Source: Advenella sp. FME57 (GTDB taxonomy: Bacteria > Pseudomonadota > Gammaproteobacteria > Burkholderiales > Burkholderiaceae_B). Taken from it: 64,000 nucleotides of DNA. Each line of letters begins with the position of its first letter. Position 1 is the stretch's first letter. A model generated the notes under the pieces. That model did no database searches. It was not told the origin of the DNA and saw only the letters and a program-made list of their open reading frames with translations. The DNA lies in the NCBI RefSeq assembly GCF_014897675.1, contig NZ_JABUXU010000004.1, forward strand, positions 1-64,000, in the 5' to 3' direction. The position numbers were made by a program, and so were the translations under genes. Below are positions 1 to 64,000 of this stretch, piece after piece.

Positions 1-98
1 CCCAGGCCTGCTACGCTGGCGGGCCCGACAAGTTCCGCTACCTGCTGTACAAGGATGTGAATCGGCATATGAACCTGACACTGGGCGCGCCGCGGTAA
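1..98 (+). CDS. 3' end of an unidentified gene
   Basis: Only the last 31 codons are inside the window, read in the frame starting at base 3 and closed by TAA at 96-98. The peptide ends with the residues NLTLGAPR and shows no motif I recognise. Codon use is GC-rich like its neighbours, so it is probably the tail of a real gene that begins upstream. It converges on the minus-strand operon ending at 290. No function can be assigned from this fragment. Confidence 0.5.
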   Translation, partial: QACYAGGPDKFRYLLYKDVNRHMNLTLGAPR

Positions 99-289
99 GC
101 GACGGCCCCGTCTGTTTCAAGGAGGTAGTCATCCTAGCTGGCGGGGCGGGGCATGGTCCGGCAATCGGGCCAGACCGTGCATGGCCGATTTCATCGTCGG
201 ATACCGCTTGATGTATAAGCTAAAAGGCGACTGATATTGCTGTGGCCAACGCTGCCAAGTTCGGCCGATCGCCCAGCCAGGGAATACGC

Positions 290-1225
290 CTAAAGCCCTG
301 CTGCGGCCCTTGCGCAACGCGCTGCCGCCAGATCCCAGGCGGCGCAGCCTACGGTCTTGAACATGATGGGGTGGGAATAGTCGACCCCGCTTTCAATGGC
401 TTGCGCCAGGGTGGACACCTCGTTCCAGTCCTTTTTCGCCTGAATGTAGTCGCCGGCCTCATGCTGGGCCCCGACCAGGTCGTCGACATAGCACACGCTG
501 TTCATCACCGTTTCCGACGCCACTTCTACCATGTGCGAGCGAAAGGCGCCCACACCGATAATCAGGCGCCCGGCCAGCGGTGGCGCATGATAAACCGGCT
601 CAACGGCGGTGGTCAGCGTAATGACCGCGTCAAACTGTTCCGGCAACTGGTTCAGATCCGTCACTTGCAGCCGGATGCCCAGACCGGCGTGGCGTTCGCA
701 AAAGGCCTGCGCTTTGGCCCAGGATTGCGCGCGTGCGGCAATATGCACCGCGGCTTCAGGATACAGCTCGGCAATGGCCTGCACGTGCCCATCGGCCTGG
801 CTGCCTGCACCAATGATCACAATGGTGCGCGGTTCGTGTTCCAGAAAAAGCTGCAGGCCGGCCATGGAGAGTGCAGCAGTACGCCTTGCTGTTACGGTGG
901 GACCGTCCAGAACGAACAGCGGGACGCCGGTCGCGCTATCGAGCACCGATACCATGCCCTGTATGGTCGGACGATTTTGCGAGGGATTGTCGGGCAGCAG
1001 GGAAATCAGTTTATGCGCACAAATGTCCTGGGCGGTGCAAGGCATGGACAACAGCACGCCCTCTTTGCTGCCTGGCACCGTCAGCACCTGGCGGTCGGGA
1101 CTGTGGATCTGGCCCGCGGCATATTGCAAGGCCGCATCCAGAATATGCTGGCGCAATGGCCCGAAAGCGATCAACTGGCGCGTTTCTTCGGCACTGAACA
1201 CGCGTGGCGCCGGACTACTCATTTG
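290..1225 (-). CDS. Ornithine cyclodeaminase/mu-crystallin family reductase (probable pyrroline/piperideine-2-carboxylate reductase)
   Basis: A 311-residue member of the OCD/mu-crystallin family. It shows the family's RRTAA segment (near residue 117), a Rossmann GAGSQA nucleotide motif (near residue 140) and the C-terminal FKTVGCAAWDLAAAR stretch. That stretch resembles NAD(P)H-dependent delta-1-pyrroline-2-carboxylate/delta-1-piperideine-2-carboxylate reductases more than true cyclodeaminases. I chose the ATG at 1225 because it follows GGAG closely; the frame stays open upstream but inside the regulator gene. The start overlaps the stop of the XRE-cupin gene (ATGAGTAG), so the two are translationally coupled. 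With an FAD amino-acid oxidase and a Liv transporter in the same operon, a role in reducing cyclic imino acids to L-proline or L-pipecolate is inferred. The exact substrate is unknown. Confidence 0.8.
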   Translation of the reverse strand, partial: QMSSPAPRVFSAEETRQLIAFGPLRQHILDAALQYAAGQIHSPDRQVLTVPGSKEGVLLSMPCTAQDICAHKLISLLPDNPSQNRPTIQGMVSVLDSATGVPLFVLDGPTVTARRTAALSMAGLQLFLEHEPRTIVIIGAGSQADGHVQAIAELYPEAAVHIAARAQSWAKAQAFCERHAGLGIRLQVTDLNQLPEQFDAVITLTTAVEPVYHAPPLAGRLIIGVGAFRSHMVEVASETVMNSVCYVDDLVGAQHEAGDYIQAKKDWNEVSTLAQAIESGVDYSHPIMFKTVGCAAWDLAAARCARAAAGL

Positions 1226-1814
1226 CTTCTCCTGATTCTGCCTCGGGGCGCTGGGTTGCCATCCAGAGCACTTGTGCATCTTCCTGGCTGACGCTGATGC
1301 AGCGGTGCCCCATGCGGCTGTCAATATAAAAACTGTCGCCCGGCCCCAGCGTTGCCTCGGAATAAAATTCCGTATGCAATTGGATCTGTCCACTGATCAC
1401 ATAAACGAATTCTTCGCCTTCATGGCGATTCCAGTCACTGAATGCGCTCAGGTCCCTGGCCGTAATACGTGTCAGAAATGGCATCATCCGCTTGTGCGAG
1501 AGCTGCGAGCACAGCAGTAAGTGTTCATAATACCGCGTCTTGTGCACCTTGCCCTGTCCACAGCGGTCTACCACGCAACGACCCGCCCCCATCGGCTCGC
1601 GTGCTGGCGTAAACAGCTCGGAGACATCCAGCGACAGACCGATGGCCAGCTTCTGCAATACATCGTAAGTCGGTGACATCAGCCCGTTCTCTATTTTCGA
1701 GAGCGTCGAGGCCGCAATGCCACAGGCCCGGCCCGCCTGCTCCAGGGTCAGATCATTGGCCTGGCGTACGGCACGCAGGCGCTGCATCAGCGGGGTTTCC
1801 TCGCGGGCAGCCAT
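1215..1814 (-). CDS. XRE-family regulator with C-terminal cupin
   Basis: This 199-residue protein has an N-terminal helix-turn-helix of the XRE/Cro type (about residues 10-66; core CGIAASTLSKIENG) and a small cupin domain (about residues 115-190) with HEGEEFVYVISG and LGPGDSFYID segments. This architecture is typical of regulators of amino-acid and polyamine catabolism whose cupin senses a small ligand. It lies one base after livF and overlaps the downstream reductase by 11 bases, so it is co-transcribed with the genes it probably controls. Ligand and operator are not evident. Confidence 0.85.
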   Translation of the reverse strand: MAAREETPLMQRLRAVRQANDLTLEQAGRACGIAASTLSKIENGLMSPTYDVLQKLAIGLSLDVSELFTPAREPMGAGRCVVDRCGQGKVHKTRYYEHLLLCSQLSHKRMMPFLTRITARDLSAFSDWNRHEGEEFVYVISGQIQLHTEFYSEATLGPGDSFYIDSRMGHRCISVSQEDAQVLWMATQRPEAESGEANE

Positions 1815-1815
1815 C

Positions 1816-2535
<720 letters not shown>

Positions 2536-2537
2536 GC

Positions 2538-3362
2538 TTAGTCCTCCACTTCGGTGCCCAGATAGGCAGCGATCACCACGTCGGAATTGCGAATGTGTTC
2601 CGGGGTGCCGGCGTCGATCACCTTGCCCTGATCCATCACAATGATGTGCTCGGAAATCTCCATGACCAGGCCCATGTCGTGCTCGATCAGCAGAACGGTC
2701 ACGCCATGCTCGTTGCGCAGTTTGCGAATGAGCGCCGACAGCTCCCGGGTTTCACGCGGATTCAGGCCGGCGGCCGGTTCATCCAGACAGATGATTGCGG
2801 GATCGGTACACATGGCGCGCGCGATTTCCAGGCGGCGCTGCCGGCCATAGGACAGTTCGCCGGCCAGCCGGTTGGCGTCTTCGGACAGATTGACGATCTC
2901 GAGCCATTCAAAGGCGCGGGCCAGCGTGGCTTCTTCCCTGTCGGAAAAATCGGAGGTGACCAGCAGCCCGGAAAACAGATTCCGGTTCTGCTTGCGATGC
3001 TGCGCCACCAACAGGTTTTCCAGCACCGTCATATCCTTGAATAGACGGATATTCTGGAACGTGCGGGCGATACCGGCCCGGGCAACCAGATATGAACCAC
3101 CGGTGATTTTGCGGCGCAGCAGTTCGCCGATTTCCACTTGCCCCTCGGGCTGGGTCAGGTAGACATGTCCAGCCGAGACAGTATAAAAGCCGGTAATGCA
3201 GTTAAAGACCGTGGTTTTGCCCGCGCCGTTGGGACCGATCAGCGCCGTAATCGACCCCCTGAGCACGTCGAAACTAACATCATTGTTGGCAATGATGCCG
3301 CCGAATCGACGCGTCAGGTGCTGAACCGACAGTATGGCGTCCTCTTTGACGTCCTGAGCCAT
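2538..3362 (-). CDS. livG: Branched-chain amino acid ABC transporter ATP-binding protein LivG
   Basis: A 274-residue ABC ATPase with Walker A GPNGAGKTT, a signature-region LSYGRQRRLEIARA, Walker B IICLDEPAAGLNP, and the C-terminal extension typical of LivG (HIRNSDVVIAAYLG). It pairs with LivF beneath the LivHM permeases. Its ATG overlaps the livM stop as TAATG, indicating translational coupling. No key motif is missing. Confidence 0.93.
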   Translation of the reverse strand: MAQDVKEDAILSVQHLTRRFGGIIANNDVSFDVLRGSITALIGPNGAGKTTVFNCITGFYTVSAGHVYLTQPEGQVEIGELLRRKITGGSYLVARAGIARTFQNIRLFKDMTVLENLLVAQHRKQNRNLFSGLLVTSDFSDREEATLARAFEWLEIVNLSEDANRLAGELSYGRQRRLEIARAMCTDPAIICLDEPAAGLNPRETRELSALIRKLRNEHGVTVLLIEHDMGLVMEISEHIIVMDQGKVIDAGTPEHIRNSDVVIAAYLGTEVED

Positions 3363-4849
3363 TATGCCACCTCGCTTTTTCTGAATACGGAACGTTTCGG
3401 TCGCAGCAAGCCGTTAGGCCGCCAGATCATCATCAGAATCATGAGCAGACCGAAAAGCAGCACGCGATAACCGGCAAATTCGCGCAGGAACTCAGGCAAC
3501 AGCGTGAGCGTAAAGGCGGCAATGATCACACCGATGGACGACCCCATGCCGCCCAGGACCACGATGGACAGAATCAGCACCGATTCGAAAAAGTTGAACG
3601 ATTGCGGGCTGATAAAACCCTGCGCAGTGGCAAAAAATACGCCGGCCAGGCCGCCGATCATTGCACCCAGCATGAAAGCAGATAGCTTGACCGTCACGTG
3701 GTTGATGCCCAGCGAACGGCAGGCAATTTCGTCTTCCCGCAAGGCTTCCCAGGATCGCCCGATGGGCATCACGCGCAACTGGGTAAAAAAGCGTAGCGCA
3801 ATCATGCTGATCACAAACAACAGCAGATAGACAAAGAGATAACGGTAATCACTGCTGTATGGCAAGCCGAAAAAGTCGTGAAACGACACCGCGTCACCGC
3901 GAGCCCGACGCACGAATTCCAGATTGAAAATGGTCGGATCTGGAACCGATGCGCCATTGGGGCCGCCGGTAAAACTGATCCAGTTGACCAGGACCAGGCG
4001 GATAATTTCGCCAAAGCCCAGCGTCACAATGGCCAGATAATCCCCATGCATCTTGAGCACCGGGAACCCCAGCAACCCACCGCATAGCGCCGCCAGCAAT
4101 GGCGCGAGAAACAGTGCAGACCAGAAACCGATACCCAGATACTCGGCGCCCAACGCCAGAAAATAGGCTCCGACCGCATAGAACGCCACAAAGCCCAGGT
4201 CAAGCAGGCCGGCCAGCCCCACCACGATATTCAAACCCAGCCCCAGCAATACGTACACCATGGCCAGGGTCAGGTTGTTGATCCAGCTTTTGCCGAACCA
4301 ACCGAAGTAGAAGAACAACAACGGCAGCAGCAATCCCACCAGGAACAACACCGGCAACGCGCCCTTCCAGGGATGCGTCTTGCCGCGACGCTTGGGGATA
4401 CGCACACCCATGGCAATCATGACAAACAGCACGACCAGCACCAGGGCAATCCCGGCCCCCCGGTAGATGACGCCAGACAGGCCCAGCGCCAGAAACACCG
4501 CCATCAGGCTGCCCCCCCAGAGCAGTACGCGTCTTAAGCGCTTGCCGCCGTCGGCATATTCGTCTTCCACCTCGACGCCGTGTTCGGTCCTGATGAAGTT
4601 CTGGATGAAATTCTGCCCGGTCTGCGTCTGCGCGCCCACCGATACGAAAAAGCGCACGAACGCAACAATCAGGCCGATAGCCAATCCATTCAGAAAGAAC
4701 GGGCTGCGGAACCAGTCCAGCGTGAATGAGTACTGCTTGAGAACGAAATTGGTAATCGGACTGAATACCAGCATGGTCAAGATGCCGGCAACCACAGCGT
4801 CGCGCAATGAATGGCCAAAATCGATGGTTGAGGTTTGCGTGGTACTCAT
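3362..4849 (-). CDS. livM: Branched-chain amino acid ABC transporter permease LivM
   Basis: A 495-residue inner-membrane permease. The C-terminal part (about residues 185-480) is the BPD_transp_2 core, including the glycine-rich [15 protein letters not shown] segment and the EAA-like [13 protein letters not shown] loop. The first 170 residues add extra membrane spans and a charged loop, as in the long LivM subtype with an N-terminal LivHM domain. It overlaps livH upstream and livG downstream by TAATG junctions. Together with LivH it forms the translocation pore. Confidence 0.92.
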
Positions 4850-5766
4850 TACACTTTCTCCACGGCAGGCCGGCCCAGCAGGCCACTCGGTTTGAAGATC
4901 AGCACCAGCACCAGCACACTGAAGGAAAACACATCCTTGTAGTCGCTACTCACAAAGCCGGCGAACAGCGATTCGAGCACACCCAGGATCAGGCCGCCCA
5001 GCATGGCGCCGGGCAACGAGCCAATCCCGCCCAGCACGGCCGCGCTGAACGCCTTGATGCCCAGAATAAAGCCGATATGAAAATCGAAGGAGCCATAGTT
5101 GAACGTGACCAGTTCGCCGGCCACCGCCGCCATCACGGAACCAATTACAAATACAGTTGAAATAATCCTGGTAGTGTTGATGCCCAGGATGGTCGCCATC
5201 TTGCGATCCTGCTCAACTGCCCGGCATTGCCTGCCCAAGCTGGTTTTCTGGATCACCCAGGTAAGGACCATCATGGCAATGAAGCTGACAACCACAATCA
5301 ACAGATCAATATAGCGAATCTGGAAGAAGCCGTCATCAGATCCGATGGTAAAGCCGCCCTGAATAACCGAGGGCACGCCCTGTACGTAGGGCCCCTGGCT
5401 GACCTGCACATAGTTTTGCAACAACAGGGAAACACCAATCGCCGTAATCAGCGGCGCCAGGCGGTTGGTGGTGCGTAGCGGTCGGTACACGGTGCGTTCA
5501 ATATACCAGCCATACAGCCCGGTAATAAACATGGTGACCATCAGGGTAAGCAGCAAGGAAAGCGCCAGCGAATCTATGCCAAGAAATGTGAATACGGCAA
5601 ATGCAATTGCAGTGATATAGGCGCTGATCATGTAGATTTCGCCGTGGGCGAAGTTGATCATGCCGATAATGCCATAAACCATGGTGTAGCCAATTGCAAT
5701 CAAGCCGTAAATAGCGCCCAGCGTGACGCCATTTACCAATTGCTGGCCCAGAATATACCAATCCAT
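4849..5766 (-). CDS. livH: Branched-chain amino acid ABC transporter permease LivH
   Basis: A 305-residue polytopic inner-membrane permease beginning [20 protein letters not shown] and carrying the typical [16 protein letters not shown] segment and an [13 protein letters not shown] coupling loop. Start ATG at 5766 follows AAAAGG. It is the first gene of the tightly overlapping livHMGF group, separated from the binding-protein gene by 130 bases that contain a perfect hairpin. Confidence 0.93.
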
Positions 5767-5856
5767 GATTGTACCTTTTCAGGGTGAAGACAAAGGTCTG
5801 GTGTTTTGCGAAAAAAACAGCCGTCGCTTCTTGGAAGTATTGATGGTGCAAATGCA

Positions 5857-5885
5857 GACGGCGCATGGTGATGTCATGCGCCGTC
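5857..5885 (-). promoter_or_regulatory. Perfect hairpin between livJ and livH
   Basis: GACGGCGCAT (5857-5866) and ATGCGCCGTC (5876-5885) form a perfect 10-bp stem around a 9-base loop, immediately after the livJ stop and before livH. There is no following U-run, so it is not a standard terminator. A stabilising or attenuating structure that keeps binding-protein mRNA more abundant than permease mRNA is a common arrangement in ABC operons; that role is inferred here. Confidence 0.6.
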
Positions 5886-5896
5886 CCGTTCAGACC

Positions 5897-7024
5897 TTAC
5901 TGTTTGTACTCTACGTACTTGCCGTCTTTGTTCCAGACGTACAGAACGAAGTCATTGGATTTGAGGTCACCCTTGTCATCCCAGCCCTTGTTCCCTGTTA
6001 CCGTAGGAACCGGGTTGGCCTTGAGCCAGTCGGCCAGTTTGGTGCCGTCCGTCTCGTCCTTGTTGGCTGTCAGCGCCGCTGCGACAGCCTGTACTGCAGC
6101 ATAGGAATACAGCGTAAAGCCCTCGGCATCGCTGCCCGATTTTTTCAGTGCGTCAACGACGCCTTTGGAAGCCGGGTCATTACGTGGGTCTTTCAGAAAG
6201 CTCATATACACGCCTTCTGCATTCTGTATACCGCCTGCAGCGGTCACGAAGGCGGGATCGGCAATGCCATCATCGGAAATGAATGGTATTTTCAGACCCT
6301 GTTGACGCATCTGCTTGACCAGCACACCAGCCTCGGCATACAGACCGCCGAAGAACACGGCATCCACGTTTGCGCCCTTGATTTTGGTGACCAGCGCATT
6401 GTAGTCACGCTCACCGCGAGTCACGCCGTCTTCAAGCACCACTTCGATACCCAGCTTCTTGGCAGCATCGCGCGTAGCATTGGCCAGACCGACACCGTAG
6501 GTGTCTTTGTCATTGATGATCGCAACGCGCTCGACCTTGAGCACATTCTTCATGAATTGCGCATCAACTTCACCCTGCTGATCGTCGCGTCCGCAAGTGC
6601 GCAGAATCGTTGACAGGTCACGCTCTGTCACCTTGGGATTGGTGGAGGCCGGGGTAATGTTCAGAATATTGGCTTCGTCATAAATTTCGGATGCGGGGAT
6701 GGTGCTGGAAGAGCAGAAATGTCCGATCACGGCCGTGACTTTTTCCTGATCGACCAGGCGGTTGGCGGCGGCTACCGCCTGCTTGGGATCACATGCATCA
6801 TCAACAGTAACCAGCTTGAGCTGCTTGCCGTTAACCCCGCCATTGGCGTTAATGGCCTCAATGGCTGCCTGTGCACCTGTCTGCAACTGCTTGCCAAAAG
6901 CCGCACTGCCCCCTGTCATGGGCGCGCCCAGGCCGATTTTGATTTCATCTGCGGCCAGCGCCGGCGTCCCGAAGGCAGCGGTAAGCGCTGATGCCAGAAA
7001 AACTCTCTTCAACATTTTATTCAT
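5897..7024 (-). CDS. livJ: Periplasmic branched-chain amino acid-type binding protein LivJ
   Basis: A 375-residue Liv-type substrate-binding protein (Peripla_BP_6). It has a classical Sec signal peptide ending in TPALA before ADEIKIG, and family segments such as IGLGAPMTGGSAAFGKQ, AVIGHFCSSSTIPASEIY and FFGGLYAEAGVLVKQMR. I chose the ATG at 7024 because AGGAGAAAAGC precedes it; upstream in-frame codons lack a ribosome binding site and would spoil the signal peptide. It is transcribed after the FAD oxidase and ahead of livHMGF, so it is the receptor of this transporter. Confidence 0.93.
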   Translation of the reverse strand: MNKMLKRVFLASALTAAFGTPALAADEIKIGLGAPMTGGSAAFGKQLQTGAQAAIEAINANGGVNGKQLKLVTVDDACDPKQAVAAANRLVDQEKVTAVIGHFCSSSTIPASEIYDEANILNITPASTNPKVTERDLSTILRTCGRDDQQGEVDAQFMKNVLKVERVAIINDKDTYGVGLANATRDAAKKLGIEVVLEDGVTRGERDYNALVTKIKGANVDAVFFGGLYAEAGVLVKQMRQQGLKIPFISDDGIADPAFVTAAGGIQNAEGVYMSFLKDPRNDPASKGVVDALKKSGSDAEGFTLYSYAAVQAVAAALTANKDETDGTKLADWLKANPVPTVTGNKGWDDKGDLKSNDFVLYVWNKDGKYVEYKQ

Positions 7025-7118
7025 GCTTTTCTCCTGATCGACGAGCATGGGTCCTGCACAAGGCAAAACCAATTATGGATATGCGACAGGCACGCGCCGG
7101 CCACACGACTTACCACCA

Positions 7119-8297
7119 CTACCACACATTCTGCTCCACGATGGGCTGATTGTTCAAAACACGTTCCCAGCTCATGCGTGAGAGGTCAAGACTGCGATAC
7201 TTTCCAAATTCGATAAGTTCGGCCAACCCGCGACCAACAGCGGGTGATTGTTGCATACCATGTCCGCTGAAACCATTAGCGTAAACCATATTTTCTACAG
7301 CGGGGTGGTACCCCAGAATCACATTCTGGTCGAACGTGTTGTAGTCGTAATGGCCCGCCCATGCATGTTCGCAGCGCAGGGCCTCGAAGGCCGGAACACG
7401 CGCGGCCAGAATTGGCCACAGCAGCTCGTCGAACAGTTCATGCTGAACGTCATAGTCAAAGCACTCGGGATCCTGCTCCTGGGGTGGTTGTATGCCCCCA
7501 ATAAAGCCTTGGCCCTCGGGATGAAAATAGGCGCCGCTGGGATCAATCACCATGGGGCAGTCAGCAATTTTTTCAGGGCAGGTAAAATAGAAAACGCTGC
7601 GCTTGCGCGACTCTTGTGGTAGCACCACGCCGACCTGTGCCGACAGTGCCGCCGCCCCTGTCCCTGCCGCATTGACCAGCGTGTTGCAGGCAATATGCCT
7701 GCCACTTTTGAGGGTCACGCCCGTCACGGTCCTGCCGGTTTTATTGATCGCAACAACCTCATCTTCAAGGTAGGTTACACCCTGGGCGATCGCCTTGCGA
7801 CGGAAGGCGCGCATCATGCCATAGGCGTCCAGCCAGCCTTCGCCCGTCACGCCATAGGAGCCAAGCGCCAGGTCGTCCACGTTCAGCCACGGCCACGTCG
7901 CCTGCAGTTCCGCAGGCGTTTTCAAAACGATATCGGCCCCCAGGCTGCGCTGCAGCGCATTGTTTTCACGCATGACCGTCTCGCCCCCCGGGGTTGAGAG
8001 AAACAGGTAGCCTTTTTCCTGGAAGCCCACGTCCGGACGCTCGCCATCGACGGCAAGTATGTCGCCAAAATGACGCAGGAACTCGGTACCAAATTGTGAG
8101 AGCTGAATATTTTCCGGCGTTGAAAACTGGTGCCGGATCGAAGCGGCAGACAAGGCTGTTGCGCATTTTTGATAACTGGCATCTTTTTCGATCACCAGGA
8201 TTGAACCGTCGAAGGAGGCCGATGCGCTCAGGAAATAGGCCAGCGAACTGCCCGTGGCTGCACCACCAACGATCACGACATCATATTGACTATTCAC
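7119..8297 (-). CDS. FAD-dependent amino-acid oxidoreductase (DAO family)
   Basis: A 392-residue flavoprotein of the D-amino-acid oxidase/glycine oxidase/sarcosine oxidase superfamily. The N-terminal Rossmann motif VVIVGGAATGSS binds FAD, and the C-terminal YANGFSGHGMQQSPAVGRGLAEL is the typical second FAD-contact region (only parts quoted). Start is a GTG at 8297. It heads the operon with the Liv transporter, XRE-cupin regulator and OCD-type reductase. Oxidation of an imported D- or cyclic amino acid to the imino acid, then reduction by the OCD enzyme, would give stereo-inversion; this is inference. Confidence 0.85.
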   Translation of the reverse strand: MNSQYDVVIVGGAATGSSLAYFLSASASFDGSILVIEKDASYQKCATALSAASIRHQFSTPENIQLSQFGTEFLRHFGDILAVDGERPDVGFQEKGYLFLSTPGGETVMRENNALQRSLGADIVLKTPAELQATWPWLNVDDLALGSYGVTGEGWLDAYGMMRAFRRKAIAQGVTYLEDEVVAINKTGRTVTGVTLKSGRHIACNTLVNAAGTGAAALSAQVGVVLPQESRKRSVFYFTCPEKIADCPMVIDPSGAYFHPEGQGFIGGIQPPQEQDPECFDYDVQHELFDELLWPILAARVPAFEALRCEHAWAGHYDYNTFDQNVILGYHPAVENMVYANGFSGHGMQQSPAVGRGLAELIEFGKYRSLDLSRMSWERVLNNQPIVEQNVW

Positions 8298-8525
8298 ACC
8301 GAATTTTCCGAGAAGGAGTTAAGACATATATCTAAATTCTCATAAGAAAAAAAATTCGTCAATAATTTTTTTAAAGTTTAAACGTAAATTTTTAACATGC
8401 ATTTTTTACTGTTATAAATCAATCACTTACGCAGTTTAAAAATCGACTCGCTCCTATGGAAAACCCTTACTAAAAAATAATTCCAACAGGAAATTTGGCA
8501 TTATCACAACTGAAATAGAAGCAAT
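8298..8525 (-). promoter_or_regulatory. AT-rich promoter region of the oxidase-Liv operon
   Basis: About 230 bases between the transglutaminase stop and the oxidase start are strikingly AT-rich compared with the rest of the window, with long A and T runs at 8340-8410. On the minus strand a TTGACG hexamer (8357-8362) and a TATAAC-like hexamer near 8412-8417 could be promoter elements, but no clearly spaced -35/-10 pair stands out. The composition itself suggests a promoter or nucleoid-protein target. Confidence 0.4.
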
Positions 8526-9428
8526 TTAACGCGGCAATTCGCTTTCCGGCATGACCGTGACAGAAGTTTTCAGACTATGCGCACTGCTTCCGTACATCAT
8601 GCCCCGAATTGGTGAGACATCGGAAAAATCGCGGCCCCAACACAGGGTGATATGCTCCTGGTCAGGAAACACATTATTGGTCGGATCCGAATCGACCCAG
8701 CCATGGCCAGGAATATAAACGGACACCCAGGCATGCGAAGCATCGGCGCCGACTAACCTGGGCTGGCCTGCCGGCGGATGGGTCAGCAGATAGCCGCTGA
8801 CATAGCGCGCCGCCAGACCGATGGCGCGCAGGCAGGAAATCATGAAGTGCGCAAAGTCCTGGCATACGCCACGGCGCTTCTGGAATACCTCGAGCACGGG
8901 GGTGGAGATGGTGGTGGCCTGCGGGTCAAAGACAAATTCGTTGAAGATACGCGCTTGCAGCGCCTCCACCGCGGCCAGCACCGGCATGCCGGGACGGATG
9001 GCCTGTCGCGCCCACTGGGCAATGGTGGGCAGCAGCCGAATGTGATTCGATTCAAAGCGAAACTGGGTGGCTTCAAAATCATAGGGCAGATACGTCTTGC
9101 CCGACATATAGCGCAAATGATTGACGACCTCTTCCCAGGGCGGCGTGGTCTCGCTGTCTGGCAGCCGGCGGTGGGTCAGGCTGACCACGGAATGCGCGCG
9201 CACCGCCAGCCTGTTGTGATCGCCCATCAGGGTGAAATACTGCAGCGGATTGCCAAAGCAGTCCAGCAGAAAATCGATCTTGTCCGGACACGGATCGATA
9301 TGGATGGTGTGGGACTCGGGTCCCTGCCAGGACAAAATGCGCGGAGAAAGACGCAGTATCTGCCGTGACTGGGTCACTGGCGAGTGGTAATTATATTCCG
9401 TGTCATGTTGAATGTGATACGTCACCAT
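8526..9428 (-). CDS. Transglutaminase-like cysteine protease
   Basis: A 300-residue protein with an N-terminal beta-rich domain (bacterial transglutaminase-like N-terminal region, residues 1-90) and a transglutaminase/papain-fold core. The catalytic triad is visible as Cys189 (RRGVCQDFAHF), His232 (ASHAWVSVY) and Asp248 (DSDPTNN). Such proteins act as peptidases or amide-bond remodelling enzymes, not necessarily cross-linkers. Its ATG overlaps the stop of the upstream ATP-grasp/alpha-E gene as TAATG, so it belongs to that operon. The combination with ATP-grasp and alpha-E proteins is conserved in many bacteria; the physiological substrate is unknown. Confidence 0.9.
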   Translation of the reverse strand: MVTYHIQHDTEYNYHSPVTQSRQILRLSPRILSWQGPESHTIHIDPCPDKIDFLLDCFGNPLQYFTLMGDHNRLAVRAHSVVSLTHRRLPDSETTPPWEEVVNHLRYMSGKTYLPYDFEATQFRFESNHIRLLPTIAQWARQAIRPGMPVLAAVEALQARIFNEFVFDPQATTISTPVLEVFQKRRGVCQDFAHFMISCLRAIGLAARYVSGYLLTHPPAGQPRLVGADASHAWVSVYIPGHGWVDSDPTNNVFPDQEHITLCWGRDFSDVSPIRGMMYGSSAHSLKTSVTVMPESELPR

Positions 9429-12049
9429 TACAGGAACTCCTTGTTGACCGTCTCAAGGCCGATATCGCTCGAGATGGTTTCGGTCACAAGAAAATACTGA
9501 TGGTTAATGCTGTTGGCGTAAATGGACAGCCCGTAAGAAATATCAGCGCACACTCTGGCAAGTTGCTCGTAAATCTGCCCGGCTGCGGGTGTTCCTACGG
9601 CAAACCGCGCCAGATCAACCGCGTCCAGATAGCCCAACGCCTTTTGCAGGATTTGCCTGCTTTGCGCTTCCTGAACATTGAATGCGGCGCTGTTATCCAG
9701 CAGGCTCTGGCACAGATAGCGCAGTGAATAAGGGTTGCTGCGGTCGAACACCAGCAGATACAACACTGCCAGCATCTCTTCTTCGCGATGGTAGCGGGCG
9801 CGATAGGTCACGATACTGTAGGCAATTTCCAGCAGCGACTCGAGCATAATGGTTTTGTCATGCTCGCTCTGCTTGAGAAAAAATCCCAGCGTGTCGCTCA
9901 TGCGGCCAAGCTTTTCGATCAGGCGGCCAAGCAGCAGAAAACTCCAGCCCTCGTCACGCGTCATCTGTTCATGCGTAAAACCCGAGAGGATTGAGCAACT
10001 GGCGAACAGTTCCTGCATGCGCTGCTGCACCACGGTCAGGTCCAGCTTGGCGGTGCCCAGATAGGTGGGCATGTAGTTGACCACCCACCATACATCCAGC
10101 GACAGCCTTTCCCGTATGTTGAACGCACACTGATGCAGATAGTTCACATTGTTGGTCAGCGCACCGCTTAGCGATGAAGGCGCCAGAGACGCGCCCAGCT
10201 GATGACGAATAAAATTAATATCATAGGTGTCATCGGCACCGATGGCTTCTGCCGACGGCACAGGCAACACATGCAGATGCGTGCCCAGTTTATACAGCAG
10301 CGTGATGAGCGTTTCCTTCTCGGTCACGCGTTCGGTCAGGTTGCGGGTAATGGTGCGCAGCAGCAGTACCGAAAGCTCGGCGCGGATGCCATAGCGCCCC
10401 ATCCAGAACAGGTTCTCGCCGATGCGCGCCGGCGTGGTCGTATGTGCCGCCAGCAATTGTTCGAGCGTCAGCGGCTTTGCTTCAAAGGCGTCCGACACAC
10501 TGCGCACCCGGGCGCGGGCCGGCGGTATGGTAACCACTGTCGGCACAGCAGGGCGGGCCATTCGACAGACCCATAGATCCTTGTTGATCTGCCGATTGCG
10601 CGAGGACAGTACCGGCGTATTGCTTTTGTCTTCGACTCGTACCACACCGCCAGGCATGACCTGATAGGAACCATCATGAGCCAGGGTAGCAAAAACCCGC
10701 ATGGTAAAGCGGCGCATCTGCAACTGCCGCGATTCAAAATCAATTTCCGGAATGCGGGCCAGCGGCATCACCTCGTGCGCCACCAGCGAACGCGGGCTCG
10801 TTTCCAGCCGCTGCAACAGCGCTTCGCGCTGCGCCTGATTCAAATCAGGCACGTATTGCGGACTGGCGCGCATCGATGAAAAACTGGATTTGAACATCAG
10901 CGAATCAAATCGTGTACGGGCATAATCCAGATTGGCCTCGTTACCGCACCACCAGCTGCGGATCGAATCCATCAGCAAGGGTTCGCCGCGCAGATGCTGG
11001 CAAATGCCGGGCAAAAATTCCAGCATGCCCGCAGATTCGAGCACGCCCGACCCCAATGCGTTGCACACCGTCACATTGCCTTTGCGGATGGCCTGCAACA
11101 AACCCGGAATACCCGGATAGTCGCTGCCATACAGCTCCATCGGATCGCATTCGTTGTCTTCCAGGCGACGCAACACCACGTGTACCCGCTGCAGGCCTCG
11201 CAGCGTCTTGAGGTATAGCAGATCATTGCGTACGGTCAGGTCCAGGCTTTCGGTAATCGGCACGCCCATTTGCCGGGCCAGGAAAACATGCTCGAAATAC
11301 GCGGGATGTTTGGGACCGGGCGAGAGCAGCACCGTGACCACGTTGCCGTCTTCGACCGACATGCTCGACAGCAGGGTCTGGCGCAAAGCGCGGAAATAAT
11401 CGATTTGCGGATGAACCCGCAACTGGTTGAACAGCGCCGGCAGTGCCGTACTCATGATCTGGCGGTTCTGCAGGGCATAGCCCGCGCCCAGCGGCCCCTG
11501 GGTCCGATCCTTTAACACCCGCCACTGCCCTTTCTCGTCGCGGGCAATATCGACTGCGTACATATGAAGGTGATTTTCGTGCGTATCCAGGGTATTGATG
11601 CAAGGCCATAGAAAACCCCGCTGGCCGAAGATGAGCGAGGGCGGAACCAGGCCCCGCCGAATCAGATGTTGCGGGCCATAAATATCGCGCAGCGTGTCGT
11701 TGATCACCGCTGCGCGCTGGGCCACCGCAAGCTCAATGAAGTCCCATTCCTGGGCAGAAATCACATATGGAATAACGCTGAGCGATTCCCAGGGTTCAAT
11801 GCTGCCGTCTTCGCTGTAGGCATTGTAGATGCTGCCGCGGTTCTGGATATTTTCGGAGATATACGCCAGAAAGCCCTTGAGATCATCGGGAGCAAGGTTT
11901 CTGAGCGCCGACAGCACATAATCCCACTCCGGCGCCAGGCCTCCGGCCTGGTCACGCAGCTCGGAAAACGCTCCATCCGGGGAAGGACTCAGTAATTGAT
12001 CAAGGGAAAAGTCCATGCAACCATTGATGATGACTTTACAATGAGTCAT
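9428..12049 (-). CDS. Fused circularly permuted ATP-grasp / alpha-E domain protein
   Basis: An 873-residue protein. The first 500 residues are a type 2 circularly permuted ATP-grasp region (DUF404/DUF407-like), recognisable by VPPSLIFGQRGFLWPC, RVLKDRTQGPLGAGYALQNR and VHVVLRRLEDNECDP. From about residue 545 (AHTTTPARIGENLFWMGRYG) it is an alpha-helical alpha-E (DUF403) domain. Compared with the separate ATP-grasp protein at 13275, the LEDN segment has become LKDR, so metal/ATP binding may differ. Start is uncertain: ATG 12049, ATG 12016 and TTG 12058 are all possible and none has a strong ribosome site. It lies between the stand-alone alpha-E gene and the transglutaminase. Confidence 0.85.
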   Translation of the reverse strand: MTHCKVIINGCMDFSLDQLLSPSPDGAFSELRDQAGGLAPEWDYVLSALRNLAPDDLKGFLAYISENIQNRGSIYNAYSEDGSIEPWESLSVIPYVISAQEWDFIELAVAQRAAVINDTLRDIYGPQHLIRRGLVPPSLIFGQRGFLWPCINTLDTHENHLHMYAVDIARDEKGQWRVLKDRTQGPLGAGYALQNRQIMSTALPALFNQLRVHPQIDYFRALRQTLLSSMSVEDGNVVTVLLSPGPKHPAYFEHVFLARQMGVPITESLDLTVRNDLLYLKTLRGLQRVHVVLRRLEDNECDPMELYGSDYPGIPGLLQAIRKGNVTVCNALGSGVLESAGMLEFLPGICQHLRGEPLLMDSIRSWWCGNEANLDYARTRFDSLMFKSSFSSMRASPQYVPDLNQAQREALLQRLETSPRSLVAHEVMPLARIPEIDFESRQLQMRRFTMRVFATLAHDGSYQVMPGGVVRVEDKSNTPVLSSRNRQINKDLWVCRMARPAVPTVVTIPPARARVRSVSDAFEAKPLTLEQLLAAHTTTPARIGENLFWMGRYGIRAELSVLLLRTITRNLTERVTEKETLITLLYKLGTHLHVLPVPSAEAIGADDTYDINFIRHQLGASLAPSSLSGALTNNVNYLHQCAFNIRERLSLDVWWVVNYMPTYLGTAKLDLTVVQQRMQELFASCSILSGFTHEQMTRDEGWSFLLLGRLIEKLGRMSDTLGFFLKQSEHDKTIMLESLLEIAYSIVTYRARYHREEEMLAVLYLLVFDRSNPYSLRYLCQSLLDNSAAFNVQEAQSRQILQKALGYLDAVDLARFAVGTPAAGQIYEQLARVCADISYGLSIYANSINHQYFLVTETISSDIGLETVNKEFL

Positions 12050-12223
12050 TGTACGCAATTTCGACCAGACGCCTACCCATTGTTTCGACTAATCGGCGAC
12101 AACGATGCACATGCGCCACACCCCTTAGCGGCTGCAGCGCAGGCGGACACAGCTACAACCAGTTACGCCTTGATGCGCTGCTGCACCTGCTGGTTCGCGT
12201 CAGGCTGCTGTTGGTCGATAATG

Positions 12224-13171
12224 CTATTGAACCGGCTGCCACAGAAAATCATCGTTGATGCCCTGGCCGATCGCATCCATCTTCTCCAGGTACCGGGTCA
12301 GCCAGTCATGCAGGCCTTCCTTGAAAATTTCATCGATCGTGGTATAACGCAGGTCCGCATCCAGCCGCCCTGCCAGGCGCAGCGTTTCATCGGATTTGGC
12401 ATTGCGCACTTTTTGCAAATGGGCCAGCAGCTCGCACGAGGAATGAGCCAGTGAATGCGGCATATCCGGGTGCAAAACAATCAGTTCGATCACCCGTTTG
12501 GAGTCTACGGTTTCGCGAAACACATGGCGATAGATTTCCAGGCCAGAGAGCGAGCGCAGCACAGCGGTCCAGTGATACAGCTGGGTGACCAACTTGCGCT
12601 TGTCGTCGGCCGCATTTTCCAGATAGTAGCGGATTTCCAGCATGCGTGCGGTGTTGTCGGCGCGCTCCAGATAGGTGCCCAGGCGCATGAAATTGTACGT
12701 TTCGTTGCGCAGCATGGTGCCTTCCTGCGCGCCCAACGTCTGCAGGGAACGGGTCTTGATCCATTCGAAGAACCGCGTCGGGTTGCTGGCCAGCATCGGC
12801 GTCTTGAGCAGGCGGTTCATTTCCAGCCAGGTAAAGTTGATGGTTTCCCATACTTCGGACGTCACGGTGCCGCGTATCGCGCGCACATTTTCTCGCGCCA
12901 GCCGGATGCATGAGGCGATGGACGAGGTGTAATTCTTGCTGTTGACCACAAATTCAATCACCCGATCAGCACTGATGGCGCCGCATTCGGCCTCATACTG
13001 CTCCAGCGTTTCCAGCGTCGCCAGCACACTGCGCCAGCTATAGTCCGAATGATCCTCGTCATTGGTCATGAGGGTCGTCTGGTAACAGACCTCCAGCAGA
13101 CGCACGGTATTTTCTGCCCGCTCCAGGTAACGGGACATCCAGTAAATATGATCGGCGGTACGACTTAACAT
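12224..13171 (-). CDS. Alpha-E domain protein (DUF403)
   Basis: A 315-residue all-helical protein with the alpha-E family opening MLSRTADHIYWMSRYLERAE, a central NFTWLEMNRLL segment and the ETYNFMRLGTYLERADNTAR repeat-like half. The family accompanies circularly permuted ATP-grasp enzymes and is thought to assist amidoligase-type reactions, but no activity has been firmly assigned. The start follows AGGAAGTATC. It is the second gene of the minus-strand operon and is homologous to the C-terminal half of the fused protein downstream. Confidence 0.9.
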   Translation of the reverse strand: MLSRTADHIYWMSRYLERAENTVRLLEVCYQTTLMTNDEDHSDYSWRSVLATLETLEQYEAECGAISADRVIEFVVNSKNYTSSIASCIRLARENVRAIRGTVTSEVWETINFTWLEMNRLLKTPMLASNPTRFFEWIKTRSLQTLGAQEGTMLRNETYNFMRLGTYLERADNTARMLEIRYYLENAADDKRKLVTQLYHWTAVLRSLSGLEIYRHVFRETVDSKRVIELIVLHPDMPHSLAHSSCELLAHLQKVRNAKSDETLRLAGRLDADLRYTTIDEIFKEGLHDWLTRYLEKMDAIGQGINDDFLWQPVQ

Positions 13172-13274
13172 GATACTTCCTTATTTTCATACGACGATAC
13201 TGCGGTCTGCTGCCGGTGCAATAGCGCACTCATACAGACGACATTGCCCCGCTACGCGCGTCCGGCTGGCGACC

Positions 13275-14708
13275 CTAGCCGCGCCGGTTGATGACCCAGG
13301 TATCTTTTGTGCCGCCCCCCTGCGACGAATTGACCACCAGCGACCCTTCCTTCAGTGCCACGCGGGTCAATCCGCCTGCGGCCATGCGGATCGTCTTTCC
13401 AGACAGCACGAACGGCCGCAGATCCACGTGACGCGGGGCAATACCGGCCTCTACGAACGTCTGGCAGGTGGACAACGCCAGCGTGGGCTGGGCAATATAC
13501 TTGGCCGGATCCTTTTTGATCAGTTGCTCGAACATGGCCAGCTCATCTCGCGTGGCTGCCGGCCCAACCATCATGCCGTAACCGCCGGCGCCATGCGTCT
13601 CCTTAACCACCAGTTCCTTCAGATGGGCAAGTACATAGGCCTTGTCCTCTTCATTACGGCACGCATAGGTGGGCACGTTGTTCAGCAGCGGTTTTTCACC
13701 CAGATAGAAGCGGATCATTTCCGTGACATACGGGTAGACCGATTTGTCATCGGCGATGCCGGTGCCGATGGCATTGCACAGCGTCAGGTTGCCCGCTTTG
13801 TAGGCCCGCATGAGCCCTGGCACGCCCAGTGCCGAATCCTTGCGAAACACCTCGGGATCAAGAAAATCATCGTCCAGGCGGCGATACATCACATCGACAC
13901 GCTGCGGCCCCTGCGTGGTTCTCATGTAAACATAATCGTCCTTGACAAACAGGTCCTTGCCCTCGACCAACTCCACGCCCATTTGCTGCGCCAGAAACGT
14001 ATGTTCGAAGTACGCCGAGTTATACATACCGGGCGTGAGCACCGCAATGGTGGGCTTGTCGATGCGCTCGGGCGCCGACTCGATCAGGGTTTCAAGCAAC
14101 AGATCAGGGTAATGCGCTATCGGTGTGACCTTGATTTTGCTGAAAAGATCAGGAAACAGCCGCATCATCATCTTGCGATTCTCCAGCATGTAGCTCACGC
14201 CGGACGGCACCCGCAGATTGTCCTCGAGCACATACAGCTCCCCCTTGCCTGCGCGTACGATATCAATACCCGCAATATGCGCATACGTGCGATGCGGCAC
14301 GTCCAGTCCGACCATTTCCGGCCGGTATTGTGTGTTATTGATGATCAGGTCGGCAGGGATGAGCCCGGCGCGAATCATGTCCTTGTCGTGATAGACATCA
14401 TGCAGGAACATATTCAAGGCCCTGGTGCGCTGCTCGACGCCGCGCTGCAGGGCATTCCACTCCCTTAGCGGGAAGACGCGGGGAATGATGTCAAACGGAA
14501 TGGTCCGCTCCGTGCCATCACCATCGCCCGATACGGAGAAGGTGATTCCCACCTGCTGAAACAGCGCCTCAGCTTCTTCTCGCTTGTTCAGCAACAAATC
14601 CGTTTCCTGTCGGTCCAGCCACTTGAGGTATTCTTCGTAGTGCTTTCGGGGAACCGGCTTCTTTTTCGCCTCTTCCAGCCATATCTCATTATAAAACTTG
14701 GGAGCCAT
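13275..14708 (-). CDS. Circularly permuted type 2 ATP-grasp protein
   Basis: A 477-residue stand-alone ATP-grasp enzyme of the COG2308 type. Nucleotide/metal-binding segments are intact: ELYVLEDNLRVPSGVSYMLE, VMYRRLDDDFLDP, LVVKETHGAGGYGM and RHVDLRPFVLSG. ATP-grasp enzymes form amide bonds through acyl-phosphates, so a peptide or amide ligase function is likely. ATG 14708 is preceded by AAAGGAAACGG. It is first in the operon with alpha-E, fused ATP-grasp/alpha-E and transglutaminase genes, implying that all four act in one pathway. Confidence 0.9.
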   Translation of the reverse strand: MAPKFYNEIWLEEAKKKPVPRKHYEEYLKWLDRQETDLLLNKREEAEALFQQVGITFSVSGDGDGTERTIPFDIIPRVFPLREWNALQRGVEQRTRALNMFLHDVYHDKDMIRAGLIPADLIINNTQYRPEMVGLDVPHRTYAHIAGIDIVRAGKGELYVLEDNLRVPSGVSYMLENRKMMMRLFPDLFSKIKVTPIAHYPDLLLETLIESAPERIDKPTIAVLTPGMYNSAYFEHTFLAQQMGVELVEGKDLFVKDDYVYMRTTQGPQRVDVMYRRLDDDFLDPEVFRKDSALGVPGLMRAYKAGNLTLCNAIGTGIADDKSVYPYVTEMIRFYLGEKPLLNNVPTYACRNEEDKAYVLAHLKELVVKETHGAGGYGMMVGPAATRDELAMFEQLIKKDPAKYIAQPTLALSTCQTFVEAGIAPRHVDLRPFVLSGKTIRMAAGGLTRVALKEGSLVVNSSQGGGTKDTWVINRRG

Positions 14709-15288
14709 AAACCGTTTCCTTTGTTAACTGATTGCGCAGGGTTGCCAAGCAAGACTGATGCCACTTTCGGGCTGCAGCAAGCGGCTGCGCCAGGGCAGTA
14801 TTCGGTCACGACGAACAGGGAAAGTACGAATGGGACGACACCTCCGTTAGTGGTAAATTTCCTTTAAGAAATTTTTTGACTTTAAGAAAGGATGGAAGTA
14901 CGCTACACAATTGAATGAGCATTGCCTGTGCTGCATGCACCCGGTTAGGCCAGCATCACGCCAGCACCACTGCCAGCAATTGAAGTGTGATAGCTCCTCC
15001 CGTTCAAAGCTGTGGTCAATGCATGAGTTAAAGCACTGGTTAAAGCGCTGATTAAAGCTCGGATTGAAGCATTTTTGAAGCTCTGGCCAACGTTTGGTTA
15101 AACAGTATTGGTTGCAAATTTCATTCGCAGTTATTTTTTGTGTTAACAATAGCATATAAGACAGAATCATCGTCAAGCTGCACTGCTTAGGGTTGGTTGG
15201 CAATTATTGACAATTCAGGTTATGTCGCCTGTGTGCCTGTTGTTACCGTCATATATTCCGGTTCTGCCGGTAAACAAGGAAACCGAAA
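14709..15288. promoter_or_regulatory. Divergent intergenic region (580 bases)
   Basis: This gap separates the minus-strand ATP-grasp operon from the plus-strand aldehyde dehydrogenase gene and must carry both promoters. It is less GC-rich than its flanks. It holds a 12-bp tandem repeat array (15004-15086), a TTGACA hexamer at 15207-15212 without an obvious partner, and a GTTAAC palindrome near 15142. A 118-codon minus-strand frame across it (14847-15203) has no recognisable homology or codon bias and is probably not a gene. Confidence 0.5.
15004..15086. repeat. 12-bp tandem repeat array, seven imperfect units
   Basis: Seven consecutive units follow the pattern TTAAAGCNCTGG: 15004-15015, 15016-15027, 15028-15039, 15040-15051, 15052-15063, 15064-15074 (one base short) and 15075-15086. 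The best-conserved core is the hexamer AAAGC or GAAGC. A 12-bp period places each unit on nearly the same DNA face, suggesting a protein-binding array or a slippage-generated minisatellite. It lies in the divergent promoter region between the ATP-grasp operon and amaB. Confidence 0.8.
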
Positions 15289-16794
15289 ATGGATTCAGTC
15301 AAGGAATTATTCAGCGTGCTGGGCATCGCCCAGGAATCGGTCACCGGCGGTTCGCTGCCGGTCCACTCACCGGTTGATGGCGCGCGCATCGCCGATGTCA
15401 GGGAACACACAGCACAGCAAACGAACCAGGCGATTGACCAGGCCGCCGCCGCCCAGAAGGCATGGCGCAATGTTCCCGCGCCGCACCGTGGAGAGCTGAT
15501 CCGGCTGCTGGGTGAAGAGCTACGTGAACATAAGGCAGCCCTGGGGCGCCTGGTGTCCGTCGAAGCCGGCAAGATCACCGCCGAAGGCGAAGGCGAAGTG
15601 CAGGAAATGATCGACATTTGCGATTTCGCGGTCGGGCTCTCGCGCCAGTTGTATGGCTTGACCATCGCCTCGGAGCGCCCCGGTCACCGCATGATGGAAA
15701 CCTGGCACCCGGTGGGCGTGGTCGGCGTGATCACCGCCTTCAATTTCCCGGTGGCCGTGTGGTCATGGAATACCGCTCTGGCGCTTGTATGCGGCAACGC
15801 GGTCATCTGGAAGCCCTCGGAGAAAACCCCCCTCACGGCACTGGCAACCCAGGCGCTGTTTGAGCGCGCCCTCAAGCGCTTTGGCGATGCGCCGGCTCAT
15901 CTGGCCCAGGTGGTCATAGGTCAGCGCGATGTGGGCCAGGTGCTGGTAGACAGTCCCAAGGTTGCCCTGGTATCGGCCACCGGCTCGACCCGCATGGGTC
16001 GCGAAGTCGGGCCGCGTGTGGCAGCCCGTTTCGGCCGCAGCCTGCTGGAGCTGGGCGGCAACAATGCCATTATTGTCAGCCAGTCGGCCGACCTGGATCT
16101 GGCGGTGCGCGGCATTCTTTTTGGGGCTATCGGCACCTGCGGCCAGCGTTGCACGTCCACCCGCCGCATCATTGCGCATCGCGATGTGGTGCAGGAGCTG
16201 ACCACCCGCCTGAAAAAAGCCTATGCATCGGCCACGATCGGCAGCCCGCTGGAAGCCGGCACGCTGGTCGGACCGCTGATTGATAAAGCCGCCTTCGAGG
16301 CCATGCAAAACGCGCTGGGCCAGGCCGCCGAACAGGGCGGCACCGTGACAGGAGGCGAACGCGCACTGCAAGAGCGCTTCCCCAATGCATTCTATGTCCG
16401 GCCGGCGCTTGTGGAAATGTCCGGTCAGACAGACGTAGTGCGTCACGAAACGTTCGCGCCGATTCTGTACATCATGAGCTATGACACGTTCGAAGAGGCC
16501 ATCGAGATGCAGAATGACGTGCCACAGGGCCTGTCTTCTGCCGTCTTCACCACAGACCTGCGCGAGGCAGAGCAGTTCATGTCTGCCTCGGGTTCCGATT
16601 GCGGTATTGCAAACGTGAATATCGGAACCTCGGGTGCAGAAATCGGCGGCGCCTTCGGCGGTGAAAAAGAAACCGGCGGCGGCCGCGAATCGGGCTCTGA
16701 CGCCTGGAAAGCCTATATGCGTCGCGCTACCAATACCGTGAACTATTCACGCGAACTGCCGCTGGCGCAGGGTATCCGCTTCGGCGAAGACTGA
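15289..16794 (+). CDS. amaB: Alpha-aminoadipic semialdehyde dehydrogenase (antiquitin/ALDH7 type)
   Basis: A 501-residue aldehyde dehydrogenase of the ALDH7/antiquitin subfamily, which oxidises L-alpha-aminoadipate semialdehyde (in equilibrium with piperideine-6-carboxylate) to 2-aminoadipate using NAD(P)+. Catalytic Cys288 sits in TCGQRCTSTRR and the base Glu in SLLELGGNN. Subfamily-specific C-terminal features are GGAFGGEKETGGGRESGSD and ATNTVNYS. The start is set by AAGGAAACCG upstream. A plausible terminator follows, then an aminoadipate-type aminotransferase, matching the lower steps of the lysine/pipecolate route. The symbol follows Pseudomonas usage. Confidence 0.85.
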   Translation: MDSVKELFSVLGIAQESVTGGSLPVHSPVDGARIADVREHTAQQTNQAIDQAAAAQKAWRNVPAPHRGELIRLLGEELREHKAALGRLVSVEAGKITAEGEGEVQEMIDICDFAVGLSRQLYGLTIASERPGHRMMETWHPVGVVGVITAFNFPVAVWSWNTALALVCGNAVIWKPSEKTPLTALATQALFERALKRFGDAPAHLAQVVIGQRDVGQVLVDSPKVALVSATGSTRMGREVGPRVAARFGRSLLELGGNNAIIVSQSADLDLAVRGILFGAIGTCGQRCTSTRRIIAHRDVVQELTTRLKKAYASATIGSPLEAGTLVGPLIDKAAFEAMQNALGQAAEQGGTVTGGERALQERFPNAFYVRPALVEMSGQTDVVRHETFAPILYIMSYDTFEEAIEMQNDVPQGLSSAVFTTDLREAEQFMSASGSDCGIANVNIGTSGAEIGGAFGGEKETGGGRESGSDAWKAYMRRATNTVNYSRELPLAQGIRFGED

Positions 16795-16821
16795 GCCCCA
16801 GCGCATAATATTGCAAATGTG

Positions 16822-16877
16822 AACTGCACCTCTGGAATTCGGGCTTGAAATCCAATGTCCGGCGGTGCAGTTTTTTT
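16822..16877 (+). terminator. Rho-independent terminator after amaB
   Basis: AACTGCACC (16822-16830) pairs with GGTGCAGTT (16864-16872), followed by a T-run to 16877. The loop is long (33 bases), which is unusual, but the stem and uridine tract fit a terminator placed just after the dehydrogenase stop. Confidence 0.6.
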
Positions 16878-17014
16878 ATGACATATGCAATGGATATCCT
16901 TCCTGGACGGCCTTGCCGCTGTTGTGTTGTTGTCTTGCTAGCGCTCTTTTTGCTGTTGTCGTTGCAACTGGCTGCTGAACCTGTCTGACCGTTACGTTTT
17001 CCGCGAGCAATTTT

Positions 17015-18226
17015 ATGGCATTTACCTTTCGCTTTGCCGAACCCTTTGCACAGGTCAAGGGCTCGCCCATTCGTGAACTATTCCGCTACCTGTCGCAGCC
17101 GGGCATGATTTCCTTTGCGGGCGGCTACCCGGCACCCGAGCTGTTCGACGTGGCGGGTCTGCAGACCTCGCTGCTTGCGCTGGCCCACAATCCGGGTACA
17201 ACGCTGTCCTATGGCGCCACCGAAGGCTGGCCCGCACTGCGCGAATCCTTTGCACGCCTGACTACTTCACGCGCAATACCTACCGAGGCCGAGCAACTGA
17301 TTGTCACCAGCGGCTCCCAACAAGGTTTCGATCTGCTGTTGCGCGCCTTCATCCAGCCCGGCGATACGGTGCTCGTGGAACGCCCTACTTATCCTGCGGC
17401 CCTGCAGGGATTGCGGCTGGCCGGCGCGCACATAGTCACGGTTGGCAGCGGCACCCAGGGGCCCAATCTGCAGGAGCTGGCCGCCGTTTTGAAGCAGCAC
17501 CAGCCCAAACTGCTTTACCTGGTGCCCACCTTTGCGAATCCGACAGGCGCCACTATTGACCTGCAGAGCAGGCGCCGCTTGCTGGGTCTGCTTGCCGGCA
17601 CGTCCTGTGTCTTGATTGAAGACGATCCCTATGGCCAGTTGCGTTTTGGAGGAACACCGGTACCAACGCTTGCCCAGCTAGCTCACGATACGGCCGTGGC
17701 CGACCAGGTCGTCTATTTGTCCAGCCTGTCAAAAACCATCGCCCCGGGCCTGCGTCTGGGCTGGATGCGGGCACATGCTGATATTCTGCGCAGGTGTGTC
17801 CTGGCCAAGCAAGTTGATGACTTGTGCTCGGCGCCCTATTTACAGGCAGTGGCGGCCCATTATCTGGATTCGGGCTGTTATGAGACTCATCTGCCGAAAA
17901 TTGCCGCCTCCTACGGCGAACGCGCCCGCCTCATGATTGCGTCGCTGCGGCAGCACTTTGGCGAAAGTCTGACCCTGCTTGAGCCCGAAGGCGGCATGTT
18001 CCTTTGGGCGCGCCTGCAAGACGGCCTGGATGCCGCCTCGCTGCTGCCGCTGGCCATACAGGAGAACGTGATGTTTGTTCCCGGCAGCGCTTTTTATGCA
18101 GCACAGCCCGATCCACAGGCCTTCAGGCTTAGTTTTACCATGAGTACGCCGGAGCAAATTGTTCAGGGGTGCGAACGCCTGTTTCGCGCCGCGCAGCGAC
18201 TTGCGCAGGGCGAAACAGCTGGTTAG
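17015..18226 (+). CDS. PLP-dependent aminotransferase, 2-aminoadipate/LysN-like
   Basis: A 403-residue fold-type I aminotransferase of the MocR/LysN-like class I branch. Features include the opening RELFRYLSQPGMISFAGGYP, the TSGSQQGFDLLLRAF segment, PTFANPTGATI, and the PLP-binding Lys240 in SSLSKTIAPGLRLGW. No DNA-binding domain is present, so it is an enzyme and not a MocR regulator. Conversion of 2-aminoadipate to 2-oxoadipate is inferred from its position just after the aminoadipate semialdehyde dehydrogenase; a broad-range aminotransferase is the alternative. The terminator between them suggests separate or partly separate transcription. Confidence 0.8.
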   Translation: MAFTFRFAEPFAQVKGSPIRELFRYLSQPGMISFAGGYPAPELFDVAGLQTSLLALAHNPGTTLSYGATEGWPALRESFARLTTSRAIPTEAEQLIVTSGSQQGFDLLLRAFIQPGDTVLVERPTYPAALQGLRLAGAHIVTVGSGTQGPNLQELAAVLKQHQPKLLYLVPTFANPTGATIDLQSRRRLLGLLAGTSCVLIEDDPYGQLRFGGTPVPTLAQLAHDTAVADQVVYLSSLSKTIAPGLRLGWMRAHADILRRCVLAKQVDDLCSAPYLQAVAAHYLDSGCYETHLPKIAASYGERARLMIASLRQHFGESLTLLEPEGGMFLWARLQDGLDAASLLPLAIQENVMFVPGSAFYAAQPDPQAFRLSFTMSTPEQIVQGCERLFRAAQRLAQGETAG

Positions 18227-18273
18227 CAGGGGAGGCGGCGGCTGGGTCTGGCCGTGGCTTTGCAGGCCCGCAT

Positions 18274-19968
18274 TCAAGACCTTGAGGCTGCCTGATCAGC
18301 CTGATCGCCCGTAGCCGGATCGGCCAGGTCTGAGCGCGCCGGTGTCGCAATCTTGTCTTTGCTGTCATTACCGTCCGGGCTCGGCCCGGCATCGCTACCT
18401 GCAGCGAGGGCGTCCTGCAACGGTGCCGGATGCCGATCCAGGTTAGCGTCGTGATCGCCTGCCGGCGTTGCCGGCGGCATCCCGGACAGTCGATGTACAT
18501 CGACCTCGGTGGTGATCGGCTGCAATGCCGGGATGCTTTTGCTTGCCTTGGCAGACAGGCTCTGGAAACGATCTACCTTGCCGGTCAGCCCTTGATTGCC
18601 GGCGAAACTGCGCACGACGGCATTGTAATGCGTGCTCAGCGTGCCGATGGTGCCGCCCAGTTTGCCCAGGTGCTCGGCGACCCGCGCCACCTGATTGTAC
18701 ACATCGCTGGCCCGCTCGCCGATAGCCAGCGCCTGCTCATTGCTGTCGGCCATCATCCACAAATACGACACGGTGCGCAAAATCGGCATCAACGTCGTAT
18801 GCGATACCAGAATGACGCCGCGCTCATATCCATACTGAAAAATATTCTGGGCATGCCGCAGGGCCTCGATATAGGCGCTTTCTATCGGCATGAACATCAG
18901 GACAAAGCCCGGGCTTTTCATGCCGGCCAGCGCGGTATAGTCCTTGGCCGCAAGCTGGTCAATGTGCGCGCGCACCGCCCGCAGATGCGCGTCCAGGAAC
19001 GCCTGTCGCGCCGCTTCTTCGGTGGCATTCACGGCCTGTTCGTAGGACACCAGAGACACCTTGCTATCGAGCACGATTTTCTTGCCATCAGGCAAAAAGA
19101 CGATGAAATCCGGGTAATTGGCGCGGCCGTCCTCGCTGCGAAACAGCACCTGCGTATCAAAATGGGCGCCCTTGTGCAGCCCGGCCGCTTCCAGCGCACT
19201 TTCCAGCTGCATTTCTCCCCAGTTACCCAGGGCCTTTTTATCGCCCTTGAGCGCACGCGCCAGCGCCTGCGCGTCATGGGTCATTTTCATGCCCATGTCC
19301 ATCAGCTGGCCAATCTGCGAGCGCAGCATGCTGTGCCCCTGCAGCGATTGATCATGCACCTCGTTGACCCGCGTCTGAAAACGGTCGATCTGTTCGCGCA
19401 GAGGCTGTAGCAGCCCTTCAATAGACTGGCGGCTGTTGCGCGAGAAGGTTTGTTCCTTTTCCTCGAAGATGCGGCTCGCCAGATTGCGGAACTCGGTGCC
19501 CAATTGCTCGCGGGATGCGTCAAACTGTTCCCGCATGGCCTGCAGACTCTGCGCCTTGTAGGCATGGTCGGCCTGCAGGGAAATATGCTGCTTTTCAAGG
19601 GTATTGCGCGCCATCTCCAGCTCACGCATTTGCGCTTCGAACTGCGCCAACCGCTCGCTGTACCGCTCGTTCTGCTGGCGGGCATGGGTCACGTCGCTGT
19701 GCGCGGCCGCCAGTTGGGCGGCGAGCTCATCCTTTTGCGTATCCAGCTCTCGATATTGCATCTGCAATTGTTCATAGCGCTGCTGCTCCTGCCCGTGCAG
19801 CCTGTCCCGCTCGGCCAGCAAATCCTCCAGGCCCGCGGCCCGCGCCCGGGCAGTGGCAAGCCGATAGTTCATGAACAGAGCGCACAAGAGCACGCCCGCC
19901 ACGGCGCCAGCTGCCACCAGCATCCACAGCAGGGGCAAGGCCTGCAGGGCGGCGACCACTTCATTCAT
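18274..19968 (-). CDS. rmuC: DNA recombination protein RmuC
   Basis: A 564-residue RmuC-family protein, which limits inversions and rearrangements at short repeats. It has an N-terminal membrane anchor (about residues 15-33), a long coiled coil rich in Q, E and R (residues 40-200), and the nuclease-like RmuC core with KALGNWGEMQLESALEAAGL and PDFIVFLPDGKKIVLDSKVS. The last 80 residues are a low-complexity acidic Pro/Ala/Asp tail outside the conserved domain. It converges closely on the aminotransferase gene (47 bases apart). Confidence 0.92.
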   Translation of the reverse strand: MNEVVAALQALPLLWMLVAAGAVAGVLLCALFMNYRLATARARAAGLEDLLAERDRLHGQEQQRYEQLQMQYRELDTQKDELAAQLAAAHSDVTHARQQNERYSERLAQFEAQMRELEMARNTLEKQHISLQADHAYKAQSLQAMREQFDASREQLGTEFRNLASRIFEEKEQTFSRNSRQSIEGLLQPLREQIDRFQTRVNEVHDQSLQGHSMLRSQIGQLMDMGMKMTHDAQALARALKGDKKALGNWGEMQLESALEAAGLHKGAHFDTQVLFRSEDGRANYPDFIVFLPDGKKIVLDSKVSLVSYEQAVNATEEAARQAFLDAHLRAVRAHIDQLAAKDYTALAGMKSPGFVLMFMPIESAYIEALRHAQNIFQYGYERGVILVSHTTLMPILRTVSYLWMMADSNEQALAIGERASDVYNQVARVAEHLGKLGGTIGTLSTHYNAVVRSFAGNQGLTGKVDRFQSLSAKASKSIPALQPITTEVDVHRLSGMPPATPAGDHDANLDRHPAPLQDALAAGSDAGPSPDGNDSKDKIATPARSDLADPATGDQADQAASRS

Positions 19969-20418
19969 GCGCGCACTCCGGCTGCGACCACGGGCAATAA
20001 CGCCTGGCGGCGACAGCAGGCGCTCGGCGCCTGTTCACGTGTGAATCATGAACCACAGACAGAACGGACAAACACATAACGACAGAACCCCGAAAAGCTG
20101 CCCGGCAATCAGGGCATGTCATGCATTCTAGCGCAAACGCACAACAGTCGCACTCGGCCGAAGGCCTATGCTATAAGCCCGGATGCCCGCAACGCAGGTG
20201 CAACGCCGGGCTCGCCGGGCGCCCGTTGAATCTGCTGGCGCGTTCCCTTGCAAGACCAGACAGGACCGGCTGCAATTTCTGTCCGCCAACGGGGCTGACG
20301 CGCTTGCTGACATACGCAGACCCTCCCTCTGCCCTGTCGCAACGCCTGACCCGGGGTCTGCACGCCCCCCTGCCCGTGCTGCCCCTACTACTGTTGGTCC
20401 TTGCTTCTGCTTCCCTTG
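19969..20418. other. 450-base intergenic region
   Basis: The gap lies downstream of the GMC oxidoreductase and upstream of rmuC, both on the minus strand, so it should hold the rmuC promoter. It is GC-rich, with a CCGGGCTCGCCGGGCGCCCG stretch near 20208 able to form local stems. Open frames here show no recognisable protein. I see no convincing promoter hexamers or U-tract terminator. Confidence 0.4.
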
Positions 20419-21987
20419 CTACAGTTGCCGGCGCTGCATCTGATCGGCGATGTATTCAGCCTGGCGAATGGCCAGCGAGACAATCGTCAATGTAGGGTTC
20501 TCTGTTGCGCCGGAGGTAAACTGGCTGCCGTCGGAAATAAACAGATTGGCAATGTCGTGCGTTTGTCCGTGTTTATTGCAAACGCCATCTTCTGGCCGGG
20601 CACTCATCCGACAGGTGCCCAGGTTGTGCGTCGAGGGGTATGGCGGCGTGCGAAACGCCTTGCGCGCGCCTGCCGCTTCATACATGGCAATCGCCTGGCC
20701 GAACGCATGCTCGCGCATCGCGTGATCGTTGGGGTGATCATCAAAATGCACATTCGGCACCGGTAGACCGTGCTGGTCTTTCTGGTCATGATTCAGGGTA
20801 ATGCGATTGGTTTCACGCGGCATGTCTTCGCCCACGATCCACAACCCCGCCGTTCGCGTATAGGCATCCATGTACGACGCAAAGTCGCTGCCCCAGCCGC
20901 CGGGGTTAAGAAACGCGGCATAAAACGGCAGGCCAAGCGCGATGGTTTCCAGTTCATACCCGCCGACAAAACCACGCTTGTCATTATGGCCGGCCTCATC
21001 CTGTACGATGCCGGCCATGGTGGTACCGCGGTAAAAGTGAACCGGCTCGTCAAATACCGCATAGACCGACCCGGTCGTGTGGCGCAGGTAATTGCGCCCG
21101 ACCTGGCCGGAACTGTTGGCCAGCCCGTCCGGAAATTTTGACGATGCCGACAGCAGCAACAGGCGTGGCGTTTCAATGGAATTGCCGGCTACACAGACGA
21201 TGCGGGCAGACTGCCGTTGCTCGTTGCCGTCCTTGTCAAAATACACCACGCCAGTGACCTTGCCTTGTGCATCGTGCTCAATGCGCGCCACATGACACTG
21301 GCTGCGCAGTTCCAGTTTGCCGGTTTTTTCTGCCTTGGGGATTTCGGTATACAACGTTGACCACTTGGCGCCCATCTTGCAGCCCTGGAAACAGAACCCC
21401 TGCTGGACACAGGCGCCGCGACCGTCACGGGCCCGGCTGTTGATGGCCATGTGCCCGGTACTGATCTTTTTATAGCCAAGACGCGTCGCGCCGTTGTACA
21501 TGATCTTGAAGTTATTGTTGCCGGGCAGGCCGGGAATGCCGTTAGTGCGCGTGACGCCCATCTTGTCTTCGGCACGCGCATAATAGGGCTCCATATCCTT
21601 GAGCGTGATGGGCCAATCGAGCAAGTTGGCATCCTTGAGTTGCCCATAATGGGTCCGCGCCTTGAACTCATGCTCCTGGAACCGCAGGGAGGCGCCCGCC
21701 CAGTGCGTGGTGGTGCCGCCCACCGTCTTGCAGATCCAGGCCGGCAGATTGGGAAAATCCTTGGCAATGCGCCAGCTGCCGGATGTGGTCCGCTTGTCCA
21801 GCCAGGCCAGCTGGCTGAATGACTTCCATTCATCCTGAACAAACGATGCGGTGCTTTGCCGAGCGCCGGCTTCCAGCAACACGACGCTGATTCCCTTTTG
21901 ACATAATTCGTTGGCCAGCGTGCCGCCGCCTGCGCCCGAGCCGATAATGACAACAACGCTGTCGTCCTTGTGATCAAAACTTGCCAT
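20419..21987 (-). CDS. GMC family oxidoreductase, flavoprotein subunit
   Basis: A 522-residue GMC flavoprotein like the large subunits of membrane-bound gluconate/sorbitol/alcohol dehydrogenases. The FAD motif is VVIIGSGAGGGTLANEL (residues 12-28); further family segments are TVGGTTTHWAGASLRF, VVCVAGNSIETPRLLLLS-like and the C-terminal THNLGTCRMSA and GATENPTLTIVSLAIR, the first holding the catalytic-region His. A strong AAGGAGATAAG site precedes ATG 21987. It follows the subunit 3 gene by 52 bases. No cytochrome c subunit gene lies nearby, so the electron acceptor is unclear. Confidence 0.9.
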   Translation of the reverse strand: MASFDHKDDSVVVIIGSGAGGGTLANELCQKGISVVLLEAGARQSTASFVQDEWKSFSQLAWLDKRTTSGSWRIAKDFPNLPAWICKTVGGTTTHWAGASLRFQEHEFKARTHYGQLKDANLLDWPITLKDMEPYYARAEDKMGVTRTNGIPGLPGNNNFKIMYNGATRLGYKKISTGHMAINSRARDGRGACVQQGFCFQGCKMGAKWSTLYTEIPKAEKTGKLELRSQCHVARIEHDAQGKVTGVVYFDKDGNEQRQSARIVCVAGNSIETPRLLLLSASSKFPDGLANSSGQVGRNYLRHTTGSVYAVFDEPVHFYRGTTMAGIVQDEAGHNDKRGFVGGYELETIALGLPFYAAFLNPGGWGSDFASYMDAYTRTAGLWIVGEDMPRETNRITLNHDQKDQHGLPVPNVHFDDHPNDHAMREHAFGQAIAMYEAAGARKAFRTPPYPSTHNLGTCRMSARPEDGVCNKHGQTHDIANLFISDGSQFTSGATENPTLTIVSLAIRQAEYIADQMQRRQL

Positions 21988-22039
21988 AATGCTTATCTCC
22001 TTAATCCTGCCTGTCTCTGTTTGTACGCGCCGGTGCGAT

Positions 22040-22621
22040 TTATGATTTCATGGAAGGACTGGCGCTCGGGGGCGGGTCGGGCAACCACTTCAGATCGTCA
22101 AAGCCACGCGCAAGATAGCCGCCTTTGCTCCAGACTTCGCCCTCGTAGCCAAAGTGGCGGTAAGCCATATCATTGTCGTAAATGGATGTGATGCATTGGC
22201 CACGTACGGTTTGAAAGAACGGATCGGCTTCCATATGCTGCAGCAGCGCCGTTTGTTTATCCAGCGCTAGACTTGAGAAGGCGCCTGCCGCCTGCTTGTT
22301 GAGTTTTGCCACGCCCTCGGCCACCAGTGTGGCCTGCGCGCCATCGCCCATTTGTGCGTCCATGTCCTTGACCAGCAAGGCGTAAACCGCATCGGGCAGA
22401 TCCTTGTGCGGATACAGCGCCTTGCCCATTGCCAGCAGCGTCTCGGCCTGTACCTGGTCCAGGTGCTTGGTTTCCAGCGCCCAGGCGCGCGACGGTGCAA
22501 AGACGGCCAGCGTGGAGCCGGCGGCCAGCACCCCCGTTAGCACCGCAGCGCCGCGCAGAAATTCGCGCCGGGTCAGGGCGCCATTGGGACTTGTTTTTCT
22601 TAACAGGATCGGTGTATCCAT
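22040..22621 (-). CDS. Gluconate 2-dehydrogenase subunit 3-like protein with Tat signal
   Basis: A 193-residue small subunit of the GMC dehydrogenase. It has a Tat signal: the twin-arginine LTRREFLRGAAVLTG followed by a hydrophobic stretch and an SRAWA cleavage region. The signal probably exports the folded flavoprotein partner, which has no signal of its own, in a piggy-back manner. Start ATG 22621 is fixed by GGAGGAATA immediately upstream. Subunit 3 is a small helper/structural subunit in this enzyme class. Confidence 0.87.
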   Translation of the reverse strand: MDTPILLRKTSPNGALTRREFLRGAAVLTGVLAAGSTLAVFAPSRAWALETKHLDQVQAETLLAMGKALYPHKDLPDAVYALLVKDMDAQMGDGAQATLVAEGVAKLNKQAAGAFSSLALDKQTALLQHMEADPFFQTVRGQCITSIYDNDMAYRHFGYEGEVWSKGGYLARGFDDLKWLPDPPPSASPSMKS

Positions 22622-22984
22622 TATTCCTCCGGGTAGCATTCGCATTGATCCGAAGCACAACCGAAGGCTGATGCCAGGGCCTGCTTCGTTTAGTTATGCA
22701 AACATTATGTGCTTTACCGATAGGCCCGGGTAATACCCATTTACTACATGGCTAGAGGAAAACCCCAATGCCCCTTATAATTTTCAGAATACAGATGGGC
22801 AATCAGGCAGCCCAGCGCCTCTGTCAGGCCAGGACAAGGCCATGGCAAGCCCACAGGACGCGGGTAGATACCAGAAGGACCTAATCGGAGCATAACGGGT
22901 TGCAAAGCGATACTGGTGCCGGGCTAGATTGTTTAGCGGCAGTGGCCCACGGGCGCGATCAGCGTCGCAGTTTGGAAAAAGCGA
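22622..22984. other. 360-base intergenic region upstream of the GMC operon
   Basis: It separates the GMC operon from the ribbon-helix-helix gene, all on the minus strand, and should carry the GMC promoter. A minus-strand TTATAAGG element near 22775-22782 is a possible -10. No gene-like frame or strong hairpin was found. Confidence 0.35.
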
Positions 22985-23332
22985 TCAACTAACCAGAGCA
23001 ATTTTCTCGGCGTGGGCCATCTTCAGCGGAGTACAGGTCTGTACTGCTGCCTGCTCTGAGCCTGTCGTAGCGTAGCGCACAGCCTGGTAGCGCATACAGG
23101 TAACGCGCAGAAAAGAGGTAAAGTTCGTGGCTTCGCCGCGATAGGCATAGACTTCGTCGTAAAGCGTGGCAATGAGTTGATTGGTGGTCGTGCCATCGCG
23201 GCGCGCCAGTTCTGCCAGCACTTCCCAGAACATATTTTCCAGCTTGATGCTGGTTACCACTTTGGCGATACGTACCGAGCGACTGCGGCACTCGTACATG
23301 ATGGGATCAGTGTGAGAATAAATGCTGCACAT
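22985..23332 (-). CDS. Ribbon-helix-helix domain protein
   Basis: A 115-residue protein with a single ribbon-helix-helix fold of the RHH_4 type: the strand RIAKVVTSIKLENMFWEVL followed by helix A (AELARRD) and helix B (TTNQLIATLYDEVYAY). The start ATG 23332 follows GGAGACAAT; the longer upstream frame is rejected. RHH_4 proteins are often annotated as arylsulfotransferase-like or antitoxin-like, but no toxin gene is adjacent. A small transcription regulator is the likeliest role; the target is unknown. Confidence 0.75.
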   Translation of the reverse strand: MCSIYSHTDPIMYECRSRSVRIAKVVTSIKLENMFWEVLAELARRDGTTTNQLIATLYDEVYAYRGEATNFTSFLRVTCMRYQAVRYATTGSEQAAVQTCTPLKMAHAEKIALVS

Positions 23333-23557
23333 ATTGTCTCCTGCTGCAGACTGCCGATAGGCAAGACCAGTACAGAACCCGGTCTCGTCTGCGTTACCGG
23401 GCAGAAAATGACATCCGCGCGGAGCGCATCGGCGCTGCAATTGTTATGGACCTGACCACGGTCACCCGTGCAATTGGATATTACCACTTTAGTAGAATCG
23501 TGAGCAGGGCAAAACGCGACTACCTGCCCGAGCATCGACACTGCCCCAGCCAATGCG

Positions 23558-23953
23558 CTACTGATAGTGCCCGTGCCTTTGCAGGACTTCAATTTTATAG
23601 CCGTCCGGGTCCAATATAAAAAAGAACCGGGCCAGCAAGGTGTCGCCATCATGGAAACGCTTGATCTCCAGGGGCGACAGGCCTGCCTGCACAAGACGTG
23701 CATGCTCGGCCTCCAGGTCGTCTACACAGACGGCCACATGGCCATACCCATCGCCATGCGAGTACGGCTGCTGGCGACCTTTGTTCCAGGTCAGTTCGAT
23801 CTCCATATCGTTTTCTGCGTTTCGCAGGTACGACAGGGTAAAGTCCGGGAAATCCAGCTCATGCGCCGGCTCCAGGCCGAAAGCGGTTTTGTAGAATGCC
23901 TTGGATGCTGTCAGATCAAGACAGCGCAACATGACGTGTATGATTTTTGCCAA
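23558..23953 (-). CDS. gloA: Lactoylglutathione lyase (glyoxalase I)
   Basis: A 131-residue VOC-fold enzyme that isomerises the methylglyoxal-glutathione hemithioacetal to S-lactoylglutathione. The four expected metal ligands can be placed at His6, Glu53 (EIELTWN), His72 (YGHVAVCVDD) and Glu122 (GYKIEVLQ). I selected TTG 23953 as start because AGGGGG lies upstream and it gives the family-typical AKIIHVMLR opening containing His6; the next ATG would remove that ligand. The frame extends far upstream but without homology. Confidence 0.85.
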   Translation of the reverse strand: MAKIIHVMLRCLDLTASKAFYKTAFGLEPAHELDFPDFTLSYLRNAENDMEIELTWNKGRQQPYSHGDGYGHVAVCVDDLEAEHARLVQAGLSPLEIKRFHDGDTLLARFFFILDPDGYKIEVLQRHGHYQ

Positions 23954-24295
23954 ATCGTGGTCCCCCTGTAACCTTATACGGATGCGCAAGCCCGGCGTTG
24001 ATGCCGCAATTGTCGCAGTCCTTTGATTATGCAGGAGAGTAACCAGGCGGGGGTAATAGCGGATTACTACAGCGCTCTGACGGCGCGTAAACTTGCATAC
24101 ATTGACAGACGCGCCAGAGCCGCCTATAGACGGATACCCGGCGAGGCGGGTATCCGTCGAGGCTAAGGAGACCGAAGCTAAAGAGACCCGAAGCTGCAGA
24201 CATCCGAGGCAAACACCGGCAGCAGGCATTGAGGCCACAAGCGCCGGACCTGCCGCCGCTGCAGCCGTGGTCCTCAGGCGCGCAAAGCGCCGTTA
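23954..24295. other. Intergenic region with perfect hairpin and short direct repeats
   Basis: This 340-base gap lies downstream of metQ and upstream of gloA. GACGGATACCCG (24129-24140) and CGGGTATCCGTC (24147-24158) form a perfect 12-bp stem with a 6-base loop. Directly after it a degenerate direct repeat follows: GCTAAGGAGACCGAA (24162-24176) and GCTAAAGAGACCCGAA (24177-24192). No U-run follows on either strand, so termination by the hairpin alone is uncertain. Confidence 0.6.
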
Positions 24296-25084
24296 TCAGA
24301 ACGCAGGTACGATCGCGCCCTTGTATTTGTCTTCGATGAATTTTTTCACGTCATCCGTCTGCAGCGCCTTGATCAGCTTTTCGATAGCAGGAGACTTGGC
24401 TTTGTCTTCCGTAGTGGCCACCAGATTGGCGTAAGGCGAGTCGGCCCCTTCAATGAACAGGGCGTCTTTGGTCGGATTCAGGCCCGCTTCCAGCGCATAG
24501 TTGGTGTTGATCAGCGCCAGATCCACGTCATCGAGCACGCGCGGCAATGTGGCGGCTTCCAGTTCCTTGAACTCCAGGTTCTTGGGGTTTTCTGTCACAT
24601 CCCTTGCGGTAGCCAGCAGATTGGCGGGGTCTTTCAGTTTGATCAAGCCCTGTTTTTGCAGCAGCAGCAAAGAGCGCGCGCCATTGGATGGATCGTTAGG
24701 AATAGCGACGATGGCGCCGTCCTTGATCTCGGAAACATTTTTGATTTTCTTGGAGTAAGCGCCGAACGGTTCAACATGGACCAGGCCAACTGAAACCAGT
24801 TTGGTGCCCTTTTCCTTGTTGAAGGTGTCCAGATAAGGCTTGTGCTGGAAAAAATTGGCATCCAGCTGCTTGTCGGCCACTTGCTGGTTGGGCTGCACGT
24901 AGTCGGTAAAGACCTTGACGGTCAGGTCAACCCCTTGCTTGGCCAGCGCAGGCTTGATGTGCTCAAGCAGCTCGGCGTGCGGCACCGGCGTGGCGGCCAC
25001 ACTCAGTGTCTCATTGGCAGCGGCTGACAGGCTGATCAGGGAACCGGCCACAAGCAGGCCACCCAGAATGTGTTTTAAGTTCAT
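24296..25084 (-). CDS. metQ: Methionine ABC transporter substrate-binding protein MetQ
   Basis: A 262-residue NlpA/MetQ-family binding protein with segments VAATPVPHAELLEHIKP, VKVFTDYVQPNQQV, DANFFQHKPYLDTFN and NYALEAGL typical of methionine receptors. The signal sequence has no lipobox cysteine, so the protein appears to be a soluble periplasmic receptor, unlike the E. coli lipoprotein. ATG 25084 is chosen because AAGGAG lies eight bases upstream; a TTG two codons earlier is less likely. It is the last gene of metNIQ. Confidence 0.92.
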   Translation of the reverse strand: MNLKHILGGLLVAGSLISLSAAANETLSVAATPVPHAELLEHIKPALAKQGVDLTVKVFTDYVQPNQQVADKQLDANFFQHKPYLDTFNKEKGTKLVSVGLVHVEPFGAYSKKIKNVSEIKDGAIVAIPNDPSNGARSLLLLQKQGLIKLKDPANLLATARDVTENPKNLEFKELEAATLPRVLDDVDLALINTNYALEAGLNPTKDALFIEGADSPYANLVATTEDKAKSPAIEKLIKALQTDDVKKFIEDKYKGAIVPAF

Positions 25085-25102
25085 TTGCAATACTCCTTAT
25101 TG

Positions 25103-25762
25103 CTATTTTCGGTTGAAATGTTGAACCAGATAATCTCCCAGGGTCTGCACCAGCTGCACCATGAGGATCAGAATAACCACAGTAATGATCATGACTTCGG
25201 TCTGATAGCGCTGATACCCGAAGCGGATAGCCAGATCGCCCAGGCCGCCACCGCCGATCACCCCGGACATGGCCGAATAGCTGATCAGCATGATCGTGGT
25301 AACTACCACGGCACTGATGATGCCGGTTGTGGCTTCGGGCAGCAGCGCCCACAGCACGGTCTGGCGCGAATTGGCGCCCATGGCCCGGCACGCTTCGGAT
25401 ATTCCCGGGTCCAGTTCACGCAGAACGTTCTCGACCAGGCGCGCAAAGAACGGCGCGGCGCCAACAACCAGTGGCGGTATCGCCCCGCCTACGCCAAGCG
25501 CACTGCCCATGATCAGGCGGGTAAACGGAATCAGCACAATCAACAGAATCAGAAACGGTACCGAACGCAAAATATTGACCACCAGCGACACCGACTGGTA
25601 AACAGGCTTGTTGGCCAGTAACTGGCGGTCACTGGTGAGAAACAGATAAACGCCTAGCGGCAGGCCGATCACCATGGTCCACAACAACGACCAGCCGGTC
25701 ATCAGCAGGGTATCGATCGTGGCCTCTCCAATCAGGGGCCAGTCCAGCGTACTCCAATTCAT
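25103..25762 (-). CDS. metI: Methionine ABC transporter permease MetI
   Basis: A 219-residue inner-membrane permease with five or six predicted spans and the binding-protein-dependent transport signature around EACRAMGANSRQTVLWALLP (about residues 140-160). It belongs to the MetI family. Its ATG overlaps the metN stop (ATGA), and metQ follows 18 bases after its stop, forming metN-metI-metQ. Confidence 0.93.
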   Translation of the reverse strand: MNWSTLDWPLIGEATIDTLLMTGWSLLWTMVIGLPLGVYLFLTSDRQLLANKPVYQSVSLVVNILRSVPFLILLIVLIPFTRLIMGSALGVGGAIPPLVVGAAPFFARLVENVLRELDPGISEACRAMGANSRQTVLWALLPEATTGIISAVVVTTIMLISYSAMSGVIGGGGLGDLAIRFGYQRYQTEVMIITVVILILMVQLVQTLGDYLVQHFNRK

Positions 25763-26769
25763 GCTCTCAATACCTCGTAATTGACCTGATTATGCCGAAA
25801 AAAAGCCTCCAGCGGCTCATAGCGCGAAGGATCGGCATCAACGGCAAGCACCAGTTGCCCATAGGGCGTATCCTTGATTTTTCCGACGGCCCCCTGCAGA
25901 ATGCTCAGATTCACGTCCAGATCGCGGCTGGCCTGGCTCAGCAGCGGACGCGCCGTACTGTGCCCGCGGTATGTCAGGCGCACAATGCGGCCCGGCACGC
26001 CTTCGATCAACTCTTTCCAGCCCTCGGCATCCACCCCGCTCTCCGAGAGCAGCGACAGCGTTGTTGCGTGTTGTGGATGCAAAAAGACCTCGACCACCTC
26101 GCCCGATTCGGCAATACGGCCATTGTCGATAATCGCCACGCGATCACAGACACTGCGGATCACATCCATGCTGTGGGTGATCAGCACCACGGTAATGCCA
26201 AAGCGCCGGTTGATATCGAGCACCAGGTTCAGGATCGACTGTGTCGTTTCCGGATCCAGCGCACTGGTGGCTTCGTCACACAGCAGCAGTTCCGGCTCAT
26301 TGGCTAGCGCGCGCGCAATGCCGACCCGCTGTTGCTGCCCGCCCGACAGCTGTCTGGGATACTTGTAGGCATGGTCTTGCAGTCCGACTAGCTCCAGCAA
26401 AGCCAGCGCCCGCTCGGTCCTCGCCTTTCTGTCCATCCCTGCCAGGCGCAGGGGAAACGCCACATTTTGCAGTACGGTGCGGCTGGTAAGCAAATTGAAG
26501 TGCTGGAACACCATGCCGATCTTGTGGCGCAAGGTCCGCAGCGACGCTTCACTGATTTTGGTGATGTCCTGCCCATGCAGCAGAACACCGCCGCTAGTGG
26601 GACGTTCCAACAGATTGAGCATGCGTATGAGGGTGCTTTTGCCCGCACCGGAACGACCAATAATACCGAAAATCTCGCCTTGGGCGATGTCCAGACTGAC
26701 GCCAGCCAGCGCCTCGACCACTTTGTCGCGGGAAGCGTAGGATTTATGAATATTCTTGAGCTCAATCAA
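25759..26769 (-). CDS. metN: Methionine ABC transporter ATP-binding protein MetN
   Basis: A 336-residue ABC ATPase with Walker A GRSGAGKST, signature LSGGQQQRVGIARAL, Walker B LLLCDEATSALDPE and, from about residue 255, the C-terminal NIL regulatory domain that mediates trans-inhibition by methionine. Start is a TTG at 26769 giving the canonical opening (M)IELKNIHKSY. It is the first gene of the operon. I did not find a convincing SAM riboswitch upstream. Confidence 0.92.
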   Translation of the reverse strand: MIELKNIHKSYASRDKVVEALAGVSLDIAQGEIFGIIGRSGAGKSTLIRMLNLLERPTSGGVLLHGQDITKISEASLRTLRHKIGMVFQHFNLLTSRTVLQNVAFPLRLAGMDRKARTERALALLELVGLQDHAYKYPRQLSGGQQQRVGIARALANEPELLLCDEATSALDPETTQSILNLVLDINRRFGITVVLITHSMDVIRSVCDRVAIIDNGRIAESGEVVEVFLHPQHATTLSLLSESGVDAEGWKELIEGVPGRIVRLTYRGHSTARPLLSQASRDLDVNLSILQGAVGKIKDTPYGQLVLAVDADPSRYEPLEAFFRHNQVNYEVLRA

Positions 26770-27303
26770 CGTACATACTCTGAAAAGCGGTGTGGTTTAA
26801 ACGAATTTTATATTACCTGGATAAATTTGTTTTTATTTAAATATTGCTTTTGGAAATATAGAATTGATGAAAAAGCAGGGCATCAACAAGGCAGTAAGGC
26901 ACGACATCCGGATCCTTCACGCAGGTGGCTCATCGGTACGCTCGGCCTGTCGCCAGGCGGTTTGCCTGAAGCCACACCGACACTGCTGCGCCGGAACTGC
27001 CCGACTCTGGCCGCGTAAGCGTAATGCCGAGTTCATCATGCGGCTTGCTTAATACGGCTTGTGTAATGCCGATTGCGGTTTACCTCTCGTGGACTGCTTA
27101 TTGCAAAGTGCCGTTTGCAGAGACAGATTGCCTATTGCGCTATTCTGCCACAATCGCGCTGGCCGCAGGATTGTCTCAGGGTCGTTCGTTGTCGCCCATC
27201 TGCGGCGAGCCGCCAGTTGCGCGCAACGGAACCCGGTACACCTTTGTGCCCTTTGCTGGCCGTGCTGCACGGTTTGTGAGCCGTTCATCGTTGCCCTGAA
27301 AAG
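26770..27303. other. Intergenic region upstream of metNIQ
   Basis: This 530-base stretch begins with an AT-rich segment (26800-26870) that likely contains the metN promoter on the minus strand. The remainder is GC-moderate with no gene-like frame. It marks the border between the metNIQ operon and the ribosomal block, where rplC and the rest of the S10 operon would be expected in related genomes. Confidence 0.4.
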
Positions 27304-27333
27304 AAAATACCGTGCCTGGGCACGGTATTTTTT
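27304..27333 (-). terminator. Rho-independent terminator after rpsJ
   Basis: AAATACCGTGCC (27305-27316) and GGCACGGTATTT (27319-27330) form a long perfect stem around a tiny loop, flanked by A-runs on one side and a T-run on the other, so it can work on both strands. On the minus strand it closes the rpsL-rpsG-fusA-tuf-rpsJ transcription unit 60 bases after the rpsJ stop. Confidence 0.85.
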
Positions 27334-27393
27334 ATGGCCAGCGAGCCATCGCCAGAGCGGCAGATCAGACCGGCCAATGAACAACCATATGTC

Positions 27394-27705
27394 TTATTGC
27401 AGTGCGATTTCTACATCAACACCAGCAGGCAAATCCAGGCGCATCAGCGCGTCAACGGTTTTATCTGTTGGATCAACAATGTCCATCAGACGTTGGTGCG
27501 TACGGATTTCGAACTGGTCACGTGATGTTTTATTCACGTGAGGTGAACGCAGTACGTCGTAGCGTTTGATGCGCGTTGGCAGTGGAACTGGGCCACGGAC
27601 AACAGCACCGGTGCGCTTTGCTGTATCCACGATTTCAGCAGCTGACTGGTCGATAAGCTTGTAGTCAAATGCTTTAAGGCGAATACGGATTTTCTGGTTT
27701 TTCAT
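27394..27705 (-). CDS. rpsJ: 30S ribosomal protein S10 (NusE)
   Basis: A 103-residue full-length S10, recognisable by [30 protein letters not shown] and the [20 protein letters not shown]-terminal half. It belongs to the 30S head and also serves as NusE in transcription antitermination. It follows tuf by about 100 bases. It is the last gene before a strong terminator; rplC does not follow, which is unusual. Confidence 0.98.
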
Positions 27706-27804
27706 GGGAATTCCTAAAGAACAATTATAAAGAACGAACTACCTGATCAGGGTAGCGACAAAGACGCCCGACAGCCCGAAGACTGCCGGATGCATCTGTA
27801 AATA

Positions 27805-28995
27805 TTACTTCGTAATTTTGGCAACCACGCCGGCGCCGACGGTACGGCCACCTTCGCGAATCGCGAAGCGCAGACCTTCTTCCATGGCGATCGGTGCAAT
27901 CAGCTCTACGTCCATTGAGACGTTATCGCCAGGCAGAACCATTTCTTTGTCTTCTGGCAGCTTGATCGTACCGGTTACGTCCGTTGTACGGAAGTAAAAC
28001 TGAGGACGATAGCCCTGGAAGAATGGTGTGTGACGACCACCTTCGTCTTTAGACAGAATATACACCTCGGCTGCAAAGCCGGTGTGCGGTTTGATTGAAC
28101 CGGGCTTGGCCAGAACCTGACCGCGCTCGACGTCTTCACGCTTGGTGCCACGCAGCAAAATACCTACGTTATCGCCCGCACGACCTTCGTCCAGCAGCTT
28201 GCGGAACATTTCCACGCCCGTGCAAGTAGTTTTGACCGTGTCTTTGATACCCACGATTTCAATCTCTTCGCCTACTTTGACGATACCGCGCTCGATACGG
28301 CCTGTAACCACAGTACCACGACCGGAGATTGAGAATACGTCTTCTACTGGCATCAGGAATGTGCCGTCAATCGCACGCTCTGGTGTAGGAATATACGTAT
28401 CCAGTGCATTGGCCAGCGCCATAATAGCTTGCTTGCCCAGCGGACCTTCGTCGCCTTCCAGCGCCAGTTTGGCTGAACCCTTGATGACCGGTGTGTCGTC
28501 GCCTGGGAAGTCGTATTTGGACAGCAGCTCGCGCACTTCCATTTCGACCAGTTCCAGCAACTCTTCATCGTCAACCATGTCCGCTTTGTTCAGGAACACA
28601 ACGATGTAAGGCACGCCAACCTGACGTGACAGCAGAATGTGCTCACGCGTCTGAGGCATCGGGCCGTCAGCGGCCGAACACACCAGGATCGCGCCGTCCA
28701 TCTGCGCTGCACCCGTAATCATGTTTTTAACATAGTCGGCGTGGCCTGGGCAGTCTACGTGTGCGTAGTGACGGGCTTCGGTTTCGTACTCAACGTGAGA
28801 CGTGTTGATCGTGATACCACGCGCTTTTTCTTCAGGCGCCGCGTCAATCTGGTCGTAACCTTTGGCTTCGCCGCCAAAGTGCAGAGACAATACCGTTGTA
28901 ATCGCCGCTGTCAGCGTTGTTTTGCCATGGTCAACGTGACCAATCGTACCTACGTTTACGTGTGGTTTGGTACGTTCAAACTTACCTTTTGCCAT
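27805..28995 (-). CDS. tuf: Elongation factor Tu
   Basis: A 396-residue EF-Tu of normal length. GTPase motifs are G1 GHVDHGKT, the effector EEKARGIT, G3 DCPGHADY and G4 NKADM, followed by beta-barrel domains 2 and 3. It delivers aminoacyl-tRNA to the ribosome. It sits after fusA with a 10-bp hairpin in between. Many proteobacteria have a second tuf copy elsewhere; only one is in this window. Confidence 0.98.
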
Positions 28996-29034
28996 AATAT
29001 CTATCCAATACTTAATCTATCTGAATATGAAAAC

Positions 29035-29073
29035 GTTGCGCCTGTCTGAATTTTGGGAGAGAGCAGGCGCAAC
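29035..29073 (-). promoter_or_regulatory. Inverted repeat between fusA and tuf
   Basis: GTTGCGCCTG (29035-29044) and CAGGCGCAAC (29064-29073) are perfect 10-bp complements spaced by 19 bases in the fusA-tuf gap. No U-run follows. The element could be an mRNA processing or partial termination/attenuation structure modulating tuf relative to fusA; this role is inferred. Confidence 0.55.
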
Positions 29074-29084
29074 ACCTGTTGTGT

Positions 29085-31190
29085 TTATTTGCTGCGGGCG
29101 CTGATGACTTCTTCGGCAACGTTCTTCGGAGCTTCAGCGTATTGCTTGAATTCCATCGTGTACGTTGCACGACCCTGTGTCAGAGAACGCAGATTGGTTG
29201 CATAACCAAACATTTCCGCCAGTGGCACTTCGGCTTTAATCACTTTACCGCCACCAACCATATCGTCCATACCCTGAACCATACCACGGCGTGAGGACAG
29301 GTCGCCCATCACTGTACCGGCGTAATCTTCAGGTGTTTCCACTTCTACAGCCATCATCGGCTCCAGCAGAATCGCCTGGGCCTTGCGCATCCCTTCCTTG
29401 AAGGCCATGGATGCGGCCATGCGGAAGGCATTTTCGTTCGAGTCAACGTCATGGTAAGAACCGAAGAACAGGGTTACCTTGACATCAACAACCGGATATC
29501 CGGCAACGACACCGGCAGACAGAGTTTCCTGAATACCTTTGTCAACAGCAGGAATGTATTCACGAGGAACCACACCGCCCTTGATCGCGTCGACGAATTC
29601 GTATCCGGCGCCACCAGGAGGCAGCGGTTCCAGTTTCAGTACAACGTGACCATACTGACCACGACCACCGGACTGTTTAACGAATTTGCCTTCAACTTCT
29701 TCACATACCTTGCGGATGGTTTCACGGTAGGCCACTTGTGGTTTACCCACGTTGGCTTCCACGTTGAACTCGCGCTTCATGCGGTCTACCAGAATTTCCA
29801 GGTGCAGCTCGCCCATACCGGAAATGATGGTCTGGCCTGATTCTTCGTCACTGCGCACGCGGAAGGACGGATCCTCTGCGGCCAGACGAGACAGGGCCAT
29901 ACCCATTCTTTCCTGGTCAGCCTTGGTTTTTGGCTCGACTGCCTGTGAAATCACCGGCTCAGGAAATACCATGCGCTCGAGCATGATATGCGAATCCACG
30001 TCACACAGGGTTTCACCTGTTGTCACGTCTTTGAGGCCGACCACAGCGGCGATGTCGCCTGCCAGCACTTCCTTGATTTCTGCGCGGTTGTTTGCATGCA
30101 TCTGCAGAATCCGGCCGATACGCTCTTTTTTACCCTTGATCGGGTTGTAGACTGTATCGCCAGAGGCCAGAACGCCCGAATAAACACGCACGAAAGTCAG
30201 CTGACCAACGAAAGGATCGGTCATCAGCTTGAATGCCAGCGCAGAGAATTTTTCCTTGTCATCGGCCTTGCGGCTAATGGGGTTACCCTCATCGTCTTCG
30301 CCGGTAACAGGAGGAATATCGGCCGGTGACGGCAGAAAGTCGATCACTGCATCCAGCATGCGCTGCACGCCCTTGTTTTTGAACGCGGTGCCGCAAAGCA
30401 TGGGTTGAATTTCACATGCAATGGTGCGGATACGAATCGCCTGGGTGATTTCCTCTTCGCTCAGCTCGCCGCTCTCAAGGTATTTTTCCATGAGTTCTTC
30501 GGAAGCTTCGGCAGCAGTTTCAACCAGTTTTTCACGCCATTCATTGGCAGAGTCCACCAGTTCGGCAGGAATATCCAGGTATTCAAACTTGGTACCCTGG
30601 CTGGCCTCGTCCCAGATGATGGCTTTCATCTTGATCAGATCGACCACGCCTTTGAAGCTGTCTTCAGCACCGATAGGAATGACGATAGGTACAGGATGGG
30701 CGCGCAGGCGCGTTTTCAACTGGTCAAAAACCTTGAAGAAATTTGCACCGGTGCGGTCCATTTTGTTCACGAAGGCCAGACGCGGCACTTTGTACTTGTT
30801 GGCCTGACGCCATACTGTTTCGGATTGGGGCTGAACGCCGCCTACTGCACAGTAGACCATGCAGGCGCCATCGAGCACACGCATGGAACGTTCAACTTCA
30901 ATCGTGAAGTCAACGTGTCCCGGTGTATCGATAATATTGATGCGGTGTTCCGGATAGTTACCCGCCATGCCCCGCCAGAAAGCGGTGGTCGCGGCTGAAG
31001 TAATGGTAATACCGCGTTCCTGTTCCTGCTCCATCCAGTCCATCGTTGCTGCACCATCGTGCACTTCACCGATTTTATGGCTCACACCGGTATAAAACAG
31101 AATACGCTCTGTAGTTGTCGTTTTACCAGCGTCAATGTGGGCAGAAATACCGATGTTGCGGTATCGTTCGAGCGGGGTTTTGCGGGCCAT
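29085..31190 (-). CDS. fusA: Elongation factor G
   Basis: A 701-residue translocation GTPase. Motifs: G1 [13 protein letters not shown]2 region [12 protein letters not shown]3 DTPGHVDF, G4 FVNKMDR. Domains II-V follow, with [15 protein letters not shown] and the C-terminal [10 protein letters not shown] segment. It catalyses tRNA-mRNA translocation and, with RRF, ribosome recycling. The start follows AAGGACACAACC. It lies 15 bases after rpsG in the classical str order. Confidence 0.98.
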
Positions 31191-31205
31191 GGTTGTGTCC
31201 TTAAA

Positions 31206-31676
31206 TTACCAGCGGAAATGGGAGAAGGCTTTGTTGGCCTCTGCCATTTTGTGTGTGTCTTCACGCTTTTTCATTGCAGAGCCGCGGCCTTCGGCCGCAT
31301 CCATCAGCTCCCCGGCAAGACGAAGGTCCATTGATTTTTCACCGCGTTTTTTCGCGGCTTCACGCAACCAGCGCATTGCCAGTGCGAGGCGACGAACGGG
31401 ACGGACTTCGACGGGTACCTGATAGTTGGCACCACCCACGCGACGGCTTTTAACCTCGACGATGGGTTTGATGTTGTTGATTGCCAGGTTGAACACTTCA
31501 ATAGGTTCTTTACCTGTTTTGGCCTGAACATGATCAAGCGCGCCATAGATGATACGTTCTGCGACGGCTTTTTTGCCTGCCAGCATGACAACGTTCATGA
31601 ATTTTGCAAGATCAACACTGCCGAATTTTGGATCAGGCAGGATCTCGCGTTTTGGGACTTCGCGACGACGTGGCAT
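31206..31676 (-). CDS. rpsG: 30S ribosomal protein S7
   Basis: A 156-residue full-length S7 with the start [20 protein letters not shown] and the [17 protein letters not shown]-like C-terminal region. S7 nucleates assembly of the 30S head. The 188-base rpsL-rpsG spacer is the position where S7 autoregulates translation in E. coli; whether that holds here cannot be seen. AAGGAAGTACA precedes the start. Confidence 0.98.
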
Positions 31677-31864
31677 TGTACTTCCTTAGAGTGTCTGTTT
31701 CAGTTGAACCACTTGCGTGGCCGTGGCTGCCTATATGAGAGGTCAGCCCCTTACGTACCGCAGATATTTTTTCTCGCAGCTGCGGCTGCACGCTTACCAA
31801 CCGGTGGGAAGGAAGCATTTTTTGTGCGTGAGCACCAAACCGGGTGAAACCGTTGAAAAGCGAA

Positions 31865-32242
31865 TTACGCTTTCTTCGGACGTTTCGCACCGTATTTGGA
31901 ACGCGACTGTTTACGGTCCTTGACGCCTTGCAGGTCAAGTGAACCGCGCACGATGTGATAGCGCACACCTGGGAGATCTTTTACACGACCGCCACGAACA
32001 AGAACCACGGAGTGTTCCTGCAGGTTGTGACCTTCACCACCGATATACGAAATAACTTCGAAACCGTTGGTCAAGCGCACTTTGGCAACTTTACGCATCG
32101 CAGAGTTAGGTTTTTTAGGTGTGGTGGTATACACGCGAGTGCATACGCCACGACGCTGAGGGCAGTTTTCAAGTGCAGGACTTTTGCTGCTCTCATGGCT
32201 GCTTACGCGCGGTTTACGCACGAGCTGGCTAATGGTTGGCAT
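31865..32242 (-). CDS. rpsL: 30S ribosomal protein S12
   Basis: A 125-residue full-length S12, beginning [12 protein letters not shown] and containing the decoding-site segments [19 protein letters not shown] (the lysine of PKKPNS is the usual streptomycin-resistance position, unmodified here) and [17 protein letters not shown]. It starts the str operon. No rpoC gene lies upstream; a two-component operon diverges from it instead. Confidence 0.98.
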
Positions 32243-33083
32243 GACCTTCTATCCTATTTCATGTACAGGAAACCTGTACCGATTTATATTTGCGTCTGTT
32301 TTACGTACTGACGTTAATGTACGCCCGGGAAAGAATGGACAGCAAAGTCGCGATGGTAGCGCCGGCATATGACCGGAGCGTGTCGGGACTGTTCGGCCAG
32401 GTTTCTCTCTTGCTGAAAAAACCTGTACAGGCTTTGTGCATTGCAGATGACCAACACGACTGTTGCTTTTATGCACGTTGCTGTGTTGCCCGCCTGCATG
32501 TTGCTTTGGCACGACATTCTAACCAGGATACTGCTCTTAAAATTGTGCTCCCGAAGATGTCTTCGCGCCCGATTGTGAAGGGAAAGCTCCAGAGAAGTTT
32601 GCGTGAAACGTTCAATAGAATATTGCTTTGCCACAAACTACCGGGGCCAGTCACGTTACATGTTCCGCTTCCTGATTGATGCGCCTTGCGCTCAGCGCAT
32701 GTTTGCGCCAGGCTGCTACACCAACTTGGAACCAGCATCATTTCGCCTGCAAAGCTATAAGTTCACAAGCCGCGTGCACACGAATATTGCAACTGACGGA
32801 CATGCAACTGAAAGCGTCAAAAGGCGCCTTTCACAAAGCGCCTGTCGGCGAAACGACCATATAACAGAGACCTTAAAACAACCAAAGAGCAACAAGTCTT
32901 ACTGCTATTACCCAGCGCTATTACCACTAGGTAGCCCGTCACATTAACACAATCCCCATAAAACGTCAAGAAAACAGTACGTTGCAACCCAGGAGAATTG
33001 CGCAGCTAGCAACAGGCAAAAGGTCGAAAAATGGTTCGGCATTTACGCTCTTTGGCGAAATAGTCCATAAAAAACAACGGTTT
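32243..33083. promoter_or_regulatory. Long leader/intergenic region upstream of rpsL
   Basis: This 840-base gap between the divergent rpsL and response-regulator genes must hold the str operon promoter, probably with a long leader. Several open frames cross it on both strands but lack codon bias and recognisable protein similarity, so I leave them out. A minus-strand TTGGTT...TATATG pair near 32860-32886 is a weak promoter candidate. No terminator-like hairpin was found. Confidence 0.4.
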
Positions 33084-33092
33084 TGCTATAAT
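33084..33092 (+). promoter_or_regulatory. Extended -10 promoter of the two-component operon
   Basis: TGCTATAAT at 33084-33092 is a perfect -10 hexamer with the TGn extension, about 80 bases upstream of the response-regulator ATG. There is no good -35 hexamer at 16-18 bases, as is usual for extended -10 promoters. A small stem, CCCGC/GCGGG, lies just downstream in the leader. Confidence 0.55.
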
Positions 33093-33174
33093 TGCCCACT
33101 AAATTCCCGCTGTGCGGGGCCATGTGCTGGGGGTCAGCGATCCTGCGCCTCGCCATACTAGGAAAAAAAATCAC

Positions 33175-33924
33175 ATGAAGATTGCCATACTAGAAGATGA
33201 TCTCGCCCAGGCGGCGCAAATGGTGCAGGCAGTAGAAAAAATGGGGTATGGCTGCACGCATTACAGCTCAGGCAAGGAACTCATGTCTGCCCTGCGGGAT
33301 CCCGAAATGTTCAATCTGCTCATTCTCGATTGGGAATTGCCCGAAATTACCGGTAAGGATGTGCTGGCCTGGGTGCGCAGCAACATCGGCTATTCCCTGC
33401 CGGTGCTGTTCCTGACCAGCCGGACCAGTGAAGAAGACCTGGTCGAAGCCATCGAGGCCGGCGCCGACGATTACATCGCCAAACCCTATACAACCCAGGC
33501 CTTGCGCGTGCGCATACTGTCGCTGCTGCGGCGCGCCAATCCGGCCGATGTCGACAATACGGTGATCGAAGTGGGCCCCTACCACATCGACACGCAAATG
33601 CGCTCGGTGCGCCTGCACAACGAAGCAATTGCACTGGCGCCCAAGGAATTTGACCTGGCGGTTCTGTTTTTCCGCAATATGGGGCGGCTGTTCTCCCGTG
33701 ATGCGCTCAGCGCATCCATCTGGAATCGCGAAATTCCGGCAACCTCCCGCACCCTGGACACCCATTTGTCCAACGTCAGGCAAAAGCTGCAGATTCGCCC
33801 GGAGAACGGCCTGCGCATCGTCTCATCGTACGCACTGGGCTACCGCCTGGAAGCGGTAACTGAACCCGCAGCCTCGGACACCCCGGCCCAGCCCAAACAG
33901 ACCCGCATCTCCGACCTGACATGA
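33175..33924 (+). CDS. OmpR-family response regulator
   Basis: A 249-residue regulator: receiver domain (residues 1-118) with the acidic cluster ED at 7-9, phospho-acceptor Asp52 (LLILDWELPE), and Lys in DDYIAKPYT. A winged-helix DNA-binding domain follows (about 128-228; KEFDLAVLFFRNMGRLFSRD). The ATG at 33175 follows AGGA; the frame upstream is not conserved. Its stop overlaps the start of the FecR-domain gene (ATGA), and a CHASE2 histidine kinase follows, so kinase and regulator are probably cognate. Confidence 0.92.
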   Translation: MKIAILEDDLAQAAQMVQAVEKMGYGCTHYSSGKELMSALRDPEMFNLLILDWELPEITGKDVLAWVRSNIGYSLPVLFLTSRTSEEDLVEAIEAGADDYIAKPYTTQALRVRILSLLRRANPADVDNTVIEVGPYHIDTQMRSVRLHNEAIALAPKEFDLAVLFFRNMGRLFSRDALSASIWNREIPATSRTLDTHLSNVRQKLQIRPENGLRIVSSYALGYRLEAVTEPAASDTPAQPKQTRISDLT

Positions 33925-35033
33925 GAGTATCCAGAGCAATCCTGATCTACCTGCTGGCCTTCCTTGTTGGCGGGTCGCTGGTCAGCGGCGCCGCTTTCGG
34001 TCAGGCGGCCGGTGCGCGCGGCGACTTTTTCACCTACCGGTTTGTTCCCGGCGATATTTTGCTGACGCTGTCGCAGCGTTTTACCCAGAATCGGGAAAAC
34101 TGGAAAACCATCCGCGAAATCAACGGCATAGCTGATCAATACAAGATTCCTGTCGGCTTCGAACTGAAAATTCCATTTTCCCTGATTGACGAAGTCCCTG
34201 CCAGCGCGACCATTTCGCACTTGCGCGGACAGGCGTTTCTTAACGGCTCGCCGATTGCGCAAACCGGCGGTCAGATCAGCGAGGGCGCGGTCGTTACCAC
34301 GGGCCCTAACAGCAACGTTACCCTGACCCTGCCGGATAACAGCAAGGTACTGGTTCCCGTCAACAGCACAGTCACCGCCAAACGGCTGCAGCGCTTTTCG
34401 GGCACCGGGTATATCGACGCCATCTTCACCATCGACCGCGGGGAAGTCCAGAGTCATGTCAACCCCGGCGGCGAAGGCGTGGGGCGCTTTGAAATCCGCA
34501 CCCCAGTGAGTGTTACCGGAGTTCGCGGCACCATCCTGCGTGCAGGAACCCGCCAGGGCCAGGGCGCTTACAGCGCCATCATCAAGGGACAGGCAGATTT
34601 CTCGCCGGCCGATGGGGTCTCGCTCACCAGGCTTGGCAGCAACCAGGGCGCGGTAACGGATGGTGCCGGAAAGCCGTCGGGAACGCACGCATTGCTGGCG
34701 CCCCCGGTGTTGCATCCGATGGACGCGCAATCACACAACCGTCAGCTTCGTTTCGATCCGGTTCCGGGCGCCGTTGCCTATGAGCTCGTCCTGGCCGAAG
34801 ACAGCGAGGGCTATGACGTGCTCTGGAGCCAGCGCATTACCGGGACCACGGCCACACTGCCGGCGGTACGCAACGGTACTGTTTACGTGCTGGTGCGCTC
34901 CATTGACCAGCAGATGCTAGCCGGCGGCCACGCAGTACTGCAAATCGAGCAAACCATGAATACGATCAATGACGGACAAGGATCGCCCGTCGGCATCGGC
35001 AACGGCAGCTACCTGCTGCATTCCACGTTTTAA
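33921..35033 (+). CDS. Periplasmic LysM- and FecR-domain protein
   Basis: A 370-residue exported protein. It has an N-terminal signal peptide or anchor (residues 6-28), a LysM-like module (about 36-88; YRFVPGDILLTLSQRF), a FecR domain (about 105-215; EGAVVTTGPNSNVTLTLPDN and VTGVRGTILRAG) and a C-terminal fibronectin-like region (about 265-350). LysM suggests contact with peptidoglycan; FecR domains relay signals at the cytoplasmic membrane. It lies between its probable partners, a response regulator and a CHASE2 sensor kinase, in a coupled operon. A role as accessory sensor for the kinase is inferred. Confidence 0.85.
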   Translation: MRVSRAILIYLLAFLVGGSLVSGAAFGQAAGARGDFFTYRFVPGDILLTLSQRFTQNRENWKTIREINGIADQYKIPVGFELKIPFSLIDEVPASATISHLRGQAFLNGSPIAQTGGQISEGAVVTTGPNSNVTLTLPDNSKVLVPVNSTVTAKRLQRFSGTGYIDAIFTIDRGEVQSHVNPGGEGVGRFEIRTPVSVTGVRGTILRAGTRQGQGAYSAIIKGQADFSPADGVSLTRLGSNQGAVTDGAGKPSGTHALLAPPVLHPMDAQSHNRQLRFDPVPGAVAYELVLAEDSEGYDVLWSQRITGTTATLPAVRNGTVYVLVRSIDQQMLAGGHAVLQIEQTMNTINDGQGSPVGIGNGSYLLHSTF

Positions 35034-35048
35034 CCGGCAGCAGGCGCA

Positions 35049-37415
35049 ATGCGGGGTTCGCTTGGCCGACGCTTTCATCGTGAATGGATTCTGGTTACGG
35101 CGCTGATCCTGACCGTGACCGCGCTATGCAGCCAGTTTTCGATGCTGTCGCGTTTCAGTTTTGCCCTGTACGATGTGGCCGTTAGCTACACGCAAGAGCG
35201 GCAGCCGGACCCGGATATTGCCATTGTCGTGATCGACGACAAGAGCCTGGCGCAAATCGGTTTCTGGCCGTGGGAGCGGAGTGTTCACGCCAACCTGCTG
35301 ACATCGCTGCGCAATGCGCGCGCCGTCGGATTCGATATTCTTTTTACCGACGCCGATCCGCATGACCCTCTGGTCGATCAAAAGCTGGCGCAGGCCATCG
35401 AACGCAACGGCAAGGTGGTGCTGGCCAATTTTCTGACCGGTCCCGGACAGCAGTTGCCGGTCAACCCCATTGCCAAACTTGCTCAGGCAGCCCGCGCGCT
35501 GGGCTTTATCAATATTGTGCCTGATTCCGATGGCATGGTGCGCCGTATCCGTCTGACCGCGCCCCAGGACAGCACGCAACAGCACTTTGCCCTATCGATG
35601 CTGGCCGTTGGGGGCGATACAGCAACCTCCGCCTCGCTCACCGCGCGCAGCAAGGAGCAACCCTATCTGATCCCCTATGTAGGCGCGCCGCTCACCTTCC
35701 CCATGATGTCGTACAGCGACGTGCTGTTTGGTCGAATTCCGGCCAGCTATTTCGACAACAAATATGTTTTGATCGGCGCATGGGGAACGGGGATGGGCGA
35801 CCGTTTTCCGACGCCGGACTCCACAGGTGCCATAGACAATATGTCGGGGGTCGAGATCCTGGCCAACGTGTTGCAATCGACGCGTGAAGGTAACTGGATT
35901 ACCGAGCCCGGGAAAATGGCGCACACCCTGATTTCCCTGGTGCCGGTGCTATTGCTGCTGATTGCGATCAGGCAACTGTCGCCGCGTCGTGTCCTGCTTG
36001 CCACGCTGGTGGCGCTGTTGCTGGTGCTGGCCGGTTCCCTGCTGATGCTGGCGCTGGGCAACTACTGGATAACTCCTGTCGCGGCCATGAGCGGGATTGC
36101 GCTGACCTACCCCGTATGGAGCTGGCGCACGCAGGAAATGGCCCTGAACCAGATGAGTTGGGAAATGAGCGAACTCAATCGCGAGTACCCCTTGCTGCGG
36201 GCAGAGATGGCACTGGCCGATACGCCTCAGAAATTTCACTTGTCGTTAAATGAACGGATCATGGAGTTGCGCTTTGCGCTGAACCGGGTGCGTTCGCTAC
36301 GCCAGTTCATCAGTGACAGCTTCAATGCCATTCCGGACCCGGCCCTTGTCTTTGACGCCAACCATCAGCTTACCCTGTGGACCAGCAGTGCCAAACGGTA
36401 CATGGCCAGCCTGGGCGATCTGGCGCTGACCGAAGGGCTGCCGGTGCAGACTTTGCTCAATGCCATTATTCCCGATGCACCGACATGCCGTGAACTGGCG
36501 GCAGCGATCGAGCACCCTGAGCGCACCCTGTCGGGACAGACACCGGAAACAGGCAATAGTGCTGCAGCATGGATCCATGCCGAGGAAGGATTCGAAGTGC
36601 GTGATCGCGCCGGCAATGACCTGCTGCTCAAATCCATGCCCACCTATACCGCCGGCCGTCGCCGCTCGGGATACATCCTGAACCTGATTGATATCAGTGC
36701 GCTGCGTCAGGCCGAACGCAAGCGTGATGACACCTTGCGATTCATCTCCCATGATATGCGGGCGCCACAGAACTCCATTCTTGCACTGATCGACTTGCAG
36801 GCAGATGCGGCGCGCGCCCTGCCCACCAACGAGCTATTGCAACGCGTCAGTCATCTTTCGGAAAGAACCATCGGCCTGGTGGAAGACTTTGTACAATTTA
36901 CGCGGGCTGAAAAAGCCGACATCGAATTTGTACCGCTTAATCTGAGTGATCTGCTGCAGGACGCAATCAATGAACTCTGGGTCGATAGCCGGACCCGAAA
37001 TATTCCCATTGTGAGCAACATCACGCCGCTGTGCGCCTTTATCAAGGGGGACCAGTCATTGCTGATGCGCTGCCTGGGCAATTTGCTGGACAACGCCTTC
37101 AAATACAGTGCGGACAACACAACGGTCACATGCAGCCTGACCTCGGCAGGCGACTTCTGGGAAGTCAGCATCCGCGATGAGGGCTGCGGCATCAGTGAGC
37201 AGGATCAGCAACACCTGTTCACGCTATTTACCCGTGTAGGCGCGGCCCGTGAACAAGACCCCGGGGGCCTGGGCCTTGGCCTGGTTTTTGTCAAAACCGT
37301 AGTCACGCGCCATCATGGGGATATTCGCGTACAGTCGGCACCAGGCCATGGGTCTACTTTTATTATCCGCCTGCCTAAAGATGAGGTTGAAGAATCCGCC
37401 GGGCCTTCTCTATAA
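35049..37415 (+). CDS. CHASE2-domain sensor histidine kinase
   Basis: A 788-residue membrane sensor kinase. N-terminal membrane span (about 14-33), an extracytoplasmic CHASE2 domain (about 40-285; DIAIVVIDDKSLAQIGFWPW), three more spans (about 290-360), a PAS-like region (about 415-550), HisKA with His568 in FISHDMRAPQNSI, and HATPase_c with N-box NLLDNAFKYS, G1 DEGCGIS and G2 GGLGLGLVFVK. All kinase motifs are present. It starts 15 bases after the LysM/FecR gene. Its 3' end overlaps the convergent lyase gene by 41 bases. Confidence 0.92.
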   Translation: MRGSLGRRFHREWILVTALILTVTALCSQFSMLSRFSFALYDVAVSYTQERQPDPDIAIVVIDDKSLAQIGFWPWERSVHANLLTSLRNARAVGFDILFTDADPHDPLVDQKLAQAIERNGKVVLANFLTGPGQQLPVNPIAKLAQAARALGFINIVPDSDGMVRRIRLTAPQDSTQQHFALSMLAVGGDTATSASLTARSKEQPYLIPYVGAPLTFPMMSYSDVLFGRIPASYFDNKYVLIGAWGTGMGDRFPTPDSTGAIDNMSGVEILANVLQSTREGNWITEPGKMAHTLISLVPVLLLLIAIRQLSPRRVLLATLVALLLVLAGSLLMLALGNYWITPVAAMSGIALTYPVWSWRTQEMALNQMSWEMSELNREYPLLRAEMALADTPQKFHLSLNERIMELRFALNRVRSLRQFISDSFNAIPDPALVFDANHQLTLWTSSAKRYMASLGDLALTEGLPVQTLLNAIIPDAPTCRELAAAIEHPERTLSGQTPETGNSAAAWIHAEEGFEVRDRAGNDLLLKSMPTYTAGRRRSGYILNLIDISALRQAERKRDDTLRFISHDMRAPQNSILALIDLQADAARALPTNELLQRVSHLSERTIGLVEDFVQFTRAEKADIEFVPLNLSDLLQDAINELWVDSRTRNIPIVSNITPLCAFIKGDQSLLMRCLGNLLDNAFKYSADNTTVTCSLTSAGDFWEVSIRDEGCGISEQDQQHLFTLFTRVGAAREQDPGGLGLGLVFVKTVVTRHHGDIRVQSAPGHGSTFIIRLPKDEVEESAGPSL

Positions 37416-38184
37416 CCGGCATATCCACCATCTGGCCATCCAGCTTAAAGGCAGCCCGCCCGCTTTGCTGATGCTCATCCAGCACGCGCTGGGCCCAGTC
37501 CTTTTCCTGCGCCGTGGGTTCAAAGACGTCATGGATCACCGCCAACTGGGCAGGATGAATGCAGAGCGCCCCCGCAAACCCCATGCCTTTGGCCAGCGCA
37601 ACCGATTGCCTGAGCCCGTCGGTATCTGAAATATCCGGAAAAACGCCATCCAGTGGCGCATCAATGCCCGCTGCCCGGCTTTGGATCACCAGTTGTGGAC
37701 GCACCGCCGCCAGCAGTTGCTGCGCCCCTTGCGAGTCGCGATCCATGTTCAGGTCCAGCGCCAGATCCAGTGCGCCAAAAGACAGTCGCGCCACACCCGG
37801 CGCCTGGCACAGTTCGGGCATCCGCATGATGCCCATAGCGCTTTCAATGATCGGGTAGACCGGCTTTTTGGCCATCCCTGCGGCCTTGATCTGTGACTCG
37901 CTTTCAGCCTTCGGCAGCATCACGCCTGTGATATTCGCCAGCTTCGCGCAAAGGGCAATATCATCGTTGAACCAGCGGCTGCGCGCATCATTGACACGTA
38001 ACAGAAACTGCTGTTCGGGATTGGCGGTGGCAAATTCGCGCAGCGCATCGCGTGCGCTTTGCTTGGCATCCTGTTCCACCGCATCTTCCAGATCGACGAT
38101 GACAATATCGGCGCCGCTGGCCAGCGCCTTGGGAATTCTGTCAACCCGGGTGGCAGGGACAAACAGCGCGGATCGCATTTTCAT
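37375..38184 (-). CDS. HpcH/HpaI-CitE family CoA-ester lyase
   Basis: A 269-residue TIM-barrel lyase of the CitE/citramalyl-CoA lyase/malyl-CoA lyase group. Features: RSALFVPATRVDRIPKAL, metal-site IVDLEDAVEQDAK, MLPKAES, YPIIESAMGIMRMPEL and FGALDLALDLNMD. ATG 38184 is preferred because AAGGAG lies ten bases upstream; a TTG three codons earlier is too close to it. It is the last gene of the hydratase/CoA-transferase operon. Cleavage of citramalyl-CoA to acetyl-CoA and pyruvate, or of a similar 3-hydroxyacyl-CoA, is inferred from context. Confidence 0.87.
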   Translation of the reverse strand: MKMRSALFVPATRVDRIPKALASGADIVIVDLEDAVEQDAKQSARDALREFATANPEQQFLLRVNDARSRWFNDDIALCAKLANITGVMLPKAESESQIKAAGMAKKPVYPIIESAMGIMRMPELCQAPGVARLSFGALDLALDLNMDRDSQGAQQLLAAVRPQLVIQSRAAGIDAPLDGVFPDISDTDGLRQSVALAKGMGFAGALCIHPAQLAVIHDVFEPTAQEKDWAQRVLDEHQQSGRAAFKLDGQMVDMPVIEKARRILQPHL

Positions 38185-38255
38185 GACTGGCAAACTCCTT
38201 GTTTATTACGGGTGGCAGCGCTCGTCTGGCCCCGCCTGTGTATATTTACTGGCCG

Positions 38256-39458
38256 TCAGATAATACCGGCAGATTGCCACTGACCGACCGTGTCCTCATC
38301 ATAGCCCAGTTCATCCAGGATCGCGGCCGAATGCTCGCCAAGCGCGGGGACCGCATCAATGCGAAAGTCATAGCTGTTGTTCACGCCCGGCGGCAAAAAG
38401 GTAGGCAGTGTTCCCACCGGGCTGTCCATTTGCGTCCAGCGATTGCGCGCCTTCAGTTGCGGATGTTCCCATACCGCCTTCATGTCGTTGACACGGGCGT
38501 TGGCGATGCCTGCTTTTTCCAGACGCTCGATAATTTGCTCGTCGTCATAGGCAGCAAAGGACTGGATAATCAGATCACGCAAGGCATCGCGATTGGTCGT
38601 GCGCATCGTGTTGGATGCGAAACGAGAGTCTGTGGCCAGCTCGGGTTTTTCCAGCACCTGTTCACAGAACATTTTCCATTCGCGCTCATTCTGCAATCCC
38701 AGCATGATGGTTTTGCCGTTGCCGGCCAGAAACGGCCCGTAGGGATAAATGGCGGCGTGGGCAGCGCCTGCCCGGACCGGTGGCGGGGCGCCGTCATAGG
38801 TGTAATACAGCGGAAAACCCATCCACTCGACCATACTTTCGAGCATGGTCAGGTCAATATGGCTGCCTTTGCCGGTCTTGCCGCGCTGCAGCAGCGCCGA
38901 CAGAATATGGGTATACGCATACATGCCGGCTGCAATATCGGCAATGGAGCAGCCGGCCTTGGCCGGTTCATTGGCGCTGCCGGTTACGGACACAAAGCCA
39001 CTCTCGCTCTGGATCAACAAGTCATAGGCTTTTTTATGCTCATAAGGGCCGCCGGCGCCATAGCCCGAAATGTCACACACCACCAGGCCCGGATACTGTT
39101 CGTGCAGGGCATCGAACGAGAGCCCAAGACGCGCCGCCGCGCCGGGTGCCAGATTCTGCACCAGCACATCCACCTGGGGCAGCAGGCGGGCCAGCACTTC
39201 TTTGGCCTGCTGGCTTTTCAGATCCAGGGTAAGGCTTTGCTTGGAGCGATTGGTCCATACGAAATGAGATGCCATGCCGTTGACGCGTTCATCATAATTG
39301 CGGGCAAAATCGCCCACGCCGGGTCGCTCCACCTTGATGACGCGGGCCCCCAGATCGGCCAGTTGCCGGGTGCAAAAGGGCGCGGCAATGGCATGTTCCA
39401 GGCTCAGGACAGTGATGCCGTCAAGCGGGCGAATGCCGGTTGATTGTTCTGTTTTCAT
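38256..39458 (-). CDS. CaiB/BaiF family (class III) CoA-transferase
   Basis: A 400-residue class III CoA-transferase. It shows RQLADLGARVIKVERPGVGD, NRSKQSLTLDLKS and the probable catalytic Asp in KKAYDLLIQSESGFVSVTG. These enzymes move CoA from succinyl-CoA or acetyl-CoA to carboxylic acids. The ATG at 39458 overlaps the stop of the MaoC-like hydratase gene (ATGA), and a CitE-type lyase follows. With those neighbours it probably activates a C5 dicarboxylic acid such as itaconate, mesaconate or citramalate; the acid itself cannot be read from sequence. Confidence 0.88.
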   Translation of the reverse strand: MKTEQSTGIRPLDGITVLSLEHAIAAPFCTRQLADLGARVIKVERPGVGDFARNYDERVNGMASHFVWTNRSKQSLTLDLKSQQAKEVLARLLPQVDVLVQNLAPGAAARLGLSFDALHEQYPGLVVCDISGYGAGGPYEHKKAYDLLIQSESGFVSVTGSANEPAKAGCSIADIAAGMYAYTHILSALLQRGKTGKGSHIDLTMLESMVEWMGFPLYYTYDGAPPPVRAGAAHAAIYPYGPFLAGNGKTIMLGLQNEREWKMFCEQVLEKPELATDSRFASNTMRTTNRDALRDLIIQSFAAYDDEQIIERLEKAGIANARVNDMKAVWEHPQLKARNRWTQMDSPVGTLPTFLPPGVNNSYDFRIDAVPALGEHSAAILDELGYDEDTVGQWQSAGII

Positions 39459-40294
39459 TTGAAAGTTACCTCTGCTGTCTGGGCCACGGTGCCCTCCTGC
39501 TCGGCCCATACGCGTGCGCGGCCTGCTTCGGTGATCACGCCCTGTGCACGAAATTCAGCCGGGGCGATCAGTGGACGATGACCACGAAAGGAAAAGCCGG
39601 TCACGGTTTTATCGGGATTGGCCTGACAAAACGCCTGCAACAGACGGGTTGCAATCATCGGGCCATGCACCACCAGGCCAGGATAGCCTTCGGTCTGCGT
39701 TACATAGGGATGATCATAATGAATGCGATGGCCATTGAAGGTCACCGCAGAATAACGAAACAGCAGCGTGCTGGTCGGCGTGATGGGCTCGGACCACGCG
39801 CCGGCCTGGGCCGCTTCGGTGCCACCCAGTTTGGGCGCAGCAGGTTCGCGATAAACGATGTCCTGTTCCTCGTGGATGCACAGTTGCCCATCCTGTTTAT
39901 ATTCATGCGTCACGGTCACAAAAAGCAGTTTGCCGGTACTGCCCTGCTTTTCGCGGATGGCAGAGATGGTCGAGATGCGTTCGCCGTCGCGCCCGACCAG
40001 CAAAGGCTGGTGAAACTGCAGGCGACCGCCGGCCCACATGCGGTTGCGATCATCGGCAGGCGGCAGAAAGCCCCCGCGCCTGGGGTGACCATCCTGGCCA
40101 AGCTGGTCCTGCGGCGCCGGCTCAATGAACAGCGCCCATTGCCACAAGGGTGGCAGCGCTTGCCCGGCAGCCGGTGCGCTCGTCTCCAGCGAGGCCGCTA
40201 TTTTTCTTACATGAGAAGGATTGATAAAATCCTGCGCCACTTCCTGGCGACCAATCCAGTCGGAGAGGTTGGACTGCTGAGCATCCTGAGTCAT
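39455..40294 (-). CDS. MaoC-like/FAS1-type acyl-CoA hydratase (itaconyl- or mesaconyl-C4-CoA hydratase type)
   Basis: A 279-residue double-hotdog hydratase. The C-terminal hydratase motif reads FRYSAVTFNGHRIHYDHPY, and the N-terminal half resembles the FAS1-like dehydratase region (FINPSHVRKIAASL; ALFIEPAPQDQLGQDGHP). This subtype includes mesaconyl-C4-CoA and itaconyl-CoA hydratases, which make citramalyl-CoA. ATG 40294 was chosen for the family-typical start; the frame continues upstream without similarity. It is first of the three-gene operon with CaiB and CitE-like genes. Confidence 0.85.
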   Translation of the reverse strand: MTQDAQQSNLSDWIGRQEVAQDFINPSHVRKIAASLETSAPAAGQALPPLWQWALFIEPAPQDQLGQDGHPRRGGFLPPADDRNRMWAGGRLQFHQPLLVGRDGERISTISAIREKQGSTGKLLFVTVTHEYKQDGQLCIHEEQDIVYREPAAPKLGGTEAAQAGAWSEPITPTSTLLFRYSAVTFNGHRIHYDHPYVTQTEGYPGLVVHGPMIATRLLQAFCQANPDKTVTGFSFRGHRPLIAPAEFRAQGVITEAGRARVWAEQEGTVAQTAEVTFK

Positions 40295-40813
40295 TCCACT
40301 GTTTCCTGACAATAATAAAATAATAAACGCTTCGGCAACGGGCCGGGCGTGTCGTGGGCGCACCTGAAAGCGGCGCAGCTTGGCCAGCACCCTGGTAACG
40401 CGGCGGTTGCCGCGGATCGGGTGAGCCTGCTGTACCCTTCATGCAAACACGCTCGCGCAAACACCCCTCATGCAAACATAATTGCAATATCACCTGTGCG
40501 CCCCGCCAATGAACTGGCTGCGGAGTCTGACCTGCACCTGAGCTGGTCGTTCATGAAAAACCGGCGTGCCTGTCGGCGCTGAAACGCGCTGCCTGCCAAA
40601 ACCTGACAGCCATGAGCATAACCCCTAGGACCACAGCAGGGAATTATTAATCCTGAAAGGGGGACTTTACCTGATCCTATGGCGGCCGATATCCGGCAGT
40701 GCTTGGGCATTCCCCGGGCGTTTGACGGGATGTGCCCGGGCAGGTCGGACAAGAGAGAGGCGCGCCGCCCGTCATGACCGCTCGTACCCATCCGTGGCCG
40801 CTTGGGACCCGAG
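40295..40813. promoter_or_regulatory. Intergenic region with repeated GCAAACA motifs
   Basis: This 520-base gap separates the hydratase operon from the LysR gene, both on the minus strand, and should carry the hydratase promoter. ATGCAAACAC (40441-40450), GCGCAAACAC (40455-40464) and ATGCAAACAT (40470-40479) are spaced 14 and 15 bases apart, like an operator array. The same GCAAACAT octamer recurs in the lysR-acyl-CoA dehydrogenase intergenic region. No gene-like frame was found. Confidence 0.45.
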
Positions 40814-41791
40814 TCAGCGCTTGCCGCGCTTGAGATTGCGCAAACGCCGTTCGTCTTCGGCGCAACCGCCCTCGCCCGACATGCCCGCATCGGCCTGCAT
40901 CAGCGCGACCAGCTCCTGCGCAAAAGACGGCAAATCTTCCAGTCGGCGCACGCAAACATAGAGACGGCGCAATGCCCAGCTGTCGCTCAAATGGATAATC
41001 TTCAGCGGCATGTTGGCCACGTAGCGCAAAGCCGCTGTTTCGGGGATCACGCCAATGCCGGCGTTGGCCGCGATCATCCGGCAGGCCGCTTCGAAGCCGC
41101 CCACTTCGACGCGAAAGCGCAAGGGGCTGCCCAACGTCTCGGCGGCCTGCTTCAGAAACGCATGAATCGCGCTCCACTCGGACAGGCCGACAAATTCGTA
41201 GGACAGCGTTTCTGCAAATGCCAGTTCATCATATGCCGCCAGCCGATGGTTCTGCGAGGTGACCAGCACCAGGTTGTCGGAACGGTAGGGAATGAAACGC
41301 ACGCCATCGTCAGAGGCGACCTGGTCTTCGTCAATGCCGGCCACCACACCGATATCGGCCAATCCTTCGCTGACCAGCTTGACGATGCGATAACTCAAAC
41401 GTTCGCGCAGTTCGACGCTGACATCCGGGTGCAGGGCAAGATAGCGGCTCAGGATGTCGGGCATAAATTCATTCATGGCGGTGGTATTGGCATACACCCG
41501 CACCTTGCCCTTGATCCCTTCGGCAAATTCGCGAATATCACCGCGCAAATGCTCCAGCTGGCGCAGCACAATATGGGCATGGCGCACAAAGGCCTCTCCC
41601 GATGGGGTGAGCGTGACGCCCTGGCTGTTACGGTACAGCAACGCCGTGCCCAGGTTGTTTTCCAGGTTTTTCACCCGGTTGCTGGCCGCCGGCAGCGACA
41701 GGTGCGAGCGCTCGGCGCCCTTGGTCAGGCTGTTCACTTCGCTAATATGCACCATCAGTTGCATGTCCGTGAGGTCAAAATGCATCGCCAT
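40814..41791 (-). CDS. LysR-family transcriptional regulator
   Basis: A 325-residue LysR protein: winged helix-turn-helix (residues 5-65; SHLSLPAASNRVKNLENNL and GVTLTPSGEAF) and a periplasmic-binding-fold effector domain (about 92-300). It is divergent from the acyl-CoA dehydrogenase gene and lies upstream of the hydratase/CoA-transferase/lyase operon. Control of both arms of the CoA-thioester locus is the natural inference. Start ATG 41791 or the ATG two codons later. Confidence 0.9.
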   Translation of the reverse strand: MAMHFDLTDMQLMVHISEVNSLTKGAERSHLSLPAASNRVKNLENNLGTALLYRNSQGVTLTPSGEAFVRHAHIVLRQLEHLRGDIREFAEGIKGKVRVYANTTAMNEFMPDILSRYLALHPDVSVELRERLSYRIVKLVSEGLADIGVVAGIDEDQVASDDGVRFIPYRSDNLVLVTSQNHRLAAYDELAFAETLSYEFVGLSEWSAIHAFLKQAAETLGSPLRFRVEVGGFEAACRMIAANAGIGVIPETAALRYVANMPLKIIHLSDSWALRRLYVCVRRLEDLPSFAQELVALMQADAGMSGEGGCAEDERRLRNLKRGKR

Positions 41792-41821
41792 CTGCGGTGC
41801 TCCTTAATAAACGCTAAAGTC

Positions 41822-41837
41822 TTTGTTAAGCAAACAT
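41822..41837. promoter_or_regulatory. Candidate LysR operator
   Basis: TTTGTTAAGCAAACAT lies between the LysR start and the acyl-CoA dehydrogenase. TTTG...CAAA gives the dyad with a T-N11-A core expected of LysR binding sites, and the GCAAACAT half recurs three times, in variant form, upstream of the hydratase operon. Confidence 0.45.
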
Positions 41838-41906
41838 CAATATTCAGAACCGGTGCAATCTGGCAAAGTACAGGCTGTTCCTGTTAATATTTCCGAGACT
41901 TCCATC

Positions 41907-43067
41907 ATGCAACATCAAGCTGACGCCTACCAGGACATTCGCGATGCCATTCGTGATTTGTGCTCCCAATTTCCTGCTGAGTATTTTCGTGATATTGACG
42001 AGAAACGCGCCTACCCCGAGACCTTTGTCAATGCCCTGACCGAGGCGGGCTGGCTGGCCGCCCTGATTCCCCAGGAATATGGTGGTTCGGGCCTCAGTCT
42101 AACTGAAGCGAGCGTTATCATGGAGGAGATCAACCGCTGTGGGGGTAATTCCGGAGCCTGCCATGGCCAGATGTATAACATGGGCACGCTATTGCGCCAT
42201 GGGTCGGACGAGCAGAAAACACGTTACCTGCCCAAGATCGCCACCGGCCAGCTGCGTTTACAGTCCATGGCCGTGACCGAACCGACGACCGGCACCGACA
42301 CCACCAAAATCAAAACCACTGCCGTCAAAAAAGACGGTCGTTACGTGATCAATGGCCAGAAAGTATGGATTTCCCGTGTCCAGCATTCCGATCTCATGAT
42401 TCTGCTGGCGCGCACCACCCCGCTGGACCAGGTCACCCGCAAGTCCGAGGGCATGTCCATTTTCCTGGTCGACATCCATGCCGCGCTCAAGGGCGGCATG
42501 ACCCTGCAGCCCATTCCCAATATGGTGAACCATGAAACCAACGAGCTGTTTTTCGACAATCTCGAGTTGCCCGAAGAAAACCTGATCGGCGAAGAAGGCA
42601 AGGGGTTCAAATATATATTGGACGGCCTGAACGCCGAGCGTACGCTGATTGCGGCCGAATGTATCGGCGACGGTTACTGGTTCATCGACAAGGTGAGTGC
42701 CTACGTCAAGGAACGCAAGGTGTTTGGCCGCCCGATCGGGCAGAACCAGGGTGTACAGTTTCCTATCGCCAAGGCCTTCATCAATATCGAGGCCGCCAGC
42801 CTGATGCGCTATGAAGCGGCGCGCCGTTTTGATGCCAAGCAGGCTTGCGGCACACAGGCCAACATGGCCAAGCTGCTGGCTTCGGAAGCCTCGTGGGAAG
42901 CGGCCAATGCATGTTTACAGTTCCATGGCGGCTTCGGCTTTGCCAATGAATACGATGTAGAGCGCAAATTCCGTGAAACCCGGCTGTACCAGGTTGCGCC
43001 TATTTCAACCAATCTGATTTATTCCTACGTTGCCGAGCACGTTCTGGGCCTGCCCCGTTCGTTCTGA
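41907..43067 (+). CDS. Acyl-CoA dehydrogenase family protein
   Basis: A 386-residue ACAD-fold flavoprotein with MAVTEPTTGTDTT, GQKVWISRVQHSD, the helix bundle motif FGRPIGQNQGVQFPIA and CLQFHGGFGFANEYDVERKF. At the C-terminus, where many family members have YEGT with the catalytic Glu, this protein has YQVA (Gln362), so the base must lie elsewhere or the chemistry differs. The ATG at 41907 gives the typical length. It is the first gene of the arm divergent from lysR and is followed 42 bases later by the MmgE/PrpD gene. Substrate unknown. Confidence 0.88.
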   Translation: MQHQADAYQDIRDAIRDLCSQFPAEYFRDIDEKRAYPETFVNALTEAGWLAALIPQEYGGSGLSLTEASVIMEEINRCGGNSGACHGQMYNMGTLLRHGSDEQKTRYLPKIATGQLRLQSMAVTEPTTGTDTTKIKTTAVKKDGRYVINGQKVWISRVQHSDLMILLARTTPLDQVTRKSEGMSIFLVDIHAALKGGMTLQPIPNMVNHETNELFFDNLELPEENLIGEEGKGFKYILDGLNAERTLIAAECIGDGYWFIDKVSAYVKERKVFGRPIGQNQGVQFPIAKAFINIEAASLMRYEAARRFDAKQACGTQANMAKLLASEASWEAANACLQFHGGFGFANEYDVERKFRETRLYQVAPISTNLIYSYVAEHVLGLPRSF

Positions 43068-43109
43068 TCCGGCCCATTATTACCCGTTTTTTTGTCCAGG
43101 AAGCCTGTT

Positions 43110-44462
43110 ATGACGCAAACGCCCAGCGCCACCCTCGCCGAATTTTCCGCCACGCTCAACTTTGAGATGATCCCTGCAGCGGTCATTGCCCGCTGTGAAG
43201 ATTTTCTACTCGATACCTTTGGTTCCATGCTTGCAGGCTATCCGGCTCGACCGGTCAAGTCGATCCGCGATTTTGCGCGGGCCATGGGCCCGGCCCAGGG
43301 CAGTGCGCAAATCATCGGCTCCACGCAGACTACCTCGCCGCTGTTTGCAGCGCTGATCAACGGCGCAGCGGCGCATATGGTGGAACAGGATGATGTGCAT
43401 AACGGCTCGGTATTTCATCCGGCCGCCGTGGTGTTTCCTGCGGCGCTGGCCGTGGCCCAGGAAACGGGCGCTTCCGGCCGGGATCTGCTGACCGCCTGCG
43501 TGGCCGGCTACGAGGTCGGTATCCGTGTGGGCGAGTTTCTGGGCCGCTCGCACTACCGCATCTTTCATACTACGGGCACGGCAGGCACCATTGCGGCCGC
43601 CGTGGCCGCCGGCCGATTGATGGGATTGTCGCCTGCGCAAATGCTCGATGCCATCGGCTCGGCCGGAACCCAGGCCGCCGGCTTGTGGGAGTTTTTGCGT
43701 ACCGCGGCCGATTCCAAGCAGTTGCATACGGCCAAAGCGGCAGCCAACGGCCTGACGGCAGCCTGGCTGGCACGCGATGGATTTACCGGCGCCAAACAGA
43801 TTCTCGAAGGCGCTCAGGGCATGGGCGCAGGCATGTCCAGCGACGCTGATCCGGCCCGCCTGACCGACCGACTGGGCTCGCGCTGGGCCCTGACCGAAAC
43901 CTCGTTCAAGTACCACGCATCATGCCGTCATACGCATCCTGCCGCCGATGCCCTGGCGCGGGTCATGCAGGACCATGGACTGGCCGCCGCCGATATCAGC
44001 CGTGTGATTACGCATGTGCATCAGGGCGCCATCGACGTCCTGGGTGCGGTAACCCGTCCCGAAACCGTGCACCAGTCCAAGTTTTCCATGGGCACGGTGC
44101 TGGCGCTGATCGCCCTGCGTCAGCGTGCCGGCATGCCCGAGTTTGACGCTGCACTCAATGACCAGGCCGTCGCGGATTTCCGTGACCGGGTCACCATGGA
44201 GCTGGACGAAGAAGTCGATACGGCCTATCCGCAGCGCTGGATTGGCAAGGTGTCGGTCGTGACCCAGGACGGTCGTACGCTGCAGGGCCGGGTCGATGAG
44301 CCCAAGGGCGATCCGGGCAATACCCTGTCACGCGAGGAAATTCGCGAAAAGGTTCGTGGGCTGGCTCAATACGGCAAGTCACTATCGGAGAACCAGGTGC
44401 AATCGGGCATGCATGCCATCGAAGCAATCGGCAAGCTGCCACGCGTTGGCGCCATTTATTAA
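43110..44462 (+). CDS. MmgE/PrpD family protein
   Basis: A 450-residue protein of the MmgE/PrpD superfamily, which includes 2-methylcitrate dehydratase, cis-aconitate decarboxylase and iminodisuccinate epimerase. Recognisable segments: LDTFGSMLAGYPARPVKSI, NGAAAHMVEQDDVHNGSVFH, HTTGTAGTIAAAVAAGRL and FKYHASCRHTHPAADAL. ATG 43110 follows AGGA. Its partners (acyl-CoA dehydrogenase, CoA-transferase, MaoC hydratase, CitE lyase) point to branched C5/C6 acid metabolism, but methylcitrate dehydratase is only one of several options. Confidence 0.87.
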   Translation: MTQTPSATLAEFSATLNFEMIPAAVIARCEDFLLDTFGSMLAGYPARPVKSIRDFARAMGPAQGSAQIIGSTQTTSPLFAALINGAAAHMVEQDDVHNGSVFHPAAVVFPAALAVAQETGASGRDLLTACVAGYEVGIRVGEFLGRSHYRIFHTTGTAGTIAAAVAAGRLMGLSPAQMLDAIGSAGTQAAGLWEFLRTAADSKQLHTAKAAANGLTAAWLARDGFTGAKQILEGAQGMGAGMSSDADPARLTDRLGSRWALTETSFKYHASCRHTHPAADALARVMQDHGLAAADISRVITHVHQGAIDVLGAVTRPETVHQSKFSMGTVLALIALRQRAGMPEFDAALNDQAVADFRDRVTMELDEEVDTAYPQRWIGKVSVVTQDGRTLQGRVDEPKGDPGNTLSREEIREKVRGLAQYGKSLSENQVQSGMHAIEAIGKLPRVGAIY

Positions 44463-44661
44463 GCTTGTCAGGGCATTTGCCCCGCGCTGTCGGGGGCGAC
44501 AGGTAACGGTCGCCAGGTTGGGCATGAGACCGTCGGAGCGGGCGACGTCAAAGCTGGCGATACCAAGTCAATACCAAAGAAGGCGATCTGGATGGACGCT
44601 AGCGGCGCGGGGACTGCGCTGCAGGCTGTCCGAGTGGCAGCTATCAGGTCTGGCCCGCGTG

Positions 44662-45621
44662 CTACTGATACCGTTCGCGGTAGGCCAGCGGCGATAAGCC
44701 GCTATATTTGCGAAAGGTATCGCGAAAGGCCTTGGCGTCGTTGTAGCCCACCCCGTACATCACATCTGAAATCGTACTGCTGGTCATTTCAAGCTGCCGC
44801 TTGGCCGCTTCCACCCGAATGCGCTGCTGATATTCCAATACCGATTGCCCGGTGGCCTTGCGAAAACGCCGCTCCAGGGTGCGTCGCCCCATGGCGAAAG
44901 AATCGCACAACTGTTCGACTGTAATTTTTTCGGAATAATGCCGTTCCAGAAAGGACTGCACCGGGGTGATGCTTGAGTCGCCATGCGCTTTCCAGCCATT
45001 GAAAATGGAAAAGGGCAACTGCGAATGGCGTTCATAATCGAGCTGGAACACCTTGGCGCAATAGATGGCGGTGGCCCGATCCGAATGCATTTCGATCAGG
45101 TGCAGGATCAGGCGGCTGGCCGAAATGGCGCCGCCGCTGGTAAAGATGCCCCCATCAAAATCCATGGTTTTCTCGGCATTCCAGCGCACCCTGGGAAATA
45201 CTTGTTGCATGGCTTCCAGCGCCTGCCAGTGCGTAACCGCCCGCAGCCCATCCAGAATACCAGCCGCCGCCAACAGGGAGCTGCCCATACACAGGCTGGC
45301 CACCGGCGCACCTTGCGCAAATTTGGCGGCGATCCAGCCGATCAGGGCGGCGTTTTCGCTTAGCGCTGCTGGAGATGGTGTAGTTGGCGGCACAATGTAC
45401 AGATCCGCTTGCGGGATATCCGGCAACAAATGGTCCGGATGGATCGTGTAATGCCCGTTACCGGCCCGTATATCGCTTTGCGCGCCTGCGAGCGATACCT
45501 CGAAGGGCATGGGCAGGTTTTGCTGCTTACGATAGCTGCAGGCTTCGGCAAGCCCCAGCCGGGCCTGTTCCAGACCGGCAAGATTGACGCCTTGGGGGAC
45601 AAGAAAAACAATCTGCTTCAT
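44662..45621 (-). CDS. GlxA family transcriptional regulator (DJ-1/PfpI plus AraC)
   Basis: A 319-residue regulator: N-terminal class I glutamine amidotransferase/DJ-1-like ligand domain (about 1-185; LCMGSSLLAAAGILDG) and C-terminal AraC-type double helix-turn-helix (about 215-319; GRRTLERRFRKATGQSV, YNDAKAFRDTFRKYSGLSP). Start ATG 45621 follows GGAG. It is divergent from a pair of VOC-family genes 172 bases away, which it probably regulates. It converges on the MmgE/PrpD gene. Confidence 0.9.
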   Translation of the reverse strand: MKQIVFLVPQGVNLAGLEQARLGLAEACSYRKQQNLPMPFEVSLAGAQSDIRAGNGHYTIHPDHLLPDIPQADLYIVPPTTPSPAALSENAALIGWIAAKFAQGAPVASLCMGSSLLAAAGILDGLRAVTHWQALEAMQQVFPRVRWNAEKTMDFDGGIFTSGGAISASRLILHLIEMHSDRATAIYCAKVFQLDYERHSQLPFSIFNGWKAHGDSSITPVQSFLERHYSEKITVEQLCDSFAMGRRTLERRFRKATGQSVLEYQQRIRVEAAKRQLEMTSSTISDVMYGVGYNDAKAFRDTFRKYSGLSPLAYRERYQ

Positions 45622-45793
45622 GGCACACTCCGCTTGCGGATTTCCGGTAGCGAACACGACCGGATACGCGCTCACTATACGGCAGAATGATGTCGCAATC
45701 AACCCGTGCAATTGCCGTTATCTGCACTTTTCAGCATGCATGCCGCGCCACTATAGTGTCAACTATGTCAATGACAGCCTACCGGAGGCACCC

Positions 45794-46234
45794 ATGCGCG
45801 TCACGCTATCACCGTATCTGAATTTCGATGGTCAATGTCGTCAGGCGCTGACGCTGTACCACGCCTGCTTCGGTGGTGAACTCAAGTTCCAGACCGTGGC
45901 CGACAGCCCGCCCATGCCTTCCGGGTCCGATTGCGCGGCCGCGTTGCCTCACCCCCAGGCAATCATGCATGGACATCTGGTCAACCAGGACTTTATGATT
46001 CAGGGGACCGACATGAGCGGTCCCGAAGGCTATCGTCCGGGTAACGATTACGGCTTTGGCGTCAGCCTTGACAGTGAAGACAGCCTGCGCCGTTGCGTAG
46101 AGATTCTCGCCGGCGGCGGCACCATTGCCGTGGCGCCCGGGCCGACGCCATGGGCAGACTTGTTCGCGGCGCTCACCGACAGGTTCGGCAAGATCTGGTA
46201 TCTGAATTACTTTGGCAGCAAATCACCCCAATAA
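45794..46234 (+). CDS. VOC family protein, PhnB/YjdN-like
   Basis: A 146-residue vicinal-oxygen-chelate protein of the PhnB/YjdN (3-demethylubiquinone methyltransferase-like) group, with YLNFDGQCRQALTLYHACFG and the closing DRFGKIWYLNYF. GGAGG six bases upstream fixes ATG 45794; the frame is open for 210 bases before it without similarity. Function in this group is generally unknown. It is co-oriented with a second VOC gene 17 bases downstream, and both lie divergent to the GlxA-type regulator. Confidence 0.85.
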   Translation: MRVTLSPYLNFDGQCRQALTLYHACFGGELKFQTVADSPPMPSGSDCAAALPHPQAIMHGHLVNQDFMIQGTDMSGPEGYRPGNDYGFGVSLDSEDSLRRCVEILAGGGTIAVAPGPTPWADLFAALTDRFGKIWYLNYFGSKSPQ

Positions 46235-46251
46235 TCCTACTGGAGTTCATA

Positions 46252-46704
46252 ATGAATACCGACAACCCAACCCTGCTTTTCGTCAATTTGCCGGTCACCT
46301 CGATTGAAGCGACCAAAACATTTTTCTCGGGCCTGGGCTTTACGTTCAACCCCATGTTCAGCGATGAAAATGCGGTGTGCATGCCAATCAGTCCAATGGC
46401 AAGTGTGATGTTTCTTCAACAGAAGCGATTTTCCGACTTCACCCCCAAACCGATTGCCGACGCCCACAAAAGCAGCGAAGTGCTGCTATGCATCAGTCGC
46501 GATTCCAGAGAGCAGGTGGACGAACTGACCAACCGTGCCCTGGCGCTGGGCGCGACCGAAGTGCGCGAGCCCCAGGATTACGGCTTCATGTACGGCCGCA
46601 GCGTCAACGACCTGGATGGGCACATCTGGGAAATCATGTGGATGGATATGGCGCAGTTCCCGGGCAATGATGCCGCAGCAAAGACCGACAATACGACCGC
46701 ATAA
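46252..46704 (+). CDS. VOC family protein, glyoxalase/bleomycin-resistance type
   Basis: A 150-residue VOC-fold protein starting NTDNPTLLFVNLPVTSIEAT and ending in DLDGHIWEIMWMDM, a layout of the lactoylglutathione-lyase-like (COG3607) family. Start ATG 46252 follows GGAG. It is probably co-transcribed with the preceding PhnB-like gene. No specific substrate can be assigned; extradiol or glyoxalase chemistry is possible. A perfect 18-bp inverted repeat follows the stop. Confidence 0.85.
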   Translation: MNTDNPTLLFVNLPVTSIEATKTFFSGLGFTFNPMFSDENAVCMPISPMASVMFLQQKRFSDFTPKPIADAHKSSEVLLCISRDSREQVDELTNRALALGATEVREPQDYGFMYGRSVNDLDGHIWEIMWMDMAQFPGNDAAAKTDNTTA

Positions 46705-46710
46705 CGACAG

Positions 46711-46768
46711 CAAGGGTGTGGCGCAACGGGGCTGGCAGGAAAAATAAAGGCGTTGCGCCACACCCTTG
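46711..46768. terminator. 18-bp perfect inverted repeat after the VOC genes
   Basis: CAAGGGTGTGGCGCAACG (46711-46728) and CGTTGCGCCACACCCTTG (46751-46768) are perfect complements with a 22-base loop. The element starts seven bases after the VOC stop and lies between convergent genes. There is no U-run, so it is either a bidirectional terminator of unusual form or an RNA-stabilising hairpin. Confidence 0.65.
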
Positions 46769-46818
46769 TAGCCTCGTCGCAGCCCCCTACCTGTAGCAAG
46801 GCTGGCTTGGGACGTGCC

Positions 46819-47118
46819 TCAGGTGCCTGGCAGGCGCGGTTCATCCTCTTCAATATCGGTCTGGCTGTCTGCAGCATGACCGGCGGCCGCTTGCGCTCGT
46901 GCAGTCAGTGTTTCCAGGATCAGCTTGTGCCTGCGCTGGGTACACAGGCGCAATACTTCACGCTTGCGGGTATCGGAAAAGGTCTGCCATTGAAACCGCT
47001 CTTCCCGGTTGCGCAGACAGCCACGGCACAGGCCGCGGCTGTTGACTTCGCATATCCCCCGGCAGGGGCTGGGAATGTCGAAAAATTCGAGCTGTTCCAT
47101 TGATATTTCAGACTGCAT
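46819..47118 (-). CDS. DUF1289 domain protein
   Basis: A 99-residue protein with the cysteine cluster of DUF1289: SPCRGICEVNSRGLCRGCLR (Cys spacing suited to a metal or iron-sulfur site), followed by FQWQTFSDTRKREVLRL. The tail is acidic. It lies downstream of fumC on the same strand with a 27-base gap, so they may be co-transcribed. Start is uncertain: ATG 47118, a GTG two codons earlier, or ATG 47100. Function unknown. Confidence 0.8.
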   Translation of the reverse strand: MQSEISMEQLEFFDIPSPCRGICEVNSRGLCRGCLRNREERFQWQTFSDTRKREVLRLCTQRRHKLILETLTARAQAAAGHAADSQTDIEEDEPRLPGT

Positions 47119-47145
47119 ATTCACCTGGCATGTTCATCACGGTGG

Positions 47146-48519
47146 TTACAGTCCGCCCTCGGTCAGTTTTTTCGGGTCCAGCAGCTTGCGCAATTGCGCC
47201 TGGCCCAGATCGGTGTTTTCGTCAGCCACGTCGATCACCGGCCGCTTTTCCTTGTATGCCTGTTTGGCAATGTCTGCCGCCTTCAGGTACCCGACTACCG
47301 GATTGAGCGCAGTGACCAGAATCGGATTCTTGTCCAGTGCCTCCTGCAGCCTGGCTTCATTGACCTTGAAGGTGGCAATGGATTTGTCCGCCAGCAGGCG
47401 GGACACATTGGCCAGCAATTGAATGCTGCCCAGCAGGTTGTGGGCAATCATGGGCAGCATAACGTTCAATTCAAAATTGCCTGCCTGCCCGCCCACCGTA
47501 ATGGCCGCATCGTTGCCGATAACCTGTGCCGCGACCATGGCAGTGGCCTCGGGGATAACCGGGTTGACCTTGCCCGGCATGATCGACGAGCCCGGCTGCA
47601 GCGCTTCCAATTCGATTTCACCCAGACCGGCCAACGGGCCGGAATTCATCCAGCGCAGATCATTGGCAATTTTCATGAACGTCACCGCCGTGGTCTTGAG
47701 CTGTCCTGACAGCGCCACGGCAATATCCTGGGAGCTGATGTGGGCAAAAAAGTTTTCGGCAGGGGTAAAGCGCACCCCTGTCAGCGTACTGATCTGGCGG
47801 GCAAATTCAGCGGCAAATTTTGGATGAGCGTTGATCCCCGTGCCCACTGCGGTGCCGCCCTGCGCCAGGGTTTGCAGCAGCGGCTGCTGCGCCTTGAGCA
47901 TCTGGATGTTCTGTTCGACCTGCACTGCCCAGCCTTCGAGCGATTGGCTCATCCGTACGGGCATGGCGTCCATCAAATGGGTCCTGCCTGTCTTCACATA
48001 GCGATCGACCGCGCGCGCTTTCTTGCGAATCACTTTGGCCAGATGCGTCAGCGCCGGCAGCAGTTCTTTGTGCAGTTGCACTGCTGCGCTGATATGAATG
48101 GTGCCAGGAATCATATCGTTGCTGCTTTGCCCGTAGTTGACATGATCATTGGGGCTGACCGGCTCGCCATACAGTTTGGTCGCCAGCGTGGCCAGCACCT
48201 CGTTGGCATTCATGTTGGTGCTGGTGCCCGATCCGGTCTGGTAGATATCAATGGGAAAATGCACCATGAAATCGCCTTCGAGCAGCGTATCCACGGAGGT
48301 CACGATTGCCTGCCCCATGTCAGGTGGAATCTGTTTCAGCCTGACATTGGCTTTGGCCGCAGCCGCCTTGGCCAGCAACAGGGAACGGATAAAGGTGGCA
48401 GGCAGGCGCTGCCCGCTGATCGGGAAGTTATTGATGGCGCGCTGAGTCTGTGCACCATAAAGCGCCTGGGCCGGAACCTCCAACTGCCCCATACTGTCTT
48501 TCTCGATCCGTGTTTTCAT
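47146..48519 (-). CDS. fumC: Class II fumarate hydratase
   Basis: A 457-residue iron-independent fumarase converting fumarate and L-malate in the TCA cycle. Family signatures include YQTGSGTSTNMNANEV, NYGQSSNDMIPGTIHI, GRTHLMDAMPV and the superfamily motif GSSIMPGKVNP. Start ATG 48519 follows GAGG. It is divergent from a GST gene. No motif is missing and length matches the family. Confidence 0.94.
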   Translation of the reverse strand: MKTRIEKDSMGQLEVPAQALYGAQTQRAINNFPISGQRLPATFIRSLLLAKAAAAKANVRLKQIPPDMGQAIVTSVDTLLEGDFMVHFPIDIYQTGSGTSTNMNANEVLATLATKLYGEPVSPNDHVNYGQSSNDMIPGTIHISAAVQLHKELLPALTHLAKVIRKKARAVDRYVKTGRTHLMDAMPVRMSQSLEGWAVQVEQNIQMLKAQQPLLQTLAQGGTAVGTGINAHPKFAAEFARQISTLTGVRFTPAENFFAHISSQDIAVALSGQLKTTAVTFMKIANDLRWMNSGPLAGLGEIELEALQPGSSIMPGKVNPVIPEATAMVAAQVIGNDAAITVGGQAGNFELNVMLPMIAHNLLGSIQLLANVSRLLADKSIATFKVNEARLQEALDKNPILVTALNPVVGYLKAADIAKQAYKEKRPVIDVADENTDLGQAQLRKLLDPKKLTEGGL

Positions 48520-48732
48520 TGCTTAACCTCATCAGTTCAAAATATGAAAAACCTGTGCTGCGCACTGGCGACTGCCATACCCTGTCATACCATTATAAGC
48601 ACCACCTGGCCGCACCGGACGGCAAAGTGCCGGCTAGTGATTCGATTTGCACAGCCAAGCGCCTGCGCACTATGATAAGTGCGAAGCGCAACCTTTTTCC
48701 CTATCACCCCTTTTTCCTGTAAGGATTCGATC

Positions 48733-49365
48733 ATGTCAGCCAGCCGTATTACCTTTTACTCCAACCCACAGTCCCGCGCCGCCGTTATCCACTGGATGCT
48801 TGAAGAGCTGGACGAACCCTATGAGACCGTCTATCTGAACTATCAGGGGGCCATGAAAACGCCCGAGTACCTGGCCATCAACCCGATGGGCAAGGTGCCC
48901 GCCATTGTGCATGATGGTCATGTGGTTACCGAAGGCGCCGCCATCTGCGCATTCCTGGCTGATCAGTACCCGCAGAAAAACCTGGCCCCCGCGATCGACA
49001 GTCCCTTGCGTGGCACCTATTACCGCTGGCTGTTCTTTGTGGCCGGACCGCTGGAGGAAGCGATCACCATGAAATCCCTGGGTATGCCAATTCCGGTGGA
49101 CAAAAGCGCGATGCTGGGCTTTGGGACGCTGGAGCGCGCGGTCGACGTATTGGAGCAGGCTGTGTCCAGTACGACCTGGATCTGCGGCGAACAGTTCACG
49201 GCGGCCGATGTGTACGTGGGTTCGGCCATCCGGTTTTATATGCAATTCGGTGCACTTGAACCGCGCCCTGCCTTCAAGGCCTACGTGGACCGCATCACGC
49301 AACGGCCCGCCTATCAGCGCAGCATCAAAATCATGGAACAGGCCATGGCCGAATCGCAGAAGTAA
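48733..49365 (+). CDS. Glutathione S-transferase family protein
   Basis: A 210-residue GST: N-terminal thioredoxin-like domain (residues 4-82; FYSNPQSRAAVIHWMLEELD, cis-proline region GKVPAIVHD, and TEGAAICAFLAD for the glutathione gamma-Glu contact) and a helical C-terminal domain (90-205). The active-site residue is probably one of the Ser/Asn near position 8-13. AAGGA precedes ATG 48733. Substrate unknown; such GSTs detoxify electrophiles or act as peroxidases. Confidence 0.9.
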   Translation: MSASRITFYSNPQSRAAVIHWMLEELDEPYETVYLNYQGAMKTPEYLAINPMGKVPAIVHDGHVVTEGAAICAFLADQYPQKNLAPAIDSPLRGTYYRWLFFVAGPLEEAITMKSLGMPIPVDKSAMLGFGTLERAVDVLEQAVSSTTWICGEQFTAADVYVGSAIRFYMQFGALEPRPAFKAYVDRITQRPAYQRSIKIMEQAMAESQK

Positions 49366-49448
49366 ATCAACACTAAACAGGGATCGTATAAAAAATACGG
49401 GCCATGAACAAAAAATACGGACTCAAAAAACAGGGTCCTTAAACATTA

Positions 49449-49497
49449 GCCGCAACCCCAGGGCCGTTCGCCCAGGTAGCGACCCTGGGGTTGCGGC
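49449..49497. terminator. 15-bp perfect inverted repeat between GST and EamA genes
   Basis: The arms 49449-49463 and 49483-49497 (GCCGCAACCCCAGGG and its exact complement) enclose a 19-base loop between two convergent genes, so it is well placed as a bidirectional terminator. No U-run follows. Just upstream, AAAAAATACGG occurs twice within 49388-49420, a short direct repeat. Confidence 0.65.
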
Positions 49498-49519
49498 AGG
49501 CGGGATCGGCCAGACAGGA

Positions 49520-50431
49520 TCAGGGCAGCGCTGCCGGCGGCCGGCGCCGCACCCGCAGCTTCAACTCGCTCACCACCACACTGACGATAATCAACACGGC
49601 GCCGAACAGCGCCAGCGCCGAATGTCGTTCATCGGCAAATACCCGTCCGATGATGCCCGCCCATACCGGTTCGCCCGCATAAATGACCGTTGCGCGCGTG
49701 GCGGAAATATGGTTCTGGGCCCAGTTCATCGTAATCTGGATCACCGCGCTGGCCAGGCCCAGCACCAGAATACTGATCACCAGCACGGGCGAGGCCAGAT
49801 CGGGCATGCCCTCGCCTCGGGCAACGCCCGTCAGGCCTGCCAATATGGACGCGGTCGCCAGTTGCACGATGGTTACCCGTCGCAGATCCACCTGGCCGGC
49901 AAAACGGCTGATCAAAATCACTTCTACCGCGATTGCAATGGCGCTCAAAACCGTCAGCCACTCACCCGTACCGGCCCCGCCTTCCATGCTTTGCGGATCA
50001 GCCAGCAACACCAGCCCGATGAAGGCCAGGGCCGCCCCGATCCAGTTCATCAGGGTTGGCGGTCGTTTCAGGAACAGCCATTGCATCAGCGGGACCAGCG
50101 GTACATACAAGGCCGTGATAAACGCCGACTTGCTGCTGGCGATGGTCTGCAAGCCTACGGTCTGCAGGCTATAACCCAGGAAAATACACAGGCCGATCAG
50201 CATGCCCGCACGCACTTCCAGGCTCGTTAATCCCCGCAGGATGCGCATGGAACACAACATCATGGCCAGCGCGGCACAGCCAAAGCGCATGCCCACAAAC
50301 ACAAATGGGTCACTGTGCACCAGCGCTTTCTGTACGATCAGAAAGGTAGCACCCCAGAAGACCGTAATTATCACGAGGGCAATTTCGTAGCGATTAAGCG
50401 CAAGGGACGAAGTGGATGCAGATTGGCTCAT
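49520..50431 (-). CDS. EamA/DMT family transporter
   Basis: A 303-residue inner-membrane protein with ten predicted spans in two EamA halves; typical segments are VIITVFWGATFLIVQKAL near the N-terminus and the closing LFGAVLIIVSVVVSELKLR. The family exports amino acids, metabolites or nucleotide-related compounds. The start could be ATG 50431 or ATG 50461; neither has a clear ribosome site. It is divergent from tag. Substrate unknown. Confidence 0.85.
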   Translation of the reverse strand: MSQSASTSSLALNRYEIALVIITVFWGATFLIVQKALVHSDPFVFVGMRFGCAALAMMLCSMRILRGLTSLEVRAGMLIGLCIFLGYSLQTVGLQTIASSKSAFITALYVPLVPLMQWLFLKRPPTLMNWIGAALAFIGLVLLADPQSMEGGAGTGEWLTVLSAIAIAVEVILISRFAGQVDLRRVTIVQLATASILAGLTGVARGEGMPDLASPVLVISILVLGLASAVIQITMNWAQNHISATRATVIYAGEPVWAGIIGRVFADERHSALALFGAVLIIVSVVVSELKLRVRRRPPAALP

Positions 50432-50561
50432 GATGGCGGTGGGTCGCAAGCCGGACAACATGGCCGGTTACTGCGGGTCAGTCCAGGAGGTAGAATAATG
50501 CAGAATGGTAGCAGACCCTTGTGGTTTGCCACTGCCCTTTTTTGCCTGATCAGGAAACATC

Positions 50562-51122
50562 ATGAGCTACTGCGTATTCGTTGCCCAATTGCCGCCAGAA
50601 ACGGCTTCTACCCATAAACAGTATCACGACGAGCGCTATGGCTTTCCGGTGGAAGATGACAACGAGCTGTTTGGCCGGCTGGTTCTGGAAATCAATCAGG
50701 CGGGCCTGTCATGGTCAACCATTTTGAACAAAGAAGCCGGCTTTTTGCAGGCCTATGACAACTTTGATATTGATACCGTTGCCGCCTACAATGATGCCGA
50801 TCGCCAGCGGCTGCTGGCCGATGCGGGCATCATTCGCAACCGCCTGAAAGTAAACGCGGCCATCCACAACGCCCAGGTTGTGCAATCGCTGCAGCAGGAG
50901 CATGGCTCATTCAAGGCCTGGCTGCACCTGCATCACCCCATGAGCAAGGAACAATGGGTGCGATTGTTTCGCAAGACATTCAAGTTTACGGGCGGGGAAA
51001 TCGTGGGCTCTTTTCTGATGAGTATTGGCTATCTGCCAGGCGCGCACGATGAAGACTGTCCAGCATACCAGCGCGCCCTGAAAGCGGGCGCCGTCTGGCA
51101 GCAACAACCGGTAAAAAAATGA
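50562..51122 (+). CDS. tag: DNA-3-methyladenine glycosylase I
   Basis: A 186-residue HhH-family glycosylase that removes 3-methyladenine from DNA. The Tag zinc-site residues are recognisable: Cys4, a His in KQYHDERYG, and a C-terminal His and Cys in GAHDEDCPAY. LVLEINQAGLSWSTILNK carries the catalytic-pocket Glu. The sequence diverges from E. coli Tag near the N-terminus (QLPPETASTH insertion), but key residues stay. It stands alone between the EamA gene and the convergent PACE gene. Confidence 0.88.
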   Translation: MSYCVFVAQLPPETASTHKQYHDERYGFPVEDDNELFGRLVLEINQAGLSWSTILNKEAGFLQAYDNFDIDTVAAYNDADRQRLLADAGIIRNRLKVNAAIHNAQVVQSLQQEHGSFKAWLHLHHPMSKEQWVRLFRKTFKFTGGEIVGSFLMSIGYLPGAHDEDCPAYQRALKAGAVWQQQPVKK

Positions 51123-51334
51123 CAACGCATGGTGGCGCAGCGGGAGACGACAAGTAACAACGCCTCGCTGTACCGCCGGCGCAGCGGCGGGCCATCGGGC
51201 TACATAGGCTGGATGAGCTGGATGGGCTGTAAGGGCCACAGAAGTCGCACAGCGTGTACTGATCGTATCGGTCGTGTACGTCGCCAGGCGCTGCTGGCAC
51301 GAACGGGCCGCAATACCAGCAATCAAATATCAGT

Positions 51335-51793
51335 TCAGCATTGCTGCACGCGACGCCCCCAGTAGCGGCTGCGCAGCGTGTCGTAAACCAGATTGTAGAT
51401 ATACGCATAGGGCAGATAGAACAGAATCAGCCCGATATCCAGCACCAGCGCTTCCCACAAGCCGATGTTCAGCCACCACATCACAAATGGAATAGCCATG
51501 ACCAACAAGCCAAGCTCAAAGCCGATGCTGTGCCAGATGCGCATGACCAGCGTCTTGCTTTTTCCGCTTGACGCCAGAAAGCGATCGAACATGGCGTTGT
51601 AAACCATATTCCAGATCAGCGCCATAATGGCGATCACAACTGTCACCACGCCCATGTCGGTCATGGAATGGCCCGACAGCACGGCGGCCAGCGGGGCCGA
51701 TAGCCCAATGGCCAGCACTTCAAAAATAAGGGCGTGCAGAAACCGCTCAAGAACCGTCTTGTTCTTTTCCTGACTCGTTGTCGTTTGTTGCAT
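51335..51793 (-). CDS. PACE family efflux transporter (AceI-like)
   Basis: A 152-residue inner-membrane protein with four predicted spans in two BTP repeats. The PACE motif RFLHALIFE includes the conserved membrane Glu, and NMVYNAMFD follows in the first repeat; the second repeat has RIWHSIGFELGLL and YLPYAYIYNLVYD. PACE proteins pump chlorhexidine and other biocides, and for AceI the natural substrates are the diamines cadaverine and putrescine. Its ATG overlaps the arginase stop as TAATG, linking it to arginine/ornithine/putrescine metabolism. Confidence 0.88.
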   Translation of the reverse strand: MQQTTTSQEKNKTVLERFLHALIFEVLAIGLSAPLAAVLSGHSMTDMGVVTVVIAIMALIWNMVYNAMFDRFLASSGKSKTLVMRIWHSIGFELGLLVMAIPFVMWWLNIGLWEALVLDIGLILFYLPYAYIYNLVYDTLRSRYWGRRVQQC

Positions 51794-52803
51794 TATTTCC
51801 TGCCAGAACCGTTTTTATATTTGGGGCGCACCAGCGTGCTTTGTCCGAACAGGCTGCGCACCAGATCCAGCGCCACTTCGGCGGTCTGGTTGCGTACATC
51901 CAGCGCCGGATTGAGTTCAACTATATCAAGCGAAGCCATGCATTCGGTATCGGCAATCATCTCCATGCACAGCTGGGCTTCCCGATAATTGGGTCCACCG
52001 CGCACGGTGGTGCCTACGCCGGGAGCAATATCCGGATCCAGGAAATCCACATCGAAGCTCACATGCAAATGAGTGTTTTCATCCAGGCCATGCAAAGCCT
52101 GTTCCATGGTATGACGCATACCATGCTCGTCAATGAAACGCATGTCGAATACTTCTATGCCCTGCTGATGAATGAATGTTTTCTCACCCTCGTCCACACT
52201 GCGAATCCCGATTTGGCGCAGCATATCGGCCTGCAATGCCGGCACCTGGCCAGCCATTTGCACCAGTTCGCGCGGCCCGTGGCCAAACAGGCACGCTACC
52301 GGCATGCCATGGATATTGCCGCTGGGTGTCAGATCGGCAGTGTTGAAGTCTGTGTGCGCGTCCAGCCACAGCACCCGTAGTTTGCGGCCCTGTTCCCGAC
52401 AATAGCGCGATACGGCAGCGATCGACCCCACCCCAAGGCAGTGGTCGCCGCCCAGCATGATGGGGAACCGCCCCTGGCAAAGCTCTGCATAAAGCGCATC
52501 ATGAGCCAGCTGGTTCCAGGCGATGACCTGTTCCAGATGCCGATAGCCTGCCTGCGGTGGCAACCAGGGATTGGGTGGACCATTCAGATTACCGCAATCG
52601 CGCACTGCGATACCCAGGTGCTCCAGCGTTTGCGTGATACCCGCAACCCGAATGGCTTCCGGGCCCATGCTGGCGCCACGATGGCCCGCGCCGACATCGG
52701 TCGGCACGCCGACCAGACTCACTTGCTTGCGTATGTCCTGCACTTGACTGTTTCTCCTGACGATTGCAACTGGCGCCGCGCCAGATATGACCGGCTGCTG
52801 CAA
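51793..52803 (-). CDS. rocF: Arginase
   Basis: A 336-residue ureohydrolase converting arginine to ornithine and urea. Manganese-site motifs are MLGGDHCLG, WLDAHTDFNT and SFDVDFLDPDIAPG; SGNIHGMP is the substrate-loop segment typical of arginase rather than agmatinase. The N-terminal 25 residues before QVSLVGVPTDVGAG are variable, so a slightly later start is possible. The stop overlaps the PACE transporter start. It is divergent from the SDR gene at 53045. Confidence 0.92.
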   Translation of the reverse strand: MQQPVISGAAPVAIVRRNSQVQDIRKQVSLVGVPTDVGAGHRGASMGPEAIRVAGITQTLEHLGIAVRDCGNLNGPPNPWLPPQAGYRHLEQVIAWNQLAHDALYAELCQGRFPIMLGGDHCLGVGSIAAVSRYCREQGRKLRVLWLDAHTDFNTADLTPSGNIHGMPVACLFGHGPRELVQMAGQVPALQADMLRQIGIRSVDEGEKTFIHQQGIEVFDMRFIDEHGMRHTMEQALHGLDENTHLHVSFDVDFLDPDIAPGVGTTVRGGPNYREAQLCMEMIADTECMASLDIVELNPALDVRNQTAEVALDLVRSLFGQSTLVRPKYKNGSGRK

Positions 52804-52970
52804 TCTCTGATTGGGCGTTTTTGACGACAGTCCATTGTAACCGCAAAAACCGCCAGATCCGCGACTGGCAATACCGCAAAGTAGGCTTGCTGCAGCCCTG
52901 CCGCCGCATGTCGGAGCCGACTGATCTGCACAACAGCCCTGACTTTTTACCAGCGGTTACTGTGATCACA

Positions 52971-52980
52971 CTTTAATATT
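52971..52980. promoter_or_regulatory. TGTGATCACA palindrome upstream of the SDR gene
   Basis: This perfect 10-bp palindrome lies 64 bases upstream of the SDR start. The identical sequence occurs at 54776-54785 beside the GntR gene. Identity at both ends of one locus suggests the operator of the GntR-family regulator encoded between them. Confidence 0.65.
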
Positions 52981-53044
52981 TTCGCCGCGCCAGTTATGAT
53001 ACTCGGCATAAAGTGACAATTATCACCATAACCAGGAGACAGAT

Positions 53045-53815
53045 ATGGATTTGCAGGGACGACGGGTATTGATCACAGCCGGCGGCGGCGGCATCGGGCT
53101 GGCCATGGCGCATGTTTTCACCAAGGCAGGCGCGTCGGTGTTTGTCACCGATATCAATGAATCTGCGCTCAGGACATTGAAGTCGCAGTTGCCGCAAGTT
53201 CATGCCGTCACGGCGGACGCAGGCAACGAGCGCGATGTCGTGCGCAGCGTGGAGCAGGCTGTCCAGGCGCTGGGCGGACTGGATATTCTGATCAACAACG
53301 CCGGCATTGCCGGTCCGACCGGGCCGGTAGAGGATATCACGCTGGCAGAATGGGAGAATACCCTGCGCATCAACATCACGGGTCAGTTTCTTTATGTGCA
53401 GAATGCGCTGCCGCATTTGCGCAAGGGAACCCATCCGGCGATTGTCAATCTGTCATCGGCAGCGGGCCGCCTGGGCTTTGCCGGCCGCACGCCCTATTCG
53501 GCTTCCAAATGGGCAGTCATCGGTTTTACTCGCTCGTTAGCCAATGAACTGGGTCCCGACGGCATCCGCGTCAATGCGATTTGCCCTGGTGCAGTAGATG
53601 GCCCGCGCATTCAGCAGGTCATCAGCGCCAAAGCCAAAATGCTGGGCAAGCCCCACGCCGAGGTGGAAGATACGTACAAAGCCCAGTCGGCCATGCATAC
53701 CATGGTCACTGCAGACGATATTGCCAATCAGGCGCTCTTCGTATGCAGCGATCTGGCGCTGAATATATCAGGACAGGCGCTGGCTGTGGATGGCCATACC
53801 GAAAAACTGTTTTGA
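53045..53815 (+). CDS. SDR family oxidoreductase
   Basis: A 256-residue short-chain dehydrogenase with the NAD(P) motif TAGGGGIGLA, NNAG at about residue 84, the catalytic Ser in LSSAAGRLG and the YSASK Tyr/Lys pair near residue 155, then ICPGAVDGPR. All catalytic residues are present. CAGGAG precedes the ATG. It probably belongs to the GntR-controlled locus because its promoter shares the TGTGATCACA site. The substrate is likely a hydroxyacid or polyol; unknown. Confidence 0.9.
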   Translation: MDLQGRRVLITAGGGGIGLAMAHVFTKAGASVFVTDINESALRTLKSQLPQVHAVTADAGNERDVVRSVEQAVQALGGLDILINNAGIAGPTGPVEDITLAEWENTLRINITGQFLYVQNALPHLRKGTHPAIVNLSSAAGRLGFAGRTPYSASKWAVIGFTRSLANELGPDGIRVNAICPGAVDGPRIQQVISAKAKMLGKPHAEVEDTYKAQSAMHTMVTADDIANQALFVCSDLALNISGQALAVDGHTEKLF

Positions 53816-53829
53816 TCCCCAGCAGGGGG

Positions 53830-54002
53830 CTTGCTTAACGATACCTTGCATAAGGGTGCCTTAAGCAAGTCATGGCGCGAACATAAGGGCTATTGAAGAA
53901 GCTGCAACAAGTGGGTGACAAAAAAGCCTGTAAGGACCCTAGCGCCATTGGACGATAAGAACCATAAGGGACTCGCAGGGCATCATTGCCACTGCGAGCC
54001 CC
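53830..54002. terminator. Two inverted repeats between the SDR and gntR genes
   Basis: Between convergent genes, CTTGCTTAA (53830-53838) pairs with TTAAGCAAG (53861-53869), and CTCGCAG (53972-53978) pairs with CTGCGAG (53992-53998), the latter extended by flanking GGG/CCC. Either could terminate transcription, although no classical U-run follows. Confidence 0.5.
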
Positions 54003-54032
54003 CGACGTCCCTGTTAGCCCCCGGATCACTCC

Positions 54033-54749
54033 TCAGCGGCCGGGGCCGCTGCCATCCGGCGGCAGGAACAGGCTGGGCGTGCGCGTTGTCATATATTCAA
54101 ATGCTTCGCGGATGTCGGCAACCACCGCCCTGCGGGCAGCCTGGGCATCGCCACGCTGCAACGCACCGATCATGGCCCGATGATGCGCCACGGCCACCTG
54201 CTCCCGGGTACGCGGCGAGCCCTGGCGCAGGTCGAAGTTCAGAATGGGGCCGATGCGCAGCCACATGCTCTCTATCATATGAAACAGCACCGGCATGGCG
54301 GCCGCCTCGTAAATGGCAAAGTGAAACTGCTGATTCAGGCTGACCAGTTCCTGCGTATCAGCCTGCGGCTTGGCCATTTCCCGGGACAGCGTGTCATTGA
54401 TCAGGGCAATGTCCGATAGCAGCGATGCACTGGCCTTGCCCGCTGCTTCGGCAACAGCCATCCCCTCGATTTCAAAACGGATACGGGTAATCTCGGTAAA
54501 GGTTCCCACGCTCAGGACAGGGACCCGCACCGAGCGGTTCGGCGTCACTTCCAGTGCATGATCGGCCACCAACCGGGAAAAGGCATCGCGCACCGGCATC
54601 ATGCTCACACCCAGCGCCTCGGCAGTTTTACGGATCGACAGTTGCTCCCCGGGCATGACCCTGCCGCTCCACAGCATCTGTTTGATCTGTTCCAAAACGG
54701 ATGCACTCAGGGTTTGCCGACTGGCAGTGCCTTCTCTTTCGTTTTTCAT
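54033..54749 (-). CDS. GntR-family regulator with FCD domain
   Basis: A 238-residue FadR-type regulator: winged helix-turn-helix (residues 15-78; LSIRKTAEALGVSMMPVRDA) and an all-helical FCD ligand domain (about 88-215; RFEIEGMAVAEAA, NQQFHFAIYEAA, HHRAMIGALQRGD) whose His/Asp residues normally bind a metal-bound carboxylate. It diverges from the binding-protein gene with the TGTGATCACA palindrome in between. A carboxylic acid substrate of the BKACE pathway is the likely effector. Confidence 0.9.
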   Translation of the reverse strand: MKNEREGTASRQTLSASVLEQIKQMLWSGRVMPGEQLSIRKTAEALGVSMMPVRDAFSRLVADHALEVTPNRSVRVPVLSVGTFTEITRIRFEIEGMAVAEAAGKASASLLSDIALINDTLSREMAKPQADTQELVSLNQQFHFAIYEAAAMPVLFHMIESMWLRIGPILNFDLRQGSPRTREQVAVAHHRAMIGALQRGDAQAARRAVVADIREAFEYMTTRTPSLFLPPDGSGPGR

Positions 54750-54775
54750 ATAAGGGTAATTACCAAGGTTTATTC

Positions 54776-54785
54776 TGTGATCACA
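54776..54785. promoter_or_regulatory. TGTGATCACA palindrome in the gntR-binding protein promoter region
   Basis: A perfect 10-bp palindrome 27 bases before the GntR start and 64 bases before the binding-protein start. It matches the element at 52971-52980 base for base. It fits the dyad GTGAT-ATCAC style of GntR operators and would allow autoregulation. Confidence 0.65.
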
Positions 54786-54849
54786 GTTGTTATAGTTTAC
54801 TTATATCAACAACAACGACCTTCTGCAACCGCAGTGTATAGGAGACAGG

Positions 54850-56055
54850 ATGAAATCAACAACATTAGTGCTTGCCGGATGCTGCACGCTGGCTGCTGCC
54901 CCGCTGGCGCATGCCGCCGCCGCAATATCAGACAAGGAAATCCGGATCGGTTTTATTACCGATATGTCCGGCGTGTACGCCGATACCGACGGGCCGGGTG
55001 GTACCGTGGCCATCCAGATGGCGATTGACGAGGCCGGCGGCGCCATTGATGGCAACAAAATCACGCTTGTGACGGCCGATCACCAGAACCGCGCCGATCT
55101 GGCGGCCTCCAAGGCGCGCGCATGGATCGACCAGAATAAAATCGACGTCATCATTGGCGGCACCAATTCAGCCACCACACTGGCCATCGCCACCGTGGCT
55201 GCCGAAAAGCATATCCCGCTGATTTCCGTGGGCGCCGGCGCCACCGCCATCACCAACGAATACTGCACCCCTTATACCGTGCACTATGCCTACAATACCC
55301 GGGCGACGGCCTATGGCGTGGCATCCGCCGTCCTTAAGCAGGGCGGCAAAGACTGGTTCTTCATTACCGCAGATTATGCGTTCGGCCACGCACTGCAGAA
55401 AACGGCATCGGAAGTCGTCAGCCAGTCGGGCGGCAAAGTCATGGGCAGCGTCAAAGTGCCACTGAGCACGGCCGACTTCTCATCCTACATGCTGCAGGCC
55501 CAATCGTCGGGCGCCAAAATCCTGGGCCTGGCCAATTCGGGAAATGACTTCATCGCGGCGGTCAAGGCAGCCAACGACTTTGGCGTGACCTCCAGCATGC
55601 GGCTGGCCGGCCTGCAGGTATACATCAGCGACATTCATGCACTGGGGCTGGAGCCAACACAGGGCATGTACCGCACGGCCCCCTGGTACTGGGATCAGGA
55701 CGAAGCCTCCCGCACCTGGTCGCAGGCCTTCATGAAAAAACACGGGGCCATGCCTACCTTTAACCAGGGCGGCGACTACTCGGCAGTCAAAACCTATCTG
55801 AAAGCGGTCGCTGCCAGCAGCACCGACGATGGCAAGACCATCATGGACTGGTTCAAATCGAACCCGATCGCCGATTTTTATATCAAGAACGGCAAAGTGC
55901 GGCCTAACGGCCTGCTGGTGCACGACATGTTCCTGTACGAGGTAAAGAAACCATCGGAATCCAAAGGCGAGTGGGATTACTTCAAAGTGTCCGCCACCAT
56001 CCCGGGTGAAGAGGCCTATGGCCCCGAATCCGAATCATCCTCGTGCAAGTTATAA
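54850..56055 (+). CDS. Liv-type ABC substrate-binding protein (orphan)
   Basis: A 401-residue periplasmic binding protein (Peripla_BP_6) with a Sec signal ending APLAHA, then ISDKEIRIGFITDMSGVYAD and LAVIIGGTNSATTLAIATVA-like segments. It is not the close paralogue of the LivJ at 5897. GGAGACAGG precedes the ATG. No permease or ATPase gene is linked; the protein probably borrows a transporter or belongs to a dispersed system. Its partners, a hydroxyacid dehydrogenase and BKACE, suggest a carboxylate or aromatic/quaternary-amine ligand; unknown. Confidence 0.88.
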   Translation: MKSTTLVLAGCCTLAAAPLAHAAAAISDKEIRIGFITDMSGVYADTDGPGGTVAIQMAIDEAGGAIDGNKITLVTADHQNRADLAASKARAWIDQNKIDVIIGGTNSATTLAIATVAAEKHIPLISVGAGATAITNEYCTPYTVHYAYNTRATAYGVASAVLKQGGKDWFFITADYAFGHALQKTASEVVSQSGGKVMGSVKVPLSTADFSSYMLQAQSSGAKILGLANSGNDFIAAVKAANDFGVTSSMRLAGLQVYISDIHALGLEPTQGMYRTAPWYWDQDEASRTWSQAFMKKHGAMPTFNQGGDYSAVKTYLKAVAASSTDDGKTIMDWFKSNPIADFYIKNGKVRPNGLLVHDMFLYEVKKPSESKGEWDYFKVSATIPGEEAYGPESESSSCKL

Positions 56056-56157
56056 ACGCTGCCTTTCATACCATCACGGGGGCAACCCGGTATTGCCATG
56101 GTCCGTCACCGACATGACCCATACCTCGCCCCCACTTCTTGCGGAAACCTTTTCATT

Positions 56158-57126
56158 GTGAACGCCCCTACCCTTGCTTCAGTCAGTATTATCGGCACCG
56201 GCCTGATCGGCCAGGCCTGGGCCGTTGTCTTTGCCCGCGCCGGTTGCGTAACAACGCTATGGGATGGCGATGCCCAGGCTGCCCGGCAGGCAGTGACGCT
56301 GATCGAGCAGCAAATGCAGACGCTGGCGCAGTACGGCCTGGTCGACGATGTGCCCGGCGCCATGGCGCGCATCCGCATCGCAGACAGCCTGGAAGCGGCT
56401 GTTGCCAATACCAGCTATGTGCAGGAGAACCTGCCCGAAGTGCTGGACATCAAACTGGATATTTTTGCCCGGCTGGATGTCGCCGCCCCGCCAGAGGCCA
56501 TCCTGGCCAGTTCCACTTCAGGTATTCCAGCATCGGCGTTTACCGAGGGGCTGGCCGGTCGCGCCCGCTGCCTGGTTGCCCACCCGGTCAATCCGCCCTC
56601 CCTGATTCCCGTGGTGGAACTGTGCGGCGCGCCGTGGACCAGCGAGCAAACGCTCGTGCGCGCCCGCGCCATCATGGATGCCGTGAAACAAAAGCCGGTC
56701 ACGGTGTTACAGGAAATCGACGGTTTCATCCTGAACCGGTTGCAGGGCGCGCTGCTGCGCGAAGCCTTCCGGCTGGTCGAACAGGGTTATGTCTCGGTGG
56801 AGGATCTGGACACTACGGTCAGTAATGGCCTGGGGCTACGCTGGTCATTTATGGGGCCGTTCGAGACCATCGATCTGAACGCCCCCCAGGGCATCCGTGA
56901 CTATGCCGAGCGCTATGGGCCGCTGTATCAGGAGCTGGCCAAAACACAGGTGGATACCCGGCCCTGGTCGGGCGCGCTGATAGACAGTGTCACAACGGCG
57001 CGCCGGGCCAATCTGCCGGAAACCGAATTGGCTGCACGCCGAGCCTGGCGCGATCAGCGTCTGATGGCGCTGGCCGCCCACAAGCGGCAACATGCCAACG
57101 ACACCGATACGCAGGACACCCACTGA
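56158..57126 (+). CDS. 3-hydroxyacyl-CoA dehydrogenase-like (lambda-crystallin type) dehydrogenase
   Basis: A 322-residue dehydrogenase with the NAD motif VSIIGTGLIGQAWAVVFARAG and HPVNPPSLIPVVELCG containing the catalytic-region His. It resembles L-carnitine/L-gulonate 3-dehydrogenases (lambda-crystallin group) rather than FadB-type enzymes. GTG 56158 is preferred; an upstream ATG at 56098 adds 20 unconserved residues. The next gene encodes a beta-keto acid cleavage enzyme, so the product is likely a 3-oxo acid, as in the carnitine route. Carnitine itself is only one candidate. Confidence 0.85.
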   Translation: MNAPTLASVSIIGTGLIGQAWAVVFARAGCVTTLWDGDAQAARQAVTLIEQQMQTLAQYGLVDDVPGAMARIRIADSLEAAVANTSYVQENLPEVLDIKLDIFARLDVAAPPEAILASSTSGIPASAFTEGLAGRARCLVAHPVNPPSLIPVVELCGAPWTSEQTLVRARAIMDAVKQKPVTVLQEIDGFILNRLQGALLREAFRLVEQGYVSVEDLDTTVSNGLGLRWSFMGPFETIDLNAPQGIRDYAERYGPLYQELAKTQVDTRPWSGALIDSVTTARRANLPETELAARRAWRDQRLMALAAHKRQHANDTDTQDTH

Positions 57127-57215
57127 TCCGGTACCGATCATGAACGGCCCTGTCCAGCCGACCCGGCAGTGCATCGCCAGTACCGCAACCATTTTCTGAA
57201 CCTGGATAACACGTT

Positions 57216-58157
57216 ATGAGCACAAGCAAAAAACCACACAAAGTCATTATTACCTGCGCTGTTACCGGCGCAATCCATACGCCCAGCATGTCTGCGCATC
57301 TGCCGGTCACTGCCGACCAGATTGCCGATGACGCCATTGCCGCGGCCAGGGCCGGCGCCGCCATCCTGCACTTGCACGCACGCGACCCGAAAGACGGGCG
57401 CCCCACCCAGGATCCGGAATTTTTCAAGCCGTTTCTGGCTCGCATCAAGGCAGAAACCGACGCAGTCATCAATATCACCACCGGCGGCAGCCCCCACATG
57501 ACGGTGGAGGAGCGCATGCGCCCGGCCACCACCTTCAAGCCCGAGCTGGCCTCCCTGAATATGGGCTCCATGAACTTCGGCCTGTACACGATGCTGGATC
57601 GCTTCAAACAGTTCGAGCACGAATGGGAGCGCGAACATCTTGAAAAAAGCCGCGACCTGGTGTTCAAAAACACCTTCAAGGATATTGAAACCATCCTGCG
57701 CCTGGGCAACGATAACGGTACGCGCTTTGAATTTGAATGCTATGACATCAGCCATTTGTATAACCTGGCCCACTTCATGGATCGCGGCCTGGTCAAGTCT
57801 CCCCCGTTCATTCAGTCCGTATTCGGGCTGCTGGGCGGCATTGGCCCGCATCCGGAAGATCTGATGCATATGCGGCGCACGGCAGACCGACTGTTCGGGC
57901 AGGATTACCAGTGGTCTATCCTGGGTGCAGGGCGTAATCAAATCCCGCTGGCGTCCATGGGGGCGAGCATGGGTTCCAATGTACGGGTTGGTCTGGAAGA
58001 CTCGCTATGGATTGCACCGAAACGGCTGGCCGAGTCCAATGCCGATCAGGTCTCACAAATACGCCAGGTGCTCGAAGGCCTGAATCTGCAAATTGCCAGC
58101 CCTGATGAAGCTCGAGAGATCCTGCAATTGAAAGGTGCGGCTAATGTCAATTTCTAA
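57216..58157 (+). CDS. Beta-keto acid cleavage enzyme (BKACE, DUF849)
   Basis: A 313-residue TIM-barrel zinc enzyme. BKACEs condense a beta-keto acid with acetyl-CoA and split it into acetoacetate plus a new CoA thioester. Family features: KVIITCAVTGAIHTPSMS, the metal segment AAILHLHARDPKDGRPTQD, INITTGGSPHMTVEERM, and SILGAGRNQIPLASMGASMG. Substrate class in this family follows a few active-site residues that I cannot score here. The neighbouring dehydrogenase supplies the 3-oxo acid. Its end overlaps the next SDR gene by 14 bases. Confidence 0.9.
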   Translation: MSTSKKPHKVIITCAVTGAIHTPSMSAHLPVTADQIADDAIAAARAGAAILHLHARDPKDGRPTQDPEFFKPFLARIKAETDAVINITTGGSPHMTVEERMRPATTFKPELASLNMGSMNFGLYTMLDRFKQFEHEWEREHLEKSRDLVFKNTFKDIETILRLGNDNGTRFEFECYDISHLYNLAHFMDRGLVKSPPFIQSVFGLLGGIGPHPEDLMHMRRTADRLFGQDYQWSILGAGRNQIPLASMGASMGSNVRVGLEDSLWIAPKRLAESNADQVSQIRQVLEGLNLQIASPDEAREILQLKGAANVNF

Positions 58158-58923
58158 GGGCCCTGTGCGGTTCTCTCTGGACGGACAGCTTGCATTGGTA
58201 ACCGGCTCCAGCCGGGGCATCGGGCTGGCCAGTGCACGCGCGCTGGCCGAGCAGGGGGCCAGGGTCATCATCAATGGTCGATCAGCGCAGACAGTGTCGC
58301 AGGCCGCGAACACCCTGCGCCAGGCAGGACTGCAGATTATTGAAGCGCCTTTCGATGCGGCAGATATCCATCAGTCGATTGCCACCGTTGACCGCCTGAT
58401 CCAGGAACATGGGCCCATCCAGATTTTCATGGCCAACGCTGCCATGCAGCATCGTGAAAGCCTGCTGACTTTCCCTCAGGAAAAGTTCGAAGAAGTGCTC
58501 TGGCTCAATCTCACCGCGCAATGGGCGCTGGGTCGCCACCTGGCCACCCATATGGTGCAGCAAAAATACGGGCGCGTGATTGTGACCGGCTCGGTCACCG
58601 GCCTGCAGGGACGCAAGGACATTTCGGCCTACACCGTCGCCAAGGCCGGCCTGCATGCACTGGCTCGGCAATGGGCCGTGGAACTGAGCCCGCATCACAT
58701 CACCGTGAATGCGGTGGCGCCCGGTTACATTGCCACGGAGTTCAATGAGGCGCTGCAAAACGATGAGCACTTTAACCAGTGGTTGTTTGATCGCGTGCCC
58801 CAGCAAAAGTGGGGCAGCCCGGACGATATTGCCAACGCCGTGTGCTACCTGGCTTCACGGGAAGCATCGTTTGTCACCGGCCAAACGCTGGCCGTGGATG
58901 GTGGCTTTACCATCGCGTTGTAG
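58144..58923 (+). CDS. SDR family oxidoreductase
   Basis: A 259-residue short-chain dehydrogenase resembling gluconate 5-dehydrogenase/3-oxoacyl reductase members: TGSSRGIGLASARALAEQG, the MANAAMQHRES segment in place of NNAG, TGSVTGLQGRKDISAYTVAK with Tyr/Lys, and VAPGYIATEFNEAL. ATG 58144 lies inside the BKACE gene end and follows AAAGGTG. It is the last gene of the operon and may reduce or oxidise an upstream 3-hydroxy compound. Confidence 0.9.
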   Translation: MSISKGPVRFSLDGQLALVTGSSRGIGLASARALAEQGARVIINGRSAQTVSQAANTLRQAGLQIIEAPFDAADIHQSIATVDRLIQEHGPIQIFMANAAMQHRESLLTFPQEKFEEVLWLNLTAQWALGRHLATHMVQQKYGRVIVTGSVTGLQGRKDISAYTVAKAGLHALARQWAVELSPHHITVNAVAPGYIATEFNEALQNDEHFNQWLFDRVPQQKWGSPDDIANAVCYLASREASFVTGQTLAVDGGFTIAL

Positions 58924-58950
58924 GCGCGGCGGCGATGATCGAGTGATGCA

Positions 58951-58986
58951 GGCGTGTTTGTCTTATCCAAAGAAGACAAACACGCC
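58951..58986. terminator. 14-bp perfect inverted repeat after the BKACE operon
   Basis: GGCGTGTTTGTCTT (58951-58964) and AAGACAAACACGCC (58973-58986) form a perfect stem with an 8-base loop between convergent genes. It is the likely end of both transcripts, although no U-run follows. Confidence 0.7.
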
Positions 58987-59015
58987 CACGGACGACGGCC
59001 CGAACGATCAGCCAG

Positions 59016-59450
59016 TCAGCGGACGATATCACCCCTGAGCGCCACGCCCGTCACGAATGCACCGGCATGGCACTCATAATTAACCGTGCTCGAATTCACG
59101 TTCTTTTTGTAATAGCTGACGATATTGCTCACCCCCGTACCACCAAGCTCCCTGGCCCGCTGCTGCAACTGTTTGTAGGCAGACAGAAATGCCCAGGCGC
59201 AGGCTTTTTCATCGCTCCCCTTGCCGACCCGGCTGGTTTTCTTGTTAGTAACGGCATTGGCCTGAATCACCTGCCCTGGCCCGCTGCGTCCGAATGTCAT
59301 TTTGATGGACGGGTCTATGATGTCCGCCGCTTCCGGGACGGCCAACGCCTGTGCGATCGGCAGATCATAGCGCGTATCGCGGGCATGCGCCTGCATACTT
59401 GCTACTGCCAGCAGAGCGGTCAGACATGCAATTGAAATTTTACCTGGCAT
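59016..59450 (-). CDS. Small secreted protein of unknown function
   Basis: A 144-residue exported protein: signal peptide (residues 1-23, ending QAHA before RDTRYDLP), then a conserved-looking domain with KACAWAFLSAYKQLQQRA, GVSNIVSYYKKN and YECHAGAFVTGVALRG. Two cysteines may form a disulfide. Relatives are sometimes mislabelled excinuclease in databases, with no evidence for that. It stands alone beside the aryl-polyene-type cluster; function unknown. Confidence 0.75.
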   Translation of the reverse strand: MPGKISIACLTALLAVASMQAHARDTRYDLPIAQALAVPEAADIIDPSIKMTFGRSGPGQVIQANAVTNKKTSRVGKGSDEKACAWAFLSAYKQLQQRARELGGTGVSNIVSYYKKNVNSSTVNYECHAGAFVTGVALRGDIVR

Positions 59451-59789
59451 CGCAATTCTCCTAAAGCAAAATACTAGAAACCACTACACTGCCCTCAGGC
59501 AGAATGTAACAACCGTGCACCGACCTGAAACGATCTGAATTCAACTGCGACATATACAGGCAGTACAGCGCCGCAAGCACCCGAATGTGTACTATATTTC
59601 TGAATCCCCCGGCGAACCGGGGCTGCTGCATATTGACCGTGAGGTCGGAGCATCACCCCGTCGTTGTCCGGCAGGAGCCATACTGCAGGTTTTCGTTTTC
59701 AAGCCAGGATATGTTAACCATTGTCACAATAGGAAACATATTATAATAGTTTTTCTTTCAGCCGACACTCTGAGAATCAATAACTTCAC
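59451..59789 (+). promoter_or_regulatory. Promoter region of the aryl-polyene-type cluster
   Basis: This 340-base gap between divergent genes contains TTGTCA (59721-59726) and a perfect TATAAT (59742-59747) with a 15-base spacer, 43 bases upstream of the first biosynthetic start. The spacer is short, so another -35 or an activator may be used. The segment 59710-59790 is AT-rich relative to its flanks. No gene-like frame was seen. Confidence 0.55.
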
Positions 59790-60536
59790 ATGCTCGCCTT
59801 TGAATTGACCATTTCCGAACAGAACGCGCTTGCCCCGGGGTTGTCCACTGCATCGCAGTGGACACGGTGGCTGCAGGCAGACGGCCCGCAGGAAAAAGAG
59901 CATAGCCGGGCACAGAACCCGCAAGAGCCGCCGGCGCTCAGCTTTCTGCCGGCCATGCAGCGACGCCGCTTAAGCGCGCTATCCCGACTGGTCTTTGCGG
60001 CAGCCTGGCCCATTCTGGAAAAACATCCGCAATGCCCTGTGGTGTTTTCGTCGCGCAATGGCGAAATCAACCGCAGTTTTCAGCTTCTGATTGAACTGGC
60101 CAAAGGCAACGGCGTTTCCCCCACCTCGTTTGGCCTGTCGGTACATAATGCCATTGCCGGCCAGTTGGCCATTCATCACGGCAATTACGCCGAACAGTCG
60201 GCCATTTCGGCCAACAGCAACGGCCTGGAAAACGCCATCCTCGACGCCTGGCTTATGCTGCAGGATGGTGCCGACCAGGCGCTGGTACTCTACGCCAACG
60301 ATCCGCTGGACGCCCAATACGACATCGACATTGAACGGGGGCCTTTTGCACTGGCCTGTGCCCTGCTCGTACAAAAGGGGTCAGACTGGCGTCTATGCTG
60401 CGACACCAACACCGGCGCCCCGCTGAACGAAGACGGCAGCGCGGGGGTGTGTGCACGTCTGCTAAGCGGCCAGACGCAGTGGGCAACGCTCACTTCCCAG
60501 CCGCCTGCCCGCTGGACATGGACCCGACAGGCATGA
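59790..60536 (+). CDS. Beta-ketoacyl synthase-like chain length factor (ApeC-like)
   Basis: A 248-residue protein with only the N-terminal half of a ketosynthase fold: PVVFSSRNGEINRSFQLL, SPTSFGLSVHNAIAGQLAI and a nucleophile-region SANSNGLENA in which the catalytic Cys is absent. It is thus a catalytically dead KS-like partner, as in chain-length factors of aryl polyene pathways. Its stop overlaps the next start (ATGA). It is the first gene of the cluster running off the window. Confidence 0.82.
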   Translation: MLAFELTISEQNALAPGLSTASQWTRWLQADGPQEKEHSRAQNPQEPPALSFLPAMQRRRLSALSRLVFAAAWPILEKHPQCPVVFSSRNGEINRSFQLLIELAKGNGVSPTSFGLSVHNAIAGQLAIHHGNYAEQSAISANSNGLENAILDAWLMLQDGADQALVLYANDPLDAQYDIDIERGPFALACALLVQKGSDWRLCCDTNTGAPLNEDGSAGVCARLLSGQTQWATLTSQPPARWTWTRQA

Positions 60537-61309
60537 GCCGGATCAGCGCATACCTTTGGCACAAATGGCGCTGGCTGGCCATTGCCAGCGGCTATGTCGT
60601 CTTTGGTCTGTTTGGCATTGTCCTCAAGATTGTCCTGCTGCCGTTCTCCAGCGGGCTGCTGGATCAATCCCGGCCGGCGAACCAGAAGCGGGCCCGCAGC
60701 ATCCTTCAATTTTTGTGGTACCAGTTCCTGCGATACGTCCGGCTCATCGGCGGGCTCAATTACCACTTCCCCGATCAGGATCGGCTGGGCCGCCCTGGAC
60801 AGGTCATTATCGCCAACCATCCCTCGCTGCTCGACGTGGTCTTCATGCTTGCCCATGCCCGGCAGTCCAACTGTATCGTCAAGCAGGGCCTGCTGGACAA
60901 TCCCTTCCTGAACAGCGCCATCCGCGCTTGCGGCTTCATCTCCAACGATGGTTCTGCCCAGGTCATTGACCATGCCGTTGCTGCCTTGCAGGGCGGGCAG
61001 TCCGTTCTTATTTTTCCCGAGGGTACGCGTACCGGCGACGACAATGCCATCCGCTTTCACCGTGGCGCCTGTGCCATCGCCCTGCGCGGCGCGACGGTGA
61101 TCACCCCTGTTATAATCCGGATGCATCCCCGTTGCTTTAAACGGAATCAGCCGTGGTATCACATCCCGCATGAAAAAGTTAATTATGAATTCATCATCGG
61201 CGATGACATTGATCCGGCCCACTGGAAGGCGGGAAAACATATGCCTGCGGCAACCCGGCAACTGAATGCCTATCTACAGACTTATTTTGAACGAGAACTA
61301 CAGAAATGA
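60533..61309 (+). CDS. PlsC-type lysophospholipid/1-acylglycerol-3-phosphate acyltransferase-like
   Basis: A 258-residue acyltransferase with an N-terminal membrane span (about 12-36), the HX4D motif in NHPSLLDVV and the second motif IFPEGTRTGD. In aryl polyene clusters such enzymes attach the polyene to a glycerol-type membrane anchor. ATG 60533 overlaps the previous stop; the frame extends upstream only inside that gene. It overlaps the first ACP gene by four bases. Confidence 0.85.
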   Translation: MSRISAYLWHKWRWLAIASGYVVFGLFGIVLKIVLLPFSSGLLDQSRPANQKRARSILQFLWYQFLRYVRLIGGLNYHFPDQDRLGRPGQVIIANHPSLLDVVFMLAHARQSNCIVKQGLLDNPFLNSAIRACGFISNDGSAQVIDHAVAALQGGQSVLIFPEGTRTGDDNAIRFHRGACAIALRGATVITPVIIRMHPRCFKRNQPWYHIPHEKVNYEFIIGDDIDPAHWKAGKHMPAATRQLNAYLQTYFERELQK

Positions 61310-61578
61310 CCACAGCGCTCAATCTGGAAATCAAAGAATTAATTATCTCCAGCCTTGGACTCGAAGATATTGCGCCGGAAGATATCGAAGACGCCGCCCC
61401 CTTGTTCGGCGAAGGTCTCGGCCTTGATTCGGTCGATGCCCTGGAACTGGGCCTGGCGCTGCAAAAGCACTTTGGCATCCAGTTCAACACCAAGACACAG
61501 AATTTGCGGGAACATTTCAAAGATATCAATACACTTGCTGCGTTTGTCAATGAACTGAAAAACAATCCACGTACCTGA
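61306..61578 (+). CDS. Acyl carrier protein 1
   Basis: A 90-residue ACP with the phosphopantetheine Ser42 in GLGLDSVDALELGLAL. It overlaps the acyltransferase gene (ATGA) and is followed nine bases later by a second ACP. Paired ACPs are typical of aryl polyene pathways, one for starter loading and one for extension; which is which cannot be told. Confidence 0.88.
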   Translation: MTTALNLEIKELIISSLGLEDIAPEDIEDAAPLFGEGLGLDSVDALELGLALQKHFGIQFNTKTQNLREHFKDINTLAAFVNELKNNPRT

Positions 61579-61587
61579 GGGGCGACC

Positions 61588-61839
61588 ATGAATCCATCAG
61601 ACCACATTTATCAGACGCTAAAGACTGCACTGGTTGAGTTGTTTGAAATTGAACCCGAGCGTATCCGGCCTGATGCCGATCTGTACACTGATCTGAACAT
61701 CGACAGCATCGACGCCATCGATCTGATAGACCATATCAAACGCGTCACCGGCCACAAGCTGCTGGCTGAAGACTTCCGCAGTGTCCGCACGGTGCAGGAT
61801 GTCGTCGATGCCGTAAACCGCAAACTTACCCCTGCATAA
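61588..61839 (+). CDS. Acyl carrier protein 2
   Basis: An 83-residue ACP with Ser40 in DLNIDSIDAIDLIDHIK, distinct from the first ACP (DSVD) in helix II and in its more basic helix III region. It lies between the first ACP and the membrane-protein gene. Confidence 0.88.
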   Translation: MNPSDHIYQTLKTALVELFEIEPERIRPDADLYTDLNIDSIDAIDLIDHIKRVTGHKLLAEDFRSVRTVQDVVDAVNRKLTPA

Positions 61840-61852
61840 AGGAAGCGGGCCG

Positions 61853-62425
61853 GTGTCGTTTCGATTGCCGCGCAGTGCACTGCGCCTGTTCAATCTGCTG
61901 GTGGTGATGGCCCTGGCCGCCTATCCGTTTCTGGTCTATTACGGCAAGGAACGGATCGGGGCCCTGTGGATTACTGCCGGTCTATTGCTGCTCTGGGGCG
62001 TGAAAAGCCTGCTAAGCCGCCAGCGCTGGCAGCAGATCGTTGTCCTGGCGCTGCTGGTCTGCGTCATGTTGTTCCAGTTGGCCGACAAGTCGGGTTTCCT
62101 TTATTTTTATCCGGTTGTCATCAATCTGGTGCTGCTGGCGGTATTTGCCGGCAGCCTGTTTACCTCCATGAGTGTCGTCGAACGCATCGCACGCAGCCAG
62201 GAACCTGATCTGCCACAATCGGCCATTCAATACACCCGAGCGGTAACGAAGATTTGGATCGTGTTTTTCATCTTGAATGGCAGCACCATTTACCTGCTGT
62301 GGCAAGCAGGTTATTTTCACGCCTGGTCACTGTATACCGGCTTTATTTCCTATGTATTGATGGGGCTGCTGTTTGCCGGTGAATGGATTTATCGACAGCA
62401 TTACAAACGGAAGCATGCAGCATGA
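61853..62425 (+). CDS. COG4648-type integral membrane protein
   Basis: A 190-residue membrane protein with about five hydrophobic spans (LFNLLVVMALAAYPFLV; IVVLALLVCVMLFQLA; VVINLVLLAVFAGSLF; WIVFFILNGSTIYLL; GFISYVLMGLLFAGEW). Start is GTG 61853. This small membrane protein is a regular member of aryl polyene clusters, always beside the ACPs and the acyl-ACP synthetase; its function is not established. It overlaps the next gene by ATGA. Confidence 0.8.
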   Translation: MSFRLPRSALRLFNLLVVMALAAYPFLVYYGKERIGALWITAGLLLLWGVKSLLSRQRWQQIVVLALLVCVMLFQLADKSGFLYFYPVVINLVLLAVFAGSLFTSMSVVERIARSQEPDLPQSAIQYTRAVTKIWIVFFILNGSTIYLLWQAGYFHAWSLYTGFISYVLMGLLFAGEWIYRQHYKRKHAA

Positions 62426-64000
62426 GCGAAGCTACCGGCGGCATCCTTTTGCCTTTTCCCCATGCCGACTCGCTGGTCGCAACGCGCCCGGCCATGAGCC
62501 GAGCCCAGTTCGAGGCCATTGTCAATCAACTGCAGCGGCAATTGCAGGCCCGCGGCTGCACGCATGCCGCCCTGTGGTTCGAAGATACCGCCCTGTTCAG
62601 TTGTGCCCTGCTCGGCTGCTGGGCCGCGGGCGTTCGGGTGCTGCTGGCGCCGGATCTGCTGGGCGATACCCGCGCCTGGGCACAGGCTGATGCGGCCTTG
62701 TGGATCAGCGACCAGGCGCTGTCCGACCCGGCCATGCCGGTCTTGCGGCTTGACGCCTTAACTCACACGCCGGCCGCCCCGCTGAGCGAAACTCAGGCCA
62801 ATACTCAAGCGGATACCCAGGCCATCAAGCGGGCAGACCGCGCCGTACCAGCCGCCGCCGATGCGGTGCCAAGCGTGTTCCAGGAGCGCGCAGAGGGACT
62901 GTTTTTACCCCTGCCAGCCGATGCCTGCGCCTTTTTGCGCACCTCGGGCTCCAGCGGCGCGCCCCGAGTGATCCGCAAGCGCTTTGGTCAGTTGCACGCC
63001 GAAGCACTCACTCTGATTCGCGCCTGGTCGCTGCACGCGCTGCCGGCCACGCTGATCGCCAGCGTCAGCCACCAGCATATGTACGGCCTGACGTTCCGTG
63101 TCATGGTGCCATTGCATGCCGGCCTGGTATTGGACCGGATGCCATCGCGCTACCCCGAAACCCTGGCCGAGCAGACGCAGATGTACGAGCAATGCATCTG
63201 GATCACCAGTCCGGCCCTACTGCAGCGACTACCCGACAGCCTGCCATGGTCCGCACTGCGGCCACGCCTGTCCCGCGTGGTATCTGCCGGAGGCGTGCTG
63301 GCAGAGGAAACCCGCAAGGGTTTGCTGCAACGCCAATGGCCCCTGCACGAAATTTACGGCAGTACTGAAACCGGCGTCATCGCCACGCGACACAGGCAAT
63401 CGTGCTGGACGCCATTGCCCGGTGTCAGACTGGAAACCGACAGCGAAAACCGGCTTGCGGTTTGCTCGCCATGGACGGAGGGTACCGAACAGACGGCCGA
63501 TGTCATCAGTCGCAGCGACGAAAACAGCTTCACACTGCTGGGCCGCACCGACCGTATTCTGAAGCTGGAAGACAAGCGGATCTCCCTGAACCGTGTGGAG
63601 CAGGCCGCCCTGTCCCACCCCTATGTCAGCGACATCCATTGTGCGCCCAGTCCGCTGGCAGGCCGGTTGTGTGCGATGGTCGAACTCTCGGCCGAAGGTA
63701 TCGCGGCGTTTCGGCAGCATGGGCGTCGTCAAGTGATCCAGGCTGTTTCTACCCTGGCGCGTGAGGCGGTAGACCCCTTGGCCGTGCCGCGCCACTGGCG
63801 GTTTCCGTTGGCATTGCCGCGCAATGCGCAATCGAAAATCACCCGGCAACAGGTCCACGACTGCTTCACACAGCAGGTGCGCAGCCCCCTGTGGGAGCGC
63901 TGCGCAGCCGACCCATCGGAAAACCCATTACCGACGGCGCCGGACACGGAACGGTGCCTGAGCGCCCGCATTCCCATGGACTTGGTCTATTTCCAGGGGC
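62422..64000 (+). CDS. Acyl-ACP synthetase (AMP-ligase), partial, with probable fused dehydratase domain
   Basis: The frame starts at ATG 62422 and is still open at the window end (526 codons seen). It has the adenylate-forming motif FLRTSGSSGAPRVIRKR, A8-like LLGRTDRILKLEDKRISL and A10-like LPRNAQSKITRQQ (about residue 470). Unlike a simple AMP-ligase it continues past the usual end: a linker and then ARIPMDLVYFQG, which resembles the opening of hotdog-fold 3-hydroxyacyl-ACP dehydratases of these clusters. A fused ApeH-ApeI-like protein is inferred; the end of the gene is outside. Confidence 0.8.
   Translation, partial: MSEATGGILLPFPHADSLVATRPAMSRAQFEAIVNQLQRQLQARGCTHAALWFEDTALFSCALLGCWAAGVRVLLAPDLLGDTRAWAQADAALWISDQALSDPAMPVLRLDALTHTPAAPLSETQANTQADTQAIKRADRAVPAAADAVPSVFQERAEGLFLPLPADACAFLRTSGSSGAPRVIRKRFGQLHAEALTLIRAWSLHALPATLIASVSHQHMYGLTFRVMVPLHAGLVLDRMPSRYPETLAEQTQMYEQCIWITSPALLQRLPDSLPWSALRPRLSRVVSAGGVLAEETRKGLLQRQWPLHEIYGSTETGVIATRHRQSCWTPLPGVRLETDSENRLAVCSPWTEGTEQTADVISRSDENSFTLLGRTDRILKLEDKRISLNRVEQAALSHPYVSDIHCAPSPLAGRLCAMVELSAEGIAAFRQHGRRQVIQAVSTLAREAVDPLAVPRHWRFPLALPRNAQSKITRQQVHDCFTQQVRSPLWERCAADPSENPLPTAPDTERCLSARIPMDLVYFQG

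Follow-up and report, generated by a model that had tools for sequence, protein, structure and literature searches.

An operon encoding a response regulator, a LysM-FecR protein, and a CHASE2 kinase has been published as BiofilmReg for Burkholderia contaminans and other Burkholderiales, and a plasposon in the regulator gene abolished biofilm formation in B. contaminans (accessible text of PMC5192318). Because this insertion stops the whole operon, it says nothing about the FecR gene alone. The accessible part of the same paper reports three-gene forms for Achromobacter, Bordetella, and Ralstonia, and a form with an AraC gene for Alcaligenes faecalis. In B. cenocepacia, mutations in Bcen2424_1436 made up 6 of 20 suppressors of wrinkly colonies, and Bcen2424_1438 was named as its CHASE2 kinase (PMC4324302, accessible text). 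The regulator was named RowR and was tied to polysaccharide and biofilm (accessible parts of PMC8552884 and PMC4324302). WspHRR was predicted to be its phosphate donor, with the CHASE2 kinase as the alternative, and the available text of PMC4324302 contains none of the terms FecR, LysM, and 1437. We infer that RowR/Bcen2424_1436 is the BiofilmReg regulator; strain HI2424 is among the strains listed in the accessible part of PMC5192318. The biofilm data for BiofilmReg and RowR mean that the outputs are partly known in relatives. The initial annotation of the locus studied here had described its design as little studied and its targets as unknown. As far as the accessible texts go, the first view is overtaken by the published operon (PMC5192318) and the second by the ties of the B. 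cenocepacia regulator to biofilm and polysaccharide (PMC4324302, PMC8552884). In the literature covered, outside which most subscription journals lie, no paper was found that tests the FecR protein of a BiofilmReg-type operon.

Two further systems are relevant. In Campylobacterota, the gene for a FecR protein is clustered with CHASE2 adenylate cyclases (PMC9239204, accessible text). The CHASE2 cyclases CyaD1, CyaD2, and CyaK of S. meliloti respond to plant uL2 via the outer-membrane protein NsrA (accessible text of PMC13001267). CHASE2 ligands are called unknown in the available part of PMC10581220.

The present locus lies in a stretch of 64,000 nucleotides (the window) of Advenella sp. FME57, a member of the Alcaligenaceae. 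Three ORFs on the plus strand at positions 33175-37415 encode the response regulator (33175..33924), the LysM-FecR-FN3 protein (33921..35033), which corresponds to the "PBP" of BiofilmReg and is presumably secreted, and the CHASE2 sensor histidine kinase (35049..37415). The stop codon of the regulator gene and the start codon of the LysM-FecR gene share a four nucleotide overlap (ATGA), and a gap of 15 nt separates the stop codon of the latter from the ATG of the kinase gene. The description of coupled or nearly coupled genes, with the FecR protein between regulator and kinase, was thus borne out. The trio is flanked on the minus strand by ORFs that were named fusA, rpsG, and rpsL from their sequences (29085..32242) and that mark the locus outside the system; the one at 31865-32242 we take to be rpsL. 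Downstream, a convergent ORF (37375-38193) lies on the strand opposite to the kinase gene. No tRNAs or Rfam families were found in the window, and the genome contains one CHASE2 match.

A candidate promoter stretch (33073..33092, plus strand), with a TATAAT box at 33087-33092, may drive the operon. It was recognized by eye from its likeness to the upstream regions of three other loci (L236, L237, and L133), is not found at L238 and L239, and is absent from the output of a promoter scan. In the Advenella genome, its only exact match was the operon itself, and one further match with three mismatches stood against one match of a backward control pattern; therefore, no regulatory target was found with it.

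The response regulator (249 aa) consists of a receiver and a winged helix (Pfam Response_reg and Trans_reg_C), is of the OmpR/PhoB type, and carries Asp52 as phospho-acceptor. In the kinase (788 aa), Pfam places a CHASE2 sensory domain at residues 23-303 (35115..35957, plus strand as for all domains below; E 8.8e-52) and a HATPase_c domain at residues 667-778 (37047..37382; E 4.1e-27). A HisKA-like region at residues 559-621 (36723..36911) scored below the Pfam cut-off (19.6 versus 26.9 bits) and was recognized by the motif FISHDMRAP, which contains His568. The HATPase_c domain contains the N box (NLLDNAFKY), the G1 box (DEGCGI), and the G2 box (GLGLGLV). The full set of two-component motifs, i.e. 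the four boxes of the kinase and the Asp of the receiver, is thus present, and Asp52 and His568 are located where the initial annotation had placed them. The model of kinase residues 1-404 had a pLDDT of 93.4. For the CHASE2 fold, no solved relative was found by sequence at E<=0.1 and no match by Foldseek at E<=0.001, and the best VIA Z was 4.8; these results do not demonstrate a new fold.

The LysM-FecR protein (370 aa) matches FecR (E 1.3e-10) and LysM (E 4.2e-5), both above the Pfam cut-offs. Its AlphaFold2 model, built with 41 sequences (mean pLDDT 89.7), shows the order signal-peptide-like N-terminal helix, LysM, FecR, and C-terminal beta-domain. The signal-peptide-like N-terminus (residues 1-29, 33921..34007) was identified by eye and forms a helix at residues 3-19 in the model, and the LysM domain (residues 39-85, 34035..34175) matches solved LysM chains. 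The FecR domain was placed by Pfam at residues 124-223 (34290..34589); in the model, residues 120-259 resemble the periplasmic signalling domain of PupR, an anti-sigma regulator (6ovk_R), with a Z of 16.1 and an rmsd of 2.3 over 129 aligned residues. The C-terminal domain (residues 257-347, 34689..34961), which had not been named before, has no Pfam FN3 match and is fibronectin-III-like in the model, with Z values of about 10 to 11.5 to FN3 structures. Because a LysM domain is present, the protein is likely to bind peptidoglycan; LysM is missing from some FecR proteins of the kinase type (L204).

The gene order on one strand and the location, which is shared with reported species, place the trio within BiofilmReg. 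The order regulator, LysM-FecR protein, and CHASE2 kinase beside rpsL was also found in Achromobacter ruhlandii, A. xylosoxidans, A. insuavis, and Alcaligenes faecalis (L268, L296, L284, and L248), in strains other than those of PMC5192318. The fourth gene of the Burkholderia form, encoding a DUF4136 protein, is absent after the Advenella kinase gene, which excludes only the Burkholderia form. Two Burkholderiales loci (L182 and L183) carry DUF4136, in L183 just above the cut-off, and in both trees described below, of FecR and of CHASE2, they cluster like the window with the kinase-type rows. Judged by its genes and their arrangement, the trio represents BiofilmReg in the three-gene version of the Alcaligenaceae and is not a new system.

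The neighborhood was quantified in 121 genomes of the family, which yielded 89 CHASE2 matches. One of these was the window, 80 were fetched, and eight were not used, namely short or low-scoring matches, G082, and G093:C232. CHASE2 is present in 74 of the 121 family genomes and in 227 of 398 genomes of the phylum. Among the 81 family CHASE2 genes including that of the window, 64 encode intact kinases of the trio type. All 64 are preceded on the same strand by a response regulator gene, and 62, that of the window included, by a FecR domain, so that the annotated trio, with its ORFs and Pfam domains in place, is not a chance arrangement. As a family genome has up to 27 FecR matches, the probability of a chance neighbor on a given side and strand, at a distance of up to 2 kb, is estimated at less than 1%. 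Conversely, a LysM-FecR profile (E<=1e-15, among the at most 16 candidates scored per genome) matched 68 places in the 121 genomes, and all 68 have a same-strand CHASE2 gene at most 2 kb downstream; 63 matches are nearly full-length, and the five weakest lie at CHASE2 genes other than trio-type kinases. In 80 of 80 named loci, which were found via the LysM-FecR gene, the regulator, the LysM-FecR protein, CHASE2, and the kinase core are all present, accompanied by rpsL in 61. The fetched family loci with a kinase core showed rpsL in 46 of 64 cases, and one of the remaining 18 lacks it through a contig end; the location beside rpsL is therefore common, not universal. Together, these findings support the view that the three genes form one unit and that the FecR protein is a regular neighbor of CHASE2.

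No natural fusion, i.e. one frame with both FecR and CHASE2, was found in 140 loci and the window. A frame of 1349 aa at L126 was rejected as a fusion, as it overlaps the FecR gene in a wrong reading frame. Likewise, L107, L126, L099, and L185 lacked the FecR gene only in appearance: long stop-to-stop frames had obscured it, and tblastn found the gene in each. L202 and L228 show no FecR domain within the stretch fetched.

Starting from the observed gene order, the domains, the conserved neighborhood, and the modeled FecR fold, we propose that the trio is a three-gene Alcaligenaceae BiofilmReg/RowR two-component system. The kinase would sense via its periplasmic CHASE2 domain and, with His568 as the donor, would phosphorylate the regulator at Asp52. 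The regulator, by analogy with the relatives, may switch genes at other loci that serve the envelope, exopolysaccharide, or biofilm. The LysM-FecR-FN3 protein would be an accessory co-sensor in the periplasm, where, if secreted and bound to peptidoglycan as predicted, it would be anchored by LysM; its FecR domain, with the PupR-type fold, may contact CHASE2, report to it, and thereby tune the kinase. Our confidence in this reading as a whole stands midway between acceptance and doubt.

Two of the 64 kinase loci bear directly on the role of the FecR protein. In L133, from a genome of the same genus as the window (G115), and in L161 (G068), the kinase gene directly follows the regulator gene, rpsL and fusA still adjoin, and the LysM-FecR gene is missing. 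The window protein as query found no match at E<=0.001 in either genome; other FecR matches numbered 4 and 26, respectively. As sister lineages have the gene, its loss from these two lineages is the simplest reading of the sequences. Both kinases have kept the His, N, G1, and G2 boxes (G1 and G2 of L133 by reading against the window sequence). The CHASE2 domain of L133 is slightly farther than that of the window from three outgroups (0.444/0.460, 0.465/0.476, and 0.415/0.437), and its kinase core is slightly farther in two of three; no clear acceleration of CHASE2 evolution was seen where the FecR protein had been lost. Two loci without the FecR gene and with a complete kinase suggest that the FecR protein is probably a modulator and not obligatory. 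The initial annotation had itself named kinase activity independent of the FecR protein as part of what would refute it, and L133 and L161 hint at such independence.

Covariation was analyzed in 100 loci with all genes, of which 81 passed the coverage filter and 46 remained after removal of near-copies. After regression on EF-G, S7, the regulator, and the kinase core, CHASE2 and FecR distances had a partial r of 0.206 in the 46 operons, with a p of 0.004 from a label permutation that ignores the tree. The same regression gave no correlation of CHASE2 with LysM (0.058) or FN3 (0.005). The peak was 0.328 at residues 189-248 of the FecR protein, and a jackknife of the correlation ranged from 0.165 to 0.235. 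When FecR was cut to 70 random columns, the mean was 0.169, and the LysM value was not exceeded in 6% of the draws, the FN3 value in 1%. When the kinase core was not used as a control and only EF-G, S7, and the regulator were removed, the correlation of FecR with the kinase core (0.289) about equaled that with CHASE2 (0.274); LysM reached 0.204 with the kinase core. The covariation of FecR and CHASE2 is thus weak and not specific for CHASE2, and it is a hint only.

These results are relevant to an alternative in which the CHASE2 kinase and the regulator work alone. The FecR protein would then act in a different signal or as a peripheral modulator that is open to loss in individual lineages. 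This alternative draws on L133 and L161, which retain both genes at the same locus with all four motifs and without a LysM-FecR match elsewhere in the genome, on the at most slight rate change of CHASE2 in L133, and on the lack of CHASE2 specificity in the covariation. However, nearly all intact kinase loci keep the FecR gene (62 of 64), and every profile match lies at a CHASE2 gene (68 of 68), so we regard this alternative as unlikely while still giving it real weight.

Pairing of FecR with CHASE2 extends beyond the trio-type kinases. A FecR domain lies upstream of 11 of the 17 remaining family CHASE2 genes. Because L140, counted among these, is a trio-type kinase with one in-frame stop codon, the figure for the others is 10 of 16; the six genes without FecR upstream are distant and low-scoring. 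For the phylum, 60 regions with 63 CHASE2 genes were hand-picked among the best-scoring ones of the 398-genome search and are no random sample. In these hand-picked loci, a FecR domain lies upstream of 13 of 15 kinases; the other CHASE2 genes have FecR within 5 kb in 18 of 48 cases, in mixed orientation, and none in 30 of 48. Eight of the 18 have it upstream on the same strand, four of these within 2.2 kb. From the family and phylum counts, the pairing is strict for the trio kinase type and loose elsewhere. According to Pfam, L093 (family), L209, and L192 (both phylum) are cyclases, and FecR proteins adjoin the first two. The FecR proteins beside these two cyclases and beside receptors of other or unscanned type (L164, L165, and L227) have no LysM.

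A FecR tree was calculated with a quick method from 81 domains and 120 columns, comprising 28 hand-picked kinase rows, 28 rows of other type, and 25 canonical rows taken from the 30 top-scoring family FecR loci. The 56 CHASE2-linked rows were split from the 25 canonical rows with a support of 99. Kinase-type rows formed one group of 27 (support 92), and L227 grouped with the others (87). In the CHASE2 tree, 30 kinase rows formed one group (99), and L227 and L228 fell with the others. The domain scan identified L227 as a phosphorelay kinase with two receivers and an Hpt domain. As both its FecR and its CHASE2 are of the non-kinase type, the output has apparently been exchanged while the pair was kept together. 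The cyclases with FecR neighbors and the grouping of the L227 pair with non-kinase rows suggest that FecR-CHASE2 may serve as a sensory unit to which different outputs can be attached. A broader idea would be that the secreted FecR branch and CHASE2 constitute one conserved two-part receptor with which two-component kinases, phosphorelay kinases, and adenylate cyclases have been combined, with FecR as the partner that conveys the signal to CHASE2 and LysM tying the kinase version to the cell wall. We put this forward tentatively, with somewhat more doubt than belief.

The same data bear on the possibility that the LysM-FecR protein is no sensor and instead an output, i.e. an envelope or matrix protein regulated by the operon. 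Its gene is in the same operon, and structural proteins of the envelope often contain LysM and FN3. An output role is disfavored by the FecR proteins beside the cyclases L093 and L209, by those in the vicinity of other CHASE2 genes (10 of 16 in the family, 18 of 48 in the hand-picked phylum set), and by the grouping of FecR domains of kinase and other CHASE2 types against canonical FecR; we consider it improbable. That the trio is a disguised FecR/FecI sigma-factor system, as the FecR domain and its PupR-like fold might suggest, is hardly tenable, because the protein has no DUF4880 anti-sigma domain (Pfam, E<=1), lies in a separate branch of the FecR tree, and is neighbored by the regulator and kinase genes, with no ECF sigma gene beside it or in the trio, whereas another FecR of the same genome, used as a control, has DUF4880 and an adjacent ECF sigma factor. 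By this comparison, the trio protein is not a conventional anti-sigma factor. The initial statement that FecR domains normally talk to sigma factors thus fits the control and does not extend to the trio protein, which belongs to another branch.

The reading that we prefer remains the two-component system with the FecR protein as a tuning co-sensor of CHASE2. The operon itself is an ordinary member of a described system, and the general FecR-CHASE2 pairing is the part worth following: if the neighboring FecR protein is indeed a co-receptor, what CHASE2 senses becomes testable. Advenella offers a natural comparison, with close species that have or lack the FecR gene at the same locus. Four surveyed genomes (G040, G071, G095, and G115) are of this genus; the closest named relative of the LysM-FecR protein is from Advenella incenata (91% identity, with records of the own genome possibly excluded), followed by records of strain S44 (72%) and of A. 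alkanexedens and A. faeciporci (41%).

In comparison with known systems, the trio protein shares with the PupR/FecR anti-sigma regulators the FecR-domain fold, as judged by the model (6ovk_R), and differs from them by a signal-peptide-like start and by the lack of DUF4880 and of a sigma factor in the trio. As in the CHASE2 cyclases of Campylobacterota, a FecR-domain protein lies beside a CHASE2 receptor, but the output there is a cyclase (PMC9239204, accessible text). CyaD1, CyaD2, and CyaK of S. meliloti likewise exemplify a partner-dependent CHASE2 signal, and differ in the partner, NsrA, and in the cyclase output (PMC13001267, accessible text). The Burkholderia BiofilmReg, to which the biofilm phenotype belongs, differs by the DUF4136 gene that the Advenella trio lacks. 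RowR/Bcen2424_1436 of B. cenocepacia HI2424 is similar in that a kinase with CHASE2 and PAS domains (Bcen2424_1438) is encoded two genes on, according to the accessible text. With BiofilmReg as described in the accessible part of PMC5192318, the trio shares the gene order, the start of the LysM-FecR gene inside the regulator gene, and the three-gene form.

The 3' end of the window's CHASE2 kinase gene shares 41 bases with a convergent ORF on the minus strand (37375-38193), which presumably encodes a CitE/HpcH-type lyase. Homologues of this ORF were found in convergent orientation at the same spot in five further Advenella genomes (A. incenata, S44, A. alkanexedens, A. faeciporci, and G115), as well as in two Pelistega records and the genome G085. 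On the 5' side of the trio, a block of about 110 bases (about 32877-32988) lies between rpsL and the response regulator gene. Both A. incenata and Advenella S44 had an almost identical copy, and the block was still discernible in L133, the G115 locus that contains regulator and kinase genes beside rpsL and lacks the LysM-FecR gene. It may be part of the promoter region that serves the rpsL operon, which runs divergently.

In the family locus L140 (4801-7400), the CHASE2 kinase frame was interrupted by one in-frame stop codon between CHASE2 and the kinase core, and was otherwise open. This stop represents either decay or a sequencing error.

Two further loci encode CHASE2 phosphorelay kinases with HisKA, HATPase, two receivers, and Hpt (L227, 2265-6200, and L228, 2595-6140; minus strand). 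Their CHASE2 domains were placed among the non-kinase rows, as was, for L227 only, the FecR neighbour. The output of these proteins appears to have changed independently.

Lastly, L203 and L204, two loci of the same class, contained a FecR gene and a CHASE2 kinase gene, with the closest regulator match on the opposite strand. This arrangement resembles that of PA4032 and PA4035/PA4036 in Pseudomonas aeruginosa.
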